From NCBI RefSeq assembly GCF_000376445.1, contig NZ_AQXI01000001.1, positions 1,272,962 to 1,336,961 of the forward strand: a stretch of DNA of 64,000 nucleotides, given 5' to 3'. Source of the stretch: Haladaptatus paucihalophilus DX253. Its GTDB lineage: Archaea; Halobacteriota; Halobacteria; Halobacteriales; Haladaptataceae. Position numbers and translations under genes: made by a program. Below are positions 1 through 64,000 of the stretch, piece after piece (position 1 is the first letter of the stretch; every line of letters begins with the position of its first letter). The notes below the pieces were generated by a model. It ran no database searches, was not told the origin of the DNA, and saw nothing but the letters and a program-made list of their open reading frames with translations.

Positions 1-90
1 GGCGGGCTGTACCGTGTGGGACAGATGACCGACACCTTCGGCGTTGTCCACGCCGGAGAGTGCGTTGCTGAGGGGGTCGTTTCCTGCCAT
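1..90 (-). CDS. rps8: Small ribosomal subunit protein uS8, N-terminal part (runs off the window)
   Basis: Only the first 30 codons lie in the window. The reading begins MAGNDPLSNALSGVDNAEG, which is the typical haloarchaeal S8 N-terminus. The protein binds 16S rRNA in the central domain of the small subunit. It starts 2 nt after the S14 stop codon and is the last visible gene of the minus-strand ribosomal operon. The partial state comes from the window edge and not from damage. Confidence 0.93.
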   Translation of the reverse strand, partial: MAGNDPLSNALSGVDNAEGVGHLSHTVQPA

Positions 91-92
91 AG

Positions 93-269
93 TTATCGGT
101 ACTTCCTGAATCCCATGTCGCGTGCGATTTCGCGGAAGCACTGGCGACACAGATTGATATCGTACTTTCCGACCAGTCCCTGCTTTCGACCACATCGTTG
201 GCACGTTTCGAGTTGGCCAGTGCGCTTGGTCGAATGCTCGCCGGTCGAGTCGTTCTCACTTTCGCTCAT
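93..269 (-). CDS. rps14: Small ribosomal subunit protein uS14, zinc type
   Basis: This 58-residue protein holds a C-x2-C (CQRC) and a second C-x2-C (CRQC) pair, the zinc-binding pattern of archaeal S14. The C-terminus ends in GFRKYR, also typical of the family. It assembles into the head of the 30S subunit. The start overlaps the L5 stop codon by 4 nt (ATGA), which indicates translational coupling inside the operon. Its size is normal for a short zinc-type S14. Confidence 0.96.
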
Positions 270-784
270 TCATCCACCTCAACGTCGAAGTTGGCCTGCA
301 GGAACGCGAGCGCGTCCTCGGCCGTCAGACGGTGGTTCGACGGAATCTTGCGGGTGACCTTGTCGCGCTTGGCGACGCGGTAGCCCGGTCGAACGAGGTT
401 GACGGTGACGTCAAGCCCGTAGATTCCGACGTTCGGGTCGTACTCCTGACTCGGGAACTCGGTGTGCTCGTCGATACCGAAGCTGAAGTTGCCAGTGTCG
501 TCGAACTGGTTCGACGAGAGGCTGACGAGCGGGAGCGCCGTTTCGAGGAAGTCGTGTGCGTCCTCGCCACGGAGCGTCACCTTCGCACCGATGGGGTCAC
601 CCTGACGGATGCCGAAGTCGGGGAGCGTGGACTTCGCCAACGTGCGGACGCTCTGTTGTTCCGTCACGTCTTCGAGGATCTCCTCGGCGTTGGCGAGTTC
701 GCGACCACCTTCGCCGACGCCCATGTGGACGACGACCTTCTCCACTTTCGGCTCTCGCATCTCGTGGAATTCGGCTTCGCTCAT
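266..784 (-). CDS. rpl5: Large ribosomal subunit protein uL5
   Basis: This 172-residue protein carries the L5 core, including the region near residue 60 that reads [13 protein letters not shown]5 binds 5S rRNA and sits in the central protuberance of the 50S subunit. It overlaps the upstream S4e and the downstream S14 genes by 4 nt on each side. Gene order S4e-L5-S14-S8 is the archaeal spc order. The composition is acidic, as in other halophile ribosomal proteins. Confidence 0.96.
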
Positions 785-1482
785 TCGTCATCACCCGTGA
801 AGTTCTCGTCGATGACGACGAGGTACTCCTCGACGGTTTCGAACGCGGTGTCGTCGCCTTCGACGGCGACGGTGTTCGAACCGCTGCCGGGCGTCACCGT
901 GATGTCGGTGACTTCGCCGATTTCGCCGGCGTGCTGCCCGCGAACGGCGGTGACGAGACAGCCTTCCTCGTACGGGAAGTGTGCGAGGATGTCCTTGTCC
1001 TCGTTCCCGAGGACGATGGAGTCTTTCGTGTTGTAGTCCGAATCGGACTCGACACGAAGGTTGCTGCCGTCGTGGAGATTGAGTTGCGTTTCGCCACCGG
1101 GGACGTTCGTCTTGTCCTCGATTTTCGCCAGTCGGCCGTCCGCCGCATCCTCGTCGATGGGGGTCAGCGCGAGGCGACCGCCCTCGTCGGGGAAGACGCG
1201 GTAGTACTCTTCGCGTTCGGTGAACGCGAGGATGTCGAACATACCGATGGGTCGCTGTTCGTCACTCACTGATTGTCCGTTCACGAGAACGGCATCCTGG
1301 TTGAGCGCGTAGCGGGCTTCCTTCTTCGATGCCGCGTAGCCCAGTACGTCCCGCATGATGATGAGGAGCGGAACGCCGTCACGACCGTGCGGACCGGCAC
1401 CGGCCTTCACGGTGAACGTGGCGGTCTTTCGCTCGACCGGCCAGGATTTCGGAACGGAGAGTCGTTTCTGATGGTTGCTCAT
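781..1482 (-). CDS. rps4e: Small ribosomal subunit protein eS4
   Basis: This 233-residue protein belongs to the archaeal/eukaryotic S4e family, which has no bacterial counterpart. It shows the N-terminal [10 protein letters not shown] motif, the S4-like RNA-binding part near residues 40-75 and the central S4e domain. The C-terminal half includes the KOW-like stretch around HAGEIGEV. It overlaps L24 upstream and L5 downstream by 4 nt each. Length and position are both normal for the family. Confidence 0.96.
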
Positions 1483-1835
1483 TCGGAATCACCTTCCAGA
1501 CGCGCCTCACGGCGGTCATCGGACAGGTCGAGGTCGGTCACGCGGACGTTGCTCGCTTCGAGCGGTCGCGGGACGTCCTCACCGTCGGCCTTTTCGAGGG
1601 TAACGTCCTCGACGAAGACGACTGCCTTCTTCAGGTCGACGGAGGTGACTTCGCCTTCTTCACCGGCGAAATCGCCGCGCATGACTTCGACCGTGTCGCC
1701 CGCGTTGACGCGGACGCTGCGCTGGTCGAACTCCTCGCGGAGGTCGTCCGACAACGTGGCTTTGACCTGCTTGTGCCGCTCGTGGAGCGGTGCGCGTTCG
1801 GTCTGGTTTCGCTGTTTGCGTGGTTGTCGAGTCAT
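1479..1835 (-). CDS. rpl24: Large ribosomal subunit protein uL24
   Basis: This 118-residue protein has a KOW motif near residues 45-70 ([19 protein letters not shown]), the RNA-binding signature of L24. L24 is an early 50S assembly protein near the exit tunnel. The first residues, [20 protein letters not shown], match the family N-terminus and support the start codon. Four-nt overlaps with L14 upstream and S4e downstream place it in the single ribosomal transcript. Confidence 0.96.
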
Positions 1836-2230
1836 ACTATCATCGTAGCTGTGCTTGCGATACTTCCGAACCGCTCTGCGACTTCCTGCGCGATGGGACC
1901 CTTGATTTCGGTCCCTCGCGGCTCTTCCACGTCGTCGATGACGACGGCCGCGTTGTCTTCGAATTTGACACGCGTGCCGTCGGGGCGACGGATGGATTTG
2001 CGCTGTCGAACGATGACAGCTTCGAGCACCTGACGGCGCATCTCCGGCGTCCCCTTCGTGACGGACACGGTGATCTTGTCACCGATACCCGCCTTGGGGT
2101 GGCGGCTCTTCGTGCCGTGGTAGCCGGAAACGCTGATGACCTTCAGTTCTCGTGCGCCGGTGTTGTCGGCACAGTTGAGCAGGGAGCCTTTCTCGACGCC
2201 CTGGGTCACGTCAGCCTTCAGTGCTTCCAT
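1832..2230 (-). CDS. rpl14: Large ribosomal subunit protein uL14
   Basis: This 132-residue protein shows the L14 signatures [14 protein letters not shown] and the basic stretch [12 protein letters not shown]14 lies at the subunit interface and contacts 16S rRNA and factor-binding regions. It shares one nucleotide with the S17 stop codon and overlaps L24 by 4 nt. Length is normal for archaea. Confidence 0.97.
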
Positions 2231-2562
2231 CAGTCGTCACCCTCCTCGGTCAGGTTCTCGACGACGACGTGTGATTTCGTCTTCGAGAGCGGTCGGGTTT
2301 CTGCGATACGAACCGTGTCGCCAACTTCGAGCGTCATGCACTCCGGCGCGTGAGCCGGAACGCGGGAGCGACGCTTCATCTGCCGATCGTATTTCGGCAC
2401 TGTAACGTCGTACTCTCGCTCGACGACAACGGTTTTGTCCATGTCAGTGGAGGCGACTTCGCCCTCGATGATCTGTCCGCGCACGGAAAGCGATCCGTGG
2501 AACGGGCAGTCCTCGTGGGAGCAGGTCCCCTCCGGTTCTGATACATTCAATCCTAACGCCAT
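2230..2562 (-). CDS. rps17: Small ribosomal subunit protein uS17
   Basis: This 110-residue protein has the archaeal S17 N-terminal extension with a [12 protein letters not shown] stretch, and the OB-fold core near residues 30-100. S17 binds 16S rRNA helices 7 and 11. The gene overlaps the end of the Rpp29 gene by 10 nt, so both are likely translated from the same message with coupling. The position between Rpp29 and L14 is the conserved archaeal order. Confidence 0.96.
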
Positions 2563-2978
2563 TTCGAATTACCTCCAGTTTCGGTACGCAATGCGGGTCG
2601 TGAGAGCAAATTCGTGCCATCCACCGTAACGTAAGCCACGCCCTCGCCGTCGTCGGAATGCCGACGAGTCCCCGGATGACTCCCGGAGACACCACCAGAC
2701 TGACCGGAGCGACCTCCGGCAGTTTCCGCTGGCAGTTCGGACGCGGTCCCCGCCCCTTTACAGGGTGCGGCGGCTTCATTTGTGAGTTCGAATTCGAACG
2801 TCGTGCCCTGCTTCGGTACCTGCCACGACCGAGACGCGGACTCGACGGTAAGCGTACGCATCGTCTCGGAAACGACCCGCCCTTCGATGGCTTCGAGGGA
2901 CGGATTCGCCGCCGAAACGACCCGCACGTGCAGGCCGACGAGTTCGTGTTTCGTGAGCGTCTCGGGTGTCAGTGGCAT
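2553..2978 (-). CDS. rnp1: Ribonuclease P protein component 1 (Rpp29/Pop4 family)
   Basis: This 141-residue protein matches the archaeal RNase P subunit Rpp29. The Sm-like core is visible at about residues 12-67, with the segments HELVGLHVRVV and EGRVVSETMRTL. RNase P removes 5' leaders from tRNA precursors. The start ATG at 2978 is chosen because MPLTPETLTKHEL fits the family; an in-frame upstream extension would run into L29. The C-terminal third is Gly/Ser/Ala-rich and looks disordered, which is common in haloarchaeal orthologues. Its place inside the ribosomal operon is conserved in archaea. Confidence 0.92.
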   Translation of the reverse strand: MPLTPETLTKHELVGLHVRVVSAANPSLEAIEGRVVSETMRTLTVESASRSWQVPKQGTTFEFELTNEAAAPCKGAGTASELPAETAGGRSGQSGGVSGSHPGTRRHSDDGEGVAYVTVDGTNLLSRPALRTETGGNSKWR

Positions 2979-2979
2979 C

Positions 2980-3186
2980 TTATTCGAGGTCGCCTTCTTC
3001 TTGCTGAATCGTCTTGATTCGAGCGATTGTTCGACGGAGTTCCTTGATGCGGCCGGGGTTCTCCGGCGCACCACCCGCGGCTTTGACGGCCTTCGCGTTG
3101 AGCAGTTCCGTCTCGAGTTCTTCGAGTTCGGATTCGCGCTCTGCGGGCGTCATATCGCGGATTTCCGAGGTGTGAAGAATAGCCAT
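2980..3186 (-). CDS. rpl29: Large ribosomal subunit protein uL29
   Basis: This 68-residue, mostly helical protein begins [18 protein letters not shown] and carries the L29 signature near [14 protein letters not shown]29 sits at the polypeptide exit tunnel, where it helps dock ribosome-associated factors. Its ATG shares a nucleotide with the S3 stop codon, and only one base separates its stop from the Rpp29 start. Length is normal. Confidence 0.97.
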
Positions 3187-4148
3187 TATTCTTCAGCCTC
3201 CTCGTCCGTCTCTTCGTCTTCTCGCGGTTCGTCACCGCTCGAACTTTCCGAGGAGCCCTGCTCCTCGCTTTCCATTTCTTCGAGGAGTTCCTCGGCTTCC
3301 GCCTCGACTTCCTCTTCGAGTTCGTCGAGTTCTTCCTCGACGGACTCGGGTTCGGATTCGTCGGCGTCAGCTTCGGACTCGTCCTCGATGACTTCCTCGA
3401 CGACCTCTTCGTCGACGTCGGCCTCGCCGGGTTCCGGCGATTCCTCGGCCTCGTCGGCGCGAAGTTCTTCGAGTTCGTCCTCGCTCGGTTCCTCGATGAG
3501 GTCGGCGGCCTCGTTGGCCTCGACGGCATCGGGAACGAGTTCTTCGGGGTTCGCACCCTCTTCGATCTGGAAGTCGTCCGGCAGGTCCGCTCCCGGCGGG
3601 ATGATCTTTACGTCGACACCGATGGTGCCGAGTTTCATCACCGCGACGCCCTGCCCGTGGTCCACGATGGTCTGGGCGGGTTCGCCGTTGTGCTTGATGT
3701 AGCCGCGGTTGAACTTCTCAACGCGCGAGCGTGCACCAGTGACCTTCCCGGAGAGGACGATTTCGGCGCCGAGTGCGCCGGAGTCCATGATTCGGTCGAT
3801 GGTCGTGTGACCCGCCTTGCGGAAGTACCATCCGCGTTCGAGCGCGTTGGCGAGTCGATCCGCGACGATACGAGCGTTCAGGTCCGGTTCGTCGACCTCT
3901 TGAACGTCGATCTGCGGGTCGTCGAGGTTGAACCGCTCACCGAGTTCTCGGGTGATCTTCCGGATGTTCTTCCCGCCCTTTCCGATGACCATACCGGGCT
4001 TTTCGGCCTTGAGGACGATCTGGGTCCCCATCGGCGTCTTGGCGACGTCCATGCCGCCGTAGCCCGCTCGGCCGAGTTCTTCCGCGAAGAACTCGTCTAT
4101 CTGCGAGCGCTGAAGCCCGTCTTCGATGAACTGATGTTCGTCTGCCAT
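3186..4148 (-). CDS. rps3: Small ribosomal subunit protein uS3 with long acidic tail
   Basis: This 320-residue protein has an N-terminal KH domain (about residues 20-95, with the [14 protein letters not shown] loop) and the S3 C-terminal domain to about residue 200. The last hundred or so residues are almost entirely Glu and Asp with scattered Ser and Ala. Such acidic tails are usual in haloarchaeal S3 but absent from bacterial S3; they probably aid solubility in high salt. S3 lines the mRNA entry channel. One-nucleotide junctions with L22 and L29 show operon coupling. Confidence 0.97.
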
Positions 4149-4609
4149 TAGTTGTCGACCTCCTCAAGGATGAGTTCGACGTCGACCTCGGGCGTGTTCC
4201 ACGCGGATGCGCGGCCGAACGCACGGGGTTTTCGTCCCTGCACTTCGCCGACCTTGTGGGCGGCGACGTGCATGATCTCCATCGATTCGCCGTCGAACCC
4301 TTGGGCGTCCGCGTTCGCGGTGACGTTATCGATGAGTTCGATGAACGCCTTGCTCGCCTTCTCGGGGTAGCGACCCGCGTCCCAGCCGTCGATGTCCGAA
4401 CGGTGGCCGACGCCGCTGTTGTGCTGCTTAAACGGCACCGACCGCTCTTCGTTCACGACCTGCTGGAGGTACGCTTTCGCGTCCCCGGCGGTCTTGCCCT
4501 TTATCTCGCGGGCAATCGCCTTGCTGTGCTTGTGGCTCATGTGCCGATCTCGGAGCATCCCCTTGGCGGTTGTCTCCGGGTCGGCATCGACGCTGTAGCT
4601 GATTCCCAT
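4148..4609 (-). CDS. rpl22: Large ribosomal subunit protein uL22
   Basis: This 153-residue protein shows the archaeal L22 N-terminus (MGISYSVDADPETTAKGMLR) and a C-terminal beta-hairpin region with GRKPRAFGRASAWNTP. L22 contributes to the exit-tunnel constriction. Three bases separate it from S19 upstream, and it shares one base with S3 downstream. Length fits archaeal L22. Confidence 0.97.
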   Translation of the reverse strand: MGISYSVDADPETTAKGMLRDRHMSHKHSKAIAREIKGKTAGDAKAYLQQVVNEERSVPFKQHNSGVGHRSDIDGWDAGRYPEKASKAFIELIDNVTANADAQGFDGESMEIMHVAAHKVGEVQGRKPRAFGRASAWNTPEVDVELILEEVDN

Positions 4610-4612
4610 GGT

Positions 4613-5038
4613 TTATTTGAGTGGCACGAACTTCGAGGAGCGGGTCGCACCGATTCCCGCTTGCCCGTGTTCGACGGAGGTACGGGTCAGCTGGAACTCA
4701 CCGAGGTAGTGTCCCAACATCTCCGGCTCGATTCGCACGCGCTCGAAGTCGCTGCCGTTGTAGACGGCGAACGTCTTTTCGACGAACGATGGGAGCACCG
4801 GCATGTCGCGCAGGTGCGTCCGAATCGGGCTGTTCGCCGATTCTTGTGCCGTCGTGTTCCGGGCCTTTTCGAGCAGTTTCTCCTGCTCGACGGTCAACCC
4901 GCGAAGGATGCTTCGCCGCATTCGTGCGGGCAGCAGTTCCGCGACTTCCTCAAGACTCATGTCCTGCAGTTCGTCGAGATCGTAGCCGCGATAGGTGAAC
5001 TCACCCTCGCGTCCTGTTCGATAATCGCTTCCGCTCAT
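4613..5038 (-). CDS. rps19: Small ribosomal subunit protein uS19
   Basis: This 141-residue protein has an archaeal N-terminal extension followed by the S19 core with [19 protein letters not shown] and the C-terminal [15 protein letters not shown]19 is in the head of the 30S subunit, near the bridge to the 50S. The start overlaps the L2 stop by 4 nt. Size and order are typical. Confidence 0.97.
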
Positions 5039-5757
5039 TTGTTACCTCCACGTCCGGTTCGCTTGGACGCGATGTCTCCGACCTTTCGTCCCGGCGGAGC
5101 GTCTCGGGAGACACTCTTCGGGCGTCCGGGGTGCTGGCGGCCACCGCCACCGAACGGGTGGTCCACGGCGTTCATCGCCACACCACGCACGTTCGGCCAC
5201 TTCGTGCCGCGCGCTTTCATTTTGTGATACTTGTTACCGGCCTTGACCATCGGCTTCTCCGTCCGTCCGCCACCGGCGACGACGCCGATGGTGGCACGGC
5301 ACTGGGGCGAAAGTCGTCGGACTTCGCCGCTCGGGAGTTCGACGATGGCGGCCTCTCGGTCGTGCGTGATGAGGTTTGCGCCGACGCCGGATGCGCGGGC
5401 GAACTTGCCGCCGTCTCCGGGCTGGCGCTCGACGTTGCACACCGGAACCCCTTCCGGGATTTCGGCGAGCGGGAGCGTGTTGCCCGGCTTGATTTCGGCG
5501 GAAACGCCGACCTGAATTTCCTCTCCGACGCCGACGCCTTCGGGTGCGAGGACGAGACGCTGCTCGCCGTCCTCGAACTCGATGGCCGCGACCGGTGCAC
5601 TGCGGGCGGGGTCGTGTTCGATACCGACGACCGTTCCCGTGACCAGATCGCTGTCTTCGGCGTTCTTGTGGCTCAGTTCTGCCTTGTATCGGTGCGACGG
5701 TGCGCGGAAGGTCGGTCCACCGCGGCCACGTCGCTGTCCCTGAATCCTGCGTCCCAT
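5035..5757 (-). CDS. rpl2: Large ribosomal subunit protein uL2
   Basis: This 240-residue protein begins [17 protein letters not shown] and carries the L2 signature [18 protein letters not shown] near the C-terminus, which approaches the peptidyl transferase centre. The frame stays open upstream, but the ATG at 5757, 2 nt after the L23 stop, matches the family start. L2 is essential for subunit association and peptidyl transfer. Length is typical of archaeal L2. Confidence 0.97.
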
Positions 5758-5759
5758 TA

Positions 5760-6011
5760 TCAGAACACCCCGATTCGGGAGGCGACGTCCTGTGCGTCGT
5801 CGTCGTCCGACAACGAGACGGTCGCCTTCTTGTTCCCGTTCATTGTGACTTGGGTGTTGATCTTCTCGATGGTGACATCGTAGCGGTCCTCGATCTCGTC
5901 GCGGATTTCCGGCTTCGTCGCGTCGAGCGAGACGATGAACTGGAGCTTGTTGTCGAAGTCCATCTCGTTCATCGCTTTCTCCGTAACCCACGGATATTCG
6001 ACGACGCTCAT
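5760..6011 (-). CDS. rpl23: Large ribosomal subunit protein uL23
   Basis: This 83-residue protein starts MSVVEYPWVTEKAMNEMD, a typical L23 N-terminus, and contains the KPEIRDEIEDRYDV segment. L23 forms the docking site for SRP and other factors at the tunnel exit. It overlaps L4 upstream by 4 nt and lies 2 nt ahead of L2. Confidence 0.96.
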   Translation of the reverse strand: MSVVEYPWVTEKAMNEMDFDNKLQFIVSLDATKPEIRDEIEDRYDVTIEKINTQVTMNGNKKATVSLSDDDDAQDVASRIGVF

Positions 6012-6754
6012 CGGTCTGCCACCTCTTCGAGTGCGCTCTCGGTCCAGACGGTCAGTCGTCCTGCCTGCGTCCCGGGGGCGAGGTCTTCCGCGTTGACCTC
6101 ACGCGCCGTCGCGACGTCGGCACCGGCGAGGTTCCGCGCTGCGCGCGACGGTTCCTCGCTGGTGACGAACAGAATCGACTTCGGCGTCTTGTACTTGCGG
6201 CCACGGGTCTTCCCGCGTCCGGCGCGAACCTTCTTGTTCTCCTCCGCGCGTTCGATGTCGGCGTCGATGCCGACCGCTTCGAGGAAGGAGACGACCTCTT
6301 GCGTCTTCACGAGGTCTTCGAAGTCGTCGCTCACGACGAGGGGGAGTTCCGTCTCCTCGTCGAAGTCGTGTCCGCGCTCCGCGACGAGTTCCGCGTCCGC
6401 GGTCGCCGCGATGGCGCTGCGGACTGCGAGTTTGCGCTCCTTCTTGTTGATGGAGAGGGAGCGGTCTTTCTCCGCTTTCGGCGGGTGTGCGGGTCGGCCA
6501 CCGACGGCGCTGGGCACACGAGCGGCCCGGCCGTTCGTTCGCGGGATGTGGGCCATACCGCGGCCACTTCCCGGCGACTCGGCGGACGTACGCATCCCGG
6601 CGTGGGGGTCGGTACCGTAGTCCTGTTTCCGGTTTGCCTGTGCGGCGAGCACGGCACGCTTGATGAGGTCGGTGCGGACGGTCGTGTCGAACACGTCCGG
6701 CAGGTCGACCGTATCAGCGTCCTCGCCGTTCAGGTCACGTACTGTTGCCTGCAT
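6008..6754 (-). CDS. rpl4: Large ribosomal subunit protein uL4
   Basis: This 248-residue protein shows the archaeal L4 N-terminus (MQATVRDLNGEDADTVDLP), the Gly/Arg-rich tunnel loop near residues 60-90 (SPGSGRGMAHIPRTNGRAAR) and the KTRGRKYKTPKSILFV block. L4 reaches into the exit tunnel and supports early 50S assembly. It follows L3 after 3 nt and overlaps L23 by 4 nt. Confidence 0.97.
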   Translation of the reverse strand: MQATVRDLNGEDADTVDLPDVFDTTVRTDLIKRAVLAAQANRKQDYGTDPHAGMRTSAESPGSGRGMAHIPRTNGRAARVPSAVGGRPAHPPKAEKDRSLSINKKERKLAVRSAIAATADAELVAERGHDFDEETELPLVVSDDFEDLVKTQEVVSFLEAVGIDADIERAEENKKVRAGRGKTRGRKYKTPKSILFVTSEEPSRAARNLAGADVATAREVNAEDLAPGTQAGRLTVWTESALEEVADR

Positions 6755-6757
6755 GGA

Positions 6758-7774
6758 TTATCCCTGGTTGGACTCCGTACTTACGTAGCGCACCTCGGGG
6801 TCGAGGCGCGGTTGGTCGGTCGGTCGAACGGCAGGGCGGAAGCGCACGAGGCGCTTGTTCGGGCCCGGCACCGAACCCTTGATCAGCGCGTACGGACCAT
6901 CCACCTCGCCGTAGTTGACGAAGCCACCGTCGACGGAGGCCTCGTCGTCGTCGCCGAGGGAGATGAGACGCTTGTTGAGTTCGGTACGCTGGTGGTACCC
7001 GGTCTGACCCAGCTGCGGAACCGTCGAGCGAACGCGCGACGGATTCCACGGGCCGAGGTTACCGATGCGGCGTCTCCAGCCTTGGCGGGCGTGTTTGCCC
7101 TTCCGCTTCTGGACGCCCCATCGCTTGACGGGACCCTGCGTTCCTTTTCCTTTCGTGACGCCACTGGTATCGAGGTACTCGCCCGCGCGGAACACGTCTG
7201 TGATGTCGTGTTCCCCGCCGTCTTCGAGTAGTTCGAGGGCGAAATCGGCGCGGTCCGAGATGGAGCCGCCGCCGACTCGCGTTTCCATGACGTCCGGTCG
7301 TTTCTTCGGCACGTTCTTGAGGTCGCTGGGAACGGTGTGTGTGATGACCCGGAGGTCAGCCACGTCGCCTGCCTCGATGGCCGCGCGGAGTTCGTCCTCC
7401 GCGGCGTCGGCGTCGTGGTTCTCCGGAACGTTGAGCGTGCGGTCGAGTTCGTCGTGGAACTCCGAACCCCACACTTCCGTCATTGGTTTCTTCCCGTACG
7501 GCGTGTCTTCGTAGGCTCGAAGAGCGACGGCCCGCATCGGGGGCGTTTCGACGATGGTGACCGGCACGGTCTCCTCCATCCCTTCTCGGGGGGAGTTTGC
7601 CTCGTCGTTGACCATCACCACGTGGGTCATTCCAGCCTTGTAACCCGCGAATCCCTGCAGCGACGGCTGACCGTCACTGTCGGGCCACGAGTTGAAGCGC
7701 GGAACTTCGCTCGTCGCGCGCTTACGGGGGCCGAAGCCCAGCGAACCTTTGCGTGGTCTGCTTGTTTCTGGCAT
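6758..7774 (-). CDS. rpl3: Large ribosomal subunit protein uL3
   Basis: This 338-residue archaeal-type L3 begins MPETSRPRKGSLGFGPRKR and includes the family block around GVTKGKGTQGPVKRWGV. L3 approaches the peptidyl transferase centre and is needed for early 50S assembly. It starts 4 nt after the stop of the SPOUT-family gene upstream, so the two are probably co-transcribed. Length is normal for archaea. Confidence 0.97.
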   Translation of the reverse strand: MPETSRPRKGSLGFGPRKRATSEVPRFNSWPDSDGQPSLQGFAGYKAGMTHVVMVNDEANSPREGMEETVPVTIVETPPMRAVALRAYEDTPYGKKPMTEVWGSEFHDELDRTLNVPENHDADAAEDELRAAIEAGDVADLRVITHTVPSDLKNVPKKRPDVMETRVGGGSISDRADFALELLEDGGEHDITDVFRAGEYLDTSGVTKGKGTQGPVKRWGVQKRKGKHARQGWRRRIGNLGPWNPSRVRSTVPQLGQTGYHQRTELNKRLISLGDDDEASVDGGFVNYGEVDGPYALIKGSVPGPNKRLVRFRPAVRPTDQPRLDPEVRYVSTESNQG

Positions 7775-7778
7775 CGTA

Positions 7779-8621
7779 TCACTCGATGTTGAGGGTAAGG
7801 CTTGCGAGGGAGGCGAACATCGCTTCTTCAGTTCGTATGACCTCGCTGCCTTGGTTCGGAACCGTATTCAGCCAGAGGTCGAACCGGGCTGGTACGCCGG
7901 ATTCGACCGCGGAGATACCTTCGGGGGGGACCCCGAATATCTCCGGCAGTCCTCGACCCGGCGAACCGAACGCGACGGTCATTCCGTCGCGGTTCGTTCG
8001 CGTGACGACTTCTTCAAGCCGTCCGACGGAGAGCGGTTCTCCGTAACGCGATGTGGCGATTCTGACGCCAGCATCGTCGCGGTCGAGGGCCGCCGAGAGG
8101 TCCATGCGCGTCACTGTGAGCCCCGGAACGGGGGCGTCCACGAGCTTCGCACGGACCGGTCTTCTCGAAGAGATCCTGACGGTAACGCGTTCTCCCTCGC
8201 CGACCGTCATTTGCGACGGAACGACGAGTGAGATCGGGTGTTGCAGTCCGCAATTGACCCGAACGCGCCCTTCAGGTCCGACCTCGGTCACGATTCCCTG
8301 TCTTAACGACCCCGAACCCTCCGATTCGGAGCCGGTCTGTGATGTGGCGCGGAGCGGCGGTAGGATGCCCGCGTACTCCAATTCGTCCCGCCTTCCGAAT
8401 ACCTCCTTTCGAAGGTAGGGCGGTGTGGCGGCGTACTTCAGTATGGTTTCGACGAATCCAGCGCCCCACTTGCGTTCGCCTTCCCCGTCGGGGAAGACGA
8501 CCAAGCGGTCCGCCCGGAATACGGTCGCCGCGCGGGCGACGTAGCCGATTTTGCGAGTTGCCTCGCGTTTGTCTTCGGCTTCCCGGACGAGGGACGATGG
8601 TACGAGTATGCTGACGGTCAT
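7779..8621 (-). CDS. Putative SPOUT-class RNA methyltransferase (COG2106 family) ahead of the ribosomal operon
   Basis: This 280-residue protein begins MTVSILVPSSLVREAEDKRE and resembles the archaeal COG2106/DUF171 family, predicted alpha/beta-knot (SPOUT) RNA-binding methyltransferases related to human C9orf114. An inserted OB-like segment lies near residues 110-180 and a SPOUT-like C-terminus includes AFGSPGRGLPEIF. The ATG at 8621 is preferred over a longer open frame because it matches the family start. It sits 4 nt before L3, an arrangement common in haloarchaea, so an rRNA target is plausible but inferred. A TTTTAACC element near 8678-8690 on the minus strand may be the operon promoter. 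Confidence 0.8.
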   Translation of the reverse strand: MTVSILVPSSLVREAEDKREATRKIGYVARAATVFRADRLVVFPDGEGERKWGAGFVETILKYAATPPYLRKEVFGRRDELEYAGILPPLRATSQTGSESEGSGSLRQGIVTEVGPEGRVRVNCGLQHPISLVVPSQMTVGEGERVTVRISSRRPVRAKLVDAPVPGLTVTRMDLSAALDRDDAGVRIATSRYGEPLSVGRLEEVVTRTNRDGMTVAFGSPGRGLPEIFGVPPEGISAVESGVPARFDLWLNTVPNQGSEVIRTEEAMFASLASLTLNIE

Positions 8622-8793
8622 ACCGTTACGCTTCGACGCCTCATCACTAGACTGTAGCGAAGTTTTCGTAGTGACGGTTAAAAGAGTGCCGCTTCGTATT
8701 TGGGCGCGTGACGTATTCACACGCCCCAAATCATCGGAATCAAGAGATGTGTGAGAGTGAGTTTCACACGAACGGCACACCGACTCGCAAGTC

Positions 8794-8798
8794 TTATA
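8794..8798 (+). promoter_or_regulatory. TATA element of the first tRNA-Gly gene
   Basis: TTATA stands about 38 nt before the mature 5' end of the tRNA, preceded by CGCAAGTC. This is the spacing expected for an archaeal tRNA promoter with a short 5' leader removed by RNase P. Confidence 0.5.
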
Positions 8799-8834
8799 CA
8801 GTAGTCGGGAATACGGAGAAGTGCAAGCAACCCT

Positions 8835-8905
8835 GCGCTGGTAGTGTAGTGGTATCACGTGACCTTGCCATGGTCACAACCTGGGTTCAAATCCCAGCCA
8901 GCGCA
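8835..8905 (+). tRNA. tRNA-Gly(GCC), copy 1
   Basis: The 71-nt sequence folds into a full cloverleaf. The acceptor stem is GCGCTGG/CCAGCGC with discriminator A. The anticodon arm is GTGACC-TTGCCAT-GGTCAC, giving anticodon GCC. The T-arm is CTGGG-TTCAAAT-CCCAG. CCA is not encoded and no intron is present. An identical copy lies 423 nt downstream (9258). Confidence 0.96.
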
Positions 8906-8924
8906 TTTCTATCGGGAGCAAATC

Positions 8925-8952
8925 GACGAGCACCGCGTAGCGTGTGCTCGTC
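8925..8952. repeat. Perfect inverted repeat (9-bp arms) downstream of tRNA-Gly copy 1
   Basis: GACGAGCAC and GTGCTCGTC are separated by 10 nt and lie 20 nt after the tRNA. The hairpin after copy 2 occupies the equivalent place with a different sequence, which suggests that structure rather than sequence is kept. Confidence 0.7.
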
Positions 8953-9041
8953 AAAACGCGAGCGATGAAATCGTTCCTGGATTTGAATGAGACCAGGCGC
9001 ACGCCCGCGAACGAAGTGAGCAGGACCGTCTGGACGTCGTT

Positions 9042-9060
9042 TACAATCCCAGCCAGCGCA
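9042..9060 (+). pseudogene. tRNA-Gly 3'-end fragment (remnant 1)
   Basis: The stretch ACAATCCCAGCCAGCGCA repeats the last part of the T-arm and the 3' acceptor strand of tRNA-Gly. No 5' acceptor strand, D-arm or anticodon arm precedes it, so it cannot be a functional tRNA. It ends 155 nt after the intact tRNA 3' end. Confidence 0.75.
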
Positions 9061-9204
9061 CTTTTACCGGACTCACTTCTCCAAGCCACTGCTGTCGCGC
9101 AAGCGGCGCATCGACACCGAATCGTGTTGCCCACGGTCAAGCACGACCTATCGCGTCGAAATCGTGTGACCGAGACGACCCTATCACCTCGCTTGCGTAA
9201 CGCA

Positions 9205-9210
9205 TTTATA
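9205..9210 (+). promoter_or_regulatory. TATA element of the second tRNA-Gly gene
   Basis: TTTATA within CGCATTTATACCTACC lies about 50 nt before the mature 5' end of tRNA-Gly copy 2. It is the only AT-rich element in a suitable position, so each tRNA copy seems to have its own promoter. Confidence 0.5.
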
Positions 9211-9257
9211 CCTACCCGTGGCAAGGTTGTAATGTCGCAACAGGCGACGAACGAAAC

Positions 9258-9328
9258 GCGCTGGTAGTGTAGTGGTATCACGTGACCTTGCCATGGTCAC
9301 AACCTGGGTTCAAATCCCAGCCAGCGCA
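9258..9328 (+). tRNA. tRNA-Gly(GCC), copy 2
   Basis: This copy is identical over all 71 nt to the first: acceptor GCGCTGG/CCAGCGC, anticodon GCC, T-arm CTGGG/CCCAG, discriminator A, no encoded CCA and no intron. The flanks diverge except for short blocks, so the tandem arrangement probably came from a local duplication followed by drift outside the tRNA. Confidence 0.96.
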
Positions 9329-9347
9329 CTTTTACCGAGCACAATAC

Positions 9348-9377
9348 GTCGAGCGAGAGGTGTTCCTCTCGCTCGAC
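9348..9377. repeat. Perfect inverted repeat (13-bp arms) downstream of tRNA-Gly copy 2
   Basis: GTCGAGCGAGAGG (9348-9360) and CCTCTCGCTCGAC (9365-9377) enclose a TGTT loop. It lies 20 nt after the tRNA, the same distance as the different hairpin after copy 1. A role as terminator or processing signal is possible. Confidence 0.8.
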
Positions 9378-9475
9378 TGCGTGCGAAAGTCGTTCTGTGG
9401 ATTTGAACCCTGCAAGTCGCACGCCCGGAAGCGCAACGACCGAAGGGGAGTGAGCATCTCGGACCGTCTTGCCCC

Positions 9476-9497
9476 GGTTCACAATCCCAGCCAGCGC
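9476..9497 (+). pseudogene. tRNA-Gly 3'-end fragment (remnant 2)
   Basis: GGTTCACAATCCCAGCCAGCGC resembles the T-arm and 3' acceptor strand of tRNA-Gly with an altered T-loop. It has no 5' half and ends 169 nt after the intact tRNA. Together with GATTTGAACC about 75 nt upstream it forms an imperfect inverted pair of T-arm-like sequences. Confidence 0.7.
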
Positions 9498-9639
9498 CAC
9501 TTTTCACTGACACAACCCCGTAAGCGACTGCCATTTCGCGCGAACGAATTCTCTCCACGGCGCGACGGGGCAACATCATCCACCTTATCTGCGAAAATCC
9601 AGCCGAGTCGTTTTCTACCATCGAGTCGTACGGATTCGC

Positions 9640-10089
9640 ATGCAGGGGCTTCGGTGGGTGCAGATGACGGACGAAGAGCTGAACGACTTCCTCGGAATCG
9701 GCGGAACGGGCGTCATTTCGTTTTCGACGGCGGACGAGAAGTCGCCGTTCTCACTGCCGGTGTCGTACGGCTACTACGGGGAGACGGGCGATTTCTACTT
9801 CCGTCTCGCCGTGCCGCCGAGCAGCGAAAAGACGGATTGGATCGACCGACCCATGTCGTTCGTCACGTACGAGGAGACGGACGAGGGGTATCGAAGCGTC
9901 GTCGCGACCGGCCGACTCGAAGAGGTGGCCGACTTGCCGTACGATTCGGCCGCCGTCCAGCAAATGTGGGGCGTGAAGATTCCGCTCGTGGATATCTTCG
10001 AACAGCCGCCCTCGGAGGTGGAGTTCTACCAGTTCCGCCTCGTTCCCAATCGGGTGTCGGGTCGGAAGGAAGTACCGTCCGAAGACTGA
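9640..10089 (+). CDS. Pyridoxamine 5'-phosphate oxidase-like (split-barrel flavin-binding) protein
   Basis: This 149-residue protein looks like a split-barrel FMN-binding protein of the pyridoxamine-phosphate-oxidase superfamily. It has an N-terminal segment GGTGVISFSTAD, a strand SLPVSYGYYG and a middle segment PMSFVTYEETDEGYRSVVATGRLEEV. The substrate cannot be inferred. The start at 9640 gives MQGLRWVQMTDEEL; an internal ATG eight codons later is an alternative. It stands alone, with no operon partner. Confidence 0.7.
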   Translation: MQGLRWVQMTDEELNDFLGIGGTGVISFSTADEKSPFSLPVSYGYYGETGDFYFRLAVPPSSEKTDWIDRPMSFVTYEETDEGYRSVVATGRLEEVADLPYDSAAVQQMWGVKIPLVDIFEQPPSEVEFYQFRLVPNRVSGRKEVPSED

Positions 10090-10180
10090 ACGACCGGAAC
10101 GAGCGGGTCAAATACGCGGAACTGGATACATTCGGTGCGCAACCCACACGTACAGGAGCATCGAAGCCGACGCGTGACAT

Positions 10181-10492
10181 ATGACGGTAATCGCACTGCT
10201 GTCGGTCGCACCGGTCATCGAGGGAAGCATGGCGAGCGAAGTCTCAAAGGCGGTGGCCGCGCTGGACGACTTCGACGTCTCCTACGAGACGAATCCGATG
10301 GGCACCGTTATCGAAGCCGATTCGACGGACGAACTGTTCGCGGCGGCACAGGCCGCCCACGAAGCCGTTGACGGCGACCGCGTGAGTACGGTGCTTAAAA
10401 TAGACGATAAGCGTGCCCGCGACCAGCGCGCACGCGAGAAGGTCGAAGCCGTCGAGGCCGAACTGGGACGGGAGGCGAAACGCGAGCGCTGA
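10181..10492 (+). CDS. Thiamine-binding protein of the MTH1187/YkoF (DUF77) family
   Basis: This 103-residue protein begins MTVIALLSVAPVIEGSMASE and carries NPMGTVIEAD, both typical of the MTH1187/DUF77 family. Members are small ferredoxin-fold proteins that form tetramers, and several bind thiamine. The C-terminal 35 residues are a charged helix. It lies 51 nt before mch in the same direction. Thiamine binding here comes from family knowledge and is not visible in the sequence. Confidence 0.82.
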   Translation: MTVIALLSVAPVIEGSMASEVSKAVAALDDFDVSYETNPMGTVIEADSTDELFAAAQAAHEAVDGDRVSTVLKIDDKRARDQRAREKVEAVEAELGREAKRER

Positions 10493-10543
10493 ATTCGGAT
10501 CCGAACCCGGAACGGTTTACCGGACGACCACCAATCCCGTGAT

Positions 10544-11476
10544 ATGGAGAGTCTCAACCGGATGGCGCTCGAACTCGTTGACGAGGCCATCGACTTCGCG
10601 GACGAACTGAACGTCGCCGCGTACGAACTGGACAACGAGGCAACCGTCCTCGACTTCGGCGTCGAAGAGAACGGCGGAATGGAGGCGGGACTCCTCCTCG
10701 CCGAACTCCAGACGGCCGGACTGGCGACGATACAGACCCGGATGGGCGACGTAGCGGGTGCACCGATTCCGCACGTCGAACTCTCGACCGACCACCCAGC
10801 GGTCGCCCTGCTCTGTTCGCAGAAGGCGGGCTGGGAACTCGGCGTCGAGGGCTTCGAGGGGCTCGGAAGCGGCCCCGCACGTGCGCTGGTCGCCGAAGAG
10901 GACGAATACCGCCGCGTCGGTTACACGGACGCGTTCGACTTCGCCGTTCTCGCCGTCGAATCCGACACGCTCCCGACGGAGGACGTCGCGGAGCACGTCG
11001 CCGACCTCGCGGAGGTGAAACCGAACTCGGTCTACCTGCCGACGTTCGCAACCGGGAGCATGGCGGGAAGCATCACCGTCGCGTCGCGGGCCGCCGAACT
11101 CGCCGTCTTCCGCCTGACGGAACTCGGATACGACCCGCTCGACATCCGCTCCGCGATGGGGTCCGCTCCGGTCGCACCCGTCAGTTACGACGAGGCGACG
11201 GCCATCGGCCGGACGAACGACGCGCTGGCCTACGGCGGCAAAGTCCACCTCACCGTGGCCGAGGAGTTCGACCGCTTCGACGAACTGCCGTCCAGCGCGA
11301 GCGAGGAGTACGGCACGACGTTCGAGACGTTCTTCGACGACGCGGACTGGAACTTCGAGGAAATCCCGGAAAGCGTCTTCGCCCCGGCACAGGTGACGGT
11401 GGACGTGGTGAACGGGCCGACGCACGTCCTCGGGGAAACGAACGACGACCTCTTGAAGACCAGTTTCGACCTGTGA
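10544..11476 (+). CDS. mch: Methenyltetrahydromethanopterin cyclohydrolase
   Basis: This 310-residue protein is close to archaeal Mch along its length, with GGMEAGLLLAELQTAGLATI near the N-terminus and IRSAMGSAPVAPVSYDEATA in the C-terminal half. The enzyme interconverts methenyl- and formyl-tetrahydropterin in the cytoplasm. In non-methanogenic haloarchaea it is thought to serve C1 and folate-type metabolism. Its stop codon overlaps the GTG start of the next gene by 3 nt, so the two are coupled. Confidence 0.93.
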   Translation: MESLNRMALELVDEAIDFADELNVAAYELDNEATVLDFGVEENGGMEAGLLLAELQTAGLATIQTRMGDVAGAPIPHVELSTDHPAVALLCSQKAGWELGVEGFEGLGSGPARALVAEEDEYRRVGYTDAFDFAVLAVESDTLPTEDVAEHVADLAEVKPNSVYLPTFATGSMAGSITVASRAAELAVFRLTELGYDPLDIRSAMGSAPVAPVSYDEATAIGRTNDALAYGGKVHLTVAEEFDRFDELPSSASEEYGTTFETFFDDADWNFEEIPESVFAPAQVTVDVVNGPTHVLGETNDDLLKTSFDL

Positions 11477-11958
11477 AGTTCAAACCCATTCCCGAAGCGC
11501 CCGACAGCCTCGACTTCGTGAGCGACGTCCAGCGTGCGGTTCCGCTGATTCCCGGCACGGAAGACGACTGCTGTGCCCGGTTGATGCGACGTATCGGGTT
11601 CCAGAGCCGGGACGTCGCGCGAACGTGGCTCACGTTCTTGCGCGCGCTCGAACTGGCAAAGGAGACCGACAGCGGATTCGTCCGTATTCGACGCGACCCG
11701 GACGAGGAAGCGCTCGCCGAAGCATTCCAAACCCGCGTGTACGGCGTCTCGACCGTTCTCGACGTCCTTCCCGAGGACGAGTGGCTCGAATCCGAAGCCG
11801 TCTTCGAGCGGTTCAGCGACGAGATTCCCACGTGGGAGCGGTACAAGGACCCGACGCGGGTAGAAGATGTGTGGCGCGAACGCGTCGGAAACATGCTGGA
11901 GTGGGCGGTGCTGTTGGGCCTCGCGGAGCGGTCGGAGGACGGCTATCGACGGACGTGA
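11473..11958 (+). CDS. Conserved haloarchaeal hypothetical protein coupled to mch
   Basis: This 161-residue acidic protein starts with GTG overlapping the mch stop (GTGA). No catalytic motif is recognised. The content is largely helical with conserved-looking aromatics (ERYKDPTRVEDVWRERV), and a winged-helix-like fold is possible. No signal peptide or membrane segment is seen. The tight coupling to mch suggests a related or regulatory role, but this is inference. Confidence 0.75.
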   Translation: MKFKPIPEAPDSLDFVSDVQRAVPLIPGTEDDCCARLMRRIGFQSRDVARTWLTFLRALELAKETDSGFVRIRRDPDEEALAEAFQTRVYGVSTVLDVLPEDEWLESEAVFERFSDEIPTWERYKDPTRVEDVWRERVGNMLEWAVLLGLAERSEDGYRRT

Positions 11959-11982
11959 CGGAGAGCGAGGCAGATGTCGTCC

Positions 11983-12738
11983 TCATACGGGGTCGTACTC
12001 CGGTTCGAACAGATACGGTTTCAGCACGCGGCGTTCCGACAGGCCGAAATCGAGTAACCGACGTTCGAAGTCGGTCATGAGCTTCGAGACCACCGCTTGC
12101 TTTTCCTCCGCGTCGTCCCCCAGAACGACCGTTTCGAGCCTAGATTCGAACGCCGTCGGCGTCCACGAGAGGGTCGAAAGTTCCGCGCGTCGCCACTTCC
12201 GGTAGGGCACGAATCGACCGTCGAGCAGGAAGGGGAGCGCCATGTACCCCTCGACCGCCCGACGGAGGGACAGTTCCGCCGTCAGTGAGTCGTCGCGTCG
12301 GAACGCCAATCCGGAATCCAACGGTGCGTTGCCGGTCGCGTGATACCAGTAGCTGAAACACTTCTCCTCGCGCACCGTCGCCGGATAGTCGTCGTATCGG
12401 CCGAGCAGGTCGGTCACGACACCGGTCGGGTCGGCGAGCACGTCCGCGTTCGCGTGAACGTACAGCGCGGTGTCGTCGTCCCAATCGGCGAGGTCGGCTT
12501 CGATACGGTCGAGGGTCGTCCAGTCGAGTTCGACGAACACGCCGTCGTGTTGGCGCGTTTCTCCGGTGCTATCGCGGGCGGCAACCGCGTCCGGCGTGGC
12601 GACGACGCGGAGTTCGACGTCCGAGTGGTCGTCCGCGTGCCCGAGCGCGACCGAACCGTGGAGCAGAACACCGAGAACGTCGTCCGCCGCGACGATTTCG
12701 TCGGCGAGTCCGGCCGCCGCGTCACGAAGGTATGTCAT
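11983..12738 (-). CDS. Nucleotidyltransferase-fold protein (aminoglycoside adenylyltransferase-like)
   Basis: This 251-residue protein has the nucleotidyltransferase signature GS-(x)n-D-x-E: GSVALGHADDHSDVELRVV at about residues 29-47. That is the metal-binding pattern of the Pol-beta superfamily. The remainder is helical, with YMALPFLLDGRFVPYRKW. The substrate is unknown. The ATG at 12738 is chosen over a longer frame because a clear TATA box lies 27 nt upstream, fitting a leaderless transcript. Confidence 0.75.
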   Translation of the reverse strand: MTYLRDAAAGLADEIVAADDVLGVLLHGSVALGHADDHSDVELRVVATPDAVAARDSTGETRQHDGVFVELDWTTLDRIEADLADWDDDTALYVHANADVLADPTGVVTDLLGRYDDYPATVREEKCFSYWYHATGNAPLDSGLAFRRDDSLTAELSLRRAVEGYMALPFLLDGRFVPYRKWRRAELSTLSWTPTAFESRLETVVLGDDAEEKQAVVSKLMTDFERRLLDFGLSERRVLKPYLFEPEYDPV

Positions 12739-12755
12739 GTCGTGGATTGGTCCCG

Positions 12756-12770
12756 ATTTAGTATATAAAA
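12756..12770 (-). promoter_or_regulatory. TATA box of the nucleotidyltransferase-fold gene
   Basis: On the minus strand the sequence reads TTTTATATACTAAAT, centred about 27 nt before the ATG at 12738. This spacing fits transcription starting at or next to the start codon and decides the start choice. Confidence 0.65.
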
Positions 12771-13049
12771 TCACGGGGCGAACGAGGAGTTCGACATTAT
12801 ACAGTTTAACCGCAGTTATAGAATACAAATACTATTTCGAATAGCGTTATATGTATCCGATACACCCAACTAAACCGTGAGTAAGTGTTCGAATGTCACG
12901 AGAAGTTGGTCAAGAGTATCCATATTTGGAATTAAACTGGACCAGATCGGTACGACCGTCCCCGCTGCCGAATCCGCCACGGATGGAGGACGGCCCGGCG
13001 AATCCGGGGATTCCGTCGGGCGTCCGCCCGAGAGCACCGGCGACGCGTC
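12771..13049. other. AT-rich spacer upstream of the channel relic
   Basis: The first 120 bases are far richer in A and T than the surroundings and contain several TATA-like stretches (for example GTTATATG near 12846). No protein gene is supported. It may hold the old promoter of the decayed channel gene that follows. Confidence 0.5.
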
Positions 13050-13637
13050 ATGAAGGCCACGTCCATTCCGCTCGGCGCGTTCGTTCACAGAACGCTGTTG
13101 CGCCGACTGTTGCGACCGGTCGCGGCGTTCGCGTTTCTCGTCGTGGCGGGCGTGGCGGGGTTCAGTATGGTTCACGGCGTCGGCGTCGTGGACGCGCTGT
13201 TCTGGTTGTTGGACCCCACGAGCATCGAACTTCACTTTCAGACGCACGAGGGGCCGGAAACCCTCGTCAAATCCTACGCCATCGTCGTCCTTTCGGGACT
13301 CGTCGTCGTCGGCCTCTGGATAGGCGAGACGGTCGTTTCGGCGACGTTCGGCGGGCAGATACACGAGGAACTACGACACATGCAAATGCAACGCGAAATC
13401 GACCGCTTGGAAGACCACATCGTCATCTGTGGGTACGGAACGTTCGGAAAGACCATCGCCGCCCGACTCGACGCGGACCGCGACGTGGTGGTGATAGAAA
13501 CGAAGGAGACGGGATGTCAACGGGCCACCGACGACGGATTTTCGGTGGTCAACGGCGATGCGCGGCGCGAAAGCCGCGGGACTCGGCGCGGTGTGGGCTC
13601 CGGCCGACCCGAACGTGACACCCGAACCGATCCCTGA
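13050..13637 (+). pseudogene. Truncated potassium-channel/TrkA-N protein (5' part only)
   Basis: The frame reads as a two-helix potassium-channel-like module (hydrophobic spans near residues 24-42 and 77-95) followed by the start of an RCK/TrkA-N domain with the glycine-rich loop GYGTFG near residue 130. The homology stops at about VVNGDARRES; the last 25 residues are Arg/Gly-rich nonsense. A normal family member would continue for the rest of the RCK and a C-terminal domain. The 3' part is missing and replaced by the tail of an unrelated HAD hydrolase gene in another frame. Confidence 0.72.
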
Positions 13638-13692
13638 TTTCGCGTTCGAAACGCTCCGCCCGCTCCGGGACCACCCGTGGCGGACACTGTAG
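13558..13692 (+). pseudogene. C-terminal fragment of a HAD-superfamily hydrolase
   Basis: In the frame of the ATG at 13558 the DNA encodes MRGAKAAGLGAVWAP followed by a proline-rich segment and FETLRPLRDHPW before a TAG. This strongly resembles the motif-IV region and C-terminus of haloarchaeal HAD hydrolases (usually GDS...DVRGAKAAGL). The N-terminal part with the catalytic DxD is absent. It overlaps the broken channel frame, so the two fragments mark a deletion junction at about 13551-13575. Confidence 0.68.
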
Positions 13693-13716
13693 ATTTGGCC
13701 GGAGATTCGAAACAAC

Positions 13717-15360
13717 CTACTTGCCCGGATTCACGTCCGTCACGGTGCCGACGCCCTTGCTCTGTCCTTCGCGGAAGACGAACCGCTGGCCTTCCTCGAG
13801 GAGATAGGGGCGGAACTTGAATCTGACTCGCGTCGTGCCTTTATCTCCGGGCAAGAGGTGGCCGCCCTCGGGTTCGAAGACGGCGGTTTCGCTGATGGTT
13901 TCGAGGTGGACGACGGGTTCGTAGCCCGTTCCGATTCGGGTGGGATGGTTGAGCACCATCACCTCGGCTTCGAACTCGCGGACGGGTTCGGGGTCGGAAT
14001 CCACCGGGAGCAGGACCATCCCGCGTTCTATCTCGGGTTCCCGGACGCCCTTCAACGCGATGCCGACGATTCGGCCCGCCTTGGCCTCGTCAACGCGGTG
14101 GTAGTGCATCTCGATGGAGCGGACTTCGACGGTCCTGAACTGCCCGTCCGACATGGGGCCGAGGAGCAGTTCGTCGCCCGTCTCTACCGACCCGGAGTTG
14201 ATGGTGCCGCTGGCGACCGCGCCGACGCCGGTCACGCTGTAGCTCCGGTCGATGTACATCGTGAACTCGCCGCTGTCGGCCGTCGTCTTCGGCAACCGCT
14301 CGAACATCGTATCGAGCATGTCGAGGCCGTCCATCGTGACCGCGCTGGTCAGCAGAATCGGGACGACGTTCTCGTCCACTTCCTCGATTGCCACGTCGAC
14401 GCCATGGCGTTCGACGCGAAGCGGTACCTTGCCGACCTCACGGAGGAGCTGTTCGACTTCGCGTTCGACCTCCGTGGCCCGCTCCTCGCTCACTGCATCG
14501 GTCTTCGTGATGGCGACGATGGTCGGGAGTTCGGTCGCCAACAGGATTCCGAGGTGTTCGCGCGTCGTCTTCGTCGGGCCGTCGTCGGCCGCGACTGTCA
14601 ACAGGCCGTAGTCGAGTTTCTGCCCGACGAGGCCGCGAATCGTGGTTCGAAGCCACGGTTCGTGTCCCACGGTGTCCACGAAGGAGACGAGGCGGTCGCT
14701 CTCCTCGACCACCCGCGCACGGTCGGACTTGCGATGCGGGTTGTCCATGCGGACCGGTCCGTCGTCGTCGAAGCCGTACACCGCGTAGGAGAGGTCGGCG
14801 CTGAGACCGCGCTGAACTTCGTGCGGTTGGACGTCGAGATACCCCCGCGTCCCACCTTCGCCGTCGTCCGCTTGCCCGGTGACGAGGCTACCGACCAGCG
14901 TGCTCTTGCCGTGGTCCACGTGGCCCGCCGTCCCGACGACGATGTGTTCGCTGTCGATGTCGAGGACCCCCCCTTCCCGAATGGTTGCGACGCCGACCAG
15001 CCCGCCGCTCCCGTTCCGTGTCGAGGCGCGAATACTGGTCTCGCTTTCGTCGATGCCCCACGTCTGTACGTCCTCGATGTGCGCACCCGCTTCCTCGGCG
15101 AGCAGCGACAGCACGTCCATCGATTCGGAAAAGGCGTCCGGGTCGATACCCGCCAAGCCGCCGTCGTCGGTCACTCCGACGACGTACGTCGCCACGCCGT
15201 CGCCCGAAAGGACGCGGTGTCGTAGTTGCGCGGCCAGACTTTCCATCCGCCCGTGGGCGAGGTGGATTTCCCTCGTGAGTCGTTCCTTGAACTCCACGCT
15301 GCCGCCCTCCTGCTCTCCCCGGTCGAGAGCGCGCTGTAAGGCGGCGCGGTCGGCGCTCAT
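13717..15360 (-). CDS. GTPBP1-like translational GTPase
   Basis: This 547-residue protein has an N-terminal helical extension, then a translation-factor GTPase domain: G1 GHVDHGKST at residues 146-154, G3 DTVGH at 229-233 and G4 TKTD at 285-288. EF-Tu-like domains 2 and 3 follow. It resembles the archaeal/eukaryotic GTPBP1/2 family, which in eukaryotes is linked to ribosome rescue and mRNA surveillance. All nucleotide-binding motifs are intact. The start is MSADRAALQRAL; there is no operon partner. Confidence 0.88.
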   Translation of the reverse strand: MSADRAALQRALDRGEQEGGSVEFKERLTREIHLAHGRMESLAAQLRHRVLSGDGVATYVVGVTDDGGLAGIDPDAFSESMDVLSLLAEEAGAHIEDVQTWGIDESETSIRASTRNGSGGLVGVATIREGGVLDIDSEHIVVGTAGHVDHGKSTLVGSLVTGQADDGEGGTRGYLDVQPHEVQRGLSADLSYAVYGFDDDGPVRMDNPHRKSDRARVVEESDRLVSFVDTVGHEPWLRTTIRGLVGQKLDYGLLTVAADDGPTKTTREHLGILLATELPTIVAITKTDAVSEERATEVEREVEQLLREVGKVPLRVERHGVDVAIEEVDENVVPILLTSAVTMDGLDMLDTMFERLPKTTADSGEFTMYIDRSYSVTGVGAVASGTINSGSVETGDELLLGPMSDGQFRTVEVRSIEMHYHRVDEAKAGRIVGIALKGVREPEIERGMVLLPVDSDPEPVREFEAEVMVLNHPTRIGTGYEPVVHLETISETAVFEPEGGHLLPGDKGTTRVRFKFRPYLLEEGQRFVFREGQSKGVGTVTDVNPGK

Positions 15361-15450
15361 GGACGCGAATTAGGGACGATAGGTCAAAAGGGTTACCCGC
15401 GTTACAGGCCGGTTCGCACCGAATCGATACGATGCACTCGGGAGTTATAT

Positions 15451-16449
15451 TTATGTCTCGACGGTCAGCGTCTCGTCGTGGCTGAACTCGGTTCGAACGT
15501 GGTCACGTCGGAGCCGCCCCGTCGTAACGATGGTCGCGTTCGGCGCGTCGGCGTCGATGGAGAAGACGAGCCACACGGACGTCGATTCGCCGCCGTCGAG
15601 GACGCTCGGCTGAAAGCCGGTCGCGTTCTTGAGCGGCTGATGGCCGTGAAGCGTGCCGTTCGACCGGAGCGCGAACGCCTGTGGTCTGAGACCCAGCGAA
15701 TCGCTCCCGGCGTTCGTGACGTTCATCGAAACGAGCAGAAACTCCTCACCGTCATCCGGCTTGTACACACCGTCGTCGCCGCTTTCCGGGTTCAGCTTCG
15801 AGACTCGTTTCGCGTTCCATCGCACGTCGAGCGCTCCTGTCGCGTCGGTCGGGGCTGTGGAGTTCGCGGTAACGTTCCATCCGCCGTTCGTCTGCACCGT
15901 ACCGCCGGTGCCGAGGATCATCGGCGCGACGACCGTCGCGGCCACGATGGCGAGGATGGCGACGAAGACGACGGTCACCGCTTTCCGCGGAACCTCGTCG
16001 GGAAGAGGAACGGATTCCGGAATCGAAATCGGGAGGGAAAAGCCGTCTTCGTCGGAGTCCGGTTCGTCGCCCCCGCCGTCGGCGAACCGTTCCACGAGGT
16101 CGTGGAGCTCGCGCGCCTCGACGATGGTCCGGAGTTTCTCGCCGTCCACCAACTGCACGCCAGCCTGTGAGCCGAGCTTCTCGGCGTCCTCGCTGAACGT
16201 GCCCGGCGTCACCACGGCACCTTCGTTGACGCCGAACTTCTTGCAGATTCCCACGAACTGCTGGAGTTCCTGTCCGCTAACGGCGTTCCCCGTTCCCGGC
16301 TTGGTCCAGATGAGCCCTTCCGCGCCGTCGCGTTGGAGGGCGACGAACGACTTTCCGGATTTCTCCGTCACCGTCGTCTGCCAACCCTGTTTCCCCCAGA
16401 GGGCGGCGACGAACTCCGGAAATTCGGACTCGGGTATGTGTCGTATCAT
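15451..16449 (-). CDS. Membrane protein with Mrr-like domain and extracellular DUF4352-like domain
   Basis: This 332-residue protein has three parts. Residues 1-115 look like a restriction-endonuclease (Mrr/PD-(D/E)xK) fold. A hydrophobic span near residues 156-178 (TVVFVAILAIVAATVVAP) crosses the membrane. The outer part, about residues 180-332, has several N-x-S/T sites and a DUF4352-like pattern (GEEFLLVSMNVTNAGSD). The usual catalytic Asp and Gln/Glu of Mrr seem replaced (SFVAL and WTK), so nuclease activity is doubtful. A sensor or adaptor role is possible but inferred. Confidence 0.65.
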   Translation of the reverse strand: MIRHIPESEFPEFVAALWGKQGWQTTVTEKSGKSFVALQRDGAEGLIWTKPGTGNAVSGQELQQFVGICKKFGVNEGAVVTPGTFSEDAEKLGSQAGVQLVDGEKLRTIVEARELHDLVERFADGGGDEPDSDEDGFSLPISIPESVPLPDEVPRKAVTVVFVAILAIVAATVVAPMILGTGGTVQTNGGWNVTANSTAPTDATGALDVRWNAKRVSKLNPESGDDGVYKPDDGEEFLLVSMNVTNAGSDSLGLRPQAFALRSNGTLHGHQPLKNATGFQPSVLDGGESTSVWLVFSIDADAPNATIVTTGRLRRDHVRTEFSHDETLTVET

Positions 16450-16516
16450 GGTCTGAAGCGGGGCTCCCGGTTACTGCAGGTATGCTCAGTCATCGTATAA
16501 ATATTATCGGACACGT

Positions 16517-17923
16517 CTATCGGCCCCGTCGGAGGACGAGGACGGCCGTCGCCACGAGCGCGACGAGCGCGACGGGAACGCCGAATCCCGGCAGCCCGCC
16601 CTCGGACACCGACTGTGCGGTGATGGTCTGCTCTGTCACGACGGAGGGAAGCGACATCGTCGTGGTCGTCGTCGCGTTCGTCGCCGTCGTTGTGGTCGTT
16701 GTGGTCGTGGTGGTCGTTGTGGTCGTGTTAGTGGTGGTCGTCGTCGTGGTCGTCGTGGTCGTCGTTGTCGTCGGCGGCTGGGCCGACGCGACGACGGCGG
16801 GAACGGTCGTGTCTTGGTCGCGGAGTTCGACGTAGAACGACGTACCCGGCTCGACGCCGCCGAAATCGAACGTCGCACCGAACGTCCGGTCTTGTGTCAC
16901 CGTCGGCGTCTTCGGCTGGAAGAACGACCCGGACCCCTCCTTGTACGCGGTCACGTTGACCGTCGTTCCCGGCGCGAGATTGGTCGTTCCACCAATCGTG
17001 GGATGTTTCCCGACGATAAGCACGTCACCGGAGTAATCGAGCGAGACGCGGCGTTTCTCGACGGAGACGTTCGTGGTCGCTCGCTCCGGTTTGGAAACTA
17101 ACGCGTTTTCCTCGCCGATTTCGAACGTCGCTTCGTACCTGTCCCCCGCCTCGATTCCGTGGTCGTCGGTATCGACGACCAAATAGAGCACGTCGTTCTC
17201 GTCGTCCATCACCAACCGCGTCGCCGTATCGCCGTCGAACTCGTTCGGGACGGTGTTCCGCTCGGCGTTCGTTTCACGGAAACGGATGCTGACGTTCTCA
17301 TCGCTTCCGTCGAGCATCGACTTTTTCAGGAATCCAGACAGGCCGGACGCGTTGAGCGCGAGCACGAGTTTGTCGCCCTCCGCGACCGTCCCGTTTTCCG
17401 CCGGTGACGCCGCTTTGAACAGTTCTTTCGGGGTTTCGAACGTCGAGACGTCGGTCGCCGCCGGAAGGACGAACGTGCGCATGTTCCCGGTCGAACGCTT
17501 TTCCACCGTGAACGAACTGATATCCTGCGTGACGCCGTTTACTGTGACGTTCATGTTGTAGACGCCGGGTTGCAGCGGACCCGCTGCCGGAGCGACCTTC
17601 GGTGACCCCTTGATACCACCCTTTTCGAGCGAGACGACTTCGGTCGGGTCGTCGGCCCGGTAGGTATTGAGGTCGAGCGTTGTGGTCCCCCCGGTCACGT
17701 TGATTTGGACCCAAAATCCGTGTCCCGGCGACCAGATGTTGACGGTCGCCGATTTGGAGGCGTGAACGGTTATCGGAATCACATCTCCCCGATTGTCCGA
17801 GGGCGTATCCGACGAGAAGTTGGCGCTCTGGCTACTCGCACCGACGGACAAAATGGGACCGACGGCGAGCGAACAGAGGAGGACCGTGACGGCCAGCAGC
17901 GAAACGGCTCTGGAGACCCGCAT
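16517..17923 (-). CDS. Surface glycoprotein with Thr-rich stalk and PGF-CTERM sorting signal
   Basis: This 468-residue exported protein has a Sec-type signal peptide (about residues 1-29) and a large beta-rich ectodomain with many N-x-S/T glycosylation sites, of the type seen in haloarchaeal BGTF-domain proteins. An almost pure threonine stalk occupies about residues 383-423. The end shows PGF at about 445-447, a hydrophobic helix and RRGR, the pattern of PGF-CTERM proteins processed and lipid-anchored by archaeosortase A. It is probably cell-surface exposed. Ligand unknown. Confidence 0.8.
   Translation of the reverse strand: MRVSRAVSLLAVTVLLCSLAVGPILSVGASSQSANFSSDTPSDNRGDVIPITVHASKSATVNIWSPGHGFWVQINVTGGTTTLDLNTYRADDPTEVVSLEKGGIKGSPKVAPAAGPLQPGVYNMNVTVNGVTQDISSFTVEKRSTGNMRTFVLPAATDVSTFETPKELFKAASPAENGTVAEGDKLVLALNASGLSGFLKKSMLDGSDENVSIRFRETNAERNTVPNEFDGDTATRLVMDDENDVLYLVVDTDDHGIEAGDRYEATFEIGEENALVSKPERATTNVSVEKRRVSLDYSGDVLIVGKHPTIGGTTNLAPGTTVNVTAYKEGSGSFFQPKTPTVTQDRTFGATFDFGGVEPGTSFYVELRDQDTTVPAVVASAQPPTTTTTTTTTTTTTTNTTTTTTTTTTTTTTATNATTTTTMSLPSVVTEQTITAQSVSEGGLPGFGVPVALVALVATAVLVLRRGR
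16654..16776. repeat. Low-complexity GTC/GTG tract encoding the Thr stalk
   Basis: The DNA is a near-periodic mixture of GTC, GTG and GTT triplets, read as Thr codons on the minus strand. Triplet use is mixed, so it is not a simple microsatellite. Length variation between strains is likely. Confidence 0.75.
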
Positions 17924-18087
17924 TAGCTGACAACCTCACGACAGAATATGGGCCTCTCGGTGTGAGGTTCGAGATTCCGGCACATCTGGGACCTGATGGC
18001 CGGTGGCGTTAGTGTCGGCATGGTTTAGTACGAGATGTGTTATGAACCATCCGTAATAAATTCGTCCGTCAGTACCGCGGCTGATAA

Positions 18088-18633
18088 TCAGCGGTCGTTC
18101 CGAACCCGTTCGTACGCCCGGTTGACACGCTTGAACGCCTCCTCGTTCCCGTCCGCCCGGTCGGGATGGACGCGCTTTACCTTCTCGCGGTACGCCTGCC
18201 GGACCGCATCCTCGTCGGCGTCCGCATCGACGCCGAGGATTCGGTAGGCTTCCGTCGGACTCGGACCGGACGACCCATTGACGGTAGTGCGCCCGCCTGC
18301 CGCTCGACCGCCGGTTCGTCCGCGGCCCTGTCCGGTCGCTTCCTGTCGTCCCGCGGCTTGCCAGCGCCCTCGCTCGCTCGCTTGCCGTCGCGCCTGCTCG
18401 CGTGCCGCACCCGGAGACGGTCCGAAGCCGCGGCTCGATTCTCGGTACGCCTCCCGCTCGACCTTCTTGGCGAGTCGCCCCGTAGCGTGATACCAGAGGA
18501 TGCCGGTCGTGATGGCGAACGGGACGGCGAAGATGACGAGAACCAGGTTGTACGCGAATCCCAACGAAACCATCGAAACGGTAATCCCGGCGAAGATGGC
18601 GGCAATGCCGAGCAAGAGACGCGACCTGTGCAC
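18088..18633 (-). CDS. Membrane-anchored J-domain (DnaJ-like) protein
   Basis: This 181-residue protein has two hydrophobic spans near residues 6-27 and 29-48, an Arg/Gly/Ala-rich linker, and a C-terminal J-domain (about 126-181) that starts EAYRILGVDADADED and carries the HPD motif in KRVHPDRADG. J-domains stimulate Hsp70 ATPase. With the J-domain at the C-terminus after two membrane helices, it probably recruits DnaK to the membrane. It lacks the zinc and substrate domains of DnaJ proper. Partner unknown. Confidence 0.82.
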   Translation of the reverse strand: MHRSRLLLGIAAIFAGITVSMVSLGFAYNLVLVIFAVPFAITTGILWYHATGRLAKKVEREAYRESSRGFGPSPGAAREQARRQASERGRWQAAGRQEATGQGRGRTGGRAAGGRTTVNGSSGPSPTEAYRILGVDADADEDAVRQAYREKVKRVHPDRADGNEEAFKRVNRAYERVRNDR

Positions 18634-18712
18634 GGTTTCGCTACGGGTGGATGAGTGTTAAGCCTCTCGCCGCTACGAGTTCGCCGGGGGAACCCGAAGC
18701 GACTCGCTTTCG

Positions 18713-19219
18713 TCACTTCGAGAACTGGTGGTAGTAGACGATTGCATCGTACGTGCCGCCGGTGAACAGGTCGACGACGCGCTCCTCGATTCGTTCGAAC
18801 CCGTTGGCCTCGAAGAACGCGCGTCCGCGTTCGTTCTCGGTGAAGATGGGGGCCGACAACTGCGTGAACCCGCGGTCGCTCACGCGGTCCTCTATCGCGG
18901 TGAGGAGGTCGCTTCCCACGCCCGTTCGCCACTCGTCGGGGTCGACGTAGATACTCCGTATCTCGCTTTCCCCGACGCGTTCGGGGTCGATGTCGGTGGT
19001 GGCGTACGCGAACCCGACCGGTTCACTATCCGCGGCGGAAACGAGGAATATCGCATCGTCGTCGTTGAGTTGCGTTTCGAGTCTGTCGGAACCGTACCAC
19101 TCTTCGAACGCGACCTCCTGTTCCCGTTCGGAGAGGAAGCCGTAGGTGTGGTCCCACGCCGAACGAACGATACGACGGATGTCGTCCACGTCGTCTACCG
19201 TCGCCGGTCTGATTTCCAT
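18713..19219 (-). CDS. GNAT-family N-acetyltransferase
   Basis: This 168-residue protein begins MEIRPATVDDVDDIRRIVR, a classic GNAT N-terminus. It continues with the motif-A strand and acetyl-CoA loop SIYVDPDEWRTGVGSDLLTAIED (R-x2-G-x-G variant RTGVGS) and ends with the motif-B region FFEANGFER. The acceptor substrate cannot be told. The ATG at 19219 is chosen because upstream in-frame sequence does not look like protein. It is convergent with the J-domain gene region and divergent from hmgA. Confidence 0.85.
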   Translation of the reverse strand: MEIRPATVDDVDDIRRIVRSAWDHTYGFLSEREQEVAFEEWYGSDRLETQLNDDDAIFLVSAADSEPVGFAYATTDIDPERVGESEIRSIYVDPDEWRTGVGSDLLTAIEDRVSDRGFTQLSAPIFTENERGRAFFEANGFERIEERVVDLFTGGTYDAIVYYHQFSK

Positions 19220-19352
19220 ATGGACAGAACATCCACGACGAATAAAATGGTTGCTGGCCAGTTTTCGGGGACGCTCAGGAGCCAGGTGACTGGCGGCGGC
19301 CGCCCCGACCGAATGGGCAACTGTTAGGGGTTGGGACGACAACCGGCGAATC

Positions 19353-20564
19353 ATGACCGATGCAGACGACCTCGCAGAGCAGGTACTGGCGGGCGACCTG
19401 CGCCTATACGAACTCGAAGACCACGCGGACCACGATACGGCGGCGGCGGCACGCCGGAAACTCCTCGAATCGGAAACGGATGCGACGCTCGATACCGTCG
19501 GGCAGTACGCCTTCCCGGCCGAGGACGCCGAGACTGCCATCGAAAACATGGTCGGGACCATTCAGGTTCCGCTCGGCGTGGCCGGGCCGGTCGCCGTCAG
19601 CGGCGGGTCGGCCGACGGCGAGTACTACCTCCCGCTCGCCACGACGGAGGGGGCACTCCTCGCCAGCGTCAACCGTGGCTGTTCCGTCATCGATTCCGCG
19701 GGTGGGGCGGACGCACGGGTGACGAAACAGGGGATGACCCGCGCACCCGTCTTCCGCGTGCAGGGAATCACGGAGGCCGAGGAGGTCGTGAACTGGGTTC
19801 GAGACAACCGTGACGCGCTCGCCGAGACCGCCGAATCCACGACCAACCACGGGGAACTGCTGGACGTGACGACCTACGTCGTCGGCGACTCCGTGTTCCT
19901 GCGGTTCGTCTACGACACCAAGGACGCGATGGGGATGAACATGGCGACCATCGCCACCCGCGAAGCGGCCTCGCTCGTGGAGGAAGAGACGCCCGCGAGT
20001 CTCGTCGCGCTGTCGGGGAACCTCTGTTCCGACAAGAAACCGGCCGCCATCAACGCGGTCGAGGGCCGCGGCCGGAGCGTCACAGCCGACGTGAAGATTC
20101 CGCGCGAGGTCGTCGAGGAGCGACTCCACACCACCCCGGAAGCCATCGAGGAGGCGAACACGCGAAAGAACCTCGTCGGCAGCGCGAAGGCCGGGGCACT
20201 CGGGTTCAACGCCCACGCGGCGAACGTCGTCGCCGCCGCCTTCCTCGCGACCGGACAGGACGCCGCGCAAGTGGTCGAGGGGAGCAACGCCATCACGACC
20301 GTCGAAGCCCGCGAAGACGAACTGTACGCCAGCGTCAGCATCGCCAGCCTCGAAGTCGGCACCGTCGGCGGCGGCACGAAGCTGCCCACGCAAGCGGAAG
20401 CGCTCGACGTGCTGGGACTCCGCGGCGGCGGCGACCCCGCCGGGAGCAACGCCGACGCGCTCGCGGAGATAATCACGGTCGGCGCGCTGGCGGGCGAACT
20501 CTCCCTCCTCGCCGCCCTCGCGTCCCGGCACCTTTCCAGCGCGCACGAGGAACTGGGGCGGTAA
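19353..20564 (+). CDS. hmgA: 3-hydroxy-3-methylglutaryl-CoA reductase (NADPH, class I)
   Basis: This 403-residue enzyme reduces HMG-CoA to mevalonate, the committed step toward archaeal isoprenoid lipids. Visible motifs are ENMVG at residues 64-68, TTEGAL near 98-103, DAMGMNM at 191-197, the lysine-bearing SDKKPAAIN and the catalytic His near the C-terminus (SRHLSSAHEE). Length is normal for haloarchaea. It is the target of statins such as mevinolin, and mutated or overexpressed copies are the source of common haloarchaeal selection markers. It is monocistronic. Confidence 0.97.
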   Translation: MTDADDLAEQVLAGDLRLYELEDHADHDTAAAARRKLLESETDATLDTVGQYAFPAEDAETAIENMVGTIQVPLGVAGPVAVSGGSADGEYYLPLATTEGALLASVNRGCSVIDSAGGADARVTKQGMTRAPVFRVQGITEAEEVVNWVRDNRDALAETAESTTNHGELLDVTTYVVGDSVFLRFVYDTKDAMGMNMATIATREAASLVEEETPASLVALSGNLCSDKKPAAINAVEGRGRSVTADVKIPREVVEERLHTTPEAIEEANTRKNLVGSAKAGALGFNAHAANVVAAAFLATGQDAAQVVEGSNAITTVEAREDELYASVSIASLEVGTVGGGTKLPTQAEALDVLGLRGGGDPAGSNADALAEIITVGALAGELSLLAALASRHLSSAHEELGR

Positions 20565-20708
20565 ACCGTCCTCGGCTGTAAATCGGTGTGTCGATTTTGT
20601 CCATAAGACCAAACCATTTTTGCGAGAAATTTATTAGGCTGGGCGACGACTATTTGTTGGCACTCGCGGGGACGCCCCCCGCGGCGTGCCACCCAATGGT
20701 GACTCCCG

Positions 20709-20849
20709 ATGGCAACATCACCCTCCGACGGGGACGCACCGATAACGGAATCCCAAGCGTATTACGTCCTCCAGTTTCTGAAGCTGTTGCTCACCGTCGT
20801 CACGTTGCTCGTCGCCGTCTGGAAGGCGCTGAACGGTGCGCTCCCCTGA
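20709..20849 (+). CDS. Small single-span membrane protein (46 aa)
   Basis: The frame reads a polar N-terminus (MATSPSDGDAPITESQAYY) followed by a hydrophobic helix (VLQFLKLLLTVVTLLVAVW) and a short tail KALNGALP. The amphipathic-to-hydrophobic layout and single helix suggest a small membrane protein. An AT-rich element (AATTTATTAG) lies near 20625-20635. No homology is recognised, and the call rests on the coherent composition. An overlapping frame is Arg-rich and less plausible. Confidence 0.5.
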   Translation: MATSPSDGDAPITESQAYYVLQFLKLLLTVVTLLVAVWKALNGALP

Positions 20850-20895
20850 GTCGGGACCGTCCCCCCGACTTTCGGACCCGAAATCGGCCGTGGGT

Positions 20896-21417
20896 TCAAA
20901 CGCGACGGTAGCGTCCTCGACTCTCGCTGACCTCGCCGCGCCGAGCGAGTTTGTCGAGTGCCCGTTCCACGTAGTCGCTCGAAACCCCGCGCTCGTCCGC
21001 GTATCCGACCACTTCCGCTTCGGTCGGCCTGTCGAGGGTTGCGAGCGCGTCCAGAACCACCTGTTTTTTGCTTTTGCTGGCGCTCTGGCTCGAATCGCGG
21101 TTCGCGGCCGCGCTGACCGCCTCGGTATCGACCCCGGAGCGGTCGAGGAACTCCTCGTCGTCCATTCCGGCCGAATCGGCTTGCGAATCCATCTCCGCGA
21201 ACGAGTCGAGTTCGGCGAACGCCTCGCCGTGGCCCTGTCGGTTGGCGAGCATGGACGCGCGCATCTCGCGGGCGTGATCCTCGTCGTCCGTCTCGACGAA
21301 TTTCTTCAGCTTCTTGAACGTTCGGCGTTTCCCACAGCGCGGACACTGCGTCGTTTCGGGCCGTCCGTCGACGATCCACAGGTTGCTACAGCCGTTACAC
21401 CCCACGACGCTGTACAT
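20896..21417 (-). CDS. Zinc-ribbon/winged-helix haloarchaeal protein (DUF5817-like)
   Basis: This 173-residue protein begins MYSVVGCNGCSNLWIVDG, with cysteines at 7, 10, 25 and 28 forming a zinc ribbon. The middle is acidic and likely helical. The C-terminal 60 residues resemble a winged helix (VVLDALATLDRPTEAEVVGYADERG). The layout suggests nucleic-acid or transcription-related binding, but the function is unknown. It has the same orientation as the Nudix gene upstream, with a gap of 52 nt. Confidence 0.75.
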   Translation of the reverse strand: MYSVVGCNGCSNLWIVDGRPETTQCPRCGKRRTFKKLKKFVETDDEDHAREMRASMLANRQGHGEAFAELDSFAEMDSQADSAGMDDEEFLDRSGVDTEAVSAAANRDSSQSASKSKKQVVLDALATLDRPTEAEVVGYADERGVSSDYVERALDKLARRGEVSESRGRYRRV

Positions 21418-21469
21418 ACCGTTTCGTTCCGCGCCCTCCCTGTTCAACCCTCCGCTCGTGTCAGCGCCC

Positions 21470-22024
21470 CTATTCGCCGAGCAGTTCGTAGTAGAGCACG
21501 CCGAGCACGGTCCGACCGTCGTACACGCCGTCGTCGGCGATTTCCTCGCGGAGGCCGTCGAAGGTCGTCGTCGTCGGTCGGATGGTCTCGTTGTGGTCCA
21601 ACTCCTGCTCGCCCGTCGGCACGCAGTCGTACGCGACGAAGTAGTGATGCACGCTGTCCGCGAACCCGTTCGCCGGTTCGACCGTCGTGAGGTGGCTGAC
21701 CCGCGCCGCCTCGTAGCCAGTCTCCTCGACGAGTTCGCGCCGGGCCGCGGCCGCGAGATCGTCGTCGGCCGGTTCGACGCCGCCGACCGGCAGTCCCCGC
21801 GAAACCCGCGACACCGCCTGTCGCCACTCCTCGATGATGACGACATCGCCGTCTTCGGTGAAGGGGAGGACGACCACGCTCTCCGGTTCCGTGATGTAGT
21901 CGAAGTCGGTTTCGGTGCCGTCCGGCAGTCGAACGTCTTCGTTACGGACATCGAATCCCGGACACGAGTAAGCGACGCCTGATTCGAGCGTCTCCCACGC
22001 GAGGGAGTCGTTCTGGGGAGCCAT
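21470..22024 (-). CDS. Nudix hydrolase (ADP-ribose pyrophosphatase-like)
   Basis: This 184-residue protein has a Nudix box at about residues 82-104 (GVEPADDDLAAAARRELVEETGY). The RELxEExG core is intact, while the first acidic position is Asp in place of Glu. The surrounding sequence, PFTEDGDVVIIEEWRQAV and SRGLPVGG, resembles ADP-ribose pyrophosphatases, which cut nucleoside diphosphate derivatives. The ATG at 22024 is preferred to an upstream in-frame ATG because the extra 17 residues are not family-like. The substrate is inferred. Confidence 0.83.
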   Translation of the reverse strand: MAPQNDSLAWETLESGVAYSCPGFDVRNEDVRLPDGTETDFDYITEPESVVVLPFTEDGDVVIIEEWRQAVSRVSRGLPVGGVEPADDDLAAAARRELVEETGYEAARVSHLTTVEPANGFADSVHHYFVAYDCVPTGEQELDHNETIRPTTTTFDGLREEIADDGVYDGRTVLGVLYYELLGE

Positions 22025-22197
22025 ACCGGAGTTGTTTCGAGCGACGGCAAAGGCACTTCGGTTTTCGAACGTCAACGTATTGCAAAGTGCTCTGTGATGT
22101 CATGATGGTCGCTCGTTAAGCCGTCGTTGCCGTCGTATCCCGAAGAGAACGGTTGTCGTGTTTTATTCGATTCGGCGTCGAATCCTTTCGGGGATTC

Positions 22198-23949
22198 ATG
22201 AATTTCGAGCGGGTCAGCAGACGTGGGGTACTCGCGGCGACGGCCGGAGTGGTCGGGACGGCGGGAACGGTTCGGACGACATCCTCGGCCGAAGCGGCGG
22301 GAATGGACGGGAACCAAAACGGAACTATCAGCCACATCGTCATTTTCGGGGGGAGTCCGAACGACGTCATCGAATACGGACTCACGGTGAGCGGTCGGCT
22401 ACAAAAGAGCGGGCGGAGCGGCGGTGCACCCATCGCCGACCGGTACGTCACCGTCGACCGGGAGGACGGCATCTCGAATCGGGGACAGCACGCCAGCGGT
22501 GCCGTCGCGGGCGGCGGCGACGCGTATCGCTTCACCGGGCGCATCACCCGATTTCGAGTCTCCCTCTCGGCCGCCCGGCGGAACGATGTCTCGGTTTATC
22601 TCGACGGTCGGCGGGTTCGGCCGGACGAACTCGGCGATGCGCCCGCCGCCAAGACGCCCGTCGAGTTTTTGGACTGCAACACCGCGCGGGTGACCGGGAC
22701 GTTCCGGGGGGTTCGGATGCACACCAGCTTCTGGGACGAGGCGGGACTCGGCACGAACTGGTTGTTCCCGGGTCCAATCAGCGGAACCACCGTCCTGCAT
22801 CCGGCGGCGGCACACGACTCATATCCGTTCGCCATCGACTCGGTGAGCCTCGACACCCGGAAACTGGAGACGCCGGGGCAACCGGCGACGTTCACCGCGG
22901 ACAATCCGTACGCGGGACCGTGGTGTCGGGAGACGGGAGCACCGAACGGGAAACTACCGAACCACCTCGTCATCTTCGGCGGGGCTCCGGGCAACGCCGT
23001 TCGCTACCAGTTCTCCGTGAGCGGTCGGCTACGGAAGAGCGGGCGGAGCGACGGCGCGCCCATCGCCGACCGCTACGTCACCATTGACCGGGAAGACGAA
23101 CTGTCAGGGAAACGCGCCCGCGGAGCGGTCGCGGGCGGCGGCGACGCCTACCGATTCTCCGGGGACATCACCGCGTTCGAAATCGACGGCGACGCGACCG
23201 TCTACCTCAACGGGCGGCGAGTGAACCCGGACGAACTCGGTGGAGAAAACAACGGGACCGGCGACGAGACGGGAGGTAACGAAATGGACGACAAGAACGG
23301 AAAATCGTCGAAGCGCATCGAATTCCTCGGTTGCGAACGGGCGGTAGTGACGGGCGACTTCGAACGGGTGACTATCGATACGTCGTGGTACGGGCCGGGC
23401 GGGTTCGCCACCTCGTACAACGAAATCGGTCCGGTGAGCGGCCGGACGCAAATCGACAGGTCGAACGTCGGCGACATCGGGGAATCCGGGTTCGTCATCG
23501 TCACCATCGCCGCCTACGAGTCGGGGAGCGCCGAGCCGACGATATCGAAGCGCAACCCGAACACGGAAGCGTGCAACAGGAAAATTCGTCCGACCACGGA
23601 AACGACCGAAACGACCGAGACCACGGAAACGACGGGTCAGACGACTGAGACCGAAACACAGGGGAGAACGACGCGGGAACCGGAGACCAGCGGGCAGACG
23701 TCCGAACCGACGACGGCGCAACGGGGAGAGACGTCTGACGGTGCATCCCGTACGTCACGAGAACCGAGCACGCCGGAGGAGAGCACGGCGAACGACACCC
23801 CAGCCGAAGCGACTGACACTGGGGGTGGAACGTCGAGCGAGAGCGCAGGAGGGACGAGCGGGAGTGGAAGTGGAACGAGCGGTGCAGGAACGGGAGAGAG
23901 CGAAGCGAGCGGAACGAGCAACGGAGCGAGCGGCAACGAAAGCGAGTAA
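22198..23949 (+). CDS. Tat-exported protein with two repeated domains and low-complexity tail
   Basis: The 583-residue product starts MNFERVSRRGVLAATAG, a twin-arginine signal. The mature part holds two homologous units: one begins HIVIFGG near residue 42, the other HLVIFGG near residue 260. Each contains SGRL(Q/R)KSGRS, APIADRYVT, AGGGDAYRF and a V(E/I)FL-x-C segment. From about residue 460 the chain is Thr/Glu/Ser/Gly low-complexity. There is no C-terminal anchor, so it is either released or held by other means. The domain is not recognised; a binding role outside the cell is inferred. Confidence 0.72.
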   Translation: MNFERVSRRGVLAATAGVVGTAGTVRTTSSAEAAGMDGNQNGTISHIVIFGGSPNDVIEYGLTVSGRLQKSGRSGGAPIADRYVTVDREDGISNRGQHASGAVAGGGDAYRFTGRITRFRVSLSAARRNDVSVYLDGRRVRPDELGDAPAAKTPVEFLDCNTARVTGTFRGVRMHTSFWDEAGLGTNWLFPGPISGTTVLHPAAAHDSYPFAIDSVSLDTRKLETPGQPATFTADNPYAGPWCRETGAPNGKLPNHLVIFGGAPGNAVRYQFSVSGRLRKSGRSDGAPIADRYVTIDREDELSGKRARGAVAGGGDAYRFSGDITAFEIDGDATVYLNGRRVNPDELGGENNGTGDETGGNEMDDKNGKSSKRIEFLGCERAVVTGDFERVTIDTSWYGPGGFATSYNEIGPVSGRTQIDRSNVGDIGESGFVIVTIAAYESGSAEPTISKRNPNTEACNRKIRPTTETTETTETTETTGQTTETETQGRTTREPETSGQTSEPTTAQRGETSDGASRTSREPSTPEESTANDTPAEATDTGGGTSSESAGGTSGSGSGTSGAGTGESEASGTSNGASGNESE

Positions 23950-23984
23950 AGCGGGTCGTTCTCGGAAGCTGAAACGAATCGAAC

Positions 23985-24689
23985 TCAGACCGAATCCGTC
24001 AACCCGCCATCGACGCGGATGTTCTGCCCGGTGACGTAGCTCGCCGACGGCGAGACGAGGTAGGCGACGGTATCCGCGATTTCCGACGTGGCCGCGGGGC
24101 GGTCCATCGGAATCTCCGCCTGCGTCTCGTCGTCCACTTCGTAGCTGTCCACGAAGCCGGGAAGCACCGCGTTCATGCGGATACCGTCCGCGGCGTAGCG
24201 GTCGGCGTACAGTTTCGTGAAACTGCCGAGTCCGGCGCGGAGGACGGAAGAGACCGGGAACTCGTGGCTCGGTTCGAACGCCGAGAAGGTGGAGATGTTG
24301 ACGATGGAACCCTGCCCTCGCTCCTGCATGACCGGCGTGACGAGCCTCGCGGTTCGAACCGCGTTCAGGAGCACGAGGTCGAGTCCGGCGTGCCACTCCT
24401 CGTCGGAGATGTCGAGCAGGTCGCCCGTCGCGGGGTGGCCGGTGTTGTTCACGAGCGCGTCGATGCGTCCGTATCGCTCCGTCGCCGCCTCGACCAGCGC
24501 GGCGAGGTCGTCGGTGTCCGTCACGGAGCCTTCGAACCCGACGCCGCCGAGGTCCTCGGCGACGTCGACCGCGGCACCCGATTTCGAGAGCAGGACAGGC
24601 GTGTACCCGTCGTCGGCGAGTCGTCGTGCGCACGCTTCGCCGATGCCGCGCCCGGCGGCGGTCACGATTGCCACTTTTTCGGCGGTCAT
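23985..24689 (-). CDS. SDR-family oxidoreductase lacking the YxxxK motif
   Basis: This 234-residue protein has a Rossmann fold: a glycine-rich loop AAGRGIG at residues 11-17, NNTG at 81-84, a conserved Ser in NIST (133) and PGF at 177-179. At the place of the usual Tyr-x3-Lys pair the sequence reads SSVLR (147-151), so both catalytic residues are replaced. The FPVSSVLRAGLGSFTK region resembles an atypical SDR subfamily also seen in bacteria. Cofactor binding is likely, but classical reductase chemistry is doubtful. No operon partner. Confidence 0.78.
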   Translation of the reverse strand: MTAEKVAIVTAAGRGIGEACARRLADDGYTPVLLSKSGAAVDVAEDLGGVGFEGSVTDTDDLAALVEAATERYGRIDALVNNTGHPATGDLLDISDEEWHAGLDLVLLNAVRTARLVTPVMQERGQGSIVNISTFSAFEPSHEFPVSSVLRAGLGSFTKLYADRYAADGIRMNAVLPGFVDSYEVDDETQAEIPMDRPAATSEIADTVAYLVSPSASYVTGQNIRVDGGLTDSV

Positions 24690-24756
24690 AGTCGATACTC
24701 ACCGGCGACGGATTTGTGCGTTGGGGAAGCGGGCAAACGAAGCGTTGCGAGAACCG

Positions 24757-25479
24757 TTAGAGGGAGACGTTCGAGAGGTCGGCTTCCAGTTCGTCCACGT
24801 GGTCGTTGAACGCCTCGACGAACCCCCGGAAGTCGTCGGCGAGTTCGCGCACGTCGGGCGCTGACGGCGGTTCGTACTGCGAGACGAGGTACGTGCCGCC
24901 CTGTCCGCCGACGCGGAGGTAGGACGCCCTGCTCTCCTCGCGTTTCAGCTCCCAGCGCTTGCCGTTGACCCTGGCCGTGAACGTGCCGTAATCGACCCCA
25001 TCGTAGCGGTGCAGTTCGCCCGCCATCACGTCCGACACCTCCCGAATCCGGCCGACGACGCGGTTTCGCTCGGAGACGACGGTATCGGTCGATTCAACCG
25101 CCGGGAAGTCCGTCGATACGTCGTCCAGAACGCCCTCCTTCGATTCGACGTGTGCGTTGTACGCCGCGACGAACGCGTCGTAATCCCGCATCGCCGCCGC
25201 GAGGTCGTCCGGGTCCGGCGGTTGCTTGGCGGAGACGACGTACGTCTCGCCGCCCGCCTTCCCCTCGAAGCGAAGGTACTGGATGTTCCCGGCCTCGTAC
25301 TTGAGCGTCCACTCCCCGGCGTTCGTGTTGAACGTCTCCTGTCCGTAATCACCGCCCTGCAACAGCGCGAGTTCGCGCGCGATGGTCCCCGCGTGGTCCG
25401 TGACCGCCGCGACAACTTCGTCCCGCTGCCCGGCGATGTCCTCGGTTTCGGCGACCTCGAAGTCGATTCCCTCGGTCAT
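24757..25479 (-). CDS. Conserved haloarchaeal protein of two tandem repeats
   Basis: This 240-residue protein consists of two similar halves (about 10-120 and 122-240). Each has a helix starting with a run like QRDEVVAAV or ERNRVVGRI, the pattern G-x-DYG-x-(F/T)F, a strand W-x-LK, YLR-(F/V)-(E/G)G and a P-rich turn before an F-x-A-(Y/F)N-x-HV helix. No enzyme motif, signal or membrane helix is seen. The internal duplication suggests a symmetric binding protein. Function unknown. Confidence 0.72.
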   Translation of the reverse strand: MTEGIDFEVAETEDIAGQRDEVVAAVTDHAGTIARELALLQGGDYGQETFNTNAGEWTLKYEAGNIQYLRFEGKAGGETYVVSAKQPPDPDDLAAAMRDYDAFVAAYNAHVESKEGVLDDVSTDFPAVESTDTVVSERNRVVGRIREVSDVMAGELHRYDGVDYGTFTARVNGKRWELKREESRASYLRVGGQGGTYLVSQYEPPSAPDVRELADDFRGFVEAFNDHVDELEADLSNVSL

Positions 25480-25579
25480 GTTGGTAGGGTTAGGAGTGGG
25501 GGAGGGTTAACCGTGGTGACTCGGTGGTTCGAACCGCCCCGCTCGTCGGCGTCACTCGACGACCTGTGAGCACGAACGG

Positions 25580-25587
25580 ATATAAAT
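25580..25587 (+). promoter_or_regulatory. TATA box of the methyltransferase gene
   Basis: ATATAAAT within CGGATATAAATCAG lies about 43 nt before the ATG at 25627. This predicts a transcript start near 25610 with a short leader. Confidence 0.55.
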
Positions 25588-25626
25588 CAGAACAGTTACT
25601 GTGAGAAACAACGAACGATCGTGTCC

Positions 25627-26340
25627 ATGCCATCCGACGAGAAACCCATCGCGGGGGACGCATACGACGAACTGGCGGAGGCGTATCTGGAACACGAAGA
25701 CGACCCATACTGCACGGATTTGGAATTCCCCGCGATGGTAAACCTCGTTCCGGAGGTGAACGGAAAACGAATCCTCGATGCGGGATGTGGCTGCGGTCGA
25801 TACACGGAGTGGTTGCTCGACAACGGAGCGGACGTCGTTGCCGTCGATACGAGCGAAAACATGGTCGAACAAACGAGAGAACGAGTCGGCGACCGAGCGA
25901 CCGTCCACCAAGCCGATTTGGAGAGGCCTCTCGACATCGCGGACGACGGTACGTTCGACGGTATCGTCAGTGGTCTTTCTCTCCATTACGTGGAGGACTG
26001 GCGGCAACCGTTCACGGAGTTTTCCCGTCTCCTCCGACCGGGAGGGTTCCTCGCGTTTTCGGCCCATCATCCACTCGACGACTACCTCGCGTACGACGTG
26101 AACTACTTCGAAACCGAACGAGAGCGAATGACGTGGACAGCCTCCGGTACGGATATCGACGTCCCGTTCTACCACCGACCGTTCTCGGAGATAATCAACC
26201 CGCTCGTCGAAACCGGTTTTCAACTGGATGAACTGGTCGAACCCATACCGACGGCGACGTTCGAGGAGAAAAAGCCGGAATCGTACGAGAAGCGGCTGAA
26301 GCGACCGACATTCGTGTGTATTCGTGCATCGAAACGGTAG
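25627..26340 (+). CDS. Class I SAM-dependent methyltransferase
   Basis: This 237-residue protein has the SAM-binding motif I DAGCGCGRYTEW near residues 51-62, the acidic motif II VVAVDTSENM and the post-motif region LRPGGFLAFSAHHP. It resembles small-molecule methyltransferases of the UbiE/type-11 group. The substrate is unknown. A GTG two codons upstream (25621) is an alternative start. It is monocistronic. Confidence 0.85.
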   Translation: MPSDEKPIAGDAYDELAEAYLEHEDDPYCTDLEFPAMVNLVPEVNGKRILDAGCGCGRYTEWLLDNGADVVAVDTSENMVEQTRERVGDRATVHQADLERPLDIADDGTFDGIVSGLSLHYVEDWRQPFTEFSRLLRPGGFLAFSAHHPLDDYLAYDVNYFETERERMTWTASGTDIDVPFYHRPFSEIINPLVETGFQLDELVEPIPTATFEEKKPESYEKRLKRPTFVCIRASKR

Positions 26341-26506
26341 AACTCGGTTTAGCGCGAATTCGAACCGGGCAAGACGTTCCGGGTCGCTCACTTCCGTTCG
26401 CTTCCCGAGCGTGCGTCTCGCTTGCTCGAATTCTTGCGACGACCGTCTTCCCCGCAGTCGAAACGTCTCGCTATCGCTCGACGGTTTGAGAATGCGGGAA
26501 AGGTAG

Positions 26507-26595
26507 TGGGCCGGCGCGAATTCGAATCGCCGCGGAGCAAGCTCCGCGAGCCCCCGCTCTCTTCGCTCGCGGGGACGCGGTTACGGCCACCCGAA
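26507..26595 (-). pseudogene. tRNA-Pro 3'-half fragment interrupted by hairpins in the T-stem
   Basis: Read on the minus strand it starts with TTCGGGTGGCCGTAACCGCG (anticodon loop to T-stem), then a palindromic insert of about 45 nt, then CGATTCGAATTCGCGCC and the acceptor strand GGCCCA. It lacks the 5' half and cannot be a functional tRNA. Outside the insert it matches the intact tRNA-Pro next to it almost exactly, which suggests a recent event. Confidence 0.75.
26531..26574. repeat. Two inverted repeats inserted in the tRNA-Pro fragment
   Basis: CGCGGAGC (26531-26538) and GCTCCGCG (26541-26548) form a perfect 8-bp hairpin with an AA loop. CCCCGC (26552-26557) and GCGGGG (26569-26574) form a second hairpin with an 11-nt loop. 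Both lie between the two sides of the T-stem of the fragment. Confidence 0.78.
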
Positions 26596-26634
26596 AGAAG
26601 TCATTCGAAAAATACAGAGATGCGGGAAAGGTAG

Positions 26635-26707
26635 TGGGCCGGCGCGAATTCGAATCGCGGTTACGGCCACCCGAAGGCCGAAGGATACCAGGCTACCCCA
26701 CCGGCCC
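26635..26707 (-). tRNA. tRNA-Pro(CGG)
   Basis: The 73-nt sequence forms a complete cloverleaf on the minus strand. The acceptor is GGGCCGG/CCGGCCC with discriminator A. The anticodon arm CGGCC-TTCGGGT-GGCCG gives anticodon CGG. The T-arm is CGCGA-TTCGAAT-TCGCG. CCA is not encoded and no intron is present. A possible promoter element GTTAAAGGG lies about 25 nt upstream (near 26730). Confidence 0.95.
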
Positions 26708-26757
26708 GCGATTGAAAGATGGAGACACCTCCCTTTAACGGTTGCGAAACGGGGGCG

Positions 26758-27354
26758 TCAATACTCGGTGTAGCCGTCCGTATCGAGGTAGTTGTGAGCA
26801 ACCGTCATCGCGTGATTGCCGTGGAGGAGCGCCGGGCCGAGTCGAACCCGCTCGTCGGACGCCTCGGCCAGCAGGTCGGCCTCCTCGTCGGTGAAGTCGC
26901 CGTGGTCGGAGAGGACGAACAGCGGGTCTTCCGGCGGTTCGAGGTCCACCACGGGGGTTCCATCCTCGTGGAGTTCGACCACGGTCGCCCGCCGACTCGC
27001 CTCGTCGAGGATAGTCTCGAAGTCGCGCTTCGAGACGAAGACGCCGGGCGTGCTTTCGGCCTCCATGTGGCCGATGGCTTCGGATTTCGCCTCCAGCGCT
27101 TTGCGGATGAGCGCCGCGGTGCTTCGCTCGTCCGGGTTGAGACGGCGGAGTTCGCTCCCCTCGAACCGAATCGTCAGTTCGTCCTGCATGACCAGAAAGA
27201 GGCGCACGTCGCTTCGGAAATCGTGCGAGAGGAAGAAGGCGCTGTTGACGCACCGACAGAGGGCGTCGAGTCGCCCCGCCGCACCCGCCAAGTCGTCCAG
27301 CGAGAAGTCGGGTGTCGTCGGGGCATCGTGACCGAGAACGATGAACTGTCGCAT
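26758..27354 (-). CDS. trmY: tRNA (pseudouridine(54)-N1)-methyltransferase
   Basis: This 198-residue SPOUT enzyme begins [21 protein letters not shown] and carries the C-terminal knot region with [18 protein letters not shown] and [20 protein letters not shown], the TrmY pattern. It methylates N1 of pseudouridine 54 in the T-loop with SAM, giving m1-pseudouridine, the archaeal stand-in for ribothymidine. The pseudouridine at that site is made by Pus10, encoded 1.2 kb away. All key regions are present. Confidence 0.94.
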
Positions 27355-27430
27355 ACTCCCACTCGTTTCGGGGTGCGTAAGTCGCTTCTGAACGTCGGCG
27401 GCGGAAATCGCGCGTTCGGTGACGGGGGCC

Positions 27431-28339
27431 CTATTCGCCTTCGCCGAAGTGCTCGTAGGCCCAGCCCGCCGTGGCGCTGAGGCGTTTCATGTACGCGATG
27501 AAAAAGAGGAGGATGACGTCGCTCCACGAGAGCGACGCGACGTCGGTGACGTTCTTGTAGAATCGAATCGGATGGGGCGGAAGGTAGTTTCGCGGGTTGA
27601 GAACGCTCGGCTTCTGTACCCGACTGGGGTGATAGCGCTGCATCTGCGCTCGGCCGCGGCCGTGACGGAAGTGCTTTTTCAGGAGCGCGGGGAGCGACGA
27701 ACGGGCGGGGTGATACATCGTTATCGCGGGCTGGTAGTGCTGGTCGAACCCGGCGTCGTACACTCGGTTACCGAACTCCTGGTCCTCGCCGGAGAACAGT
27801 CGGTCGTCGAAGTTCCCCACCTCGTCGAACACCTCGCTACGGACGAAAAGACAGCCGGTTCCCGAGAAGTGCTGTTCCTCGATGTACTTCTGGATGGGAA
27901 AGCCGAATATCTGGTTGTACGTCGCGGTGAGGGTGTCCTTGTCCTCTTCGACGTATATCTCGACGTTACACCCCATGTAGCTCCAGTCGTTGGATTCCAT
28001 CGACTGAACCGCGTGTTCGAGCCACGTCTCCTCGACGGTCATGTCGGCGTCGATGAACCCCAGAATCGTGCCGTTCGCCTCGGCGACCCCCTTGTTCCGG
28101 GCGGCGGCGGGACCCTGTATCTCGTCCTCGACCAACAGCCGAACGCGGTCGGGATACTCCTCGCAGTAGGTCCCGATGACGTCCCGCGTCTCGTCGGTCG
28201 AGCCGTTGTCCACGGCCAACACTTCGTAGTCCGTCTCCGGATACGTCTGGTCGAGAACGGAGTCGAGAGTCATCCGAATGCCCCGTGGGTCGTTGTAGAC
28301 AGGAATGATAACGGAGACAGACGGCGGCTCGAAAGGCAT
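27431..28339 (-). CDS. Family 2 glycosyltransferase with C-terminal membrane-associated segment
   Basis: This 302-residue protein has a GT-A fold: the N-terminal strand [11 protein letters not shown], the nucleotide-binding VDNGSTDET near residues 44-51, the metal-binding DADM at 97-100 and the acceptor loop [16 protein letters not shown] with an ED pair. A hydrophobic stretch near the C-terminus ([14 protein letters not shown]) suggests membrane contact. It likely transfers a sugar to a lipid or surface glycan. The ATG at 28339 is chosen; a GTG 21 nt upstream is possible. The sugar is unknown. Confidence 0.86.
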
Positions 28340-28458
28340 ATCGTCACACTGCGTCACCACGCATATAGCCCCTTCGATTCCTCGTACACCGAACGTACAC
28401 GCCTTGACAAATGTGTTTGCAACACTCTTGCCCTTGAGAGAACGTTCATCGTGATGGA

Positions 28459-28466
28459 TTTATATC
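28459..28466 (+). promoter_or_regulatory. TATA-like box upstream of pus10
   Basis: TTTATATC within GGATTTATATCAGTC lies 113 nt before the pus10 ATG, implying a leader of roughly 85 nt if used. No better element was seen closer to the gene. Confidence 0.4.
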
Positions 28467-28578
28467 AGTCTAGAAGTATTGGCGGGATGTGACACGACGA
28501 CGGGTCGGGGTCGAGACGTCCGGTATCCGCCCGCTCGAATCGGAAACCGGTTTACCGCGTGACTCCCACGGGTGAGAC

Positions 28579-29874
28579 ATGGACGTACTTTCGGCGGCGC
28601 GGCGGGTCATCGCGGAGGACCCGGTGTGCGACGCCTGTCTGGGTCGGCAGTTCGCGGACCGGAGTTTCGGGTTGACGAACGACGAACGGGGGCGCTCCCT
28701 CCGGGTCGCGGTCGCCTTGGAAGACGACGAGGATTTCGAGGACCCCGACGAGGAGTGTTGGGTCTGTGAGGGCCTCACCGACGAGTACGACGACTACGCG
28801 GAACAGGTCGCCGAGGCGCTTGCAGACGTCGGATTCGAGACGTACCAAGTCGGCACGCGGGCACCGCCGCTTGTCGAGGAGAACGAGCGCCTGCTCCGCG
28901 AGTTGGCCGACCTTCCCGAGGACACGGGCGAACTGTTCAAATCGGAGTTCAACCGCGAGGTCGGCAAACGCGTCGGACGGCTCACGGACACGGAAGTCGA
29001 TTTCGAGCGCCCGGACGTGCTCGCGCTGCTCAACCTCGAACGCGGCGACGTGGACGTGCAGGTGAACCCGGCGTTCGTCTTCGGGCGCTACCGCAAACTG
29101 GAGCGGGACATCCCCCAGACGAAGTGGCCCTGCCGGGAGTGCGGCGGGTCGGGCAAGCAACTCGCCGAGGGCGGCGGCGAGGAACCGTGTGACTACTGCG
29201 GCGGCAGCGGCTTCCTCTACGACGAGAGCGTCGAACAGCTCACGACGCCGCCGGTCCTCGACGCGATGGAAGGGACGGAAGCCATCTTCCACGGCGCTGG
29301 CCGGGAGGACGTGGACGCGCTAATGCTCGGGACGGGTCGCCCGTTCGCCATCGAGGTGAAAAAGCCGCGGCGACGGAACCCGGACACGGACGAACTCGAA
29401 CGCGAAATCAACGAGTTCGCGGACGGAAAGGCCGAAGTCGAGGGGCTTCGCCTCGCCACGCACGACATGGTGGAGCGCGTGAAGGAACTCGACGCCAGCA
29501 AGACCTACCGCGCGCAGGTCGAGTTCGACGACCCCGTTACGGAGTCGGCCCTCGCGGAGGCGATGGCGGAACTCGACGGCGCGACCGTCGAGCAGTTCAC
29601 CCCGAACCGGGTGGACCACCGCCGCGCCAGCCTCACCCGCGTCCGCGAGGTGTACGACATCGACGGCCACCTCGACGACGAGCGCCACGGCGAAGTCGAG
29701 ATTCACGGACAGGGCGGCCTGTACATCAAGGAACTCGTCAGCGGCGACGAGGGACGAACCGAACCGAGTTTGGCCGGTCTGCTCGGCGTCGGCGCGGAAG
29801 TGACCGCGCTGGACGTCGTTGCGGTGGAAGGCGAGGACGAACCCTTCGACCACGACGATTTCTTGCTGGAGTAA
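28579..29874 (+). CDS. pus10: tRNA pseudouridine(54/55) synthase Pus10
   Basis: This 431-residue enzyme makes pseudouridine at positions 54 and 55 of the tRNA T-loop. The N-terminal THUMP-like part has cysteine pairs C17/C20 and C60/C63. A second zinc-knuckle-like set is at C185/C188 and C204/C207. The catalytic domain has the GREDVDALML motif with the likely nucleophile Asp244. The C-terminus contains the typical HGQGGLYIKELVSGDEGRTEPS block. It functionally precedes TrmY, which is encoded nearby on the other strand. Confidence 0.94.
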   Translation: MDVLSAARRVIAEDPVCDACLGRQFADRSFGLTNDERGRSLRVAVALEDDEDFEDPDEECWVCEGLTDEYDDYAEQVAEALADVGFETYQVGTRAPPLVEENERLLRELADLPEDTGELFKSEFNREVGKRVGRLTDTEVDFERPDVLALLNLERGDVDVQVNPAFVFGRYRKLERDIPQTKWPCRECGGSGKQLAEGGGEEPCDYCGGSGFLYDESVEQLTTPPVLDAMEGTEAIFHGAGREDVDALMLGTGRPFAIEVKKPRRRNPDTDELEREINEFADGKAEVEGLRLATHDMVERVKELDASKTYRAQVEFDDPVTESALAEAMAELDGATVEQFTPNRVDHRRASLTRVREVYDIDGHLDDERHGEVEIHGQGGLYIKELVSGDEGRTEPSLAGLLGVGAEVTALDVVAVEGEDEPFDHDDFLLE

Positions 29875-30036
29875 CGCCGTACGTCTGCGATTCCGGCGAC
29901 CGAATTTTTCATCCGCGACCCACCAAACTAATAGAATTAACTCATTCTGGACAGATACCTCGGACGAAGCAGACGGGGTTCCGCCGAAAGGCCAGTGCTG
30001 GAACACTGACCTCGTGTGCTTCGCCAGCTACGAAGC

Positions 30037-30246
30037 ATGTCCGACAACGAACCTTCTCAAGAAAAACGTACCGCCATCAAACAGGTCGGCCTCCGGTTCC
30101 GTGGCATCGACGCTGACGACGTTGACAAGGAGCTTCTCGGCTCGATTCACGCCGTCCTCGACGAGCAGGGGTTACCCGTCAGCAGCATCTCGGTCGAACC
30201 GCGAAAGCCGTTCGTTCCGCGGCAGTCGGGACCGCATCGACCCTGA
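30037..30246 (+). CDS. Small acidic haloarchaeal hypothetical protein (69 aa)
   Basis: The product begins MSDNEPSQEKRTAIKQVGLR. It has a predicted alpha/beta segment (LRFRGIDADDVDKELLGSIHAVLDEQ) and a short basic tail, with no cysteine and no membrane span. The composition is haloarchaeal and coherent. The ATG at 30037 is chosen over an in-frame alternative start at 30016. It is followed 114 nt later by rnhB. Function unknown. Confidence 0.55.
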   Translation: MSDNEPSQEKRTAIKQVGLRFRGIDADDVDKELLGSIHAVLDEQGLPVSSISVEPRKPFVPRQSGPHRP

Positions 30247-30360
30247 ACGGGAGCCGAACCGCATTTTTTGTCGCTCGTTCCGCATCGTCGGCGCGGCCGT
30301 TTCACGACGCTCCGTCCCCAATCAGTAACGACCATGTGACCCGACGACGAGCATCCGAGC

Positions 30361-30999
30361 GTGTTCGGGGTAGACGAAGCGGGACGCGGGCCGGTGTTGG
30401 GGTCGATGTTCGCCGCGGCGGTGGCTATCGACGACCCCGACGACCTGCCGGACGGCATCGACGACTCGAAGAACCTCTCGCCGGAGCGCCGGGAAGAATT
30501 GGCCGCGGCGCTCCGGGCGGACGAGGCCGTCGCGGTCGGCGTCGCGGAAATCACGACGACGCGAATCGACGACCCGGAGACGGACATGAACACGCTGACC
30601 GTCGCGGCCCACGGGGAGGCCATCTCCCGAATCGTCTCCGGCGGCGAGCGGGGCATCGTGGACGCCTGTGACACCAGCGAATCGCGGTTCGCCCGGCGTG
30701 TCGCGGCGGCAGTCGGTCCCGAGATAACGGTCGAGGCGGAGCACGGGGCGGACGAAACCCACGCCATCGTCGGCGCAGCGAGCATCGTCGCCAAGGTCGA
30801 GCGCGACGCCCACGTCGCCCGACTCGCCGAACAACACGGCGGGGTCGGCAGCGGCTATCCGAGCGACCCAAACACCCGCGAGTTCCTCCGCGAGTACGTC
30901 GAAGCGCACGGCGAACTCCCGGAGTGTGCCCGGGCGTCGTGGCAGACCAGCAAGGACGCGCTGGCCGCCCGCGAGCAGGCGGGACTCGACCAGTTCTGA
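30361..30999 (+). CDS. rnhB: Ribonuclease HII
   Basis: This 212-residue enzyme cleaves the RNA strand of RNA-DNA hybrids and single ribonucleotides in DNA. The N-terminus FGVDEAGRGPVLG carries the first acidic pair (Asp5, Glu6). A third Asp lies in GIVDACDTSESRF, and the VGAASIVAKVERD block, also family-typical, follows. The start codon is GTG, chosen because FGVDEAGRG must be near the N-terminus. Length is normal. Confidence 0.94.
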   Translation: MFGVDEAGRGPVLGSMFAAAVAIDDPDDLPDGIDDSKNLSPERREELAAALRADEAVAVGVAEITTTRIDDPETDMNTLTVAAHGEAISRIVSGGERGIVDACDTSESRFARRVAAAVGPEITVEAEHGADETHAIVGAASIVAKVERDAHVARLAEQHGGVGSGYPSDPNTREFLREYVEAHGELPECARASWQTSKDALAAREQAGLDQF

Positions 31000-31000
31000 G

Positions 31001-32194
31001 CTATTTTCCGAGGGCCGCCGACACCGCCCGTCGAACCGGCTTCGCCCCCGACGGCGCGAACTCCGAGACGAGATTCGAGACGTCGCGCCGGAACGGGTCC
31101 GGGTCGTCCGTCGAGAGGTAGTCGAAGTTGGGGTCGGTGAGCAGCGAACGGAGGACGCGAGCGACTTCCAGCGGGACCGACGGGCGCTCGACGTGTTCGT
31201 AGTCGTCGCGGAGGAGGCTGACGAGGTAGACGAGTTCCCCCCGGAGGATGTGACTGCCCGTGCCGACCGTGTAGCCGTAGTCGGGGTTTCGAACGCCGTT
31301 CGCCAGTTGGTAGTAGCGGTACGGGAAGTCCACGCCCGCGTGCACCGCGAGTTGGAGCGACCCCCAGAAGCGCGGATTCACTTCGAGCAGTTTGAACCGC
31401 TGGTCGCGCGGGTCGCGCCGGAACTCGACCATGGCCGGGCCGTGCCAGTCGAGCGCCGACAGGAGCCGGACGCCGTGCTCGCGGAGCTTCTGCTTCGACA
31501 CGGATTCGCGGAAGACGCTCGCCCCGCCGGAGTAGGTGTAGCTTCGAATCCGCCGGTGCTGGAACGTGACGACCGGTTCGCCGTGGTCGAACAGGGCGAA
31601 AAAGCCGTACTCGGTCCCGTCCGGGATGCACTCCTGTGCGATGGGGACGTGTCCCATCTCGTCGGCGATGCGGTCCGCGTCGGGTTCCTCGGAGAGGAAG
31701 CGCACGCCGGGGTACGCGGTTTTGCCGTCCTCCACGCACACCGTGTAGCGGGATTTGACGACCGTTTCGTCGTCCCAGTCGTCCCACTCCGTGAGCAGGG
31801 CCGTTTTCGGGGTGGGAACGCCGACTTCCTCCGCCCGTCGGAACAGCCGACTTCGGTCGCGGGCGGACGCCATCGTCTCGGCGTCGGGCCACGGCGTTGC
31901 GACGTGTTCGGCGAACGTCGCCCGGTTCTCGGAGAGGACGTAACTCTCGGGTTCCCGGAGCGGGACGATGGTTTCCACGTCCGGGCGCTCGGCGAGCGAG
32001 AGCAGGCCGTCCCGGTAGCCGTCGAGGTCTTCGTTCGGCGCGGGGAGGGAGGCGCGCTCGGTGACGTATTTCGACGCGAACGCGGGGGAGTCGGGGGATT
32101 CGCCCGCCGCGATGACCGGAATCCGCTTGCGGCCGAGCGACCGGATGCACGCGAGGCTGCTGCCCGCCGCGATGGCCGGGACGACGACGCTCAT
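31001..32194 (-). CDS. ATP-grasp carboxylate-amine/thiol ligase-like protein
   Basis: This 397-residue protein has an N-terminal PreATP-grasp Rossmann-like part (SVVVPAIAAGSSLACIRSLG) and an ATP-grasp core with the metal/phosphate-binding segment AMVEFRRDPRDQRFKLLEVNPRFWGS. It resembles haloarchaeal carboxylate-amine ligases of unknown substrate. Its ATG overlaps the stop of the phosphatase gene upstream by 4 nt, so the two form an operon. It ends one base from rnhB, convergent. A role in modifying a peptide or glycan precursor is inference only. Confidence 0.8.
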   Translation of the reverse strand: MSVVVPAIAAGSSLACIRSLGRKRIPVIAAGESPDSPAFASKYVTERASLPAPNEDLDGYRDGLLSLAERPDVETIVPLREPESYVLSENRATFAEHVATPWPDAETMASARDRSRLFRRAEEVGVPTPKTALLTEWDDWDDETVVKSRYTVCVEDGKTAYPGVRFLSEEPDADRIADEMGHVPIAQECIPDGTEYGFFALFDHGEPVVTFQHRRIRSYTYSGGASVFRESVSKQKLREHGVRLLSALDWHGPAMVEFRRDPRDQRFKLLEVNPRFWGSLQLAVHAGVDFPYRYYQLANGVRNPDYGYTVGTGSHILRGELVYLVSLLRDDYEHVERPSVPLEVARVLRSLLTDPNFDYLSTDDPDPFRRDVSNLVSEFAPSGAKPVRRAVSAALGK

Positions 32195-32763
32195 TCGTCC
32201 TCCACCGCGGACAGGAACGCGTCCACCGCGTCCGTGACTTCGCCGTACACGCGGCGGAAGGTGTCCTCGTCGGCGTCGTACGGGTCCTCGATTTCGTACT
32301 CCGGGGACGCGTCGAACGACCTGACGAAACACGCCTTCCCGAGCGAATCGGGGTGGTTTCGCTTCAGGTACCAGTAGTTCCACGCGTCCATCAGCAACAC
32401 GAGGTCGCTCTCCCGGAGGAGGTCCTCGTCCACGCACTGCGAGCGATGGTCGGTCAAATCCACGCCGAACTCGGACGCGACGGTCACGGCGGCGTCGGGA
32501 CTCGACCGCCCTTCCTTTTCGATGAACCCGGCGGAGCGAACCGCGGAACAGTCGTACTCCGCTTCCTGCAGGCGGTCCCGGAGATAGCGCTCGGCCATCG
32601 GGCTTCGGCAGATGTTTCCGAGACAGAGGAAGAGGACCGCGGGTTCGGGCGGAAGCGTTCGCACAGCGTCGGCCGTGTCTCTGGGTTGCGCGTCCGGCCG
32701 TAACCGTAGCCGCTCCATCTCCACGGCGAGCCGTCGTTTGCCGTGCTGGAGGTGTTCTAACAT
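32191..32763 (-). CDS. Low-molecular-weight protein tyrosine phosphatase-like protein
   Basis: This 190-residue protein has the P-loop C-x5-R with following Ser (CLGNICRS, Cys47-Arg53) and a DPY-type acid loop (EDPYDAD near residue 163), both required for LMW phosphatase or arsenate-reductase-type chemistry. About 40 extra residues precede the fold. A TATA box 29 nt upstream of the ATG at 32763 fits a leaderless transcript. It is coupled to the ATP-grasp gene and may counteract a phosphorylated intermediate or kinase. The target is unknown. Confidence 0.85.
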   Translation of the reverse strand: MLEHLQHGKRRLAVEMERLRLRPDAQPRDTADAVRTLPPEPAVLFLCLGNICRSPMAERYLRDRLQEAEYDCSAVRSAGFIEKEGRSSPDAAVTVASEFGVDLTDHRSQCVDEDLLRESDLVLLMDAWNYWYLKRNHPDSLGKACFVRSFDASPEYEIEDPYDADEDTFRRVYGEVTDAVDAFLSAVEDE

Positions 32764-32787
32764 CGTCCCCGGTTCGACGCTCTTGCT

Positions 32788-32797
32788 GTTATAATTG
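32788..32797 (-). promoter_or_regulatory. TATA box of the phosphatase/ATP-grasp operon
   Basis: CAATTATAAC on the minus strand is centred about 29 nt before the ATG at 32763. It gives the two-gene unit its own promoter, separate from the cysteine-rich gene upstream. Confidence 0.55.
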
Positions 32798-32904
32798 AAC
32801 CATCGTTTCGGGAGTAGACAGCACCTACAACGGGAACAGGACGCGATTACGACTAACGCGACGATAACTCGCACAAAAAAGACCGCCACTGACGACCGAG
32901 TTCG

Positions 32905-33681
32905 TCAGCAGAAGGAGTCACAGCCTTCGTGGATACAGCACCCGCTCGTCGTCGTGACGCAGTTTCCGGCCTTGTAGCCGGTGATAGAGCAGTCGAGGAG
33001 CTGACAGCACTGGACCTCGGTCTGGTAACAGCCGCAGACACTGTTCTCCGTACAACCGCAGTCGTCCGACGGATTGTGGTTACAGTCGCCGTACCAGCTC
33101 GTATCGCAGTTTCGCTGGACGGTCACGCCATCGTCGTTCGTCGTGATGACCTTCGTCGGCTCGTCGTCGGCGTCGGGTTCGACCAGCGCGAAGCTGCGGT
33201 CGACGTGGGGTTCGACCATGATGCGCAGTCTGCGGTCCGAGAGGCGCTTGATAATCTGGACCTGCGCCGTCGCCGTCCCCTTGTGGTCGTAGGAGAGGAC
33301 GATGACGCCGTTGTCGACCCTGCTGCTGTCTTGATGGGGAAGTACTTCGTCGATGCCGAGCGAGTCCACGCTCGCATCCTCCAACAGTCCGCGGTCAGAA
33401 AGCGCACGCAACAGCTCCCCACCGGTCGCTCGAACCGCCTTGCGGGCGACCGCCGGTGATTCGTGTTTCTTTGCGATCGAATTGAGCCGCTCCTTGGTCG
33501 GCGTCAGGTCGGGCTCCGCCGACGTGACGTTCGAAATCAGCGGCAGGGCAGCGAGCGACGCGGCGAGTCCCCCCGACGAACGGAGGAATCCACGTCGCTT
33601 CGTTTCCGTCTCGCGCGCCGATTCGTGAACGTCTCGGAGCACATCGCTTCGTCTGATATCGTCGTCGGAATCTCGTTGCAT
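32905..33681 (-). CDS. Tat-exported protein with 14-cysteine C-terminal domain (halocin-like candidate)
   Basis: This 258-residue protein has a long charged N-region, a twin-arginine motif KRRGFLRSS at about 28-36 and a hydrophobic h-region to about 50, so it is exported folded by Tat. Residues 60-185 form a polar domain. The last 67 residues (192-258) hold 14 cysteines, including CC pairs and GC/CGC clusters, and the final residue is Cys. Cysteine is rare in haloarchaeal proteins. The layout (Tat leader, spacer domain, Cys-rich C-terminal peptide) recalls the halocin C8 precursor, but no sequence match can be claimed. The ATG at 33681 is supported by a TATA box 30 nt upstream. Confidence 0.75.
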   Translation of the reverse strand: MQRDSDDDIRRSDVLRDVHESARETETKRRGFLRSSGGLAASLAALPLISNVTSAEPDLTPTKERLNSIAKKHESPAVARKAVRATGGELLRALSDRGLLEDASVDSLGIDEVLPHQDSSRVDNGVIVLSYDHKGTATAQVQIIKRLSDRRLRIMVEPHVDRSFALVEPDADDEPTKVITTNDDGVTVQRNCDTSWYGDCNHNPSDDCGCTENSVCGCYQTEVQCCQLLDCSITGYKAGNCVTTTSGCCIHEGCDSFC

Positions 33682-33706
33682 CGCAACTCCAGATGGATAC
33701 CGCACC

Positions 33707-33714
33707 GATATAAA
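33707..33714 (-). promoter_or_regulatory. TATA box of the cysteine-rich protein gene
   Basis: TTTATATC on the minus strand lies about 30 nt before the ATG at 33681, within an unusually AT-rich stretch (33706-33770). This supports a leaderless transcript and the chosen start over an upstream GTG. Confidence 0.65.
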
Positions 33715-33870
33715 TTCATAGTCTAGATATCTTTATTTTAGTATATTTCTAGGAAATATAGAAGGTCGTATCAACCGCTCACCGACGTGGCGCTCGATTC
33801 GACCGAAGGTACCGCTCAGAAACTCGGATGGGCTCGAAGAGAAAACAGCGACCGATTCGATAGCCGACGG

Positions 33871-35427
33871 TTATTTGTCCGTCAGCAGGTAGCGGAGGAT
33901 GTCACCGTAGGCCGGTCGCGTGACCAGCACACCGATGAGCACGCCGAGGATAGTGATGATAGCGAACCCTTGCAGGTCGCCGAGTCCGAGCACCGCCAAC
34001 GGACTCATGGCGATGATGGTCGTCGCGGCGGCGGCCCCGATGACCCAGAACGCCTTGCGGAAGCGCGACTGGAAGACGCGCGAGGAGTTGACGTCCCCTT
34101 CGCTCATCACCTCGTCGGCGATGATGATGAGGTCGTCCACCCCGGTCCCGATGACCGCGATGAACCCGGCGATGTGCGAGAGGTCGAGCGGGAGTTTCAC
34201 CGCGGCGGCGAACCCGAGCAGGATGAACACCTCGGAGAGGGCGGTCAGAATCATCGGCAGCGCGACCTCGCGCTTTCCGTAGCGGAGGAAGACGACGCCG
34301 CTGACCGCGAGCACGGCCGCGATACCGGCGATGAGGGAATCGACTTTGAACTGGCTCGCGAGACTCGGCTGGAGGTAGGTCGTGGTCCCCTCCTGCGTGT
34401 CGAGTGCCGCCGGAAGCGCACCCGCTTGCAGGTTGATCTGCAGACGGCGCGCCTCGGAGGCGTTGGAAGCGGTAATTCTGAACGTCGGGTTGTTTTTGAA
34501 TTCGCCGCTTTTGACGGACGGGGCGAGGTTCCTCCCCATTCCCGCACCGTAGACTACGCGGCCGTCCGTGACCGTGTAGAGGCAGTATCCCGCCTTGTCG
34601 GCGGACTGTTGCGGATAGTTACAGGCGAGGATGCCCTGCGAACTCGTGAAGCCCTTCTCGTTCATCACGCGGACGAACTTGTTCGCGGACTCGTCGGAGA
34701 GCGAAACGGAGACGCCCCACCGATTATCGGTACCGGCTTGTTGTGCGGGTCCGACGTTGGAGATTCCCTGCTGGGTGAACAGCGTCGTGTTCGCCTGCGT
34801 CCCGTTGCCGGTCGGGTAGTGAGCGACGATAGAGACCTTCCCGCGCTTCGTGACCAGACTCTCCATCTGGGACTGGTTGGCGTTTGGCATCTCGATTTGG
34901 ATGAAATGCCTGCCGTTCGCCGCCGTGACCTGCTGGACGCGACCCCCGGCGAGTCCCGCCTTGGAGATCTTATCGCTCAGCGTGCGAACGATATTGTCGC
35001 GCGTCTGTGCGGTCACGCCTTCGCGGACGGTTTCGTACTCGATGTTCGCACCGTCCAGCGCCGACTTGACCTGTTCGGTGGTCACGTTGTCCGAGAAGAC
35101 CTCGACGGTGCTCTGGGTTTTCGTGGTTCGAATCGCCACGTCGGACTGACTGACGCCGGGAATGCCCCCGGCGACGGCCTTCTGGATGTCCGTTCGGGAC
35201 GTTCCGTTCGGTGCGCTCACTTGCTCGGCCGTGACGCCGTTGACGGGCGCGCGAATTCGCGTCCCGCCCGCCAGTTCGAGACCGTACTTCAGGTTGGTCG
35301 GGCCGGAACTGGACGCGGCGAGGTTGGCGTTTCCGCCGCTTCCGCCCTGCGGGACGAACAGCGCGAAGGCGCTTCCGAGCAGGAGGACGAGAAGCAGGCC
35401 GACGCGCCATTGGTCGCGCATGCTCAT
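33871..35427 (-). CDS. secD: Protein-export membrane protein SecD
   Basis: This 518-residue membrane protein has an N-terminal helix (WRVGLLLVLLLGSAFALFV), a large outer domain with the GLELAGGTRIRAP motif, and five further helices at the C-terminus with GFIAVIGTGVDDLIIIADEV, the RND-like signature. With SecF it assists Sec translocation and folding on the outer side. Haloarchaeal SecD lacks a SecA partner; how it is energised is open. It overlaps secF by 4 nt. Confidence 0.95.
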   Translation of the reverse strand: MSMRDQWRVGLLLVLLLGSAFALFVPQGGSGGNANLAASSSGPTNLKYGLELAGGTRIRAPVNGVTAEQVSAPNGTSRTDIQKAVAGGIPGVSQSDVAIRTTKTQSTVEVFSDNVTTEQVKSALDGANIEYETVREGVTAQTRDNIVRTLSDKISKAGLAGGRVQQVTAANGRHFIQIEMPNANQSQMESLVTKRGKVSIVAHYPTGNGTQANTTLFTQQGISNVGPAQQAGTDNRWGVSVSLSDESANKFVRVMNEKGFTSSQGILACNYPQQSADKAGYCLYTVTDGRVVYGAGMGRNLAPSVKSGEFKNNPTFRITASNASEARRLQINLQAGALPAALDTQEGTTTYLQPSLASQFKVDSLIAGIAAVLAVSGVVFLRYGKREVALPMILTALSEVFILLGFAAAVKLPLDLSHIAGFIAVIGTGVDDLIIIADEVMSEGDVNSSRVFQSRFRKAFWVIGAAAATTIIAMSPLAVLGLGDLQGFAIITILGVLIGVLVTRPAYGDILRYLLTDK

Positions 35428-36284
35428 CGTCCCACCCCCTCGTACTTGTACCAGCGAAGGAGGCTCAGATTGAGCATGTACGTGTTCATCAGGTCGGTCG
35501 CCAGTCCCATCACGAGGACGACGCCGATGGCCGTGAGCAGGCCGATTTGGAAGATGAACGCCACGATGGTCATCACCGCCATCGCGGCGAGCGACGTGAC
35601 GGTCATCGTCACACCCGTCCGCATCGCGCGGTAGGTGCTCTCGTAGAAGCCGCCGGACCGCCGGAGGACGTGGTTGTTGAGCAGGATGTCCGAGTCCACG
35701 CTATATCCGATGAGCATCAGGAGCGCGGCCACGGTCCCCAGCGAGAGTTTGATGCCGAACAGGTTCATCAGCGCGACCGGAATCACGATGTCGCTGAATG
35801 CGGAGAGCACGACCGCGATAGAGGGAACGAACGACCGGAACATGAGGAAGACGATGATGCTCATGCCGACGAACGCCGCGACGATGCCGTAGAGTGCGAG
35901 TTGTTGGGCGCTCGACCCGAAACTCGCCGACGTACTCTGAATGGAGAGCACGTCGTATCCGAGGTCCTCCGCTTGCGACGTGAGCGAGTTCGTATCAGTG
36001 TCTTGGAACGTGACGATATAGACGTTGTTCGAAGACTGCGCCGGAGTCACCGACGCGACCTCGGAATCGAACGAGGTTGTGATCTGCTGTTGCGATGCAG
36101 TCGTCTGGATTCTCATTTCGGTTCCGCCCGTAAAATCGATACCCGGTGTCACTGGTGCGCCGGTGGCGGCATACCAACCGGCGATGACAAGCAACGCCAG
36201 CACGAGAATAGCGAGGGGAACCCCCGCGAGTTGCCGATTCGAGTACCGGGTGTAATCGACCTCCGGTACTTGAAACTCTACCAT
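35424..36284 (-). CDS. secF: Protein-export membrane protein SecF
   Basis: This 286-residue protein has one N-terminal helix, the GIDFTGGTEMRI motif, a short periplasmic-side domain and five C-terminal helices with MLIGYSVDSDILLNNHV, the SecF signature. It pairs with SecD. The order secF-secD is the haloarchaeal arrangement, opposite to most bacteria. A TATA-like CTTATTCA about 28 nt before the start suggests a leaderless operon. Confidence 0.95.
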   Translation of the reverse strand: MVEFQVPEVDYTRYSNRQLAGVPLAILVLALLVIAGWYAATGAPVTPGIDFTGGTEMRIQTTASQQQITTSFDSEVASVTPAQSSNNVYIVTFQDTDTNSLTSQAEDLGYDVLSIQSTSASFGSSAQQLALYGIVAAFVGMSIIVFLMFRSFVPSIAVVLSAFSDIVIPVALMNLFGIKLSLGTVAALLMLIGYSVDSDILLNNHVLRRSGGFYESTYRAMRTGVTMTVTSLAAMAVMTIVAFIFQIGLLTAIGVVLVMGLATDLMNTYMLNLSLLRWYKYEGVGR

Positions 36285-36307
36285 ATCCGTTGGGTGCGGG
36301 GCGACCC

Positions 36308-36315
36308 TGAATAAG
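36308..36315 (-). promoter_or_regulatory. TATA-like box of the secF-secD operon
   Basis: On the minus strand CTTATTCA lies about 28 nt before the secF start. No other AT-rich element is as well placed. Confidence 0.45.
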
Positions 36316-36385
36316 CCTTCTTAATTACTACGGCCGAAGAGGTCACGCGAAACCGAAGGAAGGGCGGCAAAAATCGGACGAAGGC

Positions 36386-36394
36386 ATAATTATC
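36386..36394 (+). promoter_or_regulatory. TATA box of the 36415 gene
   Basis: ATAATTATC is centred about 25 nt before the ATG at 36415, fitting a leaderless start. Confidence 0.55.
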
Positions 36395-36414
36395 CTCGGT
36401 CCCTATCCTCCACT

Positions 36415-36756
36415 ATGTCGGTGGAAAAGACGAACGCAGCGAACGACTCGGCGACGACGGTCGTCGTCTCGTATCCCGAGGACCTGAGCAACTGGGGTCG
36501 GTTTCAGGTCGGAACGAGGTATTTCAAAGCGTACCTCCGGAAGACCAAGGGTCAACTCCACGAGGGAGACACGTGGAACGAGTTCCTCGACGTGGGGTGT
36601 TGTGGAAACACGCTCGACGTACCGCTCCGCGTCGAGCGCATCGAAGGCGGTGATCGAATGGGACCCGAGACGGACATAGAATACGAGGTGCGGGAGGCCT
36701 GTGGGATTAAGGGCGGCTGGCAGGTACAGAGCGCGGACGGACCGAACGAAGTGTAG
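36415..36756 (+). CDS. Small conserved haloarchaeal protein (113 aa)
   Basis: The product has a compact beta-rich pattern with VVVSYPEDLSNWGRFQVGTRYFKAYLRK and a GCCG segment near residue 62. A third Cys lies at EACGIKGGW. No catalytic motif, membrane segment or signal is seen. The three cysteines could bind metal but do not form a classical ribbon. The TATA box 25 nt upstream supports the start. Function unknown. Confidence 0.7.
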   Translation: MSVEKTNAANDSATTVVVSYPEDLSNWGRFQVGTRYFKAYLRKTKGQLHEGDTWNEFLDVGCCGNTLDVPLRVERIEGGDRMGPETDIEYEVREACGIKGGWQVQSADGPNEV

Positions 36757-36773
36757 AACCGTTCGCCGAGCAG

Positions 36774-37661
36774 TCAGAACTGTTCATCGAGAAACGCCTC
36801 GACGCGCTCGCGCGTGGGGGCCGTTCGCGCCCCGGACGCCATCGAAGTCAGCGCGCCGCAGGCGTTGGCGAACTCCAGCGCTTGTTCGTAGTCGTGCGAA
36901 TCGAGTAGAGTGGTGATGAACCCGGCCGCGAAAGCGTCGCCAGCGCCGGTCGAATCGACCGATTCGACGACGAACCCGGGATGGGTGTAAACGCCGTCGG
37001 TCGTATCGACCCGCGCGCCCTTGCGTCCGTGCTTGATGACGACGACCCGGCCGTGTAGCTCCGACGACGGGTGTTCCAAATCGCTGTCCAAAATGGTCGC
37101 CGCTTCGCGGTCGTTCAGGAAGACGATATCCGAGTAGGCCAACGCCCGCGAGAAGTCCCGTTCGCCGAGACGACGGCCGGGGTCGAAACTCACTGACATG
37201 TCCGCCTCGGTGGCGATTCGAGCGAGTTCGGCCGCCGTGTCCGGGCGCTGGCTGGTCAGGTGGAGGTGTTCCGCCGACCTGACGTACTCGGAGTCGATGT
37301 CCTCGGGCGAGATGATTTCGTTCGCTCCCTCGTTTCCGAGCACCATCACCTCGCCGCGTTCGTCCACGATGAGGTACTTCGTCGTGGTCTCGACACCCGC
37401 GACTTCGATGACGTGCGTGCAGTCCACCCCGACGCTCGTGAGTTCGTTTCGAACCAGCAAGCCGTGTTCGTCGGAGCCGATGCTCCCGACCAGCCCGGTC
37501 GAGACGTCCATCCCCGCGAGGGCGGCGGCGACGTTCGCGGCACTGCCGCCGCCGGAGCGCCGCTGTGAGGAGATACGGGCTTCGCCGTCGGGGTCGGGGA
37601 GGGCGTCCACTCTGAGCGTCACGTCCCAGTTGATGTGGCCCGCGGTTACGACTCGAACCAT
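36774..37661 (-). CDS. PfkB-family carbohydrate/nucleoside kinase
   Basis: This 295-residue kinase has the PfkB N-terminal signature GGGSAANVAAALAGMD and the C-terminal signature DSTGAGDAFAAGF with the catalytic base Asp242. The family phosphorylates sugars or nucleosides using ATP. The substrate cannot be read from sequence; ribokinase- or KDG-kinase-like roles are both possible. It is monocistronic, 17 nt from the end of the convergent gene before it. Confidence 0.87.
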   Translation of the reverse strand: MVRVVTAGHINWDVTLRVDALPDPDGEARISSQRRSGGGSAANVAAALAGMDVSTGLVGSIGSDEHGLLVRNELTSVGVDCTHVIEVAGVETTTKYLIVDERGEVMVLGNEGANEIISPEDIDSEYVRSAEHLHLTSQRPDTAAELARIATEADMSVSFDPGRRLGERDFSRALAYSDIVFLNDREAATILDSDLEHPSSELHGRVVVIKHGRKGARVDTTDGVYTHPGFVVESVDSTGAGDAFAAGFITTLLDSHDYEQALEFANACGALTSMASGARTAPTRERVEAFLDEQF

Positions 37662-37859
37662 AGCACACTCCTAAAGCGGTTCGTGGGCGGCATATCCCTC
37701 TTGTTACCCCGCAGTAGTAAAAAATCCTGACGACTTTCTCCGTGGCCGGGAACGTGACGACTCACGGGGAGTATCGTAGAAGTCTATTTCCCGTCCCGGA
37801 ATCGAAACGCGGCGTGGGCCCTCGATGGAGAACAGTCCAGTTGGCTACGAGAATCCCTA

Positions 37860-38678
37860 TCAGCCCGTGACCGCGAACAGGATGAGGTTGTGCGCGCCCG
37901 GCCCCAGTCCGACCGCCGCGACGACGCCGAGCAGGAGGTAGCCCTCGGTCGGTTCGCTGGAGACGTAATCCGCGAATAGCAGGACGACGAACTCCGCGAT
38001 GGCGAGTTTCACGACGACGAACAGCCACCCGACGCCGAACGAGTCCGCCGTCGGGAGCGAGTGGGCGATTTCGAGGATGGCTTGCGAGAGCGGCGTGCGC
38101 TCGCCGAAGCCGAGCACGTCGATACCGACCGCGGTCGAGACGGAATCCAAGGCGTGGGCGAACAGCGTGAGGACGCCGACCGCTCCCGTGATGATGGCGA
38201 CGTCGGGATAGAAGAACTGGGTCGCCGCCCAGAGGAGTCCGGTCAGAATCACCGCGACGACGAGCGCCACGAACGGCCAGAACAGGCGGAGACTGTCGTG
38301 CTGGACGCCGTACCAGAGTGCGACGAGGAGGACGACCGCGACGCCCACGAGCCCGGTACCGGCGAGCACACGGGGAACGGGGGCTCGGAGACGATGAATC
38401 GAGAGCAACCAGACGGCCCCGGCTACGGCGAACGTCGTGAGATAGACCGCGGGAGTCCCGAAGAACGGGAGGAAGACGTCCGGAATCGGCGATTCCGGGA
38501 GTTGATACAGCGCGTTCAGCCCCGCACCGACGACCATCCACGGCGCGAGCGACACGACGGTCCGCTCCGAGATGGTCGGTTCCGAACGCCAGAGCAGCCA
38601 GATGACGACACCGACCGCCAGCAAAAGCGGGAGAAGATACGAAATGGGGGGGAACGCGAACCCGTCCGGCAGTACCAT
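37860..38678 (-). CDS. DUF63-family integral membrane protein
   Basis: This 272-residue protein is mostly hydrophobic with about seven to eight predicted membrane spans, including YLLPLLLAVGVVIWLL near the N-terminus. Conserved patterns such as HALDSVSTAVGIDV and GVAAAVGLGPGAHN resemble the archaeal DUF63 family. No transport or enzyme function is established. The ATG at 38678 precedes the first helix directly. Confidence 0.8.
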   Translation of the reverse strand: MVLPDGFAFPPISYLLPLLLAVGVVIWLLWRSEPTISERTVVSLAPWMVVGAGLNALYQLPESPIPDVFLPFFGTPAVYLTTFAVAGAVWLLSIHRLRAPVPRVLAGTGLVGVAVVLLVALWYGVQHDSLRLFWPFVALVVAVILTGLLWAATQFFYPDVAIITGAVGVLTLFAHALDSVSTAVGIDVLGFGERTPLSQAILEIAHSLPTADSFGVGWLFVVVKLAIAEFVVLLFADYVSSEPTEGYLLLGVVAAVGLGPGAHNLILFAVTG

Positions 38679-38824
38679 ACACCGACACGCGAACGGAGGT
38701 ATGGAAAGGTTTGCGGTCTGTGTGCTCCCTTCGTGCCGACCGCTCGGCTCCACTCGCCCCCTCGCTGCACTCCCCGCGTGTGTCACGTCAGGCGCTACGA
38801 ACCACCGACGGCGAGCGCACCGCG

Positions 38825-39181
38825 TTACGAATCCTCGTCCGGGGCATCGTCACCGGGCGACTCCATCTGGTCGAGAAAGGATTCCAGCCGCGGAGACCCG
38901 ATGTATCGAACGTCGTTTTCCTCGTCGTCGTACCCGATGAGGCCGAGGTCGTGGAGTTTCGGGAGGTGGATGTGGTGCAGTCGTTGGCGCAACCGCTTTT
39001 CGGAGGGGTCGTCTCCGGTTCCCTTCGACTGGAGAGCGTCGATCAGTTCTGCGACCGAACACCGATCTTCGGGGATGGACGACAGGTGAGAGAGAATCCG
39101 GCGCCGATACGGTTCGGCCGTGATGTCCATGATGTCGTCCACCGACAGCGCGGAACGTCGCCGAGAGTCGGAGTTCACCAT
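38825..39181 (-). CDS. Winged-helix regulator (DUF7344/ArsR-like)
   Basis: This 118-residue protein shows a helix-turn-helix pattern (DIMDITAEPYRRRILSHLSS, then VAELIDALQ) and a wing near the C-terminus with LPKLHDLGLIGYD. Such small winged-helix proteins are common transcription regulators in haloarchaea. Just upstream are a TATA box and a perfect 12-bp palindrome, which would suit self-repression. The effector is unknown. Confidence 0.82.
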   Translation of the reverse strand: MVNSDSRRRSALSVDDIMDITAEPYRRRILSHLSSIPEDRCSVAELIDALQSKGTGDDPSEKRLRQRLHHIHLPKLHDLGLIGYDDEENDVRYIGSPRLESFLDQMESPGDDAPDEDS

Positions 39182-39229
39182 CGTGTATCTATGTCTACGC
39201 TAGCGGATGGTTTCTGTTCAAGGGTCTGC

Positions 39230-39241
39230 TTGTTCGAACAA
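39230..39241. promoter_or_regulatory. Perfect palindrome, candidate operator for the winged-helix regulator
   Basis: TTGTTCGAACAA is a perfect 12-bp palindrome lying between the TATA box (39245-39253) and the gene start, where bound protein would block initiation. The neighbouring gene encodes a small DNA-binding protein, so autoregulation is the simplest guess. Confidence 0.5.
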
Positions 39242-39244
39242 TAC

Positions 39245-39253
39245 ATTTATAAG
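39245..39253 (-). promoter_or_regulatory. TATA box upstream of the winged-helix regulator
   Basis: CTTATAAAT on the minus strand is a near-consensus archaeal TATA box about 68 nt before the start codon, predicting a leader of about 40 nt. Confidence 0.6.
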
Positions 39254-39272
39254 CGAGATCGGTCGTGACAAG

Positions 39273-39944
39273 TCATTCATGCTTGTTGCCGTCGTCCGCT
39301 CCCAAAAGCGTCTGTTCGAGGAGGGACTCGTTTCCGCGACGAATCCGCTCGGACAGCGCCTGTTGGCTGATGTCCAGTTCCGTCGCCAACTCGTCGAGGG
39401 TCACACGACTCGGCGTGGAGAAATATCCCCGTTGGAGTGCGAGGAGCAACGCCTCCCGTTGTTCCTCGGTCAGCGACAGGGGCGGTCGATTTTTCCCGAC
39501 TTCCCTGAGCGTATAGATGCGACCGAGGGTGTACTCGACGTCGTTTTCGAGGCTGTAGTTGTGGAACTCGGAGAGGTCGTCGTACGACGGAAAGAGCAGT
39601 TCGAACGACCAGTCCTCGTCGTCGTAGCCTTCCGCGGTTCTGATGATGCTGTTCGTCTCCTGTAACCCTTCGAGGAAGGCTTCGTCGGGAATCTCCCAAT
39701 CCATTAGATAGAGAACGCGGTCGTCCACGCGGTCGAGTTCCGTGAGGTCGTTGACGTACGACCCGTCACGTACCCGCGTTTCGAAATCCGACAGGTCGTC
39801 CCCCCACGCCCAGAAAACCGGAACGACGCGCGGGCCGACCGGAACGACGCGCTCGAACTCGATGTGGATGTCCGTTCCCGTGGTCAGGAGGTCCCCGAGC
39901 GGAAAGCTCTTCGACTGGAGGGTGAGTTCTGCAATGACAGCCAT
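39273..39944 (-). CDS. Bat-like HTH regulator (bacterio-opsin activator family)
   Basis: This 223-residue protein has an N-terminal sensor-like region and a C-terminal HTH-10 domain: LTEEQREALLLALQRGYFSTPSRVTLDELATELDIS with ALSERIRRGNESLL, the signature of haloarchaeal Bat-type regulators. No PAS or GAF motif is obvious in the N-terminal part. The target genes are unknown. It has the same direction as the winged-helix gene downstream, but a separate promoter lies between them. Confidence 0.88.
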   Translation of the reverse strand: MAVIAELTLQSKSFPLGDLLTTGTDIHIEFERVVPVGPRVVPVFWAWGDDLSDFETRVRDGSYVNDLTELDRVDDRVLYLMDWEIPDEAFLEGLQETNSIIRTAEGYDDEDWSFELLFPSYDDLSEFHNYSLENDVEYTLGRIYTLREVGKNRPPLSLTEEQREALLLALQRGYFSTPSRVTLDELATELDISQQALSERIRRGNESLLEQTLLGADDGNKHE

Positions 39945-40054
39945 GGTACCGTTCCCTTTAGCACTGCTACCGACTTAACGACTCGGCGGAATCCGTTCCG
40001 TTCGGTGGTGCTCCGCCCGTGGAGAAGAGCATCGACTCGGGTGAATCAGTCGCG

Positions 40055-41017
40055 TCAGGATCGTTCGTCCCACGGTTCACCGTTCTGTTGGTCCCCGAAC
40101 AGCTCGCGCATCAGCGTCACGATGCTCTCCGGCGGAAACTGTCCGCGTTCGGTGACGATGGCGTCCACGTATCGCGGCGGCGTCACGTCGAACGCCGGGT
40201 TCTCGACGCGCACGTCGCCCACCGCCTCGCGTTCCGCGTCGGGGAGGACCTCCCGCTCGTCTCGCATCTCGATTTCGACGGTGTGGCCCGTCATCGTCCC
40301 CGGATGGAGTTTCAGCGTCTGTGCGGCGACCATGATGGGAACGCCGCGTTCGCGGGCGTTGACGGCCAATCCAGACGTGCCGATCTTGTTGATGACGCTC
40401 CCGTCGGCGGCGATGGAGTCCGCGCCGACGAGAACGTGGTCCGCGTCGTTCAGATACCGTCGGGCCGCGTTGTCCACGATGAGGGTAACGGGCACGTCCC
40501 AGTCGCGCAGTTGGCGGGCGGTGATGTGGCCTTGCTTCCGTGGTCGGGTTTCCTTCACGATGGCGCTGATATCCTTGCCGTCGTTCAGCGCGTGGCGGAC
40601 GCAAGAGAGCGCGTCAGTCGAGTGACAATGGGTCATGATGGTGTCGCCGTCGCGGAGGCGGTTCGCGCCGATTTGCCCGAGGTTGTCCTGCGCTTGGTCG
40701 AGTTCCCGACGGAACTCCACGACGGTCGCCACGATGCTGTCTCGCAGTTCCGCCACGGTGTTCCCTTCCATCCCCTGCAAGACGTAGCGCAGGGCGTTCG
40801 GGAGGCTCACCGCGGTCGGCCGGGTTTCGTGGAGTCGCCGGGCGGCGGCGCGAATCTCCGCCCGGAACTCCTCCGGGGTGTCGGCCTCGCTGGCTTGCGC
40901 CTGCTCGCCGATGGCCGCGGCCGCCGCGTCGGCGATGGCCGCCGCGCCGCGGATCTCCATCTCGGCGATGTCGTCCGCGACGGCGGTGACGGCGGGCGTG
41001 ATAGCAGGGTCGTTCAT
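40055..41017 (-). CDS. Ribose 1,5-bisphosphate isomerase
   Basis: This 320-residue protein belongs to the eIF2B-like isomerase family. [10 protein letters not shown] carries Cys131 and GADSIAADG carries Asp200, matching the catalytic Cys133 and Asp202 of the Thermococcus enzyme. It converts ribose 1,5-bisphosphate to ribulose 1,5-bisphosphate in archaeal nucleoside and pentose-bisphosphate metabolism. It is divergent from the PsiE-like gene and near deoC, another nucleoside-sugar gene. A regulatory eIF2B-alpha-like role is the less likely alternative. Confidence 0.86.
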
Positions 41018-41093
41018 GTGAACCCCTACGACTATCGGAGTGAAAAAGATAGTCCGGCGGAAATTCTACGGTGGCGGCAGTTGCACGGGAAAC

Positions 41094-41519
41094 ATGGACC
41101 TCGACACGCCGATAGCCGCCTCGGAGTCGGTGATGCGCGTCGCCGAACTCGTCGCCGCCTATCTGCTCGTCGGCCTGTTCGTCGTCGGCCTCCTCGATTT
41201 CGGGTTCCTCGCGCTCTCTTTTCTTCGCGCCGGTCGTGCGACCGACCCGCGAACCCTCATCGAACTGGTCGATATCGTGTTGCTGTTGTTCATCGTCGCC
41301 GAAATCTATCGGACGGTCATCGCCTACGTGGAGTCCGAGGGCGAAGTCGGCGTCGTGCGAGCGACGGTTTACGCGGGCATCATCGCGCTGGTCCGCAAGG
41401 CAATCACGTTCCAAATCGACGGCTATTCGTCGGTCACGAACGCCGCCATCGCCGCCGGGTCGTACACGCTGTTGCTCGTCGGACTCGGGACGGTGCTGTG
41501 GGTCGTGTCCCGACGATAG
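41094..41519 (+). CDS. PsiE-like four-helix membrane protein
   Basis: This 141-residue protein has four predicted membrane helices, near residues 18-40, 60-78, 86-103 and 115-137. The pattern resembles the phosphate-starvation-inducible PsiE family ([23 protein letters not shown]). The role of PsiE is not known in any detail. The ATG at 41094 directly precedes a short polar N-terminus. It runs 35 nt ahead of deoC in the same direction, possibly co-transcribed. Confidence 0.7.
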
Positions 41520-41554
41520 CGGGATTTTTACCGGGGCGGGCCATCCTCCCCGCT

Positions 41555-42190
41555 ATGAACGAATCAGAACTCGCTGCAAAAATCGACCACACGGTGTTGG
41601 GACCGGAGACGACCCTCGCGGACGTGGAAGCCGTGCTCGATGACGCCGAGGAGTACGGAATGAACGCCTGCATCCCGCCGTGCTACGTGGCGGAGGCCGC
41701 CGAGTACGCCCCGGACGTGACGCTCGCAACCGTCGTCGGGTTCCCGCACGGCCAGCACGCGACCGACGCCAAGCGCGACGAAGCGGTCGGCGCGTGGGAC
41801 GACGGCGCGGACGAACTGGATATGGTCATCAACGTCGGGCGACTGACGGCGGGCGACCACGACGCGGTGCGGGCGGATATCGAGGAAGTCGTCGCCGCCG
41901 TCCCGATTCCGGTGAAGGTCATCATCGAGACGGCGCTCCTCACCGACGAGGAGAAACACGACGCCTGCCGATTGGCGAAGGAGGCGGACGCGGCGTTCGT
42001 CAAGACTTCCACTGGATTCGCGGACGGTGGCGCGGAAGTCGAGGACGTGGAACTGATGGCCGAGTACCTCCCCGTCAAGGCGAGCGGCGGCATCGGCGAT
42101 TACGAAAAAGCGAAGGCGATGCTCGACGCCGGTGCCGAGCGCATCGGCGCGAGCAGCGGCGTCGAAATCGTCGAGGATTTCCGCGGATAG
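41555..42190 (+). CDS. deoC: Deoxyribose-phosphate aldolase
   Basis: This 211-residue TIM-barrel aldolase splits 2-deoxyribose 5-phosphate into glyceraldehyde 3-phosphate and acetaldehyde. The Schiff-base lysine is Lys150 in AFVKTSTGF. Asp89 in [10 protein letters not shown] and Lys175 in VKASGGI complete the active site. Length is typical. It sits next to ribose-1,5-bisphosphate isomerase, consistent with a nucleoside-catabolism neighbourhood. Confidence 0.95.
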
Positions 42191-42236
42191 GGTCCTCGGA
42201 TGGGTCCGCGGGAGGTCACCCGCGGACCGTCCCGTT

Positions 42237-42977
42237 TCAGTCGTCGTCGCTCGGTTGCGGACTGGGCGTTCCCTCGCGTGCGCTGCTCATCCACCCGTCG
42301 ATGTGGCTCGCCACGTAATCGCGGCCACCCCAACCGAAGGAGACGCCGACGCCGATGGCGATGGCGGCCGCGAGGCCCCACGCCAGGGCACGCGCGAAGA
42401 CGTACAGGATGCCGACGCTGATGCCCATCGTGTCCAACCCGATGACGATGGCGGTGAAGTACAGGAACATCCGAGTTCCCGTGGCGAACCAGACCGTGTA
42501 GTCGGTGTGGGTCGCCGCGCGAGTTCGCATGATGGCGTCGCCGATGAAGTCGGCCACGATGAACCCCAGGATGATGACCAACAGTCCGGCGATAAGCGCT
42601 GGCAGGTACGACACCGCCGTTGCGACCCACAACGATAGTCTGGGGATGGCGAGCACGTTCGCTGCCGCGAGGATGGCGAGCGCGTAGACGAACCACGCGG
42701 CTAGTTTGCCGAACGCACTAGCGACCGACCCTTCGGTTCCCCCGAGCATCCGCCCGAGCGGCGTGTCGAGGACCATCCTGTCGAGTTCGATTCGGTCCGA
42801 AACCCGGCGGACGACGGCCGCCGCGCCGCGGCCGATGACCCACCCGATGAGCAGGACGACGACCGCCCCGACCAGTCGCGGCAGGAACGCGACGAACCCC
42901 GTGAGGGGGTCTTGGACCCACGGTGGAAGCCCACCTGCTTGTAAGACGGTACCGGTGAAGATATCGTGCTGTGTCAT
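42237..42977 (-). CDS. Small mechanosensitive-channel-like membrane protein (TM-helix repeat family)
   Basis: This 246-residue protein has about five membrane helices. Repeated patterns (FLPRLVGAVVVLLIGWVIGR and YLPALIAGLLVIILGFIVADF) match the conserved TM-helix repeat of small mechanosensitive-channel relatives. The C-terminal SFGWGGRDYVASHID is a typical family end. It lacks the large cytoplasmic MscS beta domain, so it may not form a classical channel. A part in osmotic protection is inferred. Confidence 0.82.
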   Translation of the reverse strand: MTQHDIFTGTVLQAGGLPPWVQDPLTGFVAFLPRLVGAVVVLLIGWVIGRGAAAVVRRVSDRIELDRMVLDTPLGRMLGGTEGSVASAFGKLAAWFVYALAILAAANVLAIPRLSLWVATAVSYLPALIAGLLVIILGFIVADFIGDAIMRTRAATHTDYTVWFATGTRMFLYFTAIVIGLDTMGISVGILYVFARALAWGLAAAIAIGVGVSFGWGGRDYVASHIDGWMSSAREGTPSPQPSDDD

Positions 42978-43282
42978 GTTCGTTTCTCTCCCCACGCAGG
43001 CGCGTGGTTCATCACATATGCTTGGACTACAGCCAGTTTGTTGTTGGCCGCCTAAATCGGGGACGTGGCGAAGTAACGGCGAATGAGTTCGGCACCATTC
43101 CGCGGCCGTTACTGTTCGAAAGAAGGAACACGTTTCGAGGAGGTGGCAGAAATCGAACAATCGAAACGAAAACGAAAGACTCCGGAAAAGTCAGCTTTCT
43201 CCCCGAATTCAACCCCCTCCGGGTCCGAGGATACGAACCATTACCGTCAACTGCGGGACCGATGACAGGATTCGCCGGGAAC
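42978..43282. other. Intergenic region of about 305 bases
   Basis: The stretch lies between two minus-strand genes. Open frames are present on both strands, but none shows a protein-like pattern. No repeat, RNA gene or clear terminator was seen. The promoter of the mechanosensitive-channel-like gene must lie here. Confidence 0.5.
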
Positions 43283-44494
43283 TCACTCCTCTCGGAGCGC
43301 GTACAACATCGGCGCGTTGTCGCTCGAATCGGTGGCGGCGAACAGCGTTCCATCCGCGACGGCGAAGGCGTCCCGAATCCGTCCGTCGAGACGGAGTTTC
43401 CACCGCTTCGCGCCGAATCGGGTGTCGCCGACGCCGGACCCGCCGTTCGTTTTGATGCCGTACACGGTCCCGCTTCCGTCACCGACGTAAACGGTATCCC
43501 CCGCGACCGCCGGTGAACACGAACTGGTGTCCGTCAGTCCGAACGACCAGCGGGACTCCCCGGAGTCGGCGTCGATGGCGTGAAGTTTGTCGCCCGTGAC
43601 GCCGAAAATCGTCCCGCCAGCGATGGCGAGGTGCGTCGAAACGTTGCCACCGCGTTCCGTCTTCCACTTCGTGCCGCCCGCCCCCGCGTTGGTGTCGAGA
43701 CAGAACACCTGTCCCTTGAAACCGGGGACGTACAGCGACTGCTCGACGAGCGTCGGCGCGGCAGTGATGATACTCGGGAGTTTCCGCCGCCACATCCGGC
43801 CGCCGTTCGTGGCCGAAAAGGCGTACACCTCCCCCCAGTACGTCGTGGCGAACAGCGTTCGGTCGTGGGCCACCGCCAGCGGCGCGTCTATCTCCCCGTA
43901 CGCCTGCTGTCGCCAGCGCTCCTCGTTCTCCTCCAAATCGAAGCAGTGAATCCAGCCGTCGCTCGTCCCGACGAACAGCGACTCGCCGTCGGAATCGAGC
44001 CGCGGCGAACCGGAGACGTAGCCCGTGGTCTCGAACATCAGTTGTTTCGTTCCCGATTTCACGTCCACCGCCGTCACCGATTCGTCGGGGCCGCTCACGT
44101 AGGCGGTTCCGTCCCTGACGGTCGGTGCCGACCAGATGTTTCCGTCGCCCGGGGGTTCGTACTCCCAGCGTTGCGTTCCGTCCGCCGCGTCGTAGCAGAC
44201 GAGCTTCTTCGCGTCCGGGACGAAGACCCGGTCGGCGGCGGCGACCGGCGGCCCGGTCGTCATCCCGAGGCGCGTCTTCCACGCTATTTTCGGGGTTGAA
44301 CGCGGGCCGTGGCCCTTCGGATTGTAGCCGGTGTTCACCCCGTCGTGTCCGGCCGTCGGCCAGTCGGGTCGGTCACCCGCTGCGTAGGCGGCGTCGTCCG
44401 ACCGCGATTCGGTGGACGCACAACCAGCGGTCGCGGTGATGGTCGCGGTAGTGCCGAGGGCGGCGAGAAAATCCCGCCGTGATGGAGAGCGCAT
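43283..44494 (-). CDS. Tat-exported PQQ-type beta-propeller lipoprotein
   Basis: This 403-residue protein begins MRSPSRRDFLAALG, a twin-arginine signal, followed by a lipobox-like TAGC at about residues 22-25. The mature part consists of repeated WD/PQQ-like blades (GTAYVSGPDESVTAVDVKSG, SLFVGTSDGWIHCFDLE, TVYVGDGSGTVYGIK), so a propeller of about seven or eight blades is expected. No PQQ-dependent dehydrogenase residues are recognised. It is likely an outer-face binding or scaffold protein. Confidence 0.83.
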   Translation of the reverse strand: MRSPSRRDFLAALGTTATITATAGCASTESRSDDAAYAAGDRPDWPTAGHDGVNTGYNPKGHGPRSTPKIAWKTRLGMTTGPPVAAADRVFVPDAKKLVCYDAADGTQRWEYEPPGDGNIWSAPTVRDGTAYVSGPDESVTAVDVKSGTKQLMFETTGYVSGSPRLDSDGESLFVGTSDGWIHCFDLEENEERWRQQAYGEIDAPLAVAHDRTLFATTYWGEVYAFSATNGGRMWRRKLPSIITAAPTLVEQSLYVPGFKGQVFCLDTNAGAGGTKWKTERGGNVSTHLAIAGGTIFGVTGDKLHAIDADSGESRWSFGLTDTSSCSPAVAGDTVYVGDGSGTVYGIKTNGGSGVGDTRFGAKRWKLRLDGRIRDAFAVADGTLFAATDSSDNAPMLYALREE

Positions 44495-44611
44495 TACACC
44501 CGCTTCCCAATAGGAAATAATAAGCTTTCTTCACGATTCGTCGCGCGCTTCTCGCACGGTTTGGCACACAACCGTCGCCCTTTTGCCCGCGTAGCCGAAA
44601 TCGAGGAGTGA

Positions 44612-45865
44612 ATGGCCCGGTATCACATCGAAACGTACGGCTGTACCTCGAATCGCGGCGAGAGTCGCCAGATAGAGTCCGCACTGCGCGACGCTGGCCA
44701 CTACCGCGTCGAGGGTCCCGAGCAGGCCGACGTTGCGATAATGAACACATGTACTGTCGTGGAGAAGACGGAGCGGAACATGGTTCGCCGGGCGAAAGAA
44801 CTGCAATCGGAGACGGCGGACCTCATCATCACGGGGTGTATGGCGCTGGCGCAGGGCGACGAATTCCGAACCGAGGACGTGGACGCCCAAATCATGCACT
44901 GGGACGACGTTCCGACGGCGGTCACGAACGGCGAGTGTCCGACCCCCGGACCGGGCGTCGAACCCGTGCTGGACGGCGTGGTCGGCATCCTGCCCATCGC
45001 CCGCGGCTGTATGTCCGACTGTTCGTACTGCATCACGAAGCACGCGACGGGCAAAATCGACTCGCCCTCCGTCGAGGAAAACGTCGAGAAGGCCCGCGCG
45101 CTCGTTCACGCGGGTGCGAAGGAACTCAGGATTACCGGACAGGACACCGGCGTCTACGGCTGGGACCGCGGCGAGCGGAAACTCCACGTCCTGCTCGACC
45201 GCATCTGCAACGAAATCGAGGGCGACTTCCGGGTCCGCGTCGGCATGGCGAACCCGAAGGGCGTCCACGGCATCCGCGAGGAACTCGCGCAAGTGTTCGC
45301 CGAGAACGACGAACTGTACAACTTCATCCACGCGCCAGTCCAGTCCGGGTCGAACGACGTGCTCGGTGACATGCGCCGCCAGCACCAGGTCGAGGAGTAC
45401 GTGGAAATCGTCGAAACGTTCGACGAGTACCTCGACTACTGGACGCTCTCGACGGACTTCATCGTCGGCTTCCCGACCGAAACCGACGACGACCACGAAC
45501 AGAGCATGGCGCTCCTCCGCGAGACGCGCCCCGAGAAGCTGAACGTCACCCGCTTCTCGAAGCGCCCGAACACCGACGCTGCGAAGATGAAGGGTCTCGG
45601 CGGCACCAAGAAAAAGGAGCGCTCCAAGGAGATGTCCGAACTCAAGATGGACATCGTGGGCGCGGCCTACGACGAGATGGTCGGCACCGAAAAGCGCGTC
45701 ATGGTCGTCGAGGAGGGCACCGGCGATTCCGTCAAGTGCCGCGACGAGGCCTACCGCCAAATCATCGTCCAGAACGCCACCGAACACGGCATCGAACCCG
45801 GCGACTTCCTCGACGTGGAAGTCACCAGCCACCAGACCGTCTACGCGTTCGGAACGCCGGTCTGA
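44612..45865 (+). CDS. tRNA-t6A37 methylthiotransferase (MtaB/CDKAL1 type)
   Basis: This 417-residue radical-SAM enzyme adds a methylthio group to t6A at tRNA position 37. The N-terminal UPF0004 domain has Cys11, Cys47 and Cys76 for an auxiliary Fe-S cluster. The radical-SAM triad is C-x3-C-x2-C in RGCMSDCSYC (Cys133, 137, 140). The C-terminal TRAM-like domain ends with VTSHQTVYAFGTPV. It matches the archaeal/eukaryotic e-MtaB group, and all three domains are intact. Confidence 0.93.
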   Translation: MARYHIETYGCTSNRGESRQIESALRDAGHYRVEGPEQADVAIMNTCTVVEKTERNMVRRAKELQSETADLIITGCMALAQGDEFRTEDVDAQIMHWDDVPTAVTNGECPTPGPGVEPVLDGVVGILPIARGCMSDCSYCITKHATGKIDSPSVEENVEKARALVHAGAKELRITGQDTGVYGWDRGERKLHVLLDRICNEIEGDFRVRVGMANPKGVHGIREELAQVFAENDELYNFIHAPVQSGSNDVLGDMRRQHQVEEYVEIVETFDEYLDYWTLSTDFIVGFPTETDDDHEQSMALLRETRPEKLNVTRFSKRPNTDAAKMKGLGGTKKKERSKEMSELKMDIVGAAYDEMVGTEKRVMVVEEGTGDSVKCRDEAYRQIIVQNATEHGIEPGDFLDVEVTSHQTVYAFGTPV

Positions 45866-46251
45866 GGAACAGAGCCATTCTGAAACGATGTTTTTCGAAA
45901 GCCGATTTTGAGAGAGTTTCGTGGAATCGAGTTATCCATTCTGGCGTGTGCTGGCGGGACGACGAGGACATCTCGTCCGAGTCGCCCCGGTGAAGCGCTC
46001 GAGGGATGAGCGAAGCGAATCGGTTGGGGAGGGTGTGGTTGTCGCGGTGCTGTTGCGGTTTCATTGACGTCTGTATTTGTAGTCACAGAAAAACCAACAC
46101 CACCTCGTAGCGAGTGGACGGGGGCTTTCGAGAACGATTCTTCGTCATCGAAACCATCAGCAACGGACCCACCAGAACGAGACCGAAGGAGACAGTTTCG
46201 GGACAGTCACAGACAGAAAACATATACCCGGATACGTAAAATTCGTGACCG
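45866..46251. other. Intergenic region of about 386 bases
   Basis: No credible gene is present. Weak frames on both strands lack protein-like patterns. A TATA element at its right end serves the lipoprotein gene. The middle contains GCTCGAGGGATGAGCGAAGC, a sequence style common in haloarchaeal spacers. Confidence 0.5.
46221..46227 (+). promoter_or_regulatory. TATA box of the lipoprotein gene
   Basis: CATATAC lies about 28 nt before the ATG at 46252, fitting a leaderless transcript and supporting that start. Confidence 0.55.
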
Positions 46252-47217
46252 ATGCCCTCCAACCGACGCCAACTCCTCGCCACGGTCGGCGCGCTGTCCG
46301 CCGGACTCGCGGGCTGTCTCGGCGAGAGTCCGGGCGGGACCGGAAGCCAATCGTCCGTACCGACCGACACCGAGACCACATCGACCGACACCACGGACGA
46401 ATCGACGACCGGCGACGTCCCGCCCGACACGACCACCGCCGAAAACGCCTCCTTTTCCCTGCCGGAGTCGTCGGTGAAGTCCCTCGGCGAGGTGCGCGTT
46501 GCCGTTGCAAACCCGACCGTCGGAAAGGCGATTACCTACGAGTCCATCATGGGTTCGGGTGGGGTGCTACAGTCGGACGGAACGCAGTTCGTCGTCGCCG
46601 AGGTGCAGAGCCAACAGGGGAACGCGGTCGATGCCGGAGGCGACCCGGCGTACGACGCCTTCGAACTCGTCGCGGACGGGAAGACGTATTCGGCGGTCGA
46701 AATCGAGGACCGGACGACGGGTGCGTACACGAGTTCGCTCGCCGAACGCGGCGACATCCGGTACGGAAACACGTATGCCATGGCCGCCGGGACGGTCGGC
46801 TGGCTGGCGTTCGAACCGCCGTCGCCGCTCGAGGCGAGCGAGGCCGCGATTCGCTGTCGGTACGGCGGCGAGACGGCGGAGTGGGAGCTTTCGGACGATG
46901 CGGTAGCGACGCTCGGCCGACCGGCGCCGACGTTCGAACTCGAATCGTTCGACGCGACGGTCGAGCAGTACAGCGTGGACCTGTCGTTCGTGGTGAAAAA
47001 CGTCTCGGAAAACGACGGTCGATTCCTCGCCGCGCTCTACTGGCCGACGACCGGCATCGCCGACGATGACGAGTCCACGATAATCGAGCGCGCCGTCGCG
47101 GCGGGCGAGCGCGTCGAGTGGTCGGGGTCGTTCGACACGGAGTACACCGACGGCGTGGTGACGACCCGCCTCGACGGGGCTGTCAGTGACAAAATCGAAG
47201 TCGATCTCGGAGACTAA
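46252..47217 (+). CDS. Exported haloarchaeal lipoprotein
   Basis: This 321-residue protein begins MPSNRRQLLATVGALSAGLAGC with a twin-arginine pair and a lipobox ending at Cys22. A Thr/Ser/Asp-rich linker (residues 28-65) leads to a beta-rich outer domain with two similar immunoglobulin-like parts (about 75-225 and 226-321). A C-terminal pattern such as VKNVSENDGRFLAALYW suggests a DUF4352-like fold. It should be anchored on the outer face of the membrane. Ligand unknown. Confidence 0.78.
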   Translation: MPSNRRQLLATVGALSAGLAGCLGESPGGTGSQSSVPTDTETTSTDTTDESTTGDVPPDTTTAENASFSLPESSVKSLGEVRVAVANPTVGKAITYESIMGSGGVLQSDGTQFVVAEVQSQQGNAVDAGGDPAYDAFELVADGKTYSAVEIEDRTTGAYTSSLAERGDIRYGNTYAMAAGTVGWLAFEPPSPLEASEAAIRCRYGGETAEWELSDDAVATLGRPAPTFELESFDATVEQYSVDLSFVVKNVSENDGRFLAALYWPTTGIADDDESTIIERAVAAGERVEWSGSFDTEYTDGVVTTRLDGAVSDKIEVDLGD

Positions 47218-47249
47218 GACGCGGCACGATTCTCGGAGCGGTCAGACCA

Positions 47250-48089
47250 TCACTTCGAGACGTATATCGTTCCCGTCATGCCCGCGCTCTCGTACGGGGC
47301 GCTGTAGAACTCGTATTTTCCGGGCACGTCGAAGGTGTGCGTGTAGCGATACTCCGCGTCGTAGACCCTGCTCATGCCGCCGGGCGTGCCGGTCCAACTC
47401 GCGTCGTGGGGCTGGTCCTCCACGACGATGTTGTTCCCGTCCGTCTCCCAGACGAACGTGACTTCCGTTCCCGCGGGAACGACGAGCGGGCGCTCCGTTC
47501 CGGGCGTGAACGTCCGGTCGCCGTCGAGACCGACCCGAACGGGGAGGTCGGCCGTCGTCGCGTGGTCTTCGGGAATCGTGGGTCCGCCGGTTTCGCTCCC
47601 CTTCCCATCGTCTTCGATTCCTTTCCTGTCGGGGTCGGTTCCCGTTCCGTCTTCGGTTCCGTTCGTACCTTTTCCGTCCTTCGTGACGGTGATGCTGCCG
47701 ACCATGCCCGCCGCTCGGTGGGGGTTGCAGTAGTAGTCGTACGTTCCGGGTACGTCGAAGGTGTAGGTGTAGCGATAGCCCTCGTTGTAGATTTTGGTGT
47801 CCGCGCCGGGCGTGCCGTTCCAGTCCGCGCCGTCGGGTTGGTCTTCCACGACGATGTTGTGGTTGTTCCCTTCCCACTTCCACGCGACCGTCGTTCCGGT
47901 GGTGATTTCGAGGTCGTCGGGGTCGAACGTCAGGTCGCCGCCGGGACCGACGACGACGGTGACGTCGGCGGGTGAGTCGTCCGACTCCGACCCGGAGTTT
48001 CCGTCCGCCAAACAGCCGCCGAGAGAAGCACCGACGAGCACGGTACCCGTCGCTTTCAACATCGCTCGTCTGTCGAAGATGGAGGTCAT
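47250..48089 (-). CDS. Halocyanin-like copper protein with two cupredoxin domains, one degenerate
   Basis: This 279-residue lipoprotein has a Tat-like N-terminus (FDRRAMLKATG) and a lipobox Cys26. Domain 1 (about 40-137) keeps all four copper ligands: His77, Cys121, His124 and Met129. Domain 2 (about 170-279) has Asn219, Ser263 and Tyr266 at the equivalent places and keeps only Met271, so it should not bind copper. The two domains share NIVVEDQP and GTPG motifs, so domain 2 arose by duplication. Domain 1 is likely an outer-face electron carrier. Confidence 0.88.
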   Translation of the reverse strand: MTSIFDRRAMLKATGTVLVGASLGGCLADGNSGSESDDSPADVTVVVGPGGDLTFDPDDLEITTGTTVAWKWEGNNHNIVVEDQPDGADWNGTPGADTKIYNEGYRYTYTFDVPGTYDYYCNPHRAAGMVGSITVTKDGKGTNGTEDGTGTDPDRKGIEDDGKGSETGGPTIPEDHATTADLPVRVGLDGDRTFTPGTERPLVVPAGTEVTFVWETDGNNIVVEDQPHDASWTGTPGGMSRVYDAEYRYTHTFDVPGKYEFYSAPYESAGMTGTIYVSK

Positions 48090-48171
48090 AGCAGTACGCT
48101 CGAAACTACTAATTCACGGTAGAAAAGACCGATACCCGATTCCCGAGGGATGAAAAGCGTGCGGAATGCTC

Positions 48172-49125
48172 TCACTCCGACAGTTCCTCACGGCGTTCCG
48201 CATCCTCCGGAATCGTCGTCTCCGCCAGTCGGTCGGCCTCGGTGTCGGATTTCCACTCGCCGAGTTCCTTCGGGTCAACGTGGATGAACACGTCGTCCAC
48301 CTCCGGGATATCCCGAATGGACCGGATGACGTCGGTTTCGATGTTGTGGGCTTCGATGAGCGTTCGGTCGCCCTCGACCTCGATGTGCATGCTCACGTCG
48401 ATTTCGGGGCCGACGTAGTGGGCAACGACGTCGTGGACGCCCTCCACGTCGGGGTTCGAGAGCGCCCGCCGGACGATTGTCGCGCGGAGGTCTTCCGGCG
48501 GTGCCCGCCCGACCAGATAGTCAACGTTGTCACGGACGATCTCCCACCCGGTGTAGAGGATACCGAACGAGACGACTCCCGCCGCGAGCGGATCGAGGAT
48601 GGGCAGTCCGATTCGACCGCCGAGAACGCCGACCAGCGCCGCCCCGGCCGTCAAAATGTCGTTTCGGTTGTCCAGTCCGGCCGCGATTACGGCGGGCGAG
48701 TTGACCGCCTCGCCGATTCGCAAGCAGTAGCGGAAGAGGGCGTACTTGACGACGCCGCTCCCGACGAGGACGCCCACGGCGAGGTAGCTCGTCGTCGTCG
48801 TGATGTCCCCGGAGAAAATCGCACTCGCGGCTCGGTAGAGCACCAAGCCACCCGCCGCGAACACGCCGAGCGCGACGAACAATGAGACGAACGGCTCGAT
48901 TCGCTCGTGACCGTGCGGGTGCTCGAAGTCCGGCGGTTGCGTCGTCAGGTACAGTCCCGCGAGGACGACGAGACTGTAAATCGCGTCCGAGAGGCTGTTG
49001 ATGGCCTCGGACCCGACCGCGAGGCTCCCGGTCTGAAACCAGACGCCACCCTTGGCGAGCGCTAAGATGAGGTTCGCCGTGAGGATGACGGCACCCGCGG
49101 TCCGAATCGCCCCCGCCCGGTTCAT
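48172..49125 (-). CDS. Cation diffusion facilitator family transporter
   Basis: This 317-residue protein has six predicted helices and a C-terminal cytoplasmic domain (about 215-300, with DVEGVHDVVAHYVGPEIDVSMHIEV). The metal motifs read NSLSD in helix 2 and DNRND in helix 5. The Asp-x3-Asp in helix 5 differs from the His-x3-Asp of zinc transporters and points to iron or manganese export, though the metal is inferred. The cytoplasmic domain keeps several His and Asp residues. Confidence 0.88.
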   Translation of the reverse strand: MNRAGAIRTAGAVILTANLILALAKGGVWFQTGSLAVGSEAINSLSDAIYSLVVLAGLYLTTQPPDFEHPHGHERIEPFVSLFVALGVFAAGGLVLYRAASAIFSGDITTTTSYLAVGVLVGSGVVKYALFRYCLRIGEAVNSPAVIAAGLDNRNDILTAGAALVGVLGGRIGLPILDPLAAGVVSFGILYTGWEIVRDNVDYLVGRAPPEDLRATIVRRALSNPDVEGVHDVVAHYVGPEIDVSMHIEVEGDRTLIEAHNIETDVIRSIRDIPEVDDVFIHVDPKELGEWKSDTEADRLAETTIPEDAERREELSE

Positions 49126-49183
49126 CGTCCGTAGTTGGACCGCCCGCCGTATGGGTATATCGGCGACCCCCGGAAGACCCCGC

Positions 49184-49720
49184 TCAGTCCACGAACGACA
49201 CCGCCGAATCCGCGTCCGGAACGGTCGCGCCGTCCTGTTCGGCGAACGCGGCGTGGAGTTTGTCGTAGGTGTCGTCGAGTCCTTCCACGATGACCTTCGT
49301 GTCCGAGATGACGGGCATGAAGTTCGTGTCGCCGGTCCAGCGCGGGACGACGTGCGTGTGGAGGTGGTCGATGGAACCGCCGCTTCCCTCGCCGATGTTC
49401 AGCCCGGCGTTGAAGCCGTCGGGCGAAAACGCCGCTTCCATCGCGTCGAACGTTCGCTGTTTCATTCGCGCGTGACCGAGCAGCGTTTCCTCGCCGAGCG
49501 CCGCGTAGTCGCGTTCGTGCTCGTTCGGGATGACCATCACGTGCCCCGGATTGTACGGGTAGTTGTTCAGCATGACCACCGCGTGGTCGTTCCGCGCGAC
49601 GACGAGGTGTTCCCGGTCGTCGTCCCGCTTCGGGAAGGCACAGAAGACACAGCCTTCGAACTCCTCGTCGGTGTCGCGTTCGACCCACTCCATCCGCCAC
49701 GGTGCGAAGACCTGTTGCAT
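49184..49720 (-). CDS. HIT-family nucleotide hydrolase/transferase
   Basis: This 178-residue protein begins MQQVFAPWRMEWVERD and has a CVFC zinc pair near residue 23. The histidine triad HLHTHVV near residue 117 carries the catalytic His. Family members hydrolyse or transfer nucleoside monophosphates from dinucleotides; the archaeal CVFC/HIT group resembles Fhit and GalT-related proteins. An ATG five codons upstream (49735) is an alternative start. Substrate unknown. Confidence 0.88.
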   Translation of the reverse strand: MQQVFAPWRMEWVERDTDEEFEGCVFCAFPKRDDDREHLVVARNDHAVVMLNNYPYNPGHVMVIPNEHERDYAALGEETLLGHARMKQRTFDAMEAAFSPDGFNAGLNIGEGSGGSIDHLHTHVVPRWTGDTNFMPVISDTKVIVEGLDDTYDKLHAAFAEQDGATVPDADSAVSFVD

Positions 49721-50073
49721 ACCCGCATGTCGCATGGCTCCGGTTTAGGTTTTCAGACTCGCGGCGCGGCCGCCGAAATCGGTTCGTCGCTGGTACGTCC
49801 GGGCGGGGACCTCGAACCCGCGCCAGCGCACCATATCGTCCGGTTTCCCGAATGAACGCTCCTCGCCTCACTTAAAAATGGATACGGACGGTTCCGATGT
49901 CCTCGACTCGTCGAGAAACCGGCGTTATGGCCCGTTTAACTCGTGCATAACCGCGTCGAAAGGGGGTCTTACCGCGTCTCTCATCGCCGATTGCCACCCT
50001 GTGACGGGGTTTCAGCCGAATGACGCGACAACAGTATCTTTTCAAACGATGGCTTCGGAGAGGGGCATAACGA
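49721..50073. other. Intergenic region of about 350 bases with a tRNA-like mini-stem
   Basis: No protein gene is present. At 49788-49833 a compact element has CGCTGG pairing with CCAGCG, followed by CACCA, and an internal GCGGG...CCCGC-like stem, but no D-arm or anticodon arm. The right half (49870-50073) shows nothing clear except the upstream region of trkA. Confidence 0.45.
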
Positions 50074-50751
50074 ATGTATCTCATCATCGTCGGTGCGGGC
50101 GACATCGGCTCGCAGCTCATCAGCATTGCGACACAGAACAGCAACGACGTGGTGGTAATCGAGAAGGACGCGGAGCGGGCGGAACGCGCCTCGATGGAGT
50201 TCGACTGCCTCGTCCTCAACAACGACGCGACCATCCTCGATACGCTGGAGGAAGCGGGTGCCGAACGCGCGGACGCGCTCATCAGCACGACCGACCAGGA
50301 CGCGACGAACATCATGGTCAGCCTGCTGGGACAGGAACTCGAAGTCCCGTCGCTCGTCTCGGTGGTGCACAATCCCGAACACATGAGCATCTTCCGCCAA
50401 ATCGGCGTGAACGTCATCGAGAACCCCCAGCGACTCATCGCGGATTACCTCTATCGGGCCGTCAAACGCCCGTCTATCAAGGATTACATGAAGGTCGGCG
50501 ACCGAGCAGAAGTGTTCGAAATCACGGTCGACTCTTACGCGCCCATCGCCGGACTCACCCTATCCGCCGCGGCGGACGACGAGTTGTTCGACGAGGGGAT
50601 GCTCGTCGTCGCAATCGAGCGGGACGACGAGGTTATCACCCCGCGCGGGAACACGGAGATTCGGGGTGGCGACCTCATCACCGTCTTCTCCGAGAAGGGA
50701 GCAACGCCGGAAGTGACCGACATCTTCGGTCACTACGAGGACCACAACTGA
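50074..50751 (+). CDS. trkA: Trk potassium uptake regulatory protein TrkA
   Basis: This 225-residue protein has a TrkA-N (RCK) domain with the NAD-binding loop GAGDIGSQL near residues 7-15 and an acidic strand-end VIEKD. A TrkA-C domain starts near residue 145 (AEVFEITVDSYAPIAG). It senses NAD(H) or ATP and gates the TrkH pore. It lies 1 nt before trkH, so the two form an operon. A second, full-length set of RCK functions is not seen in the window; the copy at 13050 is decayed. Confidence 0.94.
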   Translation: MYLIIVGAGDIGSQLISIATQNSNDVVVIEKDAERAERASMEFDCLVLNNDATILDTLEEAGAERADALISTTDQDATNIMVSLLGQELEVPSLVSVVHNPEHMSIFRQIGVNVIENPQRLIADYLYRAVKRPSIKDYMKVGDRAEVFEITVDSYAPIAGLTLSAAADDELFDEGMLVVAIERDDEVITPRGNTEIRGGDLITVFSEKGATPEVTDIFGHYEDHN

Positions 50752-50752
50752 C

Positions 50753-52426
50753 ATGGTTCGACGGAAAACGGTCGCCGGGGTTCCGGCGCACCTCGCAACC
50801 ATCCTTCGGGACGTGGGTGCGCTCGTACTGATGCAGGCGGCGATGATGACGTTCACCGTCGTCCTCGCGCTGGCGTTCGAAGAGTGGTACGCGGCGCTCG
50901 CGTTCCTGATCGCCGGAGGAATCACGGCCGCGGCCGGTGGCGCGGCGCGCATCGTCTTCGAGGACGCGCCGGACCCCGTGATGAAACACGGTATGGTCAT
51001 CGCCGCCGGAGGCTGGTTCGCCACCGCGATTTTCGGGTCGTTGCCCCTGTTCTTCGCCGCGCATCTGACGCCGGTTTCGGTGATGAACACCTACGTCCCG
51101 TCCGGCGCGGCGTACGACCCGATTCGCGTCGGCGGCGCGACCACGATGTCCAGCCTCGCGTACTTCCAGAACCCGCTTCACGCCGTCTTCGAGAGCATGT
51201 CCGGGTGGACCGGGAGCGGACTGACGATGGCGGTGCACGAACCGACGCTTCCGCGGGCGGTCCAGTGGTGGCGGTCGCTCATCCAGTGGGTCGGCGGGGT
51301 CGGCGTCATCGTCCTCACGACGGCGATTCTCGCCCGGCCGGGGAGCGGGAGTTACGCGCTCTACCGGGCGGAAGCGCGGGAAGAGCGGATTCATCCGAGC
51401 ATCATTCACACCGTCCAGACGGTGTGGCGTATCTTCCTGCTCTACACCGTACTCTCCGTGGCGGCGCTGTTCGTCGCCATCGTCGTCGCCAAGCCGCACC
51501 TCCCCCTGTTCGACGCGTTCTGGCAGGCGCTCAATCACGCCATGACGGGGCTTTCGACGGGTGGGTTCAGCGTCACGGACAACTCCATCCAATCCTACCA
51601 CTCGCCGCTGGTCGAGGCGGTGCTCCTGCCGATAATGGCGCTCGGTGCCATCGCCTTTCCGATTCACTACGTCATGCTCCACGATAGGGACCCGAAGCCG
51701 CTGGTTTCGGACACCCAGACGCGCTGGCTCTTCATCATCTTCGGCGCGGGTGTCGTCGTGCTCTCGGTCCAGAACATCGTCTCGTTGCCGTCCGCGAGCG
51801 CCGCCTTTCACCCCATCGGCTGGGCCGGACTCGAAGACATCGGCCTGTCGCCGCTGGCGGCAGACGCGGCCCGCGACTCCACGTTCCAGTTCGTGAGCGC
51901 GCTAACCTGCACGGGGTTTCAGTCGTCCAACATCGGCGACTGGGGACCGGGCGGGAAACTCATCGTCAGCGGCGCGATGGTGCTCGGCGGTGCCGCCGGA
52001 AGCACCGTCGGCGGCATCAAAATCATTCGCGGCTACATGATCAGCAAGGGGATTCAGTGGGAGTTCACCCGGGTGTTCCTCCCCTCCTCGGCGGTTATCA
52101 ACACGCGAATCGGCGACCGAGTTCTCAAACGCGATCAGATGTTCGAGGAGTTCAGCGAGGCGGCCATCGTGAGCATGTTGTGGATAATCCTCCTCATCAC
52201 CGGAAGCGTCCTTCTCGTCAACGTTGCTCCCGGATTCGGTTACGCGGATGCGCTGTTCGAGGTGGCGAGCGCCCAAGGAAACGTCGGCCTTTCGACCGGT
52301 ATCGTCGGCCCGAAGATGTCGTCGTTTGGTGAGGGAATGCTCATCCTGAACATGTGGATCGGCCGCCTCGAAATAATCCCGGTGCTCGTATTCATTCGCT
52401 CGGCCTTGCTCGGTCTAAACCCCTGA
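50753..52426 (+). CDS. trkH: Trk potassium uptake protein TrkH
   Basis: This 557-residue membrane protein has about ten to twelve helices and the four pore-loop repeats of TrkH. Selectivity-filter glycines are visible in SGWTGSGLT, GLSTGGFS, CTGFQSSN and GNVGLSTGI. It carries potassium into the cell and is controlled by TrkA, encoded directly upstream. The length is slightly above the bacterial norm because of an N-terminal extension. It suits a salt-in osmotic strategy. Confidence 0.94.
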   Translation: MVRRKTVAGVPAHLATILRDVGALVLMQAAMMTFTVVLALAFEEWYAALAFLIAGGITAAAGGAARIVFEDAPDPVMKHGMVIAAGGWFATAIFGSLPLFFAAHLTPVSVMNTYVPSGAAYDPIRVGGATTMSSLAYFQNPLHAVFESMSGWTGSGLTMAVHEPTLPRAVQWWRSLIQWVGGVGVIVLTTAILARPGSGSYALYRAEAREERIHPSIIHTVQTVWRIFLLYTVLSVAALFVAIVVAKPHLPLFDAFWQALNHAMTGLSTGGFSVTDNSIQSYHSPLVEAVLLPIMALGAIAFPIHYVMLHDRDPKPLVSDTQTRWLFIIFGAGVVVLSVQNIVSLPSASAAFHPIGWAGLEDIGLSPLAADAARDSTFQFVSALTCTGFQSSNIGDWGPGGKLIVSGAMVLGGAAGSTVGGIKIIRGYMISKGIQWEFTRVFLPSSAVINTRIGDRVLKRDQMFEEFSEAAIVSMLWIILLITGSVLLVNVAPGFGYADALFEVASAQGNVGLSTGIVGPKMSSFGEGMLILNMWIGRLEIIPVLVFIRSALLGLNP

Positions 52427-52631
52427 ACTGGTATATAAATAATTCGGCTGTTGTAGAGCGTTGCGCCCTCATTAACGATTCAGCAGCGTCTATAAACGAA
52501 ATGGGACGCTCAGAACCCATAATCTGGTCAAATCGCAAGACGGCGGCCGAATAAACGGTTCGAACGCCCTCCAACAGAGAGGGGTTTTTATGCTCGTGTC
52601 AAGGGTTGTACGAACTGAACAGGAAGTCACT

Positions 52632-52832
52632 ATGGCAACAAAAAATCAGGGGTTCTCGGCGATGGTGGAACTGTGCGACAACTGCGGCCGCGAAACGTCA
52701 CACTCGGTCTCCGTCGAGATACGAACGGAGAGCAAAAAACGGGAAAACGCCGAGTTCTCGCGTGAGCCGTACCGTGTCACACGGTGTCAGTCGTGTGGTG
52801 AGGAGAAGAGTCAGCGGATGAACAACGCGTAA
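52632..52832 (+). CDS. Small zinc-ribbon protein (66 aa)
   Basis: The product begins MATKNQGFSAMVELC and has two Cys pairs, C15/C18 (CDNC) and C52/C55 (CQSC), which form a rubredoxin-like zinc ribbon. The remaining sequence is charged, with no membrane segment. Haloarchaea have many such small zinc-finger proteins (often called muproteins), some linked to biofilm or swarming. The ATG at 52632 is preferred because the ribbon starts soon after; a TTTTTATGC element near 52583 may be its promoter. Confidence 0.75.
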   Translation: MATKNQGFSAMVELCDNCGRETSHSVSVEIRTESKKRENAEFSREPYRVTRCQSCGEEKSQRMNNA

Positions 52833-52927
52833 CGGGACGACCGATACATACTGCCGACGAAGCTACGCTCGTTCTCACGCTCGTTCGACGCGAACGTATC
52901 AGAAGATAACGACTGCGGTGACGCTGA

Positions 52928-53824
52928 TTATTCGGTGAACACTTCACACCCGTCCTCGGTGACGATGACCGAGTGTTCCTTCTGGCTGACGAGACAACCG
53001 TCCTCCTCTTTGAGCACCGGGTAGCCGTGAACGATGTTGTTCATCTTCAGGCGTCGAAGCGCCATCTTCGGTCGGGAGACGTCCAGCCAGCGGGTAGCGA
53101 AGGGGAGCGTTCGGAACTCCTCGGTGATCTGGGAGAGCGCCTGGCGGGCGCTTCGGTCGCGGACCGAGGATTCTCGTTCGAGGGCGAAAATCTCCTCTTC
53201 GGCACCTTCGCCGACCTTTCCCGTTCCGTCCGTGGCGAACGGTTCGATGGCAACCACGTCACCGACTTGGAGTTCGACGCCGCGCTCGACGCCGAGGTTC
53301 GGGATGTTCGGCTCCGTGTGCTGTTCGTAGTGGGCGAGGCCGTGCCCCGAGAGGTTGACGACCGGATTGTAGCCGTAACCCTCGATGACGGACTCGATTT
53401 CGGCCCCGATTTCGCCGGTCTCGACGCCGGGTTCGACGAGTTCGAGCGCGGCGTCGAGCGCTTCGGCGCTGGCCTCTGCTAGTTCGTCGTGGCCCGAGAG
53501 GTCCACGGTGATGGCGGTGTCGGCGAGCCATCCGTCCACGTGGACCCCGATGTCGAGGTTCACCATGTCTTCGCCGAAGGTCGTCTCGTCGTCGATTCCC
53601 GGCGTCGCGTGAGCCGCCTCCTCGTCGATGCTGATGTTCACGGGGAACGCGGGCTTCCCGCCGAGTTCGCGGATGCGGTCCTCCGCGAACTCCGCGACTT
53701 CGAGGTGGGTCACGCCGACATCGACTTTCTCGGCGGCTTCCGCTCGCACCTGTGCGAGGATTTCACCGGCCTCCCGATGTTTTTCGTACTTTTCGGCCGA
53801 GAGGTCTACGTCCTGCTCGCTCAT
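52928..53824 (-). CDS. map: Methionine aminopeptidase, type II
   Basis: This 298-residue enzyme removes N-terminal Met from new proteins. Metal ligands of the pita-bread fold are in NLDIGVHVDGWLADTAIT (two Asp) and LSGHGLAHY (His), then in the Glu-bearing AIEPFATDG and the final segment with SVIVTEDGCEVFTE. The archaeal type II helical insertion is present around residues 190-250. Length and residues are normal. Confidence 0.94.
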   Translation of the reverse strand: MSEQDVDLSAEKYEKHREAGEILAQVRAEAAEKVDVGVTHLEVAEFAEDRIRELGGKPAFPVNISIDEEAAHATPGIDDETTFGEDMVNLDIGVHVDGWLADTAITVDLSGHDELAEASAEALDAALELVEPGVETGEIGAEIESVIEGYGYNPVVNLSGHGLAHYEQHTEPNIPNLGVERGVELQVGDVVAIEPFATDGTGKVGEGAEEEIFALERESSVRDRSARQALSQITEEFRTLPFATRWLDVSRPKMALRRLKMNNIVHGYPVLKEEDGCLVSQKEHSVIVTEDGCEVFTE

Positions 53825-53888
53825 GCCTCGTTATTCTCCCGAACGCCGGAAAGAGTTTGCGTTACGGCGAAACCGGGCGACGGAGCGA

Positions 53889-54788
53889 CTACCGAGTCGC
53901 TGCGGTCTGCATCGCGTCGCTGTTGAACGCACTGCCCGCATTTCCGTCCCGGTCGAGGACGATGACGCCCGCACTCGAGCCGGTGAGTTCGGCGAACTCC
54001 TCGATGGCGCGGTCCGCCGCCTCCTGTGCGTCGAATCCAGATTCGAGGTGGCGAACCGCCCGCCGGGTCAGCGTCGATTTGGCGATGTCCTCACCGGCAC
54101 CGGTCGAACTCGCCGCACCCGCCGGGGCCGCGTAGAACCCGCTTCCGATTTGGGGAACGTCGCCGACCCGACCCGCGAGCGCGAGCCACCGCCCGCCGGT
54201 CGAGGTGGCCGCCGCGAACTCCTCGCCGTCGTAGGCGACCGCCCCGACCGTATCGTGGTCTCGCGGGTCGCCCCCGCTCGACTTCTCCGCGGCGCTGCGC
54301 GCCGCGTTCCCCCCGAACTTCTCGCGGAGCAAATCGAGGTGCTGGCTCGGCGACCCCTCGGGCGTGTCGTGGCCTGCCCACCGCTCCCGGCTCTTTTTTG
54401 TCCAGAGGTCGATGTCGGTTTCGACGCCAAAATCGGCCGCGAGCGAGACGGCGTGCTCGCCGCTGACGAGGACGTGCGGCGTCTCCTCCATGACGACGCG
54501 GGCCGCGCTGACGGCGTGTTCGACGCCGGGCATGGAACAGGCCGCGCCCGCTTCGCGGTCGCTCGTCATGATTCCGGCGTCGGTTCGAATCTCCCCGTCG
54601 CTCTGAACCGCGCCGCCGACGCCCGCGTTGAACCGCGGTGAGGATTCGAGGACGTGAACCGCCGCTTCGACGGCATCGACGACCGTCTCCTGGTCGCCGC
54701 CGACGCTCGCCGCTTCGTCGAGGACGGCCTGTCGAGGGGTCGGTTCGTCCGGTTCGCCGCCAGCACCGCCGTGAACGATGACTTGCAT
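53889..54788 (-). CDS. Isoaspartyl peptidase/L-asparaginase, Ntn-hydrolase type
   Basis: This 299-residue protein begins MQVIVHGGAGG and has the autocleavage site with the catalytic Thr in HDTVGAVAYDG (about residue 180), plus the GRVGDVPQIGSGFYA block. The precursor is cut before this Thr to give two chains. It hydrolyses isoaspartyl dipeptides and asparagine. A GTG two codons upstream is an alternative start. The middle part before the Thr is charged and variable, as usual. Confidence 0.9.
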   Translation of the reverse strand: MQVIVHGGAGGEPDEPTPRQAVLDEAASVGGDQETVVDAVEAAVHVLESSPRFNAGVGGAVQSDGEIRTDAGIMTSDREAGAACSMPGVEHAVSAARVVMEETPHVLVSGEHAVSLAADFGVETDIDLWTKKSRERWAGHDTPEGSPSQHLDLLREKFGGNAARSAAEKSSGGDPRDHDTVGAVAYDGEEFAAATSTGGRWLALAGRVGDVPQIGSGFYAAPAGAASSTGAGEDIAKSTLTRRAVRHLESGFDAQEAADRAIEEFAELTGSSAGVIVLDRDGNAGSAFNSDAMQTAATR

Positions 54789-54856
54789 GCGCACCCGTCT
54801 CGCGTGCGACGGCTTAAGTTCACGTCAAACGGCAGTCCGGGTCGAATCCCGCGGAG

Positions 54857-55090
54857 ATGACAGCGGAGAATATAACTGAACTGAACGAAATGGTTGGTCA
54901 AACGATGCCGATGTACGAGCGGGGCGACGCGGACGACGACCTCGCTGCGAGTTCGTGGCCGATGTACGGCTACGACGACGGAAAAACGAACGATAGTTCG
55001 CACACGAGCGCGCCGACGACGGGGCGAACGAAGGCGATTTCGACGGCCGTTGCTAGGCCCGATTACCCCGCCGAACACCTAACTGTTTAA
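54857..55090 (+). CDS. Possible small acidic protein (77 aa), weakly supported
   Basis: This frame reads MTAENITELNEMVGQTMPMY, then a polar, low-complexity tail rich in Asp, Ser and Thr. No motif is seen. It fills most of the 370-base space between divergently placed genes. The composition is acidic, as expected in a halophile, but the tail could equally be non-coding. No strong promoter was found. Confidence 0.3.
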   Translation: MTAENITELNEMVGQTMPMYERGDADDDLAASSWPMYGYDDGKTNDSSHTSAPTTGRTKAISTAVARPDYPAEHLTV

Positions 55091-55127
55091 GGGCGTATAA
55101 GGCCCATACGGGGGCCAAACGGCAGGC

Positions 55128-55135
55128 CTTTTATC
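55128..55135 (+). promoter_or_regulatory. TATA-like box of icd
   Basis: CCTTTTATCC is centred about 31 nt before the icd ATG, consistent with a leaderless or nearly leaderless message. Confidence 0.5.
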
Positions 55136-55161
55136 CTCGTCGTTCGGATGTTCACACGTTC

Positions 55162-56427
55162 ATGAGCTACGAGTACGACAAAGTAGAGGTACCGGAGGAC
55201 GGGGGCCAGATCACGTACGACGAGGAGACAGGCGAACTCGACGTGCCGGAGAACCCCATCATTCCGATCATCCACGGGGACGGAATCGGGACGGACGTCG
55301 GCCCGGCCGCACAGAAAGTGCTCGACGCCGCCGCGAAAGCGACCGGCCGCGAAATCAACTGGATGCGCGTCTACGCCGGTGCGAGCGCCCGCGAGAAGTA
55401 CGACGAGAACCTCCCGGACGACACCGTCGAAGCCATCAAGGAGTTCAACATCGCCATCAAGGGACCGCTCACGACCCCCGTCGGCGCTGGCTTCCGCAGC
55501 CTGAACGTCGCGCTCCGCAAGACGCTCGACCTGTACGCGAACGTCCGCCCGACCTACCACCTCGACGGCGTTCCGTCGCCCGTCAAACACCCCGAGGCGA
55601 TGGATATGGTCTTCTTCCGTGAGAACACTGAGGACGTCTACGCCGGTATCGAGTGGGAAGCCGGAACCGAGGAAGTCGAGCAAGTCAAGGCCTTCGTCGA
55701 GGAGGACATGGGCCAGGACGGCGTCATCCACGACGGCCCTGTCGGCATCGGTATCAAGCCCATCACGGAGTACGGAACGAAGCGCCTCGTCCGCGAGGCC
55801 ATCGAGTACGCCCTCGAGAACGACCGAGATTCCGTCACGCTCGTCCACAAGGGCAACATCATGAAGTTCACCGAAGGCGCGTTCCGCGACTGGGGCTACG
55901 AACTCGCCGAGGAGGAGTTCGGCGACGTCACCATCACGGAAGACGAACTGTGGGACGAGTACGACGGCGAACAGCCCGAGGACAAGCTCGTCGTCAAGGA
56001 CCGCATCGCGGACAACATGCTCCAGCAGCTTCTCACCCGCACGGACCAGTACGACGTCATCGCCACGATGAACCTGAACGGCGACTACATGTCCGACGCC
56101 GCGGGCGCTCAAATCGGCGGCCTCGGCATCGCACCCGGTGCGAACTTCGGCGACCACCGCTGTCTCGCCGAACCGGTCCACGGCTCCGCGCCGAAGTACG
56201 CCGGTGAGGACAAAGTGAACCCGACCGCGATGATCCTCTCGGGTCGTCTCATGCTCGAATACATGGGCTGGAAGGACGCCGGTCAACTCGTCCGCGACGC
56301 CGTCGAAGAGACCATCTCCTCCGGTAAGGTCACCTACGACCTCGAACGCCAGATCGAAGGCGGCGAGAAACTCGCCACGAGCGAGTACGCCGACGCCATC
56401 GTCGAGAATATCGAGAAATTAGCGTAA
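55162..56427 (+). CDS. icd: Isocitrate dehydrogenase (NADP-dependent)
   Basis: This 421-residue TCA-cycle enzyme converts isocitrate to 2-oxoglutarate. Substrate-binding residues are in FRSLNVALRKTLDLYANVRP, and the metal and catalytic segment includes NLNGDYMSDAAGAQIGGLG. The phosphate-binding part of the cofactor site lies near EPVHGSAPKYAG. Strong similarity in length and motifs to the Haloferax enzyme supports NADP specificity. Codon use is strongly biased to GC-ending codons, suggesting high expression. Confidence 0.96.
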   Translation: MSYEYDKVEVPEDGGQITYDEETGELDVPENPIIPIIHGDGIGTDVGPAAQKVLDAAAKATGREINWMRVYAGASAREKYDENLPDDTVEAIKEFNIAIKGPLTTPVGAGFRSLNVALRKTLDLYANVRPTYHLDGVPSPVKHPEAMDMVFFRENTEDVYAGIEWEAGTEEVEQVKAFVEEDMGQDGVIHDGPVGIGIKPITEYGTKRLVREAIEYALENDRDSVTLVHKGNIMKFTEGAFRDWGYELAEEEFGDVTITEDELWDEYDGEQPEDKLVVKDRIADNMLQQLLTRTDQYDVIATMNLNGDYMSDAAGAQIGGLGIAPGANFGDHRCLAEPVHGSAPKYAGEDKVNPTAMILSGRLMLEYMGWKDAGQLVRDAVEETISSGKVTYDLERQIEGGEKLATSEYADAIVENIEKLA

Positions 56428-56485
56428 CCAATTCTCGAACCTTCACGGCAGAGCCGCGAAGACATCGAAAAACTTTCGCAGAGCG

Positions 56486-56516
56486 TTTTTCTGGCACCTG
56501 AAAATCTCCGATTTTC
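56486..56516 (+). terminator. Possible terminator after icd
   Basis: A T5 tract (56486-56490) is followed by a 7-bp inverted repeat GAAAATC/GATTTTC at 56500-56516. Archaeal termination relies mostly on T-tracts, so the tract is the likelier signal. Confidence 0.35.
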
Positions 56517-56614
56517 GGTCCCTCAAAAAAGGAGTGAACGGAACGTTACTCTCGCACTTTTCCGAGCGTACCGCATCGCTGAAATCGCGTTACTACAGGG
56601 TGACTACCCTCGAT

Positions 56615-57184
56615 TCAGCAGTCCTTTCTTTCGTCTCCGTCCGACGTGTCGGTACCGTCCGTTCCGTCGTCGGCGTTGTCATCTCCGGAATCGTTCGGTT
56701 GGCCGAGGTCCATCGTCGCGTCCGTATCGCTTTGGACTTCACCGACGAGGTTCCCGTCGTAGTAGACGCTGACCGTCACCGACCCGTCGTCGGTAGTGTT
56801 GGTTTCGAGGTAGTTCCCGTCGAAGGTCCCGGATTCACCCTGACTCGTCTCGTACCGTATCGTGAGGTCGGCGACGGAATCCCCGCTGCCGTCGTTGCGG
56901 ATGGTGAAGGCCGCGAGGTCGTCCTCCTTATCGACGCCCAACGGGACGACGGTAAGGTACACATCACAGTTGCCCGGCACGGTGGCGTTTTCACCGCTAT
57001 CACAGGTGAACTCCTCCGCTGCGGGGGAGTCGTCCAGCGTAGCTGGACCGTCCGGCGATGCCGAGGTGGTGGTTTCACGATTCGCCTGGAGACCGAACGC
57101 GCTCCCGGCGAACGCGGCGGCAATTACGACGGACGATAGCACGAACACGGTCACGACCGCTTTCGTTCGATTCGTTCCTTTCAT
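56615..57184 (-). CDS. Exported protein of unknown function with type IV-pilin-like N-terminus
   Basis: This 189-residue protein has a short basic start (MKGTNRTKAVVTVFVLSSVV) and a hydrophobic helix to about residue 32, then a beta-rich outer domain with two Cys (about 61 and 73) that could form a disulfide. The tail is very acidic and Asp/Gly-rich and ends in Cys. It could be secreted or pilin-like, but no processing site is certain. A perfect 8-bp inverted repeat lies about 96-114 nt upstream. Confidence 0.65.
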   Translation of the reverse strand: MKGTNRTKAVVTVFVLSSVVIAAAFAGSAFGLQANRETTTSASPDGPATLDDSPAAEEFTCDSGENATVPGNCDVYLTVVPLGVDKEDDLAAFTIRNDGSGDSVADLTIRYETSQGESGTFDGNYLETNTTDDGSVTVSVYYDGNLVGEVQSDTDATMDLGQPNDSGDDNADDGTDGTDTSDGDERKDC

Positions 57185-57279
57185 GGATTGATCTCAGGTA
57201 TGATTGTCGTTCGCGTTCGGACTCGACCGTCGCATACGGTCGAGCCGTCACGGTAGAATACCTGTCACGACCCCTCATA

Positions 57280-57298
57280 TTAACTAATGGTTAGTTAA
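57280..57298. promoter_or_regulatory. Inverted repeat, candidate operator upstream of the exported protein gene
   Basis: TTAACTAA and TTAGTTAA flank a TGG spacer, giving a perfect 8-bp dyad. A TATA-like TTAATATG overlaps it on the minus strand. It resembles a dimeric regulator site; the regulator is unknown. Confidence 0.45.
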
Positions 57299-57418
57299 AA
57301 AGACAATCTCCCCATATCTCAATAAATCCGGGATTTGTCCGAAACGCACCAGAACTCCTCGAGAGACGAAATGCGATGCGCTAAATCGGTCTCACTCCCG
57401 GAATCCGATTGCGACGCG

Positions 57419-57679
57419 TTACGCGGGCCGAATCCGCGCCAGCGCGTCGCCGCGTTCGAACTCCTCGGTTTCGTCCACCAGTCGTTCGACCAGTTCGCCC
57501 GTCGCGGGGGCGGGCACGTCCACGCTCACCTTCTCGATTTGAATCTCGGCGATGGTGTCACCCTCCTCGACGTCGCTTCCCTCGCGGACGAACCAGTTGG
57601 CGACGATCGCCTCCGTCACGTCCTGTGCGTCCTCGGGCCAGACCGCGGCCGAATCGACGGGAACGAGGTCCTCACTCAT
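57419..57679 (-). CDS. Stand-alone lipoyl-domain carrier protein
   Basis: This 86-residue protein is a single lipoyl/biotinyl domain. The likely modified lysine is Lys50 in IAEIQIEKVSVDV, and the hairpin is preceded by VREGSDVEEGDTI. It overlaps the E1-beta gene by 8 nt, so it should serve as the swinging arm of this complex. It lacks the catalytic and E1/E3-binding domains of a full E2, which is unusual. The acyltransferase and E3 parts may be encoded elsewhere. Confidence 0.85.
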   Translation of the reverse strand: MSEDLVPVDSAAVWPEDAQDVTEAIVANWFVREGSDVEEGDTIAEIQIEKVSVDVPAPATGELVERLVDETEEFERGDALARIRPA

Positions 57680-58688
57680 CGTTGACGGAGCGGACGGCCT
57701 CGATGATGTCGTCGGTCCCGGGGTTGACCTCCTGTTCCAGCGGACGGGCGTACGGAATCGGCGTGTCCGGCATGGTCACGCGTTCGACCGCGGTGAGGTC
57801 GGAGAGACCGTTCTCCGCCGCGCGTGCGATGATTTCACCCGAAACGCCGAACGAACGGTAATCCTCGTCCACCACGACGAGTCGGCCGGTCTTCGACACC
57901 GACTCGACTATCGTCTCGGTGTCGAGCGGCACCAACGAGCGGAGGTCCACGACCTCCACGTCCACCTCGTCCGCGAGGTCCTCGGCGGCTTCGATGGCGC
58001 GGTGAACGTGCAGACCGAGCGTGACGACGGTCACGTCGTCACCCTCTCGCTTCACGTCCGCCTCGCCGAACTCGACCGTGTAGTCCTCGTCGGGGACGGC
58101 GGTCTTCGGTCCCTCGGGGGCGGGCATCCAGCCGATTCCCATCAGGCGCTTGTGGAACATGAAGACGACCGGGTCGTCGTCGCGGATGGCGGCGTGCATC
58201 AGCCCCTTGGCGTCGTAGGCCGTGGACGGGACGACCACCTTCATGCCCGGCAGATGGGCGAACGTCCCGTAGAGCGTCTGGGAGTGCTGGGCGGCGTCGT
58301 TGTACGTGCCGCCGACGGCCGTCATCAACACCATCGGGACGCTGACGCTTCCGCCGCTCATGTAGGTGTTCTTCGCCATCTGGTTGTATATCTGGTCCAT
58401 GGCGACGCCGAAGAAATCCACGAACATCAGTTCGGCAATCGGGCGCATCCCGGACTGGGCCGCGCCGACCGCCGCACCGAGGAAGGCGGTTTCGCTGATG
58501 GGCACGTCCATGATTCGGTCGCGGTCGAACTCGTCGAGAAGCCCCTGCGTGCTGTCGAAGATGCCGCCGTAATCGGCGATGTCCTCGCCCATGACGAACA
58601 CGTCGTCGCTCTCGCGCATCTCGTGTGCGATGGCGTCCACCATGGCGCGACTCATCGTCAGTTCCTTGCCGTCCGACGCCGCCATCAC
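57672..58688 (-). CDS. 2-oxoacid/acetoin dehydrogenase E1 component, beta subunit
   Basis: This 338-residue protein has the transketolase-like pyrimidine domain (GEDIADYGGIFDSTQGLLDEF, MRPIAELMFVDF) and the C-terminal transketolase domain (VDVEVVDLRSLVPLDTETI). With the alpha subunit it decarboxylates a 2-oxo acid or acetoin using thiamine diphosphate. It overlaps E1-alpha upstream by 4 nt and the lipoyl carrier downstream by 8 nt. The substrate is not certain; the acetoin- or branched-chain-type is suggested by similarity in style only. Confidence 0.9.
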   Translation of the reverse strand: MMAASDGKELTMSRAMVDAIAHEMRESDDVFVMGEDIADYGGIFDSTQGLLDEFDRDRIMDVPISETAFLGAAVGAAQSGMRPIAELMFVDFFGVAMDQIYNQMAKNTYMSGGSVSVPMVLMTAVGGTYNDAAQHSQTLYGTFAHLPGMKVVVPSTAYDAKGLMHAAIRDDDPVVFMFHKRLMGIGWMPAPEGPKTAVPDEDYTVEFGEADVKREGDDVTVVTLGLHVHRAIEAAEDLADEVDVEVVDLRSLVPLDTETIVESVSKTGRLVVVDEDYRSFGVSGEIIARAAENGLSDLTAVERVTMPDTPIPYARPLEQEVNPGTDDIIEAVRSVNDE

Positions 58689-59707
58689 TCACCACCTCGC
58701 AGGGTTTCCGCGTAGCCGTCCGGCGGATTCGTGAACACGTCCTCGTAGGCCTCCTCGGGATCCGGTTCGGGTTGCTCTTTGGCCCACTCGATGGCGTCCT
58801 CGACGCGCTCTTTCGCACGCGAACGAATCTCCTCGATGGTCCCCTCGTCCGCGCCCGTCGCGCGAAGGTCGGCCTCGAGTCGGTCGATGGAATCGAGGTG
58901 CTGTGCCCGTTCGGTGTCCGTGTCCGGGCGGTAGGCCTCGGCGTCTCCCATGAAGTGTCCCATTCGGCGGTGGACCTGCACTTCCAACAGGGTTGGCCCG
59001 TTGCCGTCGCGGGCGCGGCCGACCGCTTCGCCGGCCGCCTCGTAGACGGCCGTCGCGTCGTCGTGGTCCACGCGGTGGCCCGGCATGTCGAACCCGTCCG
59101 CGCGCTGGGCACCGTTTTCAACGTCCGTCACCCGCCCTTTGGGCATGCTGATGGCCCAGTCGTTGTCCTCGACGACGAAGATGACCGGCAAGTCGTGAAC
59201 GCTGGCGAGGTTCAGCGATTCGAGGAAACCGCCTTGGTCGATGGCCCCTTCCCCGAGGAACGCGACGGCCACGCTGTCCTCGTTTCGCTTCTTCGACGCG
59301 AGCGCGGCACCGACCGCGGGCGGACAGCCCTCGGCGATGATGCCGCTCGCCGAAAAGTTCACGTCGGGGTCGAACAGATGCATGTGTCCGCCCTTCCCCT
59401 TACAGAGGCCCGTCTCCCGGCCGAATATCTCGGCGGTCATCCGCTTCAAGTCCACGCCCTTGGCGATGGCGACGTGATGCGGACGGTGCGGTCCCGTCAC
59501 CGTATCGTCGTCGCGGAGGTGCTGGCAGACGCCAGCGCCCGATGCCTCGTGCCCCGCGGCGAGGTGCAACTCGCCCGGTATCGGCCCGGCGGAGATGTCG
59601 AACGCCGGTTGTTTCCCCTCCAGATACTCCTCCTGTAATCGCTCCTCGTAGTGACGCGCCGTCACCATGTTTTCCAGCATCTCCTCCAATTCGGTAACTC
59701 CTATCAT
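58685..59707 (-). CDS. 2-oxoacid/acetoin dehydrogenase E1 component, alpha subunit
   Basis: This 340-residue protein carries the thiamine-diphosphate motif: GEGAIDQGGF (GDG-like) and the NN-type end with VEDNDWAIS. The active-site region with GKGGHMHLFD and the HRVDHDD segment are typical of E1-alpha. It starts the three-gene operon alpha-beta-lipoyl. A TATA-like TTATTATC near 59740-59748 lies about 38 nt upstream. The substrate is unknown; pyruvate, branched-chain oxo acids and acetoin remain possible. Confidence 0.9.
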   Translation of the reverse strand: MIGVTELEEMLENMVTARHYEERLQEEYLEGKQPAFDISAGPIPGELHLAAGHEASGAGVCQHLRDDDTVTGPHRPHHVAIAKGVDLKRMTAEIFGRETGLCKGKGGHMHLFDPDVNFSASGIIAEGCPPAVGAALASKKRNEDSVAVAFLGEGAIDQGGFLESLNLASVHDLPVIFVVEDNDWAISMPKGRVTDVENGAQRADGFDMPGHRVDHDDATAVYEAAGEAVGRARDGNGPTLLEVQVHRRMGHFMGDAEAYRPDTDTERAQHLDSIDRLEADLRATGADEGTIEEIRSRAKERVEDAIEWAKEQPEPDPEEAYEDVFTNPPDGYAETLRGGE

Positions 59708-59776
59708 GGCACACTACCGCAGGTGCCTACAACCATCACGATAATAAGTTTCAGTTACGCTGCGGTGCGAACCGTC

Positions 59777-60112
59777 TCACTTCCACGGCACGTCGAGCCG
59801 CGGCGGACTGAACACGTCGATGCCCCGAACCGGAACGTCAGTCCTGTTCTCCGCCGCGTGCGGTTCGTCGCCCGGAATCGCATAGGAGTCCCCCTCCTCG
59901 ATGACGAACTCCTCGCCGTCGACGATGAACGTCAGCGCGCTCCCGTAGATGAATCCGGTCTGCTCGTGTTCGTGGCTGTGCTCCGGCACGGTCGCGCCGG
60001 GTTCGATGTGGAAGTGCTGGATACTCATCCGTTCTCCGGCGGCCAGTTGCGCGAGGTACACGCCGTCAGTCACTTCCGTCGCTTCACGGTCCGATAAGGC
60101 AATCGAGTCCAT
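59777..60112 (-). CDS. Small cupin-fold protein
   Basis: This 111-residue single-domain cupin has motif 1 with the metal ligands PEHSHEHEQTGF (His, His, Glu) and motif 2 PGDEPHAAEN with the fourth His. A metal-binding isomerase, dioxygenase or sensor role is possible. The ATG at 60112 is preferred, as the in-frame codons before it are Arg-rich and not cupin-like. It precedes the E1 operon in the same direction, but a promoter lies between. Confidence 0.82.
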   Translation of the reverse strand: MDSIALSDREATEVTDGVYLAQLAAGERMSIQHFHIEPGATVPEHSHEHEQTGFIYGSALTFIVDGEEFVIEEGDSYAIPGDEPHAAENRTDVPVRGIDVFSPPRLDVPWK

Positions 60113-60303
60113 GCGACGTACTCGCATTCGACCCTCCTAAATCCCCGGGCGAGGGTTTAAATACGAGACGGCGGCCAACGGCGGTACGATGGCGCTCCAA
60201 CCCGGTTCGTCGCTGACCGACCGCTCAAACCGAGACCGTTTCCGTCGCATCCGAGAATCCGAGAGCGGAATTCTTACACCGACACCGCGGCTACGCGGCG
60301 GTA

Positions 60304-61776
60304 ATGGAACGAGACAACTTCGAAATCCGCGACCAAGACGGGGCGGGGCGAATCGGGGAACTCACCGTCCCGCGCGCGGGTGTGACGGTCGAGACGCCCG
60401 CGCTCCTGCCGGTCGTCAACCCGCACATGCAGACGGTCGAGCCGTCCCGCCTCGAAAGCGAGTTCGGCGCGGACATCCTCATCACCAACTCCTACATCCT
60501 CTACAAGAGCGAGGACTTCCGCGACGAAGCGCTCGACGTCGGCCTGCACGAACTCCTCGACTTCGACGGGGCCATCATGACCGACTCCGGGTCGTTCCAA
60601 CTGGCCGAGTACGGCGAAATCACCGTAACGACCGAGGAAATCCTCCGGTTCCAACACGATATCGGGTCGGACATCGGGACGCCCGTTGACATCCCGACGC
60701 CCCCGGACGTGGACCGCGAGCAGGCCGAGGAGGAACTGGCGACGACGCAGGAACGCCTCGAATTCGCCGAAACCGTCGATGTCGGCGACATGCTCGTCAA
60801 CGCGCCGGTGCAGGGGTCGACGTATCCCGACCTCCGCGAGGAGGCGGGCCGCCACGCGGAAGACACGTCGCTCGACGTGTTCCCCGTCGGCGCGGTCGTC
60901 CCGCTGATGAACGAATACCGGTACGGCGACATGGTGGACGTCGTGGCGGGTGCGAAACGCGGACTGGGCGCGGACGCGCCGGTGCACCTGTTCGGCGCGG
61001 GCCACCCGATGATGTTCGCGCTTGCGGTCGCCATGGGCTGTGACCTGTTCGACTCCGCGGCGTACGCGCTGTACGCCCGCGACGGCCGCTACCTGACGGT
61101 TCGCGGCACGGAGCAGTTGGACGACCTCGATTACTTCCCCTGTTCGTGTCCAATCTGTGCGAACCACACGCCCGAGGAAATCCGCGAGGAGGGCGAGCGG
61201 GAGCGGGAGCGACTGCTGGCGGAGCACAACCTCCACGTCACGTTCGAGGAGATACGAACCATCAAGCAGGCGATTCGGACGGGCAACCTGTTCGAACTGG
61301 TCGAGAACCGCGCCCGCGCCCATCCCGCGATGCTCGACGGCTATCGCGCGCTCGGCGACCACGCCGCACAGCTCGAACGCACCGACCCGGCCTCGAAGGG
61401 CGCGTTCTTCTACCTCTCGGGCGAGAGCGCCGCACGCCCCGAGGTCGTCCGCCACCACCAGCGCCTCTCGCGGTTGAATCCCGAAGGAAAGGTGCTCCTG
61501 ACGGAGGGGAACCCGAGCAGTCGCTACGACGAATCGTGGAACGTCGTGCCGCCGTTCGGTCCGTTCCCGCGCGCGCTCTCGGAGACGTATCCGCTCACGG
61601 CCGAAATCCCGGACCGAATGGACGCTGCGGGATACGAATCGGCGGCCCGCGGCGTGGCGCGGTTGGTCGACGAGAACCCGGAAACCGACTTCACGCTCGC
61701 ACACGAGGGGTGGCCCGAATCGGCGCTCACGCTCGTTCCCGACGCGGTTCGAACCGTGGACCTCACGACCGTCTGA
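60304..61776 (+). CDS. tgtA: Archaeal tRNA-guanine(15) transglycosylase
   Basis: This 490-residue enzyme exchanges guanine 15 of tRNA for preQ0, the first step toward archaeosine. The nucleophilic/base Asp is Asp94 in [13 protein letters not shown]. The zinc site follows in [11 protein letters not shown]. The C-terminal part after about residue 340 carries the arcTGT-specific C1 domain. It acts together with ArcS, encoded 358 nt downstream in the same direction. All main motifs are intact. Confidence 0.95.
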
Positions 61777-62134
61777 GGGTGGGCGGCGCCGGTGTCGTTA
61801 CACGACGGTATATATTCCATTAATTCGAAAGCGAAACGATTGGGGGAGACCACGCCGTTTCTTCGACGTGCCGGGACGGTGTGTTCCGGTATTGGACGAA
61901 TCTATCGGCTGTGCCACGGACTCGCTGTGGAGGGCGTGTGCGGTTCACCGTGGCACCGTGTTGGCCCACCCGAGTCGATAACGGCGTCAACTCACCCGGA
62001 CTCGACGGCCGCACGACTCTTCTCTCGGATGACTGCTGTCCGGTCCCCGTCGCCGGTCGAACCGCGGACGACGCGGAAGGCGGCACTCACGGTGTTACGC
62101 AAGATAGTTCAATCCGCTTCCCCGAACAACGGGT
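61777..62134. other. Intergenic region of about 358 bases between tgtA and arcS
   Basis: No credible gene is present. The left part (61795-61840) is AT-rich, with GGTATATATTCC near 61808, which may be a promoter element for a transcript reaching arcS. No repeat or RNA gene was seen. Confidence 0.5.
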
Positions 62135-63886
62135 ATGACTGACTATTTCGAGATTCACGGCCGCGATGGGGCGGCCCGAATCGGGGAACTCCGGCTTTCG
62201 GAGTCCCTGACGACGCCCGCGCTGGCGGACGACGTGATTTCGGATGCCGGGAGTCTCTGGTTCAAGGACCGCGACCTGCCTGAGGGTGACGAGTCGAAAC
62301 TGACCGTCCTGCCCCACCGGTCGTTCCCGAGCGGGACCGACGAGGAAGTGATGGAGTCGTTCGCGGTGGACTACCCGGACGTGGACTATCCGAGCGCCGC
62401 CGTCGTCGCGCCGGAGACGGCGGACGACTACGGAGCGGACGCCTACGTCCTCTCTGGTGCGCGCGGCGTCGTGGGGCACGGGGCCGGGTTCAAGGACGCC
62501 ATCATCGACACCCGCGAAGCGATTCCCGCCGACAGCGCGCTCGTGCTGTCGGGGGTCGCCACGCCGGAGAACGTCGCCACGCTGGTGTACGCCGGGGTGG
62601 ACCTCGTGGACTCGGATTTGGCGGTCGTCAAGGGAACCCAAGGGAAGTACCTGACGACGGAAGGGCAACACTACTTGGACGACCTCCACGAACTGCCGTG
62701 TTCCTGCCCGGCCTGCCAGCGCCCGGTCGACGAGTTCACGCGCGAACACTGCGTCGAACACAACGTCAACGCGCTCCGGGCCGAGTTGGGCATCGTCCGC
62801 GAGCGAATCCGCTCGGGGCGACTCCGCGATTACATCGAGGGACAGGCCCGCCACGAGCAGTGGCTAACGGCCGCCTTCCGGGAGTTCGACCAGCAGTGGA
62901 GTTACGTCGAGGAGCGAACGCCCGTCATCCGGAACGCGGAACTCGCCGCCGCGACCGAAGACAGCCTTCGCCGCGTGGAGATTCAGCGCTTCGCCGACCG
63001 CGTGACGACGCGCTATCGGAATCGGTTCGACCGCCCGCTGGTACTCCTGCCGTGTTCGGCGAAAAAGCCCTACAGCGAATCCCAGAGTCACGGCCAGTAC
63101 CACGACGCCATCCAGTTCCGCGCGCACAAGGTGTCGATGACGAGTCCCATCGGCGTCGTCCCGCAGGAACTCGAACTGACCTACCCCGCACAGCACTACG
63201 ATTCCGTGGTTACCGGCCGCTGGAGCGAGGACGAAAAGGAGTTCGTGGCGGAGGTCCTCCGGCGCTATCTGGAGCGAAACGAATACCCGAGAATCATCGC
63301 CCACGTGCCCGAGGAGGGGTACCGCGACGTGTGCGAGCGAGTCGAGGAGGCGCTCGACGTGGAGTTCGAGTACACCGTCGAGGACCACCCGACGACGACG
63401 GAATCGCTCGGCAATCTCGCCAGCACGCTCACGGGCGAGTCGAAGTACGGCAAGCGCGACCGCCAGCACAACACCGTCCGGGCGATGGCGGACTACCAGT
63501 TCGGCGACGGCGCTGGCGACGCGCTCTTTTCCGAACTCAACATCCAGAGTCGCTATCCGAAACTCAGAGTGCACGACGACGACGGCGAACAACTCGCGGC
63601 GATGGTTCCCCAGTACGGTACCCTCTCGTTCACGCTCGCGGGTGCCCGCCGATGGGTCGAGAGCGACGCGCCGGTAAAGCGGGTCGAAATCGACGCGTTC
63701 GCGCCTCACGGGAGCGTCCTCGCGCCCGGGGTGGTGGACGCCGACGACGACATCCGCCCCGGCGACGAGGTGGTCATCGAAGGCCCGAAGGCGTTCGCCA
63801 TCGGCCGCGCCGAGATGAGCGGCCCGGAGATGGCCGAATCCACCCGCGGCATCGCCACCGAAGTGCGGCACGTCGAAGAAAAATAG
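62135..63886 (+). CDS. arcS: Archaeosine synthase (tgtA2/ArcS family)
   Basis: This 583-residue protein converts preQ0 at tRNA position 15 toward archaeosine. It is a diverged TGT relative: the N-terminal half lacks the catalytic DSGS loop of TgtA, keeps a CSCPAC zinc part near residues 189-194, and has the ArcS-specific motif PCSAKKPYS at 306-314. The C-terminus, from about 505, is a PUA RNA-binding domain with DDIRPGDEVVIEGPKAFAIG. It follows tgtA, so the two steps of the pathway are encoded side by side. Confidence 0.93.
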   Translation: MTDYFEIHGRDGAARIGELRLSESLTTPALADDVISDAGSLWFKDRDLPEGDESKLTVLPHRSFPSGTDEEVMESFAVDYPDVDYPSAAVVAPETADDYGADAYVLSGARGVVGHGAGFKDAIIDTREAIPADSALVLSGVATPENVATLVYAGVDLVDSDLAVVKGTQGKYLTTEGQHYLDDLHELPCSCPACQRPVDEFTREHCVEHNVNALRAELGIVRERIRSGRLRDYIEGQARHEQWLTAAFREFDQQWSYVEERTPVIRNAELAAATEDSLRRVEIQRFADRVTTRYRNRFDRPLVLLPCSAKKPYSESQSHGQYHDAIQFRAHKVSMTSPIGVVPQELELTYPAQHYDSVVTGRWSEDEKEFVAEVLRRYLERNEYPRIIAHVPEEGYRDVCERVEEALDVEFEYTVEDHPTTTESLGNLASTLTGESKYGKRDRQHNTVRAMADYQFGDGAGDALFSELNIQSRYPKLRVHDDDGEQLAAMVPQYGTLSFTLAGARRWVESDAPVKRVEIDAFAPHGSVLAPGVVDADDDIRPGDEVVIEGPKAFAIGRAEMSGPEMAESTRGIATEVRHVEEK

Positions 63887-63922
63887 ATTTATTCGTTCGC
63901 GAGTTTATAATCCGAGGTGCGC

Positions 63923-63928
63923 TTTTTT
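63923..63928 (+). terminator. T-tract after arcS
   Basis: A T6 run in GCGCTTTTTTAGG, about 37 nt after the arcS stop, is a plausible archaeal terminator. It also lies in front of the promoter region of the next gene. Confidence 0.4.
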
Positions 63929-63970
63929 AGGCGATAAATAATAAATCCCTTCGGAGTGGTACCCACACCT

Positions 63971-64000
63971 ATGGGAGCACCCGCTGACCTCGAGTTCGAG
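63971..64000 (+). CDS. Start of an unidentified gene (runs off the window)
   Basis: Ten codons reading MGAPADLEFE are visible from an ATG at 63971. An AT-rich stretch (AAATAATAAATCCC, near 63937-63950) lies about 27 nt upstream, fitting a leaderless start. The product cannot be named from this fragment. Confidence 0.5.
   Translation, partial: MGAPADLEFE

Follow-up and report, generated by a model that had tools for sequence, protein, structure and literature searches.

A Tat-exported haloarchaeal protein with a 14-cysteine tail is a candidate precursor of a secreted, disulfide-rich antagonistic peptide

We analysed a window of 64,000 nucleotides from Haladaptatus paucihalophilus DX253, in which a one-gene cassette lies between secD and a phosphatase gene. 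The initial annotation had placed this gene correctly at 32905-33681 but left its strand unstated; it is encoded on the minus strand. The gene and its signals comprise the following features.

32905-33681, minus strand: whole gene, a Tat-exported precursor of 258 amino acids (ATG at 33681, stop codon at 32905-32907), with orthologues in G007 (80% identical) and G027 (44%) and under purifying selection.
33517-33681, minus strand: extended n-region and Tat signal peptide, residues 1-55, with KRRGFLRSS; the match to TAT_signal is below cut-off.
33109-33516, minus strand: Cys-free pro-domain, residues 56-191, with the motif VEPHVDRSFALVEP, defined from an AlphaFold2 model and family-wide conservation.
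32908-33108, minus strand: Cys-rich tail, residues 192-258, with 14 cysteines, defined from sequence, conservation and cysteine counts.
33708-33718, minus strand: TATA box GAATTTATATC, largely kept in the G007 orthologue.
32875-32880, minus strand: T6 run 3' of the stop codon, a probable archaeal terminator; the G007 orthologue, too, has a T-run after it.

The proposed Tat motif, KRRGFLRSS, was found at residues 28-36, followed by a hydrophobic stretch and with no lipobox cysteine. Although the focal protein scored below the cut-off of the Pfam TAT_signal model (E=0.084), TAT models do match other members of its family, and Tat export is well supported. In several members, a motif like R(S/R)xVLxxV precedes the twin arginines by about 15-25 residues (33600-33660 on the minus strand of the window, and the same region of L003, L004, L009, L018 and L059), making the Tat n-region unusually long and partly conserved. 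The TATA box that had been attributed to the gene is present about 28-34 nt upstream of the ATG, the spacing expected of an almost leaderless transcript in haloarchaea. Together with the T6 run, it suggests that the gene forms its own transcription unit.

Downstream of the signal peptide, the reported spacer is indeed Cys-free, but it spans about 136 residues rather than 125. AlphaFold2, with 29 sequences in the input, modelled residues 61-190 with a pLDDT of about 84-97 per ten-residue block and predicted helices followed by six strands. A fold search with this model returned nothing from the PDB at E<=0.001. The domain carries a conserved motif, VxPxxxRSYAxV, and its mean pairwise identity across members is only 26%. 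That this pro-domain folds as a separate unit is strongly supported.

The last 67 residues contain 14 cysteines, far above chance, arranged in CC, CGC and GC groups and ending on a cysteine, exactly as first described. With a net charge of -8 and a GRAVY hydropathy score of -0.97 without Cys, the tail is acidic and hydrophilic. It gave no confident AlphaFold2 model, and its computed mass is about 7.14 kDa provided that all seven disulfides are formed. Across the family, the number of tail cysteines is even in 70 of 73 tails (counts of 6, 8, 10, 12, 14, 16, 20 and 22); by coin flip, such parity has a probability of 7e-18, a value that ignores relatedness. Kinship lowers the effective number of tails, but the low mean identity of the pro-domains (26%) limits this effect. 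For one odd-count tail, a further cysteine sits in the pro-domain of the same protein. This maintenance of even numbers is our main evidence for taking the tail cysteines as mutually paired. To judge from these counts, all cysteines of the focal 67-residue module are most likely joined in disulfides, and the focal protein very probably carries a secreted disulfide-rich module. Weak PDB sequence matches (beta-microseminoprotein, E 0.04) were regarded as chance.

Searching fetched haloarchaeal loci with a pro-domain profile that excluded the Tat signal identified 74 distinct members. Common to all 74 were a Tat signal and the Cys-free domain (residues ~60-190), which lacks cysteine in nearly all of them, and 73 carry a hypervariable Cys-rich tail. 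Within the taxonomic family of the source organism, 28 genomes were searched, and 19 of them yielded 36 matches. In 391 haloarchaeal genomes, a profile returned about 75 matches with E<1e-8, the majority extending well into the pro-domain. Weak hits (E>1e-6) from a profile that included the Tat region covered mostly the signal peptide and were dropped. Across 393 genomes of the phylum, the pro-domain profile matched nothing beyond the order to which the window belongs. A plasmid collection gave no match, and a pattern search of genome contigs, a method for which the alignment proved too variable, yielded no relative. The focal protein matched no Pfam, NCBIfam or PDB family above cut-off. Together, these searches strongly support a diversified accessory family, confined to haloarchaea as far as searched. 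The family has no model in the searched libraries, and a 2019 survey of archaeal antimicrobial peptides may include some of its proteins. One member matched Pfam DUF7776 below that model's cut-off, and this assignment was discarded. The window's own genome encodes a second member, L029 (G000:C3:49018-49659), on another contig and with a different, 10-Cys tail type.

Strain-to-strain presence of the gene, a check put forward in the initial annotation, proved patchy. The phosphatase homology starts about 1105 bp after secD in the window's genome (G000) and in G007, with the focal gene alone between them; it starts 119 bp after secD in G008 and 114 bp in G001, where the site is empty. Because G027, G013 and G011 carry other family members directly 3' of secD (G027 with, additionally, a relative of the focal gene nearby), this site is a recurrent place for family members; tandem copies occur at other loci. 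SecD and SecF are components of the Sec path, so the adjacency to secD need not be functional.

Comparison with the G007 orthologue, which retains all 14 cysteines, showed that the reading frame is under selection: dN/dS, a gauge of selective constraint, is 0.06 for the Cys-rich tail against 0.16 for the spacer. The tail is also better conserved than the pro-domain in the G027 relative. In the focal lineage, the tail is the most constrained part of the protein, and the low dN/dS carries no arms-race signal. Other members behave differently. Two tandem copies in G002 have pro-domains that are 61% identical and tails that are 11% identical outside the cysteines (16 and 12 Cys). In G076, the identity between tandem copies is 59% for the pro-domain and 21% for the tail (12 and 8 Cys), and between the syntenic copies in G013 and G011 it is 77% and 50%, respectively (10 and 12 Cys). 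On these alignments, tails have been replaced on a retained pro-domain in members other than the focal lineage. Pro-domain and tail identity showed no correlation over all pairs, most of which are probably too diverged. A copy in G004, L013 (G004:C2:675332-675805), has a frameshift ahead of the tail, with the Cys-rich tail running on in another frame, and is probably a pseudogene or a sequencing error.

Several members have recurrent neighbours, none of which adjoins the focal gene. The genes of two of these were located as follows.

Polyprenyl-synthetase-like gene: L110:6561-7418, L153:6193-7041, L160:4157-5032, L157:4361-5248, L111:7512-8372 and L108:5131-5997.
A10 membrane protein gene: L068:682-1479, L108:8698-9510, L158:7132-7899 and L162:6014-6823.

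The polyprenyl-synthetase-like protein (about 285 amino acids, YYDIxDDxxDxDV; Pfam polyprenyl_synt below cut-off) adjoins members in several loci. Among 80 genomes, 45 with the family and 35 without, we found nine copies, all nine in family-carrying genomes and seven of them adjoining members. Because the partnered members are scattered over several separate parts of the pro-domain tree, whose deep forks are weakly supported, a single inherited prenyltransferase adjacency is unlikely; the protein is a possible dedicated partner or peptide- or lipid-modifying enzyme. The A10-type membrane protein (EYTGxNRCxPCT, with a Cys-containing C-terminal part) belongs to a general haloarchaeal family present in 71 of the 80 genomes. 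Its four best-scoring copies and three others adjoin members (in G185, G348, G076, G115, G099, G084 and G344). At locus L068, a copy immediately follows the gene of a halocin-C8-type precursor. The protein is a candidate immunity or redox partner. The window's genome has two A10 copies, at G000:C3:307603 and G000:C1:992749. Further copies lie near precursor-like genes at L206 and L193: the first of these genes (L206:388-1341) encodes a Tat signal and 12 cysteines in the last 75 residues, with no match to the focal family or to the domain model of halocin C8, and the second (L193:2815-3753) encodes a Cys-containing precursor-like protein with a weak HalI-like match.

ABC ATPases adjoin a member once in G026 and twice in G149. 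At one G149 locus the ATPase is followed by an ABC-2 permease; its best model is DrrA resistance and a lantibiotic-protection model also matched, both below cut-off. Relatives of the Hvo_1808 surface protein, one of which carries an HELNH motif, adjoin six members. A TatC-like gene (L109:7913-10264) adjoins a member in G144, and Pfam TatC matches 2 of the 134 neighbours scanned.

The annotation had likened the gene to halocin C8 precursors without equating the two, and we compared them directly. The mature halocin C8 sequence used is 100% identical to a stretch of a Tat precursor in G031 that matches the halocin C8 models, and is thereby verified. TIGR04449 recognizes halocin C8 with E=1.9e-15 and does not match the focal protein even at E up to 10, PF22862 (Hac8_like_N) recognizes the halocin C8 precursor with E=1.7e-48 and matches neither the focal protein nor 29 members, and NF040679 has no match in the focal protein. 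The family's members fit neither TIGR04449 nor PF22862. HalI, the immunity region of halocin C8, lies in the N-terminal part of its precursor; hhalign gave a probability of 0.5% for its relation to the focal pro-domain, so that no relation was detected. Only the predicted order of elements is alike, and the HalI model is poor. Thus the layout is alike, as the annotation had it, and by these comparisons the focal protein falls outside the halocin C8 family: it has the Tat signal and lacks the hydrophobic C-terminal peptide with 10 cysteines. That it might nevertheless belong to the family of halocin C8 precursors proper, having diverged from the others, seems to us improbable. A layout identical in kind, a similar predicted pro-domain order (helices, then about six strands) and the A10 neighbour common to other members and a C8-type precursor would fit such an origin, but all three models are unmatched, the pro-domain profiles fail to align and the tail differs in both cysteine number and character. 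The annotation had also offered metal clusters as an alternative to disulfides. Tat frequently exports cofactor-loaded proteins, and this route, the very high cysteine content and the CGC, CC and GC groups would all suit an exported metal-binding or electron-carrying protein with cysteines as Fe-S, Zn or Cu ligands. We nonetheless consider this explanation very improbable. Cysteine counts in the family are even, but many, including the common 10 and 14, cannot be divided by four, and cysteine spacing is hypervariable rather than fixed. In Pfam, NCBIfam and PDB, nothing among the Fe-S, Zn or Cu families scored above cut-off, on which basis a housekeeping metal or Fe-S protein was rejected. Because of these counts and the lack of such a match, disulfides are favoured over metal clusters.

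A disulfide-rich module need not be a toxin. The protein could instead inhibit extracellular proteases, halolysins among them, or serve in signalling or in binding to surfaces, with hypervariable tails tracking changing targets. Hydrophilic, loop-rich, multi-disulfide tails do look like inhibitor scaffolds, some members adjoin the secreted Hvo_1808 relatives, including the one with HELNH, and purifying selection acts strongly on the focal tail. However, the ABC transporters and the A10 membrane protein, which also stands beside a C8-type precursor, suit an antagonistic peptide better, and known inhibitor families are unmatched. We regard a non-toxin role as unlikely.

The reading that we favour, and consider probable, is that the gene product is a precursor from which a microhalocin-like antagonistic peptide, secreted and locked by disulfides, would arise, with a presumed killing activity. 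In support of this reading are the 74 members with one layout, the parity of tail cysteines, the constraint on the focal tail, tail replacement in other members, the patchy cassette and the relatives' partner genes. Against it count the absence of these partner genes at the focal gene, the lack of detectable relation between its pro-domain and HalI, the hydrophilic tail so unlike halocin C8, the low dN/dS without an arms-race signal and the lack of a confident tail model. Tat carries folded proteins, so the pro-domain would assist the tail in folding in the cytoplasm, a chaperone role that is our best reading of this domain, and would hold it inactive. The folded precursor would then be exported by Tat and cut by signal peptidase, and an extracellular protease, such as a halolysin, would cleave near residue 191. 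Proteolysis likewise frees the active C-terminal fragments of halocins C8 and H4 (PMC12893001, PMC11509114), and halolysins activate haloarchaeal secreted antagonistic precursors (PMC12893001). The released peptide of about 7.1 kDa would act on neighbouring haloarchaea in the fashion of a halocin; because the focal tail is hydrophilic and acidic, its target and mode of action may differ from those of halocin C8. Given that the cassette has no second gene, self-protection would fall to the pro-domain, which would perhaps double as the immunity part, as HalI does for halocin C8.

More tentatively, and as something we find quite conceivable without holding it to be probable, the family as a whole may form a haloarchaea-wide, fast-diversifying arsenal of disulfide-locked antagonistic peptides, each with its own chaperone/immunity domain, exported folded by Tat, with exchanged tails and, in some cases, dedicated partners. 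Such an arsenal would comprise one to several peptides per genome in the lineages that have them, and the prenyltransferase-like partner might have lipids or the peptide itself as its substrate. To our knowledge, few halocins are known at sequence level, halocin C8 being the best described. If our reading is true, a haloarchaea-wide family of multi-disulfide precursors that neither Pfam nor NCBIfam models would greatly enlarge the known repertoire of antagonistic peptides in archaea and would raise the question of how up to 22 cysteines are paired in a protein that Tat exports folded. Immunity, transport and possible modification can be approached directly through the partner genes of the relatives.

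Among known systems, defensins and conotoxins have even cysteine numbers, hypervariable loops and a pro-region followed by a C-terminal mature peptide. The focal family resembles them by principle only: we found no sequence relation, it uses Tat rather than Sec, and its pro-domain is larger, folded and Cys-free. Halocin H4 and the HlyR4-activated precursors of Haloferax mediterranei are secreted and activated by halolysin outside the cell, with H4 freeing a C-terminal fragment, but unlike the focal tail they are not described as multi-disulfide peptides (PMC12893001). Compared with halocin C8, the focal tail has 14 rather than 10 cysteines and is hydrophilic and acidic (GRAVY -0.97), whereas halocin C8 is hydrophobic (+0.64) and predicted to be helical. 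The focal precursor shares with the halocin C8 precursor (ProC8) a Tat signal, a one-gene organization, a Cys-free pro-domain (about 150-200 amino acids in the shared layout) and a C-terminal Cys-rich peptide ending in cysteine, and some members of its family share with one C8-type precursor the A10 membrane protein as a neighbour.
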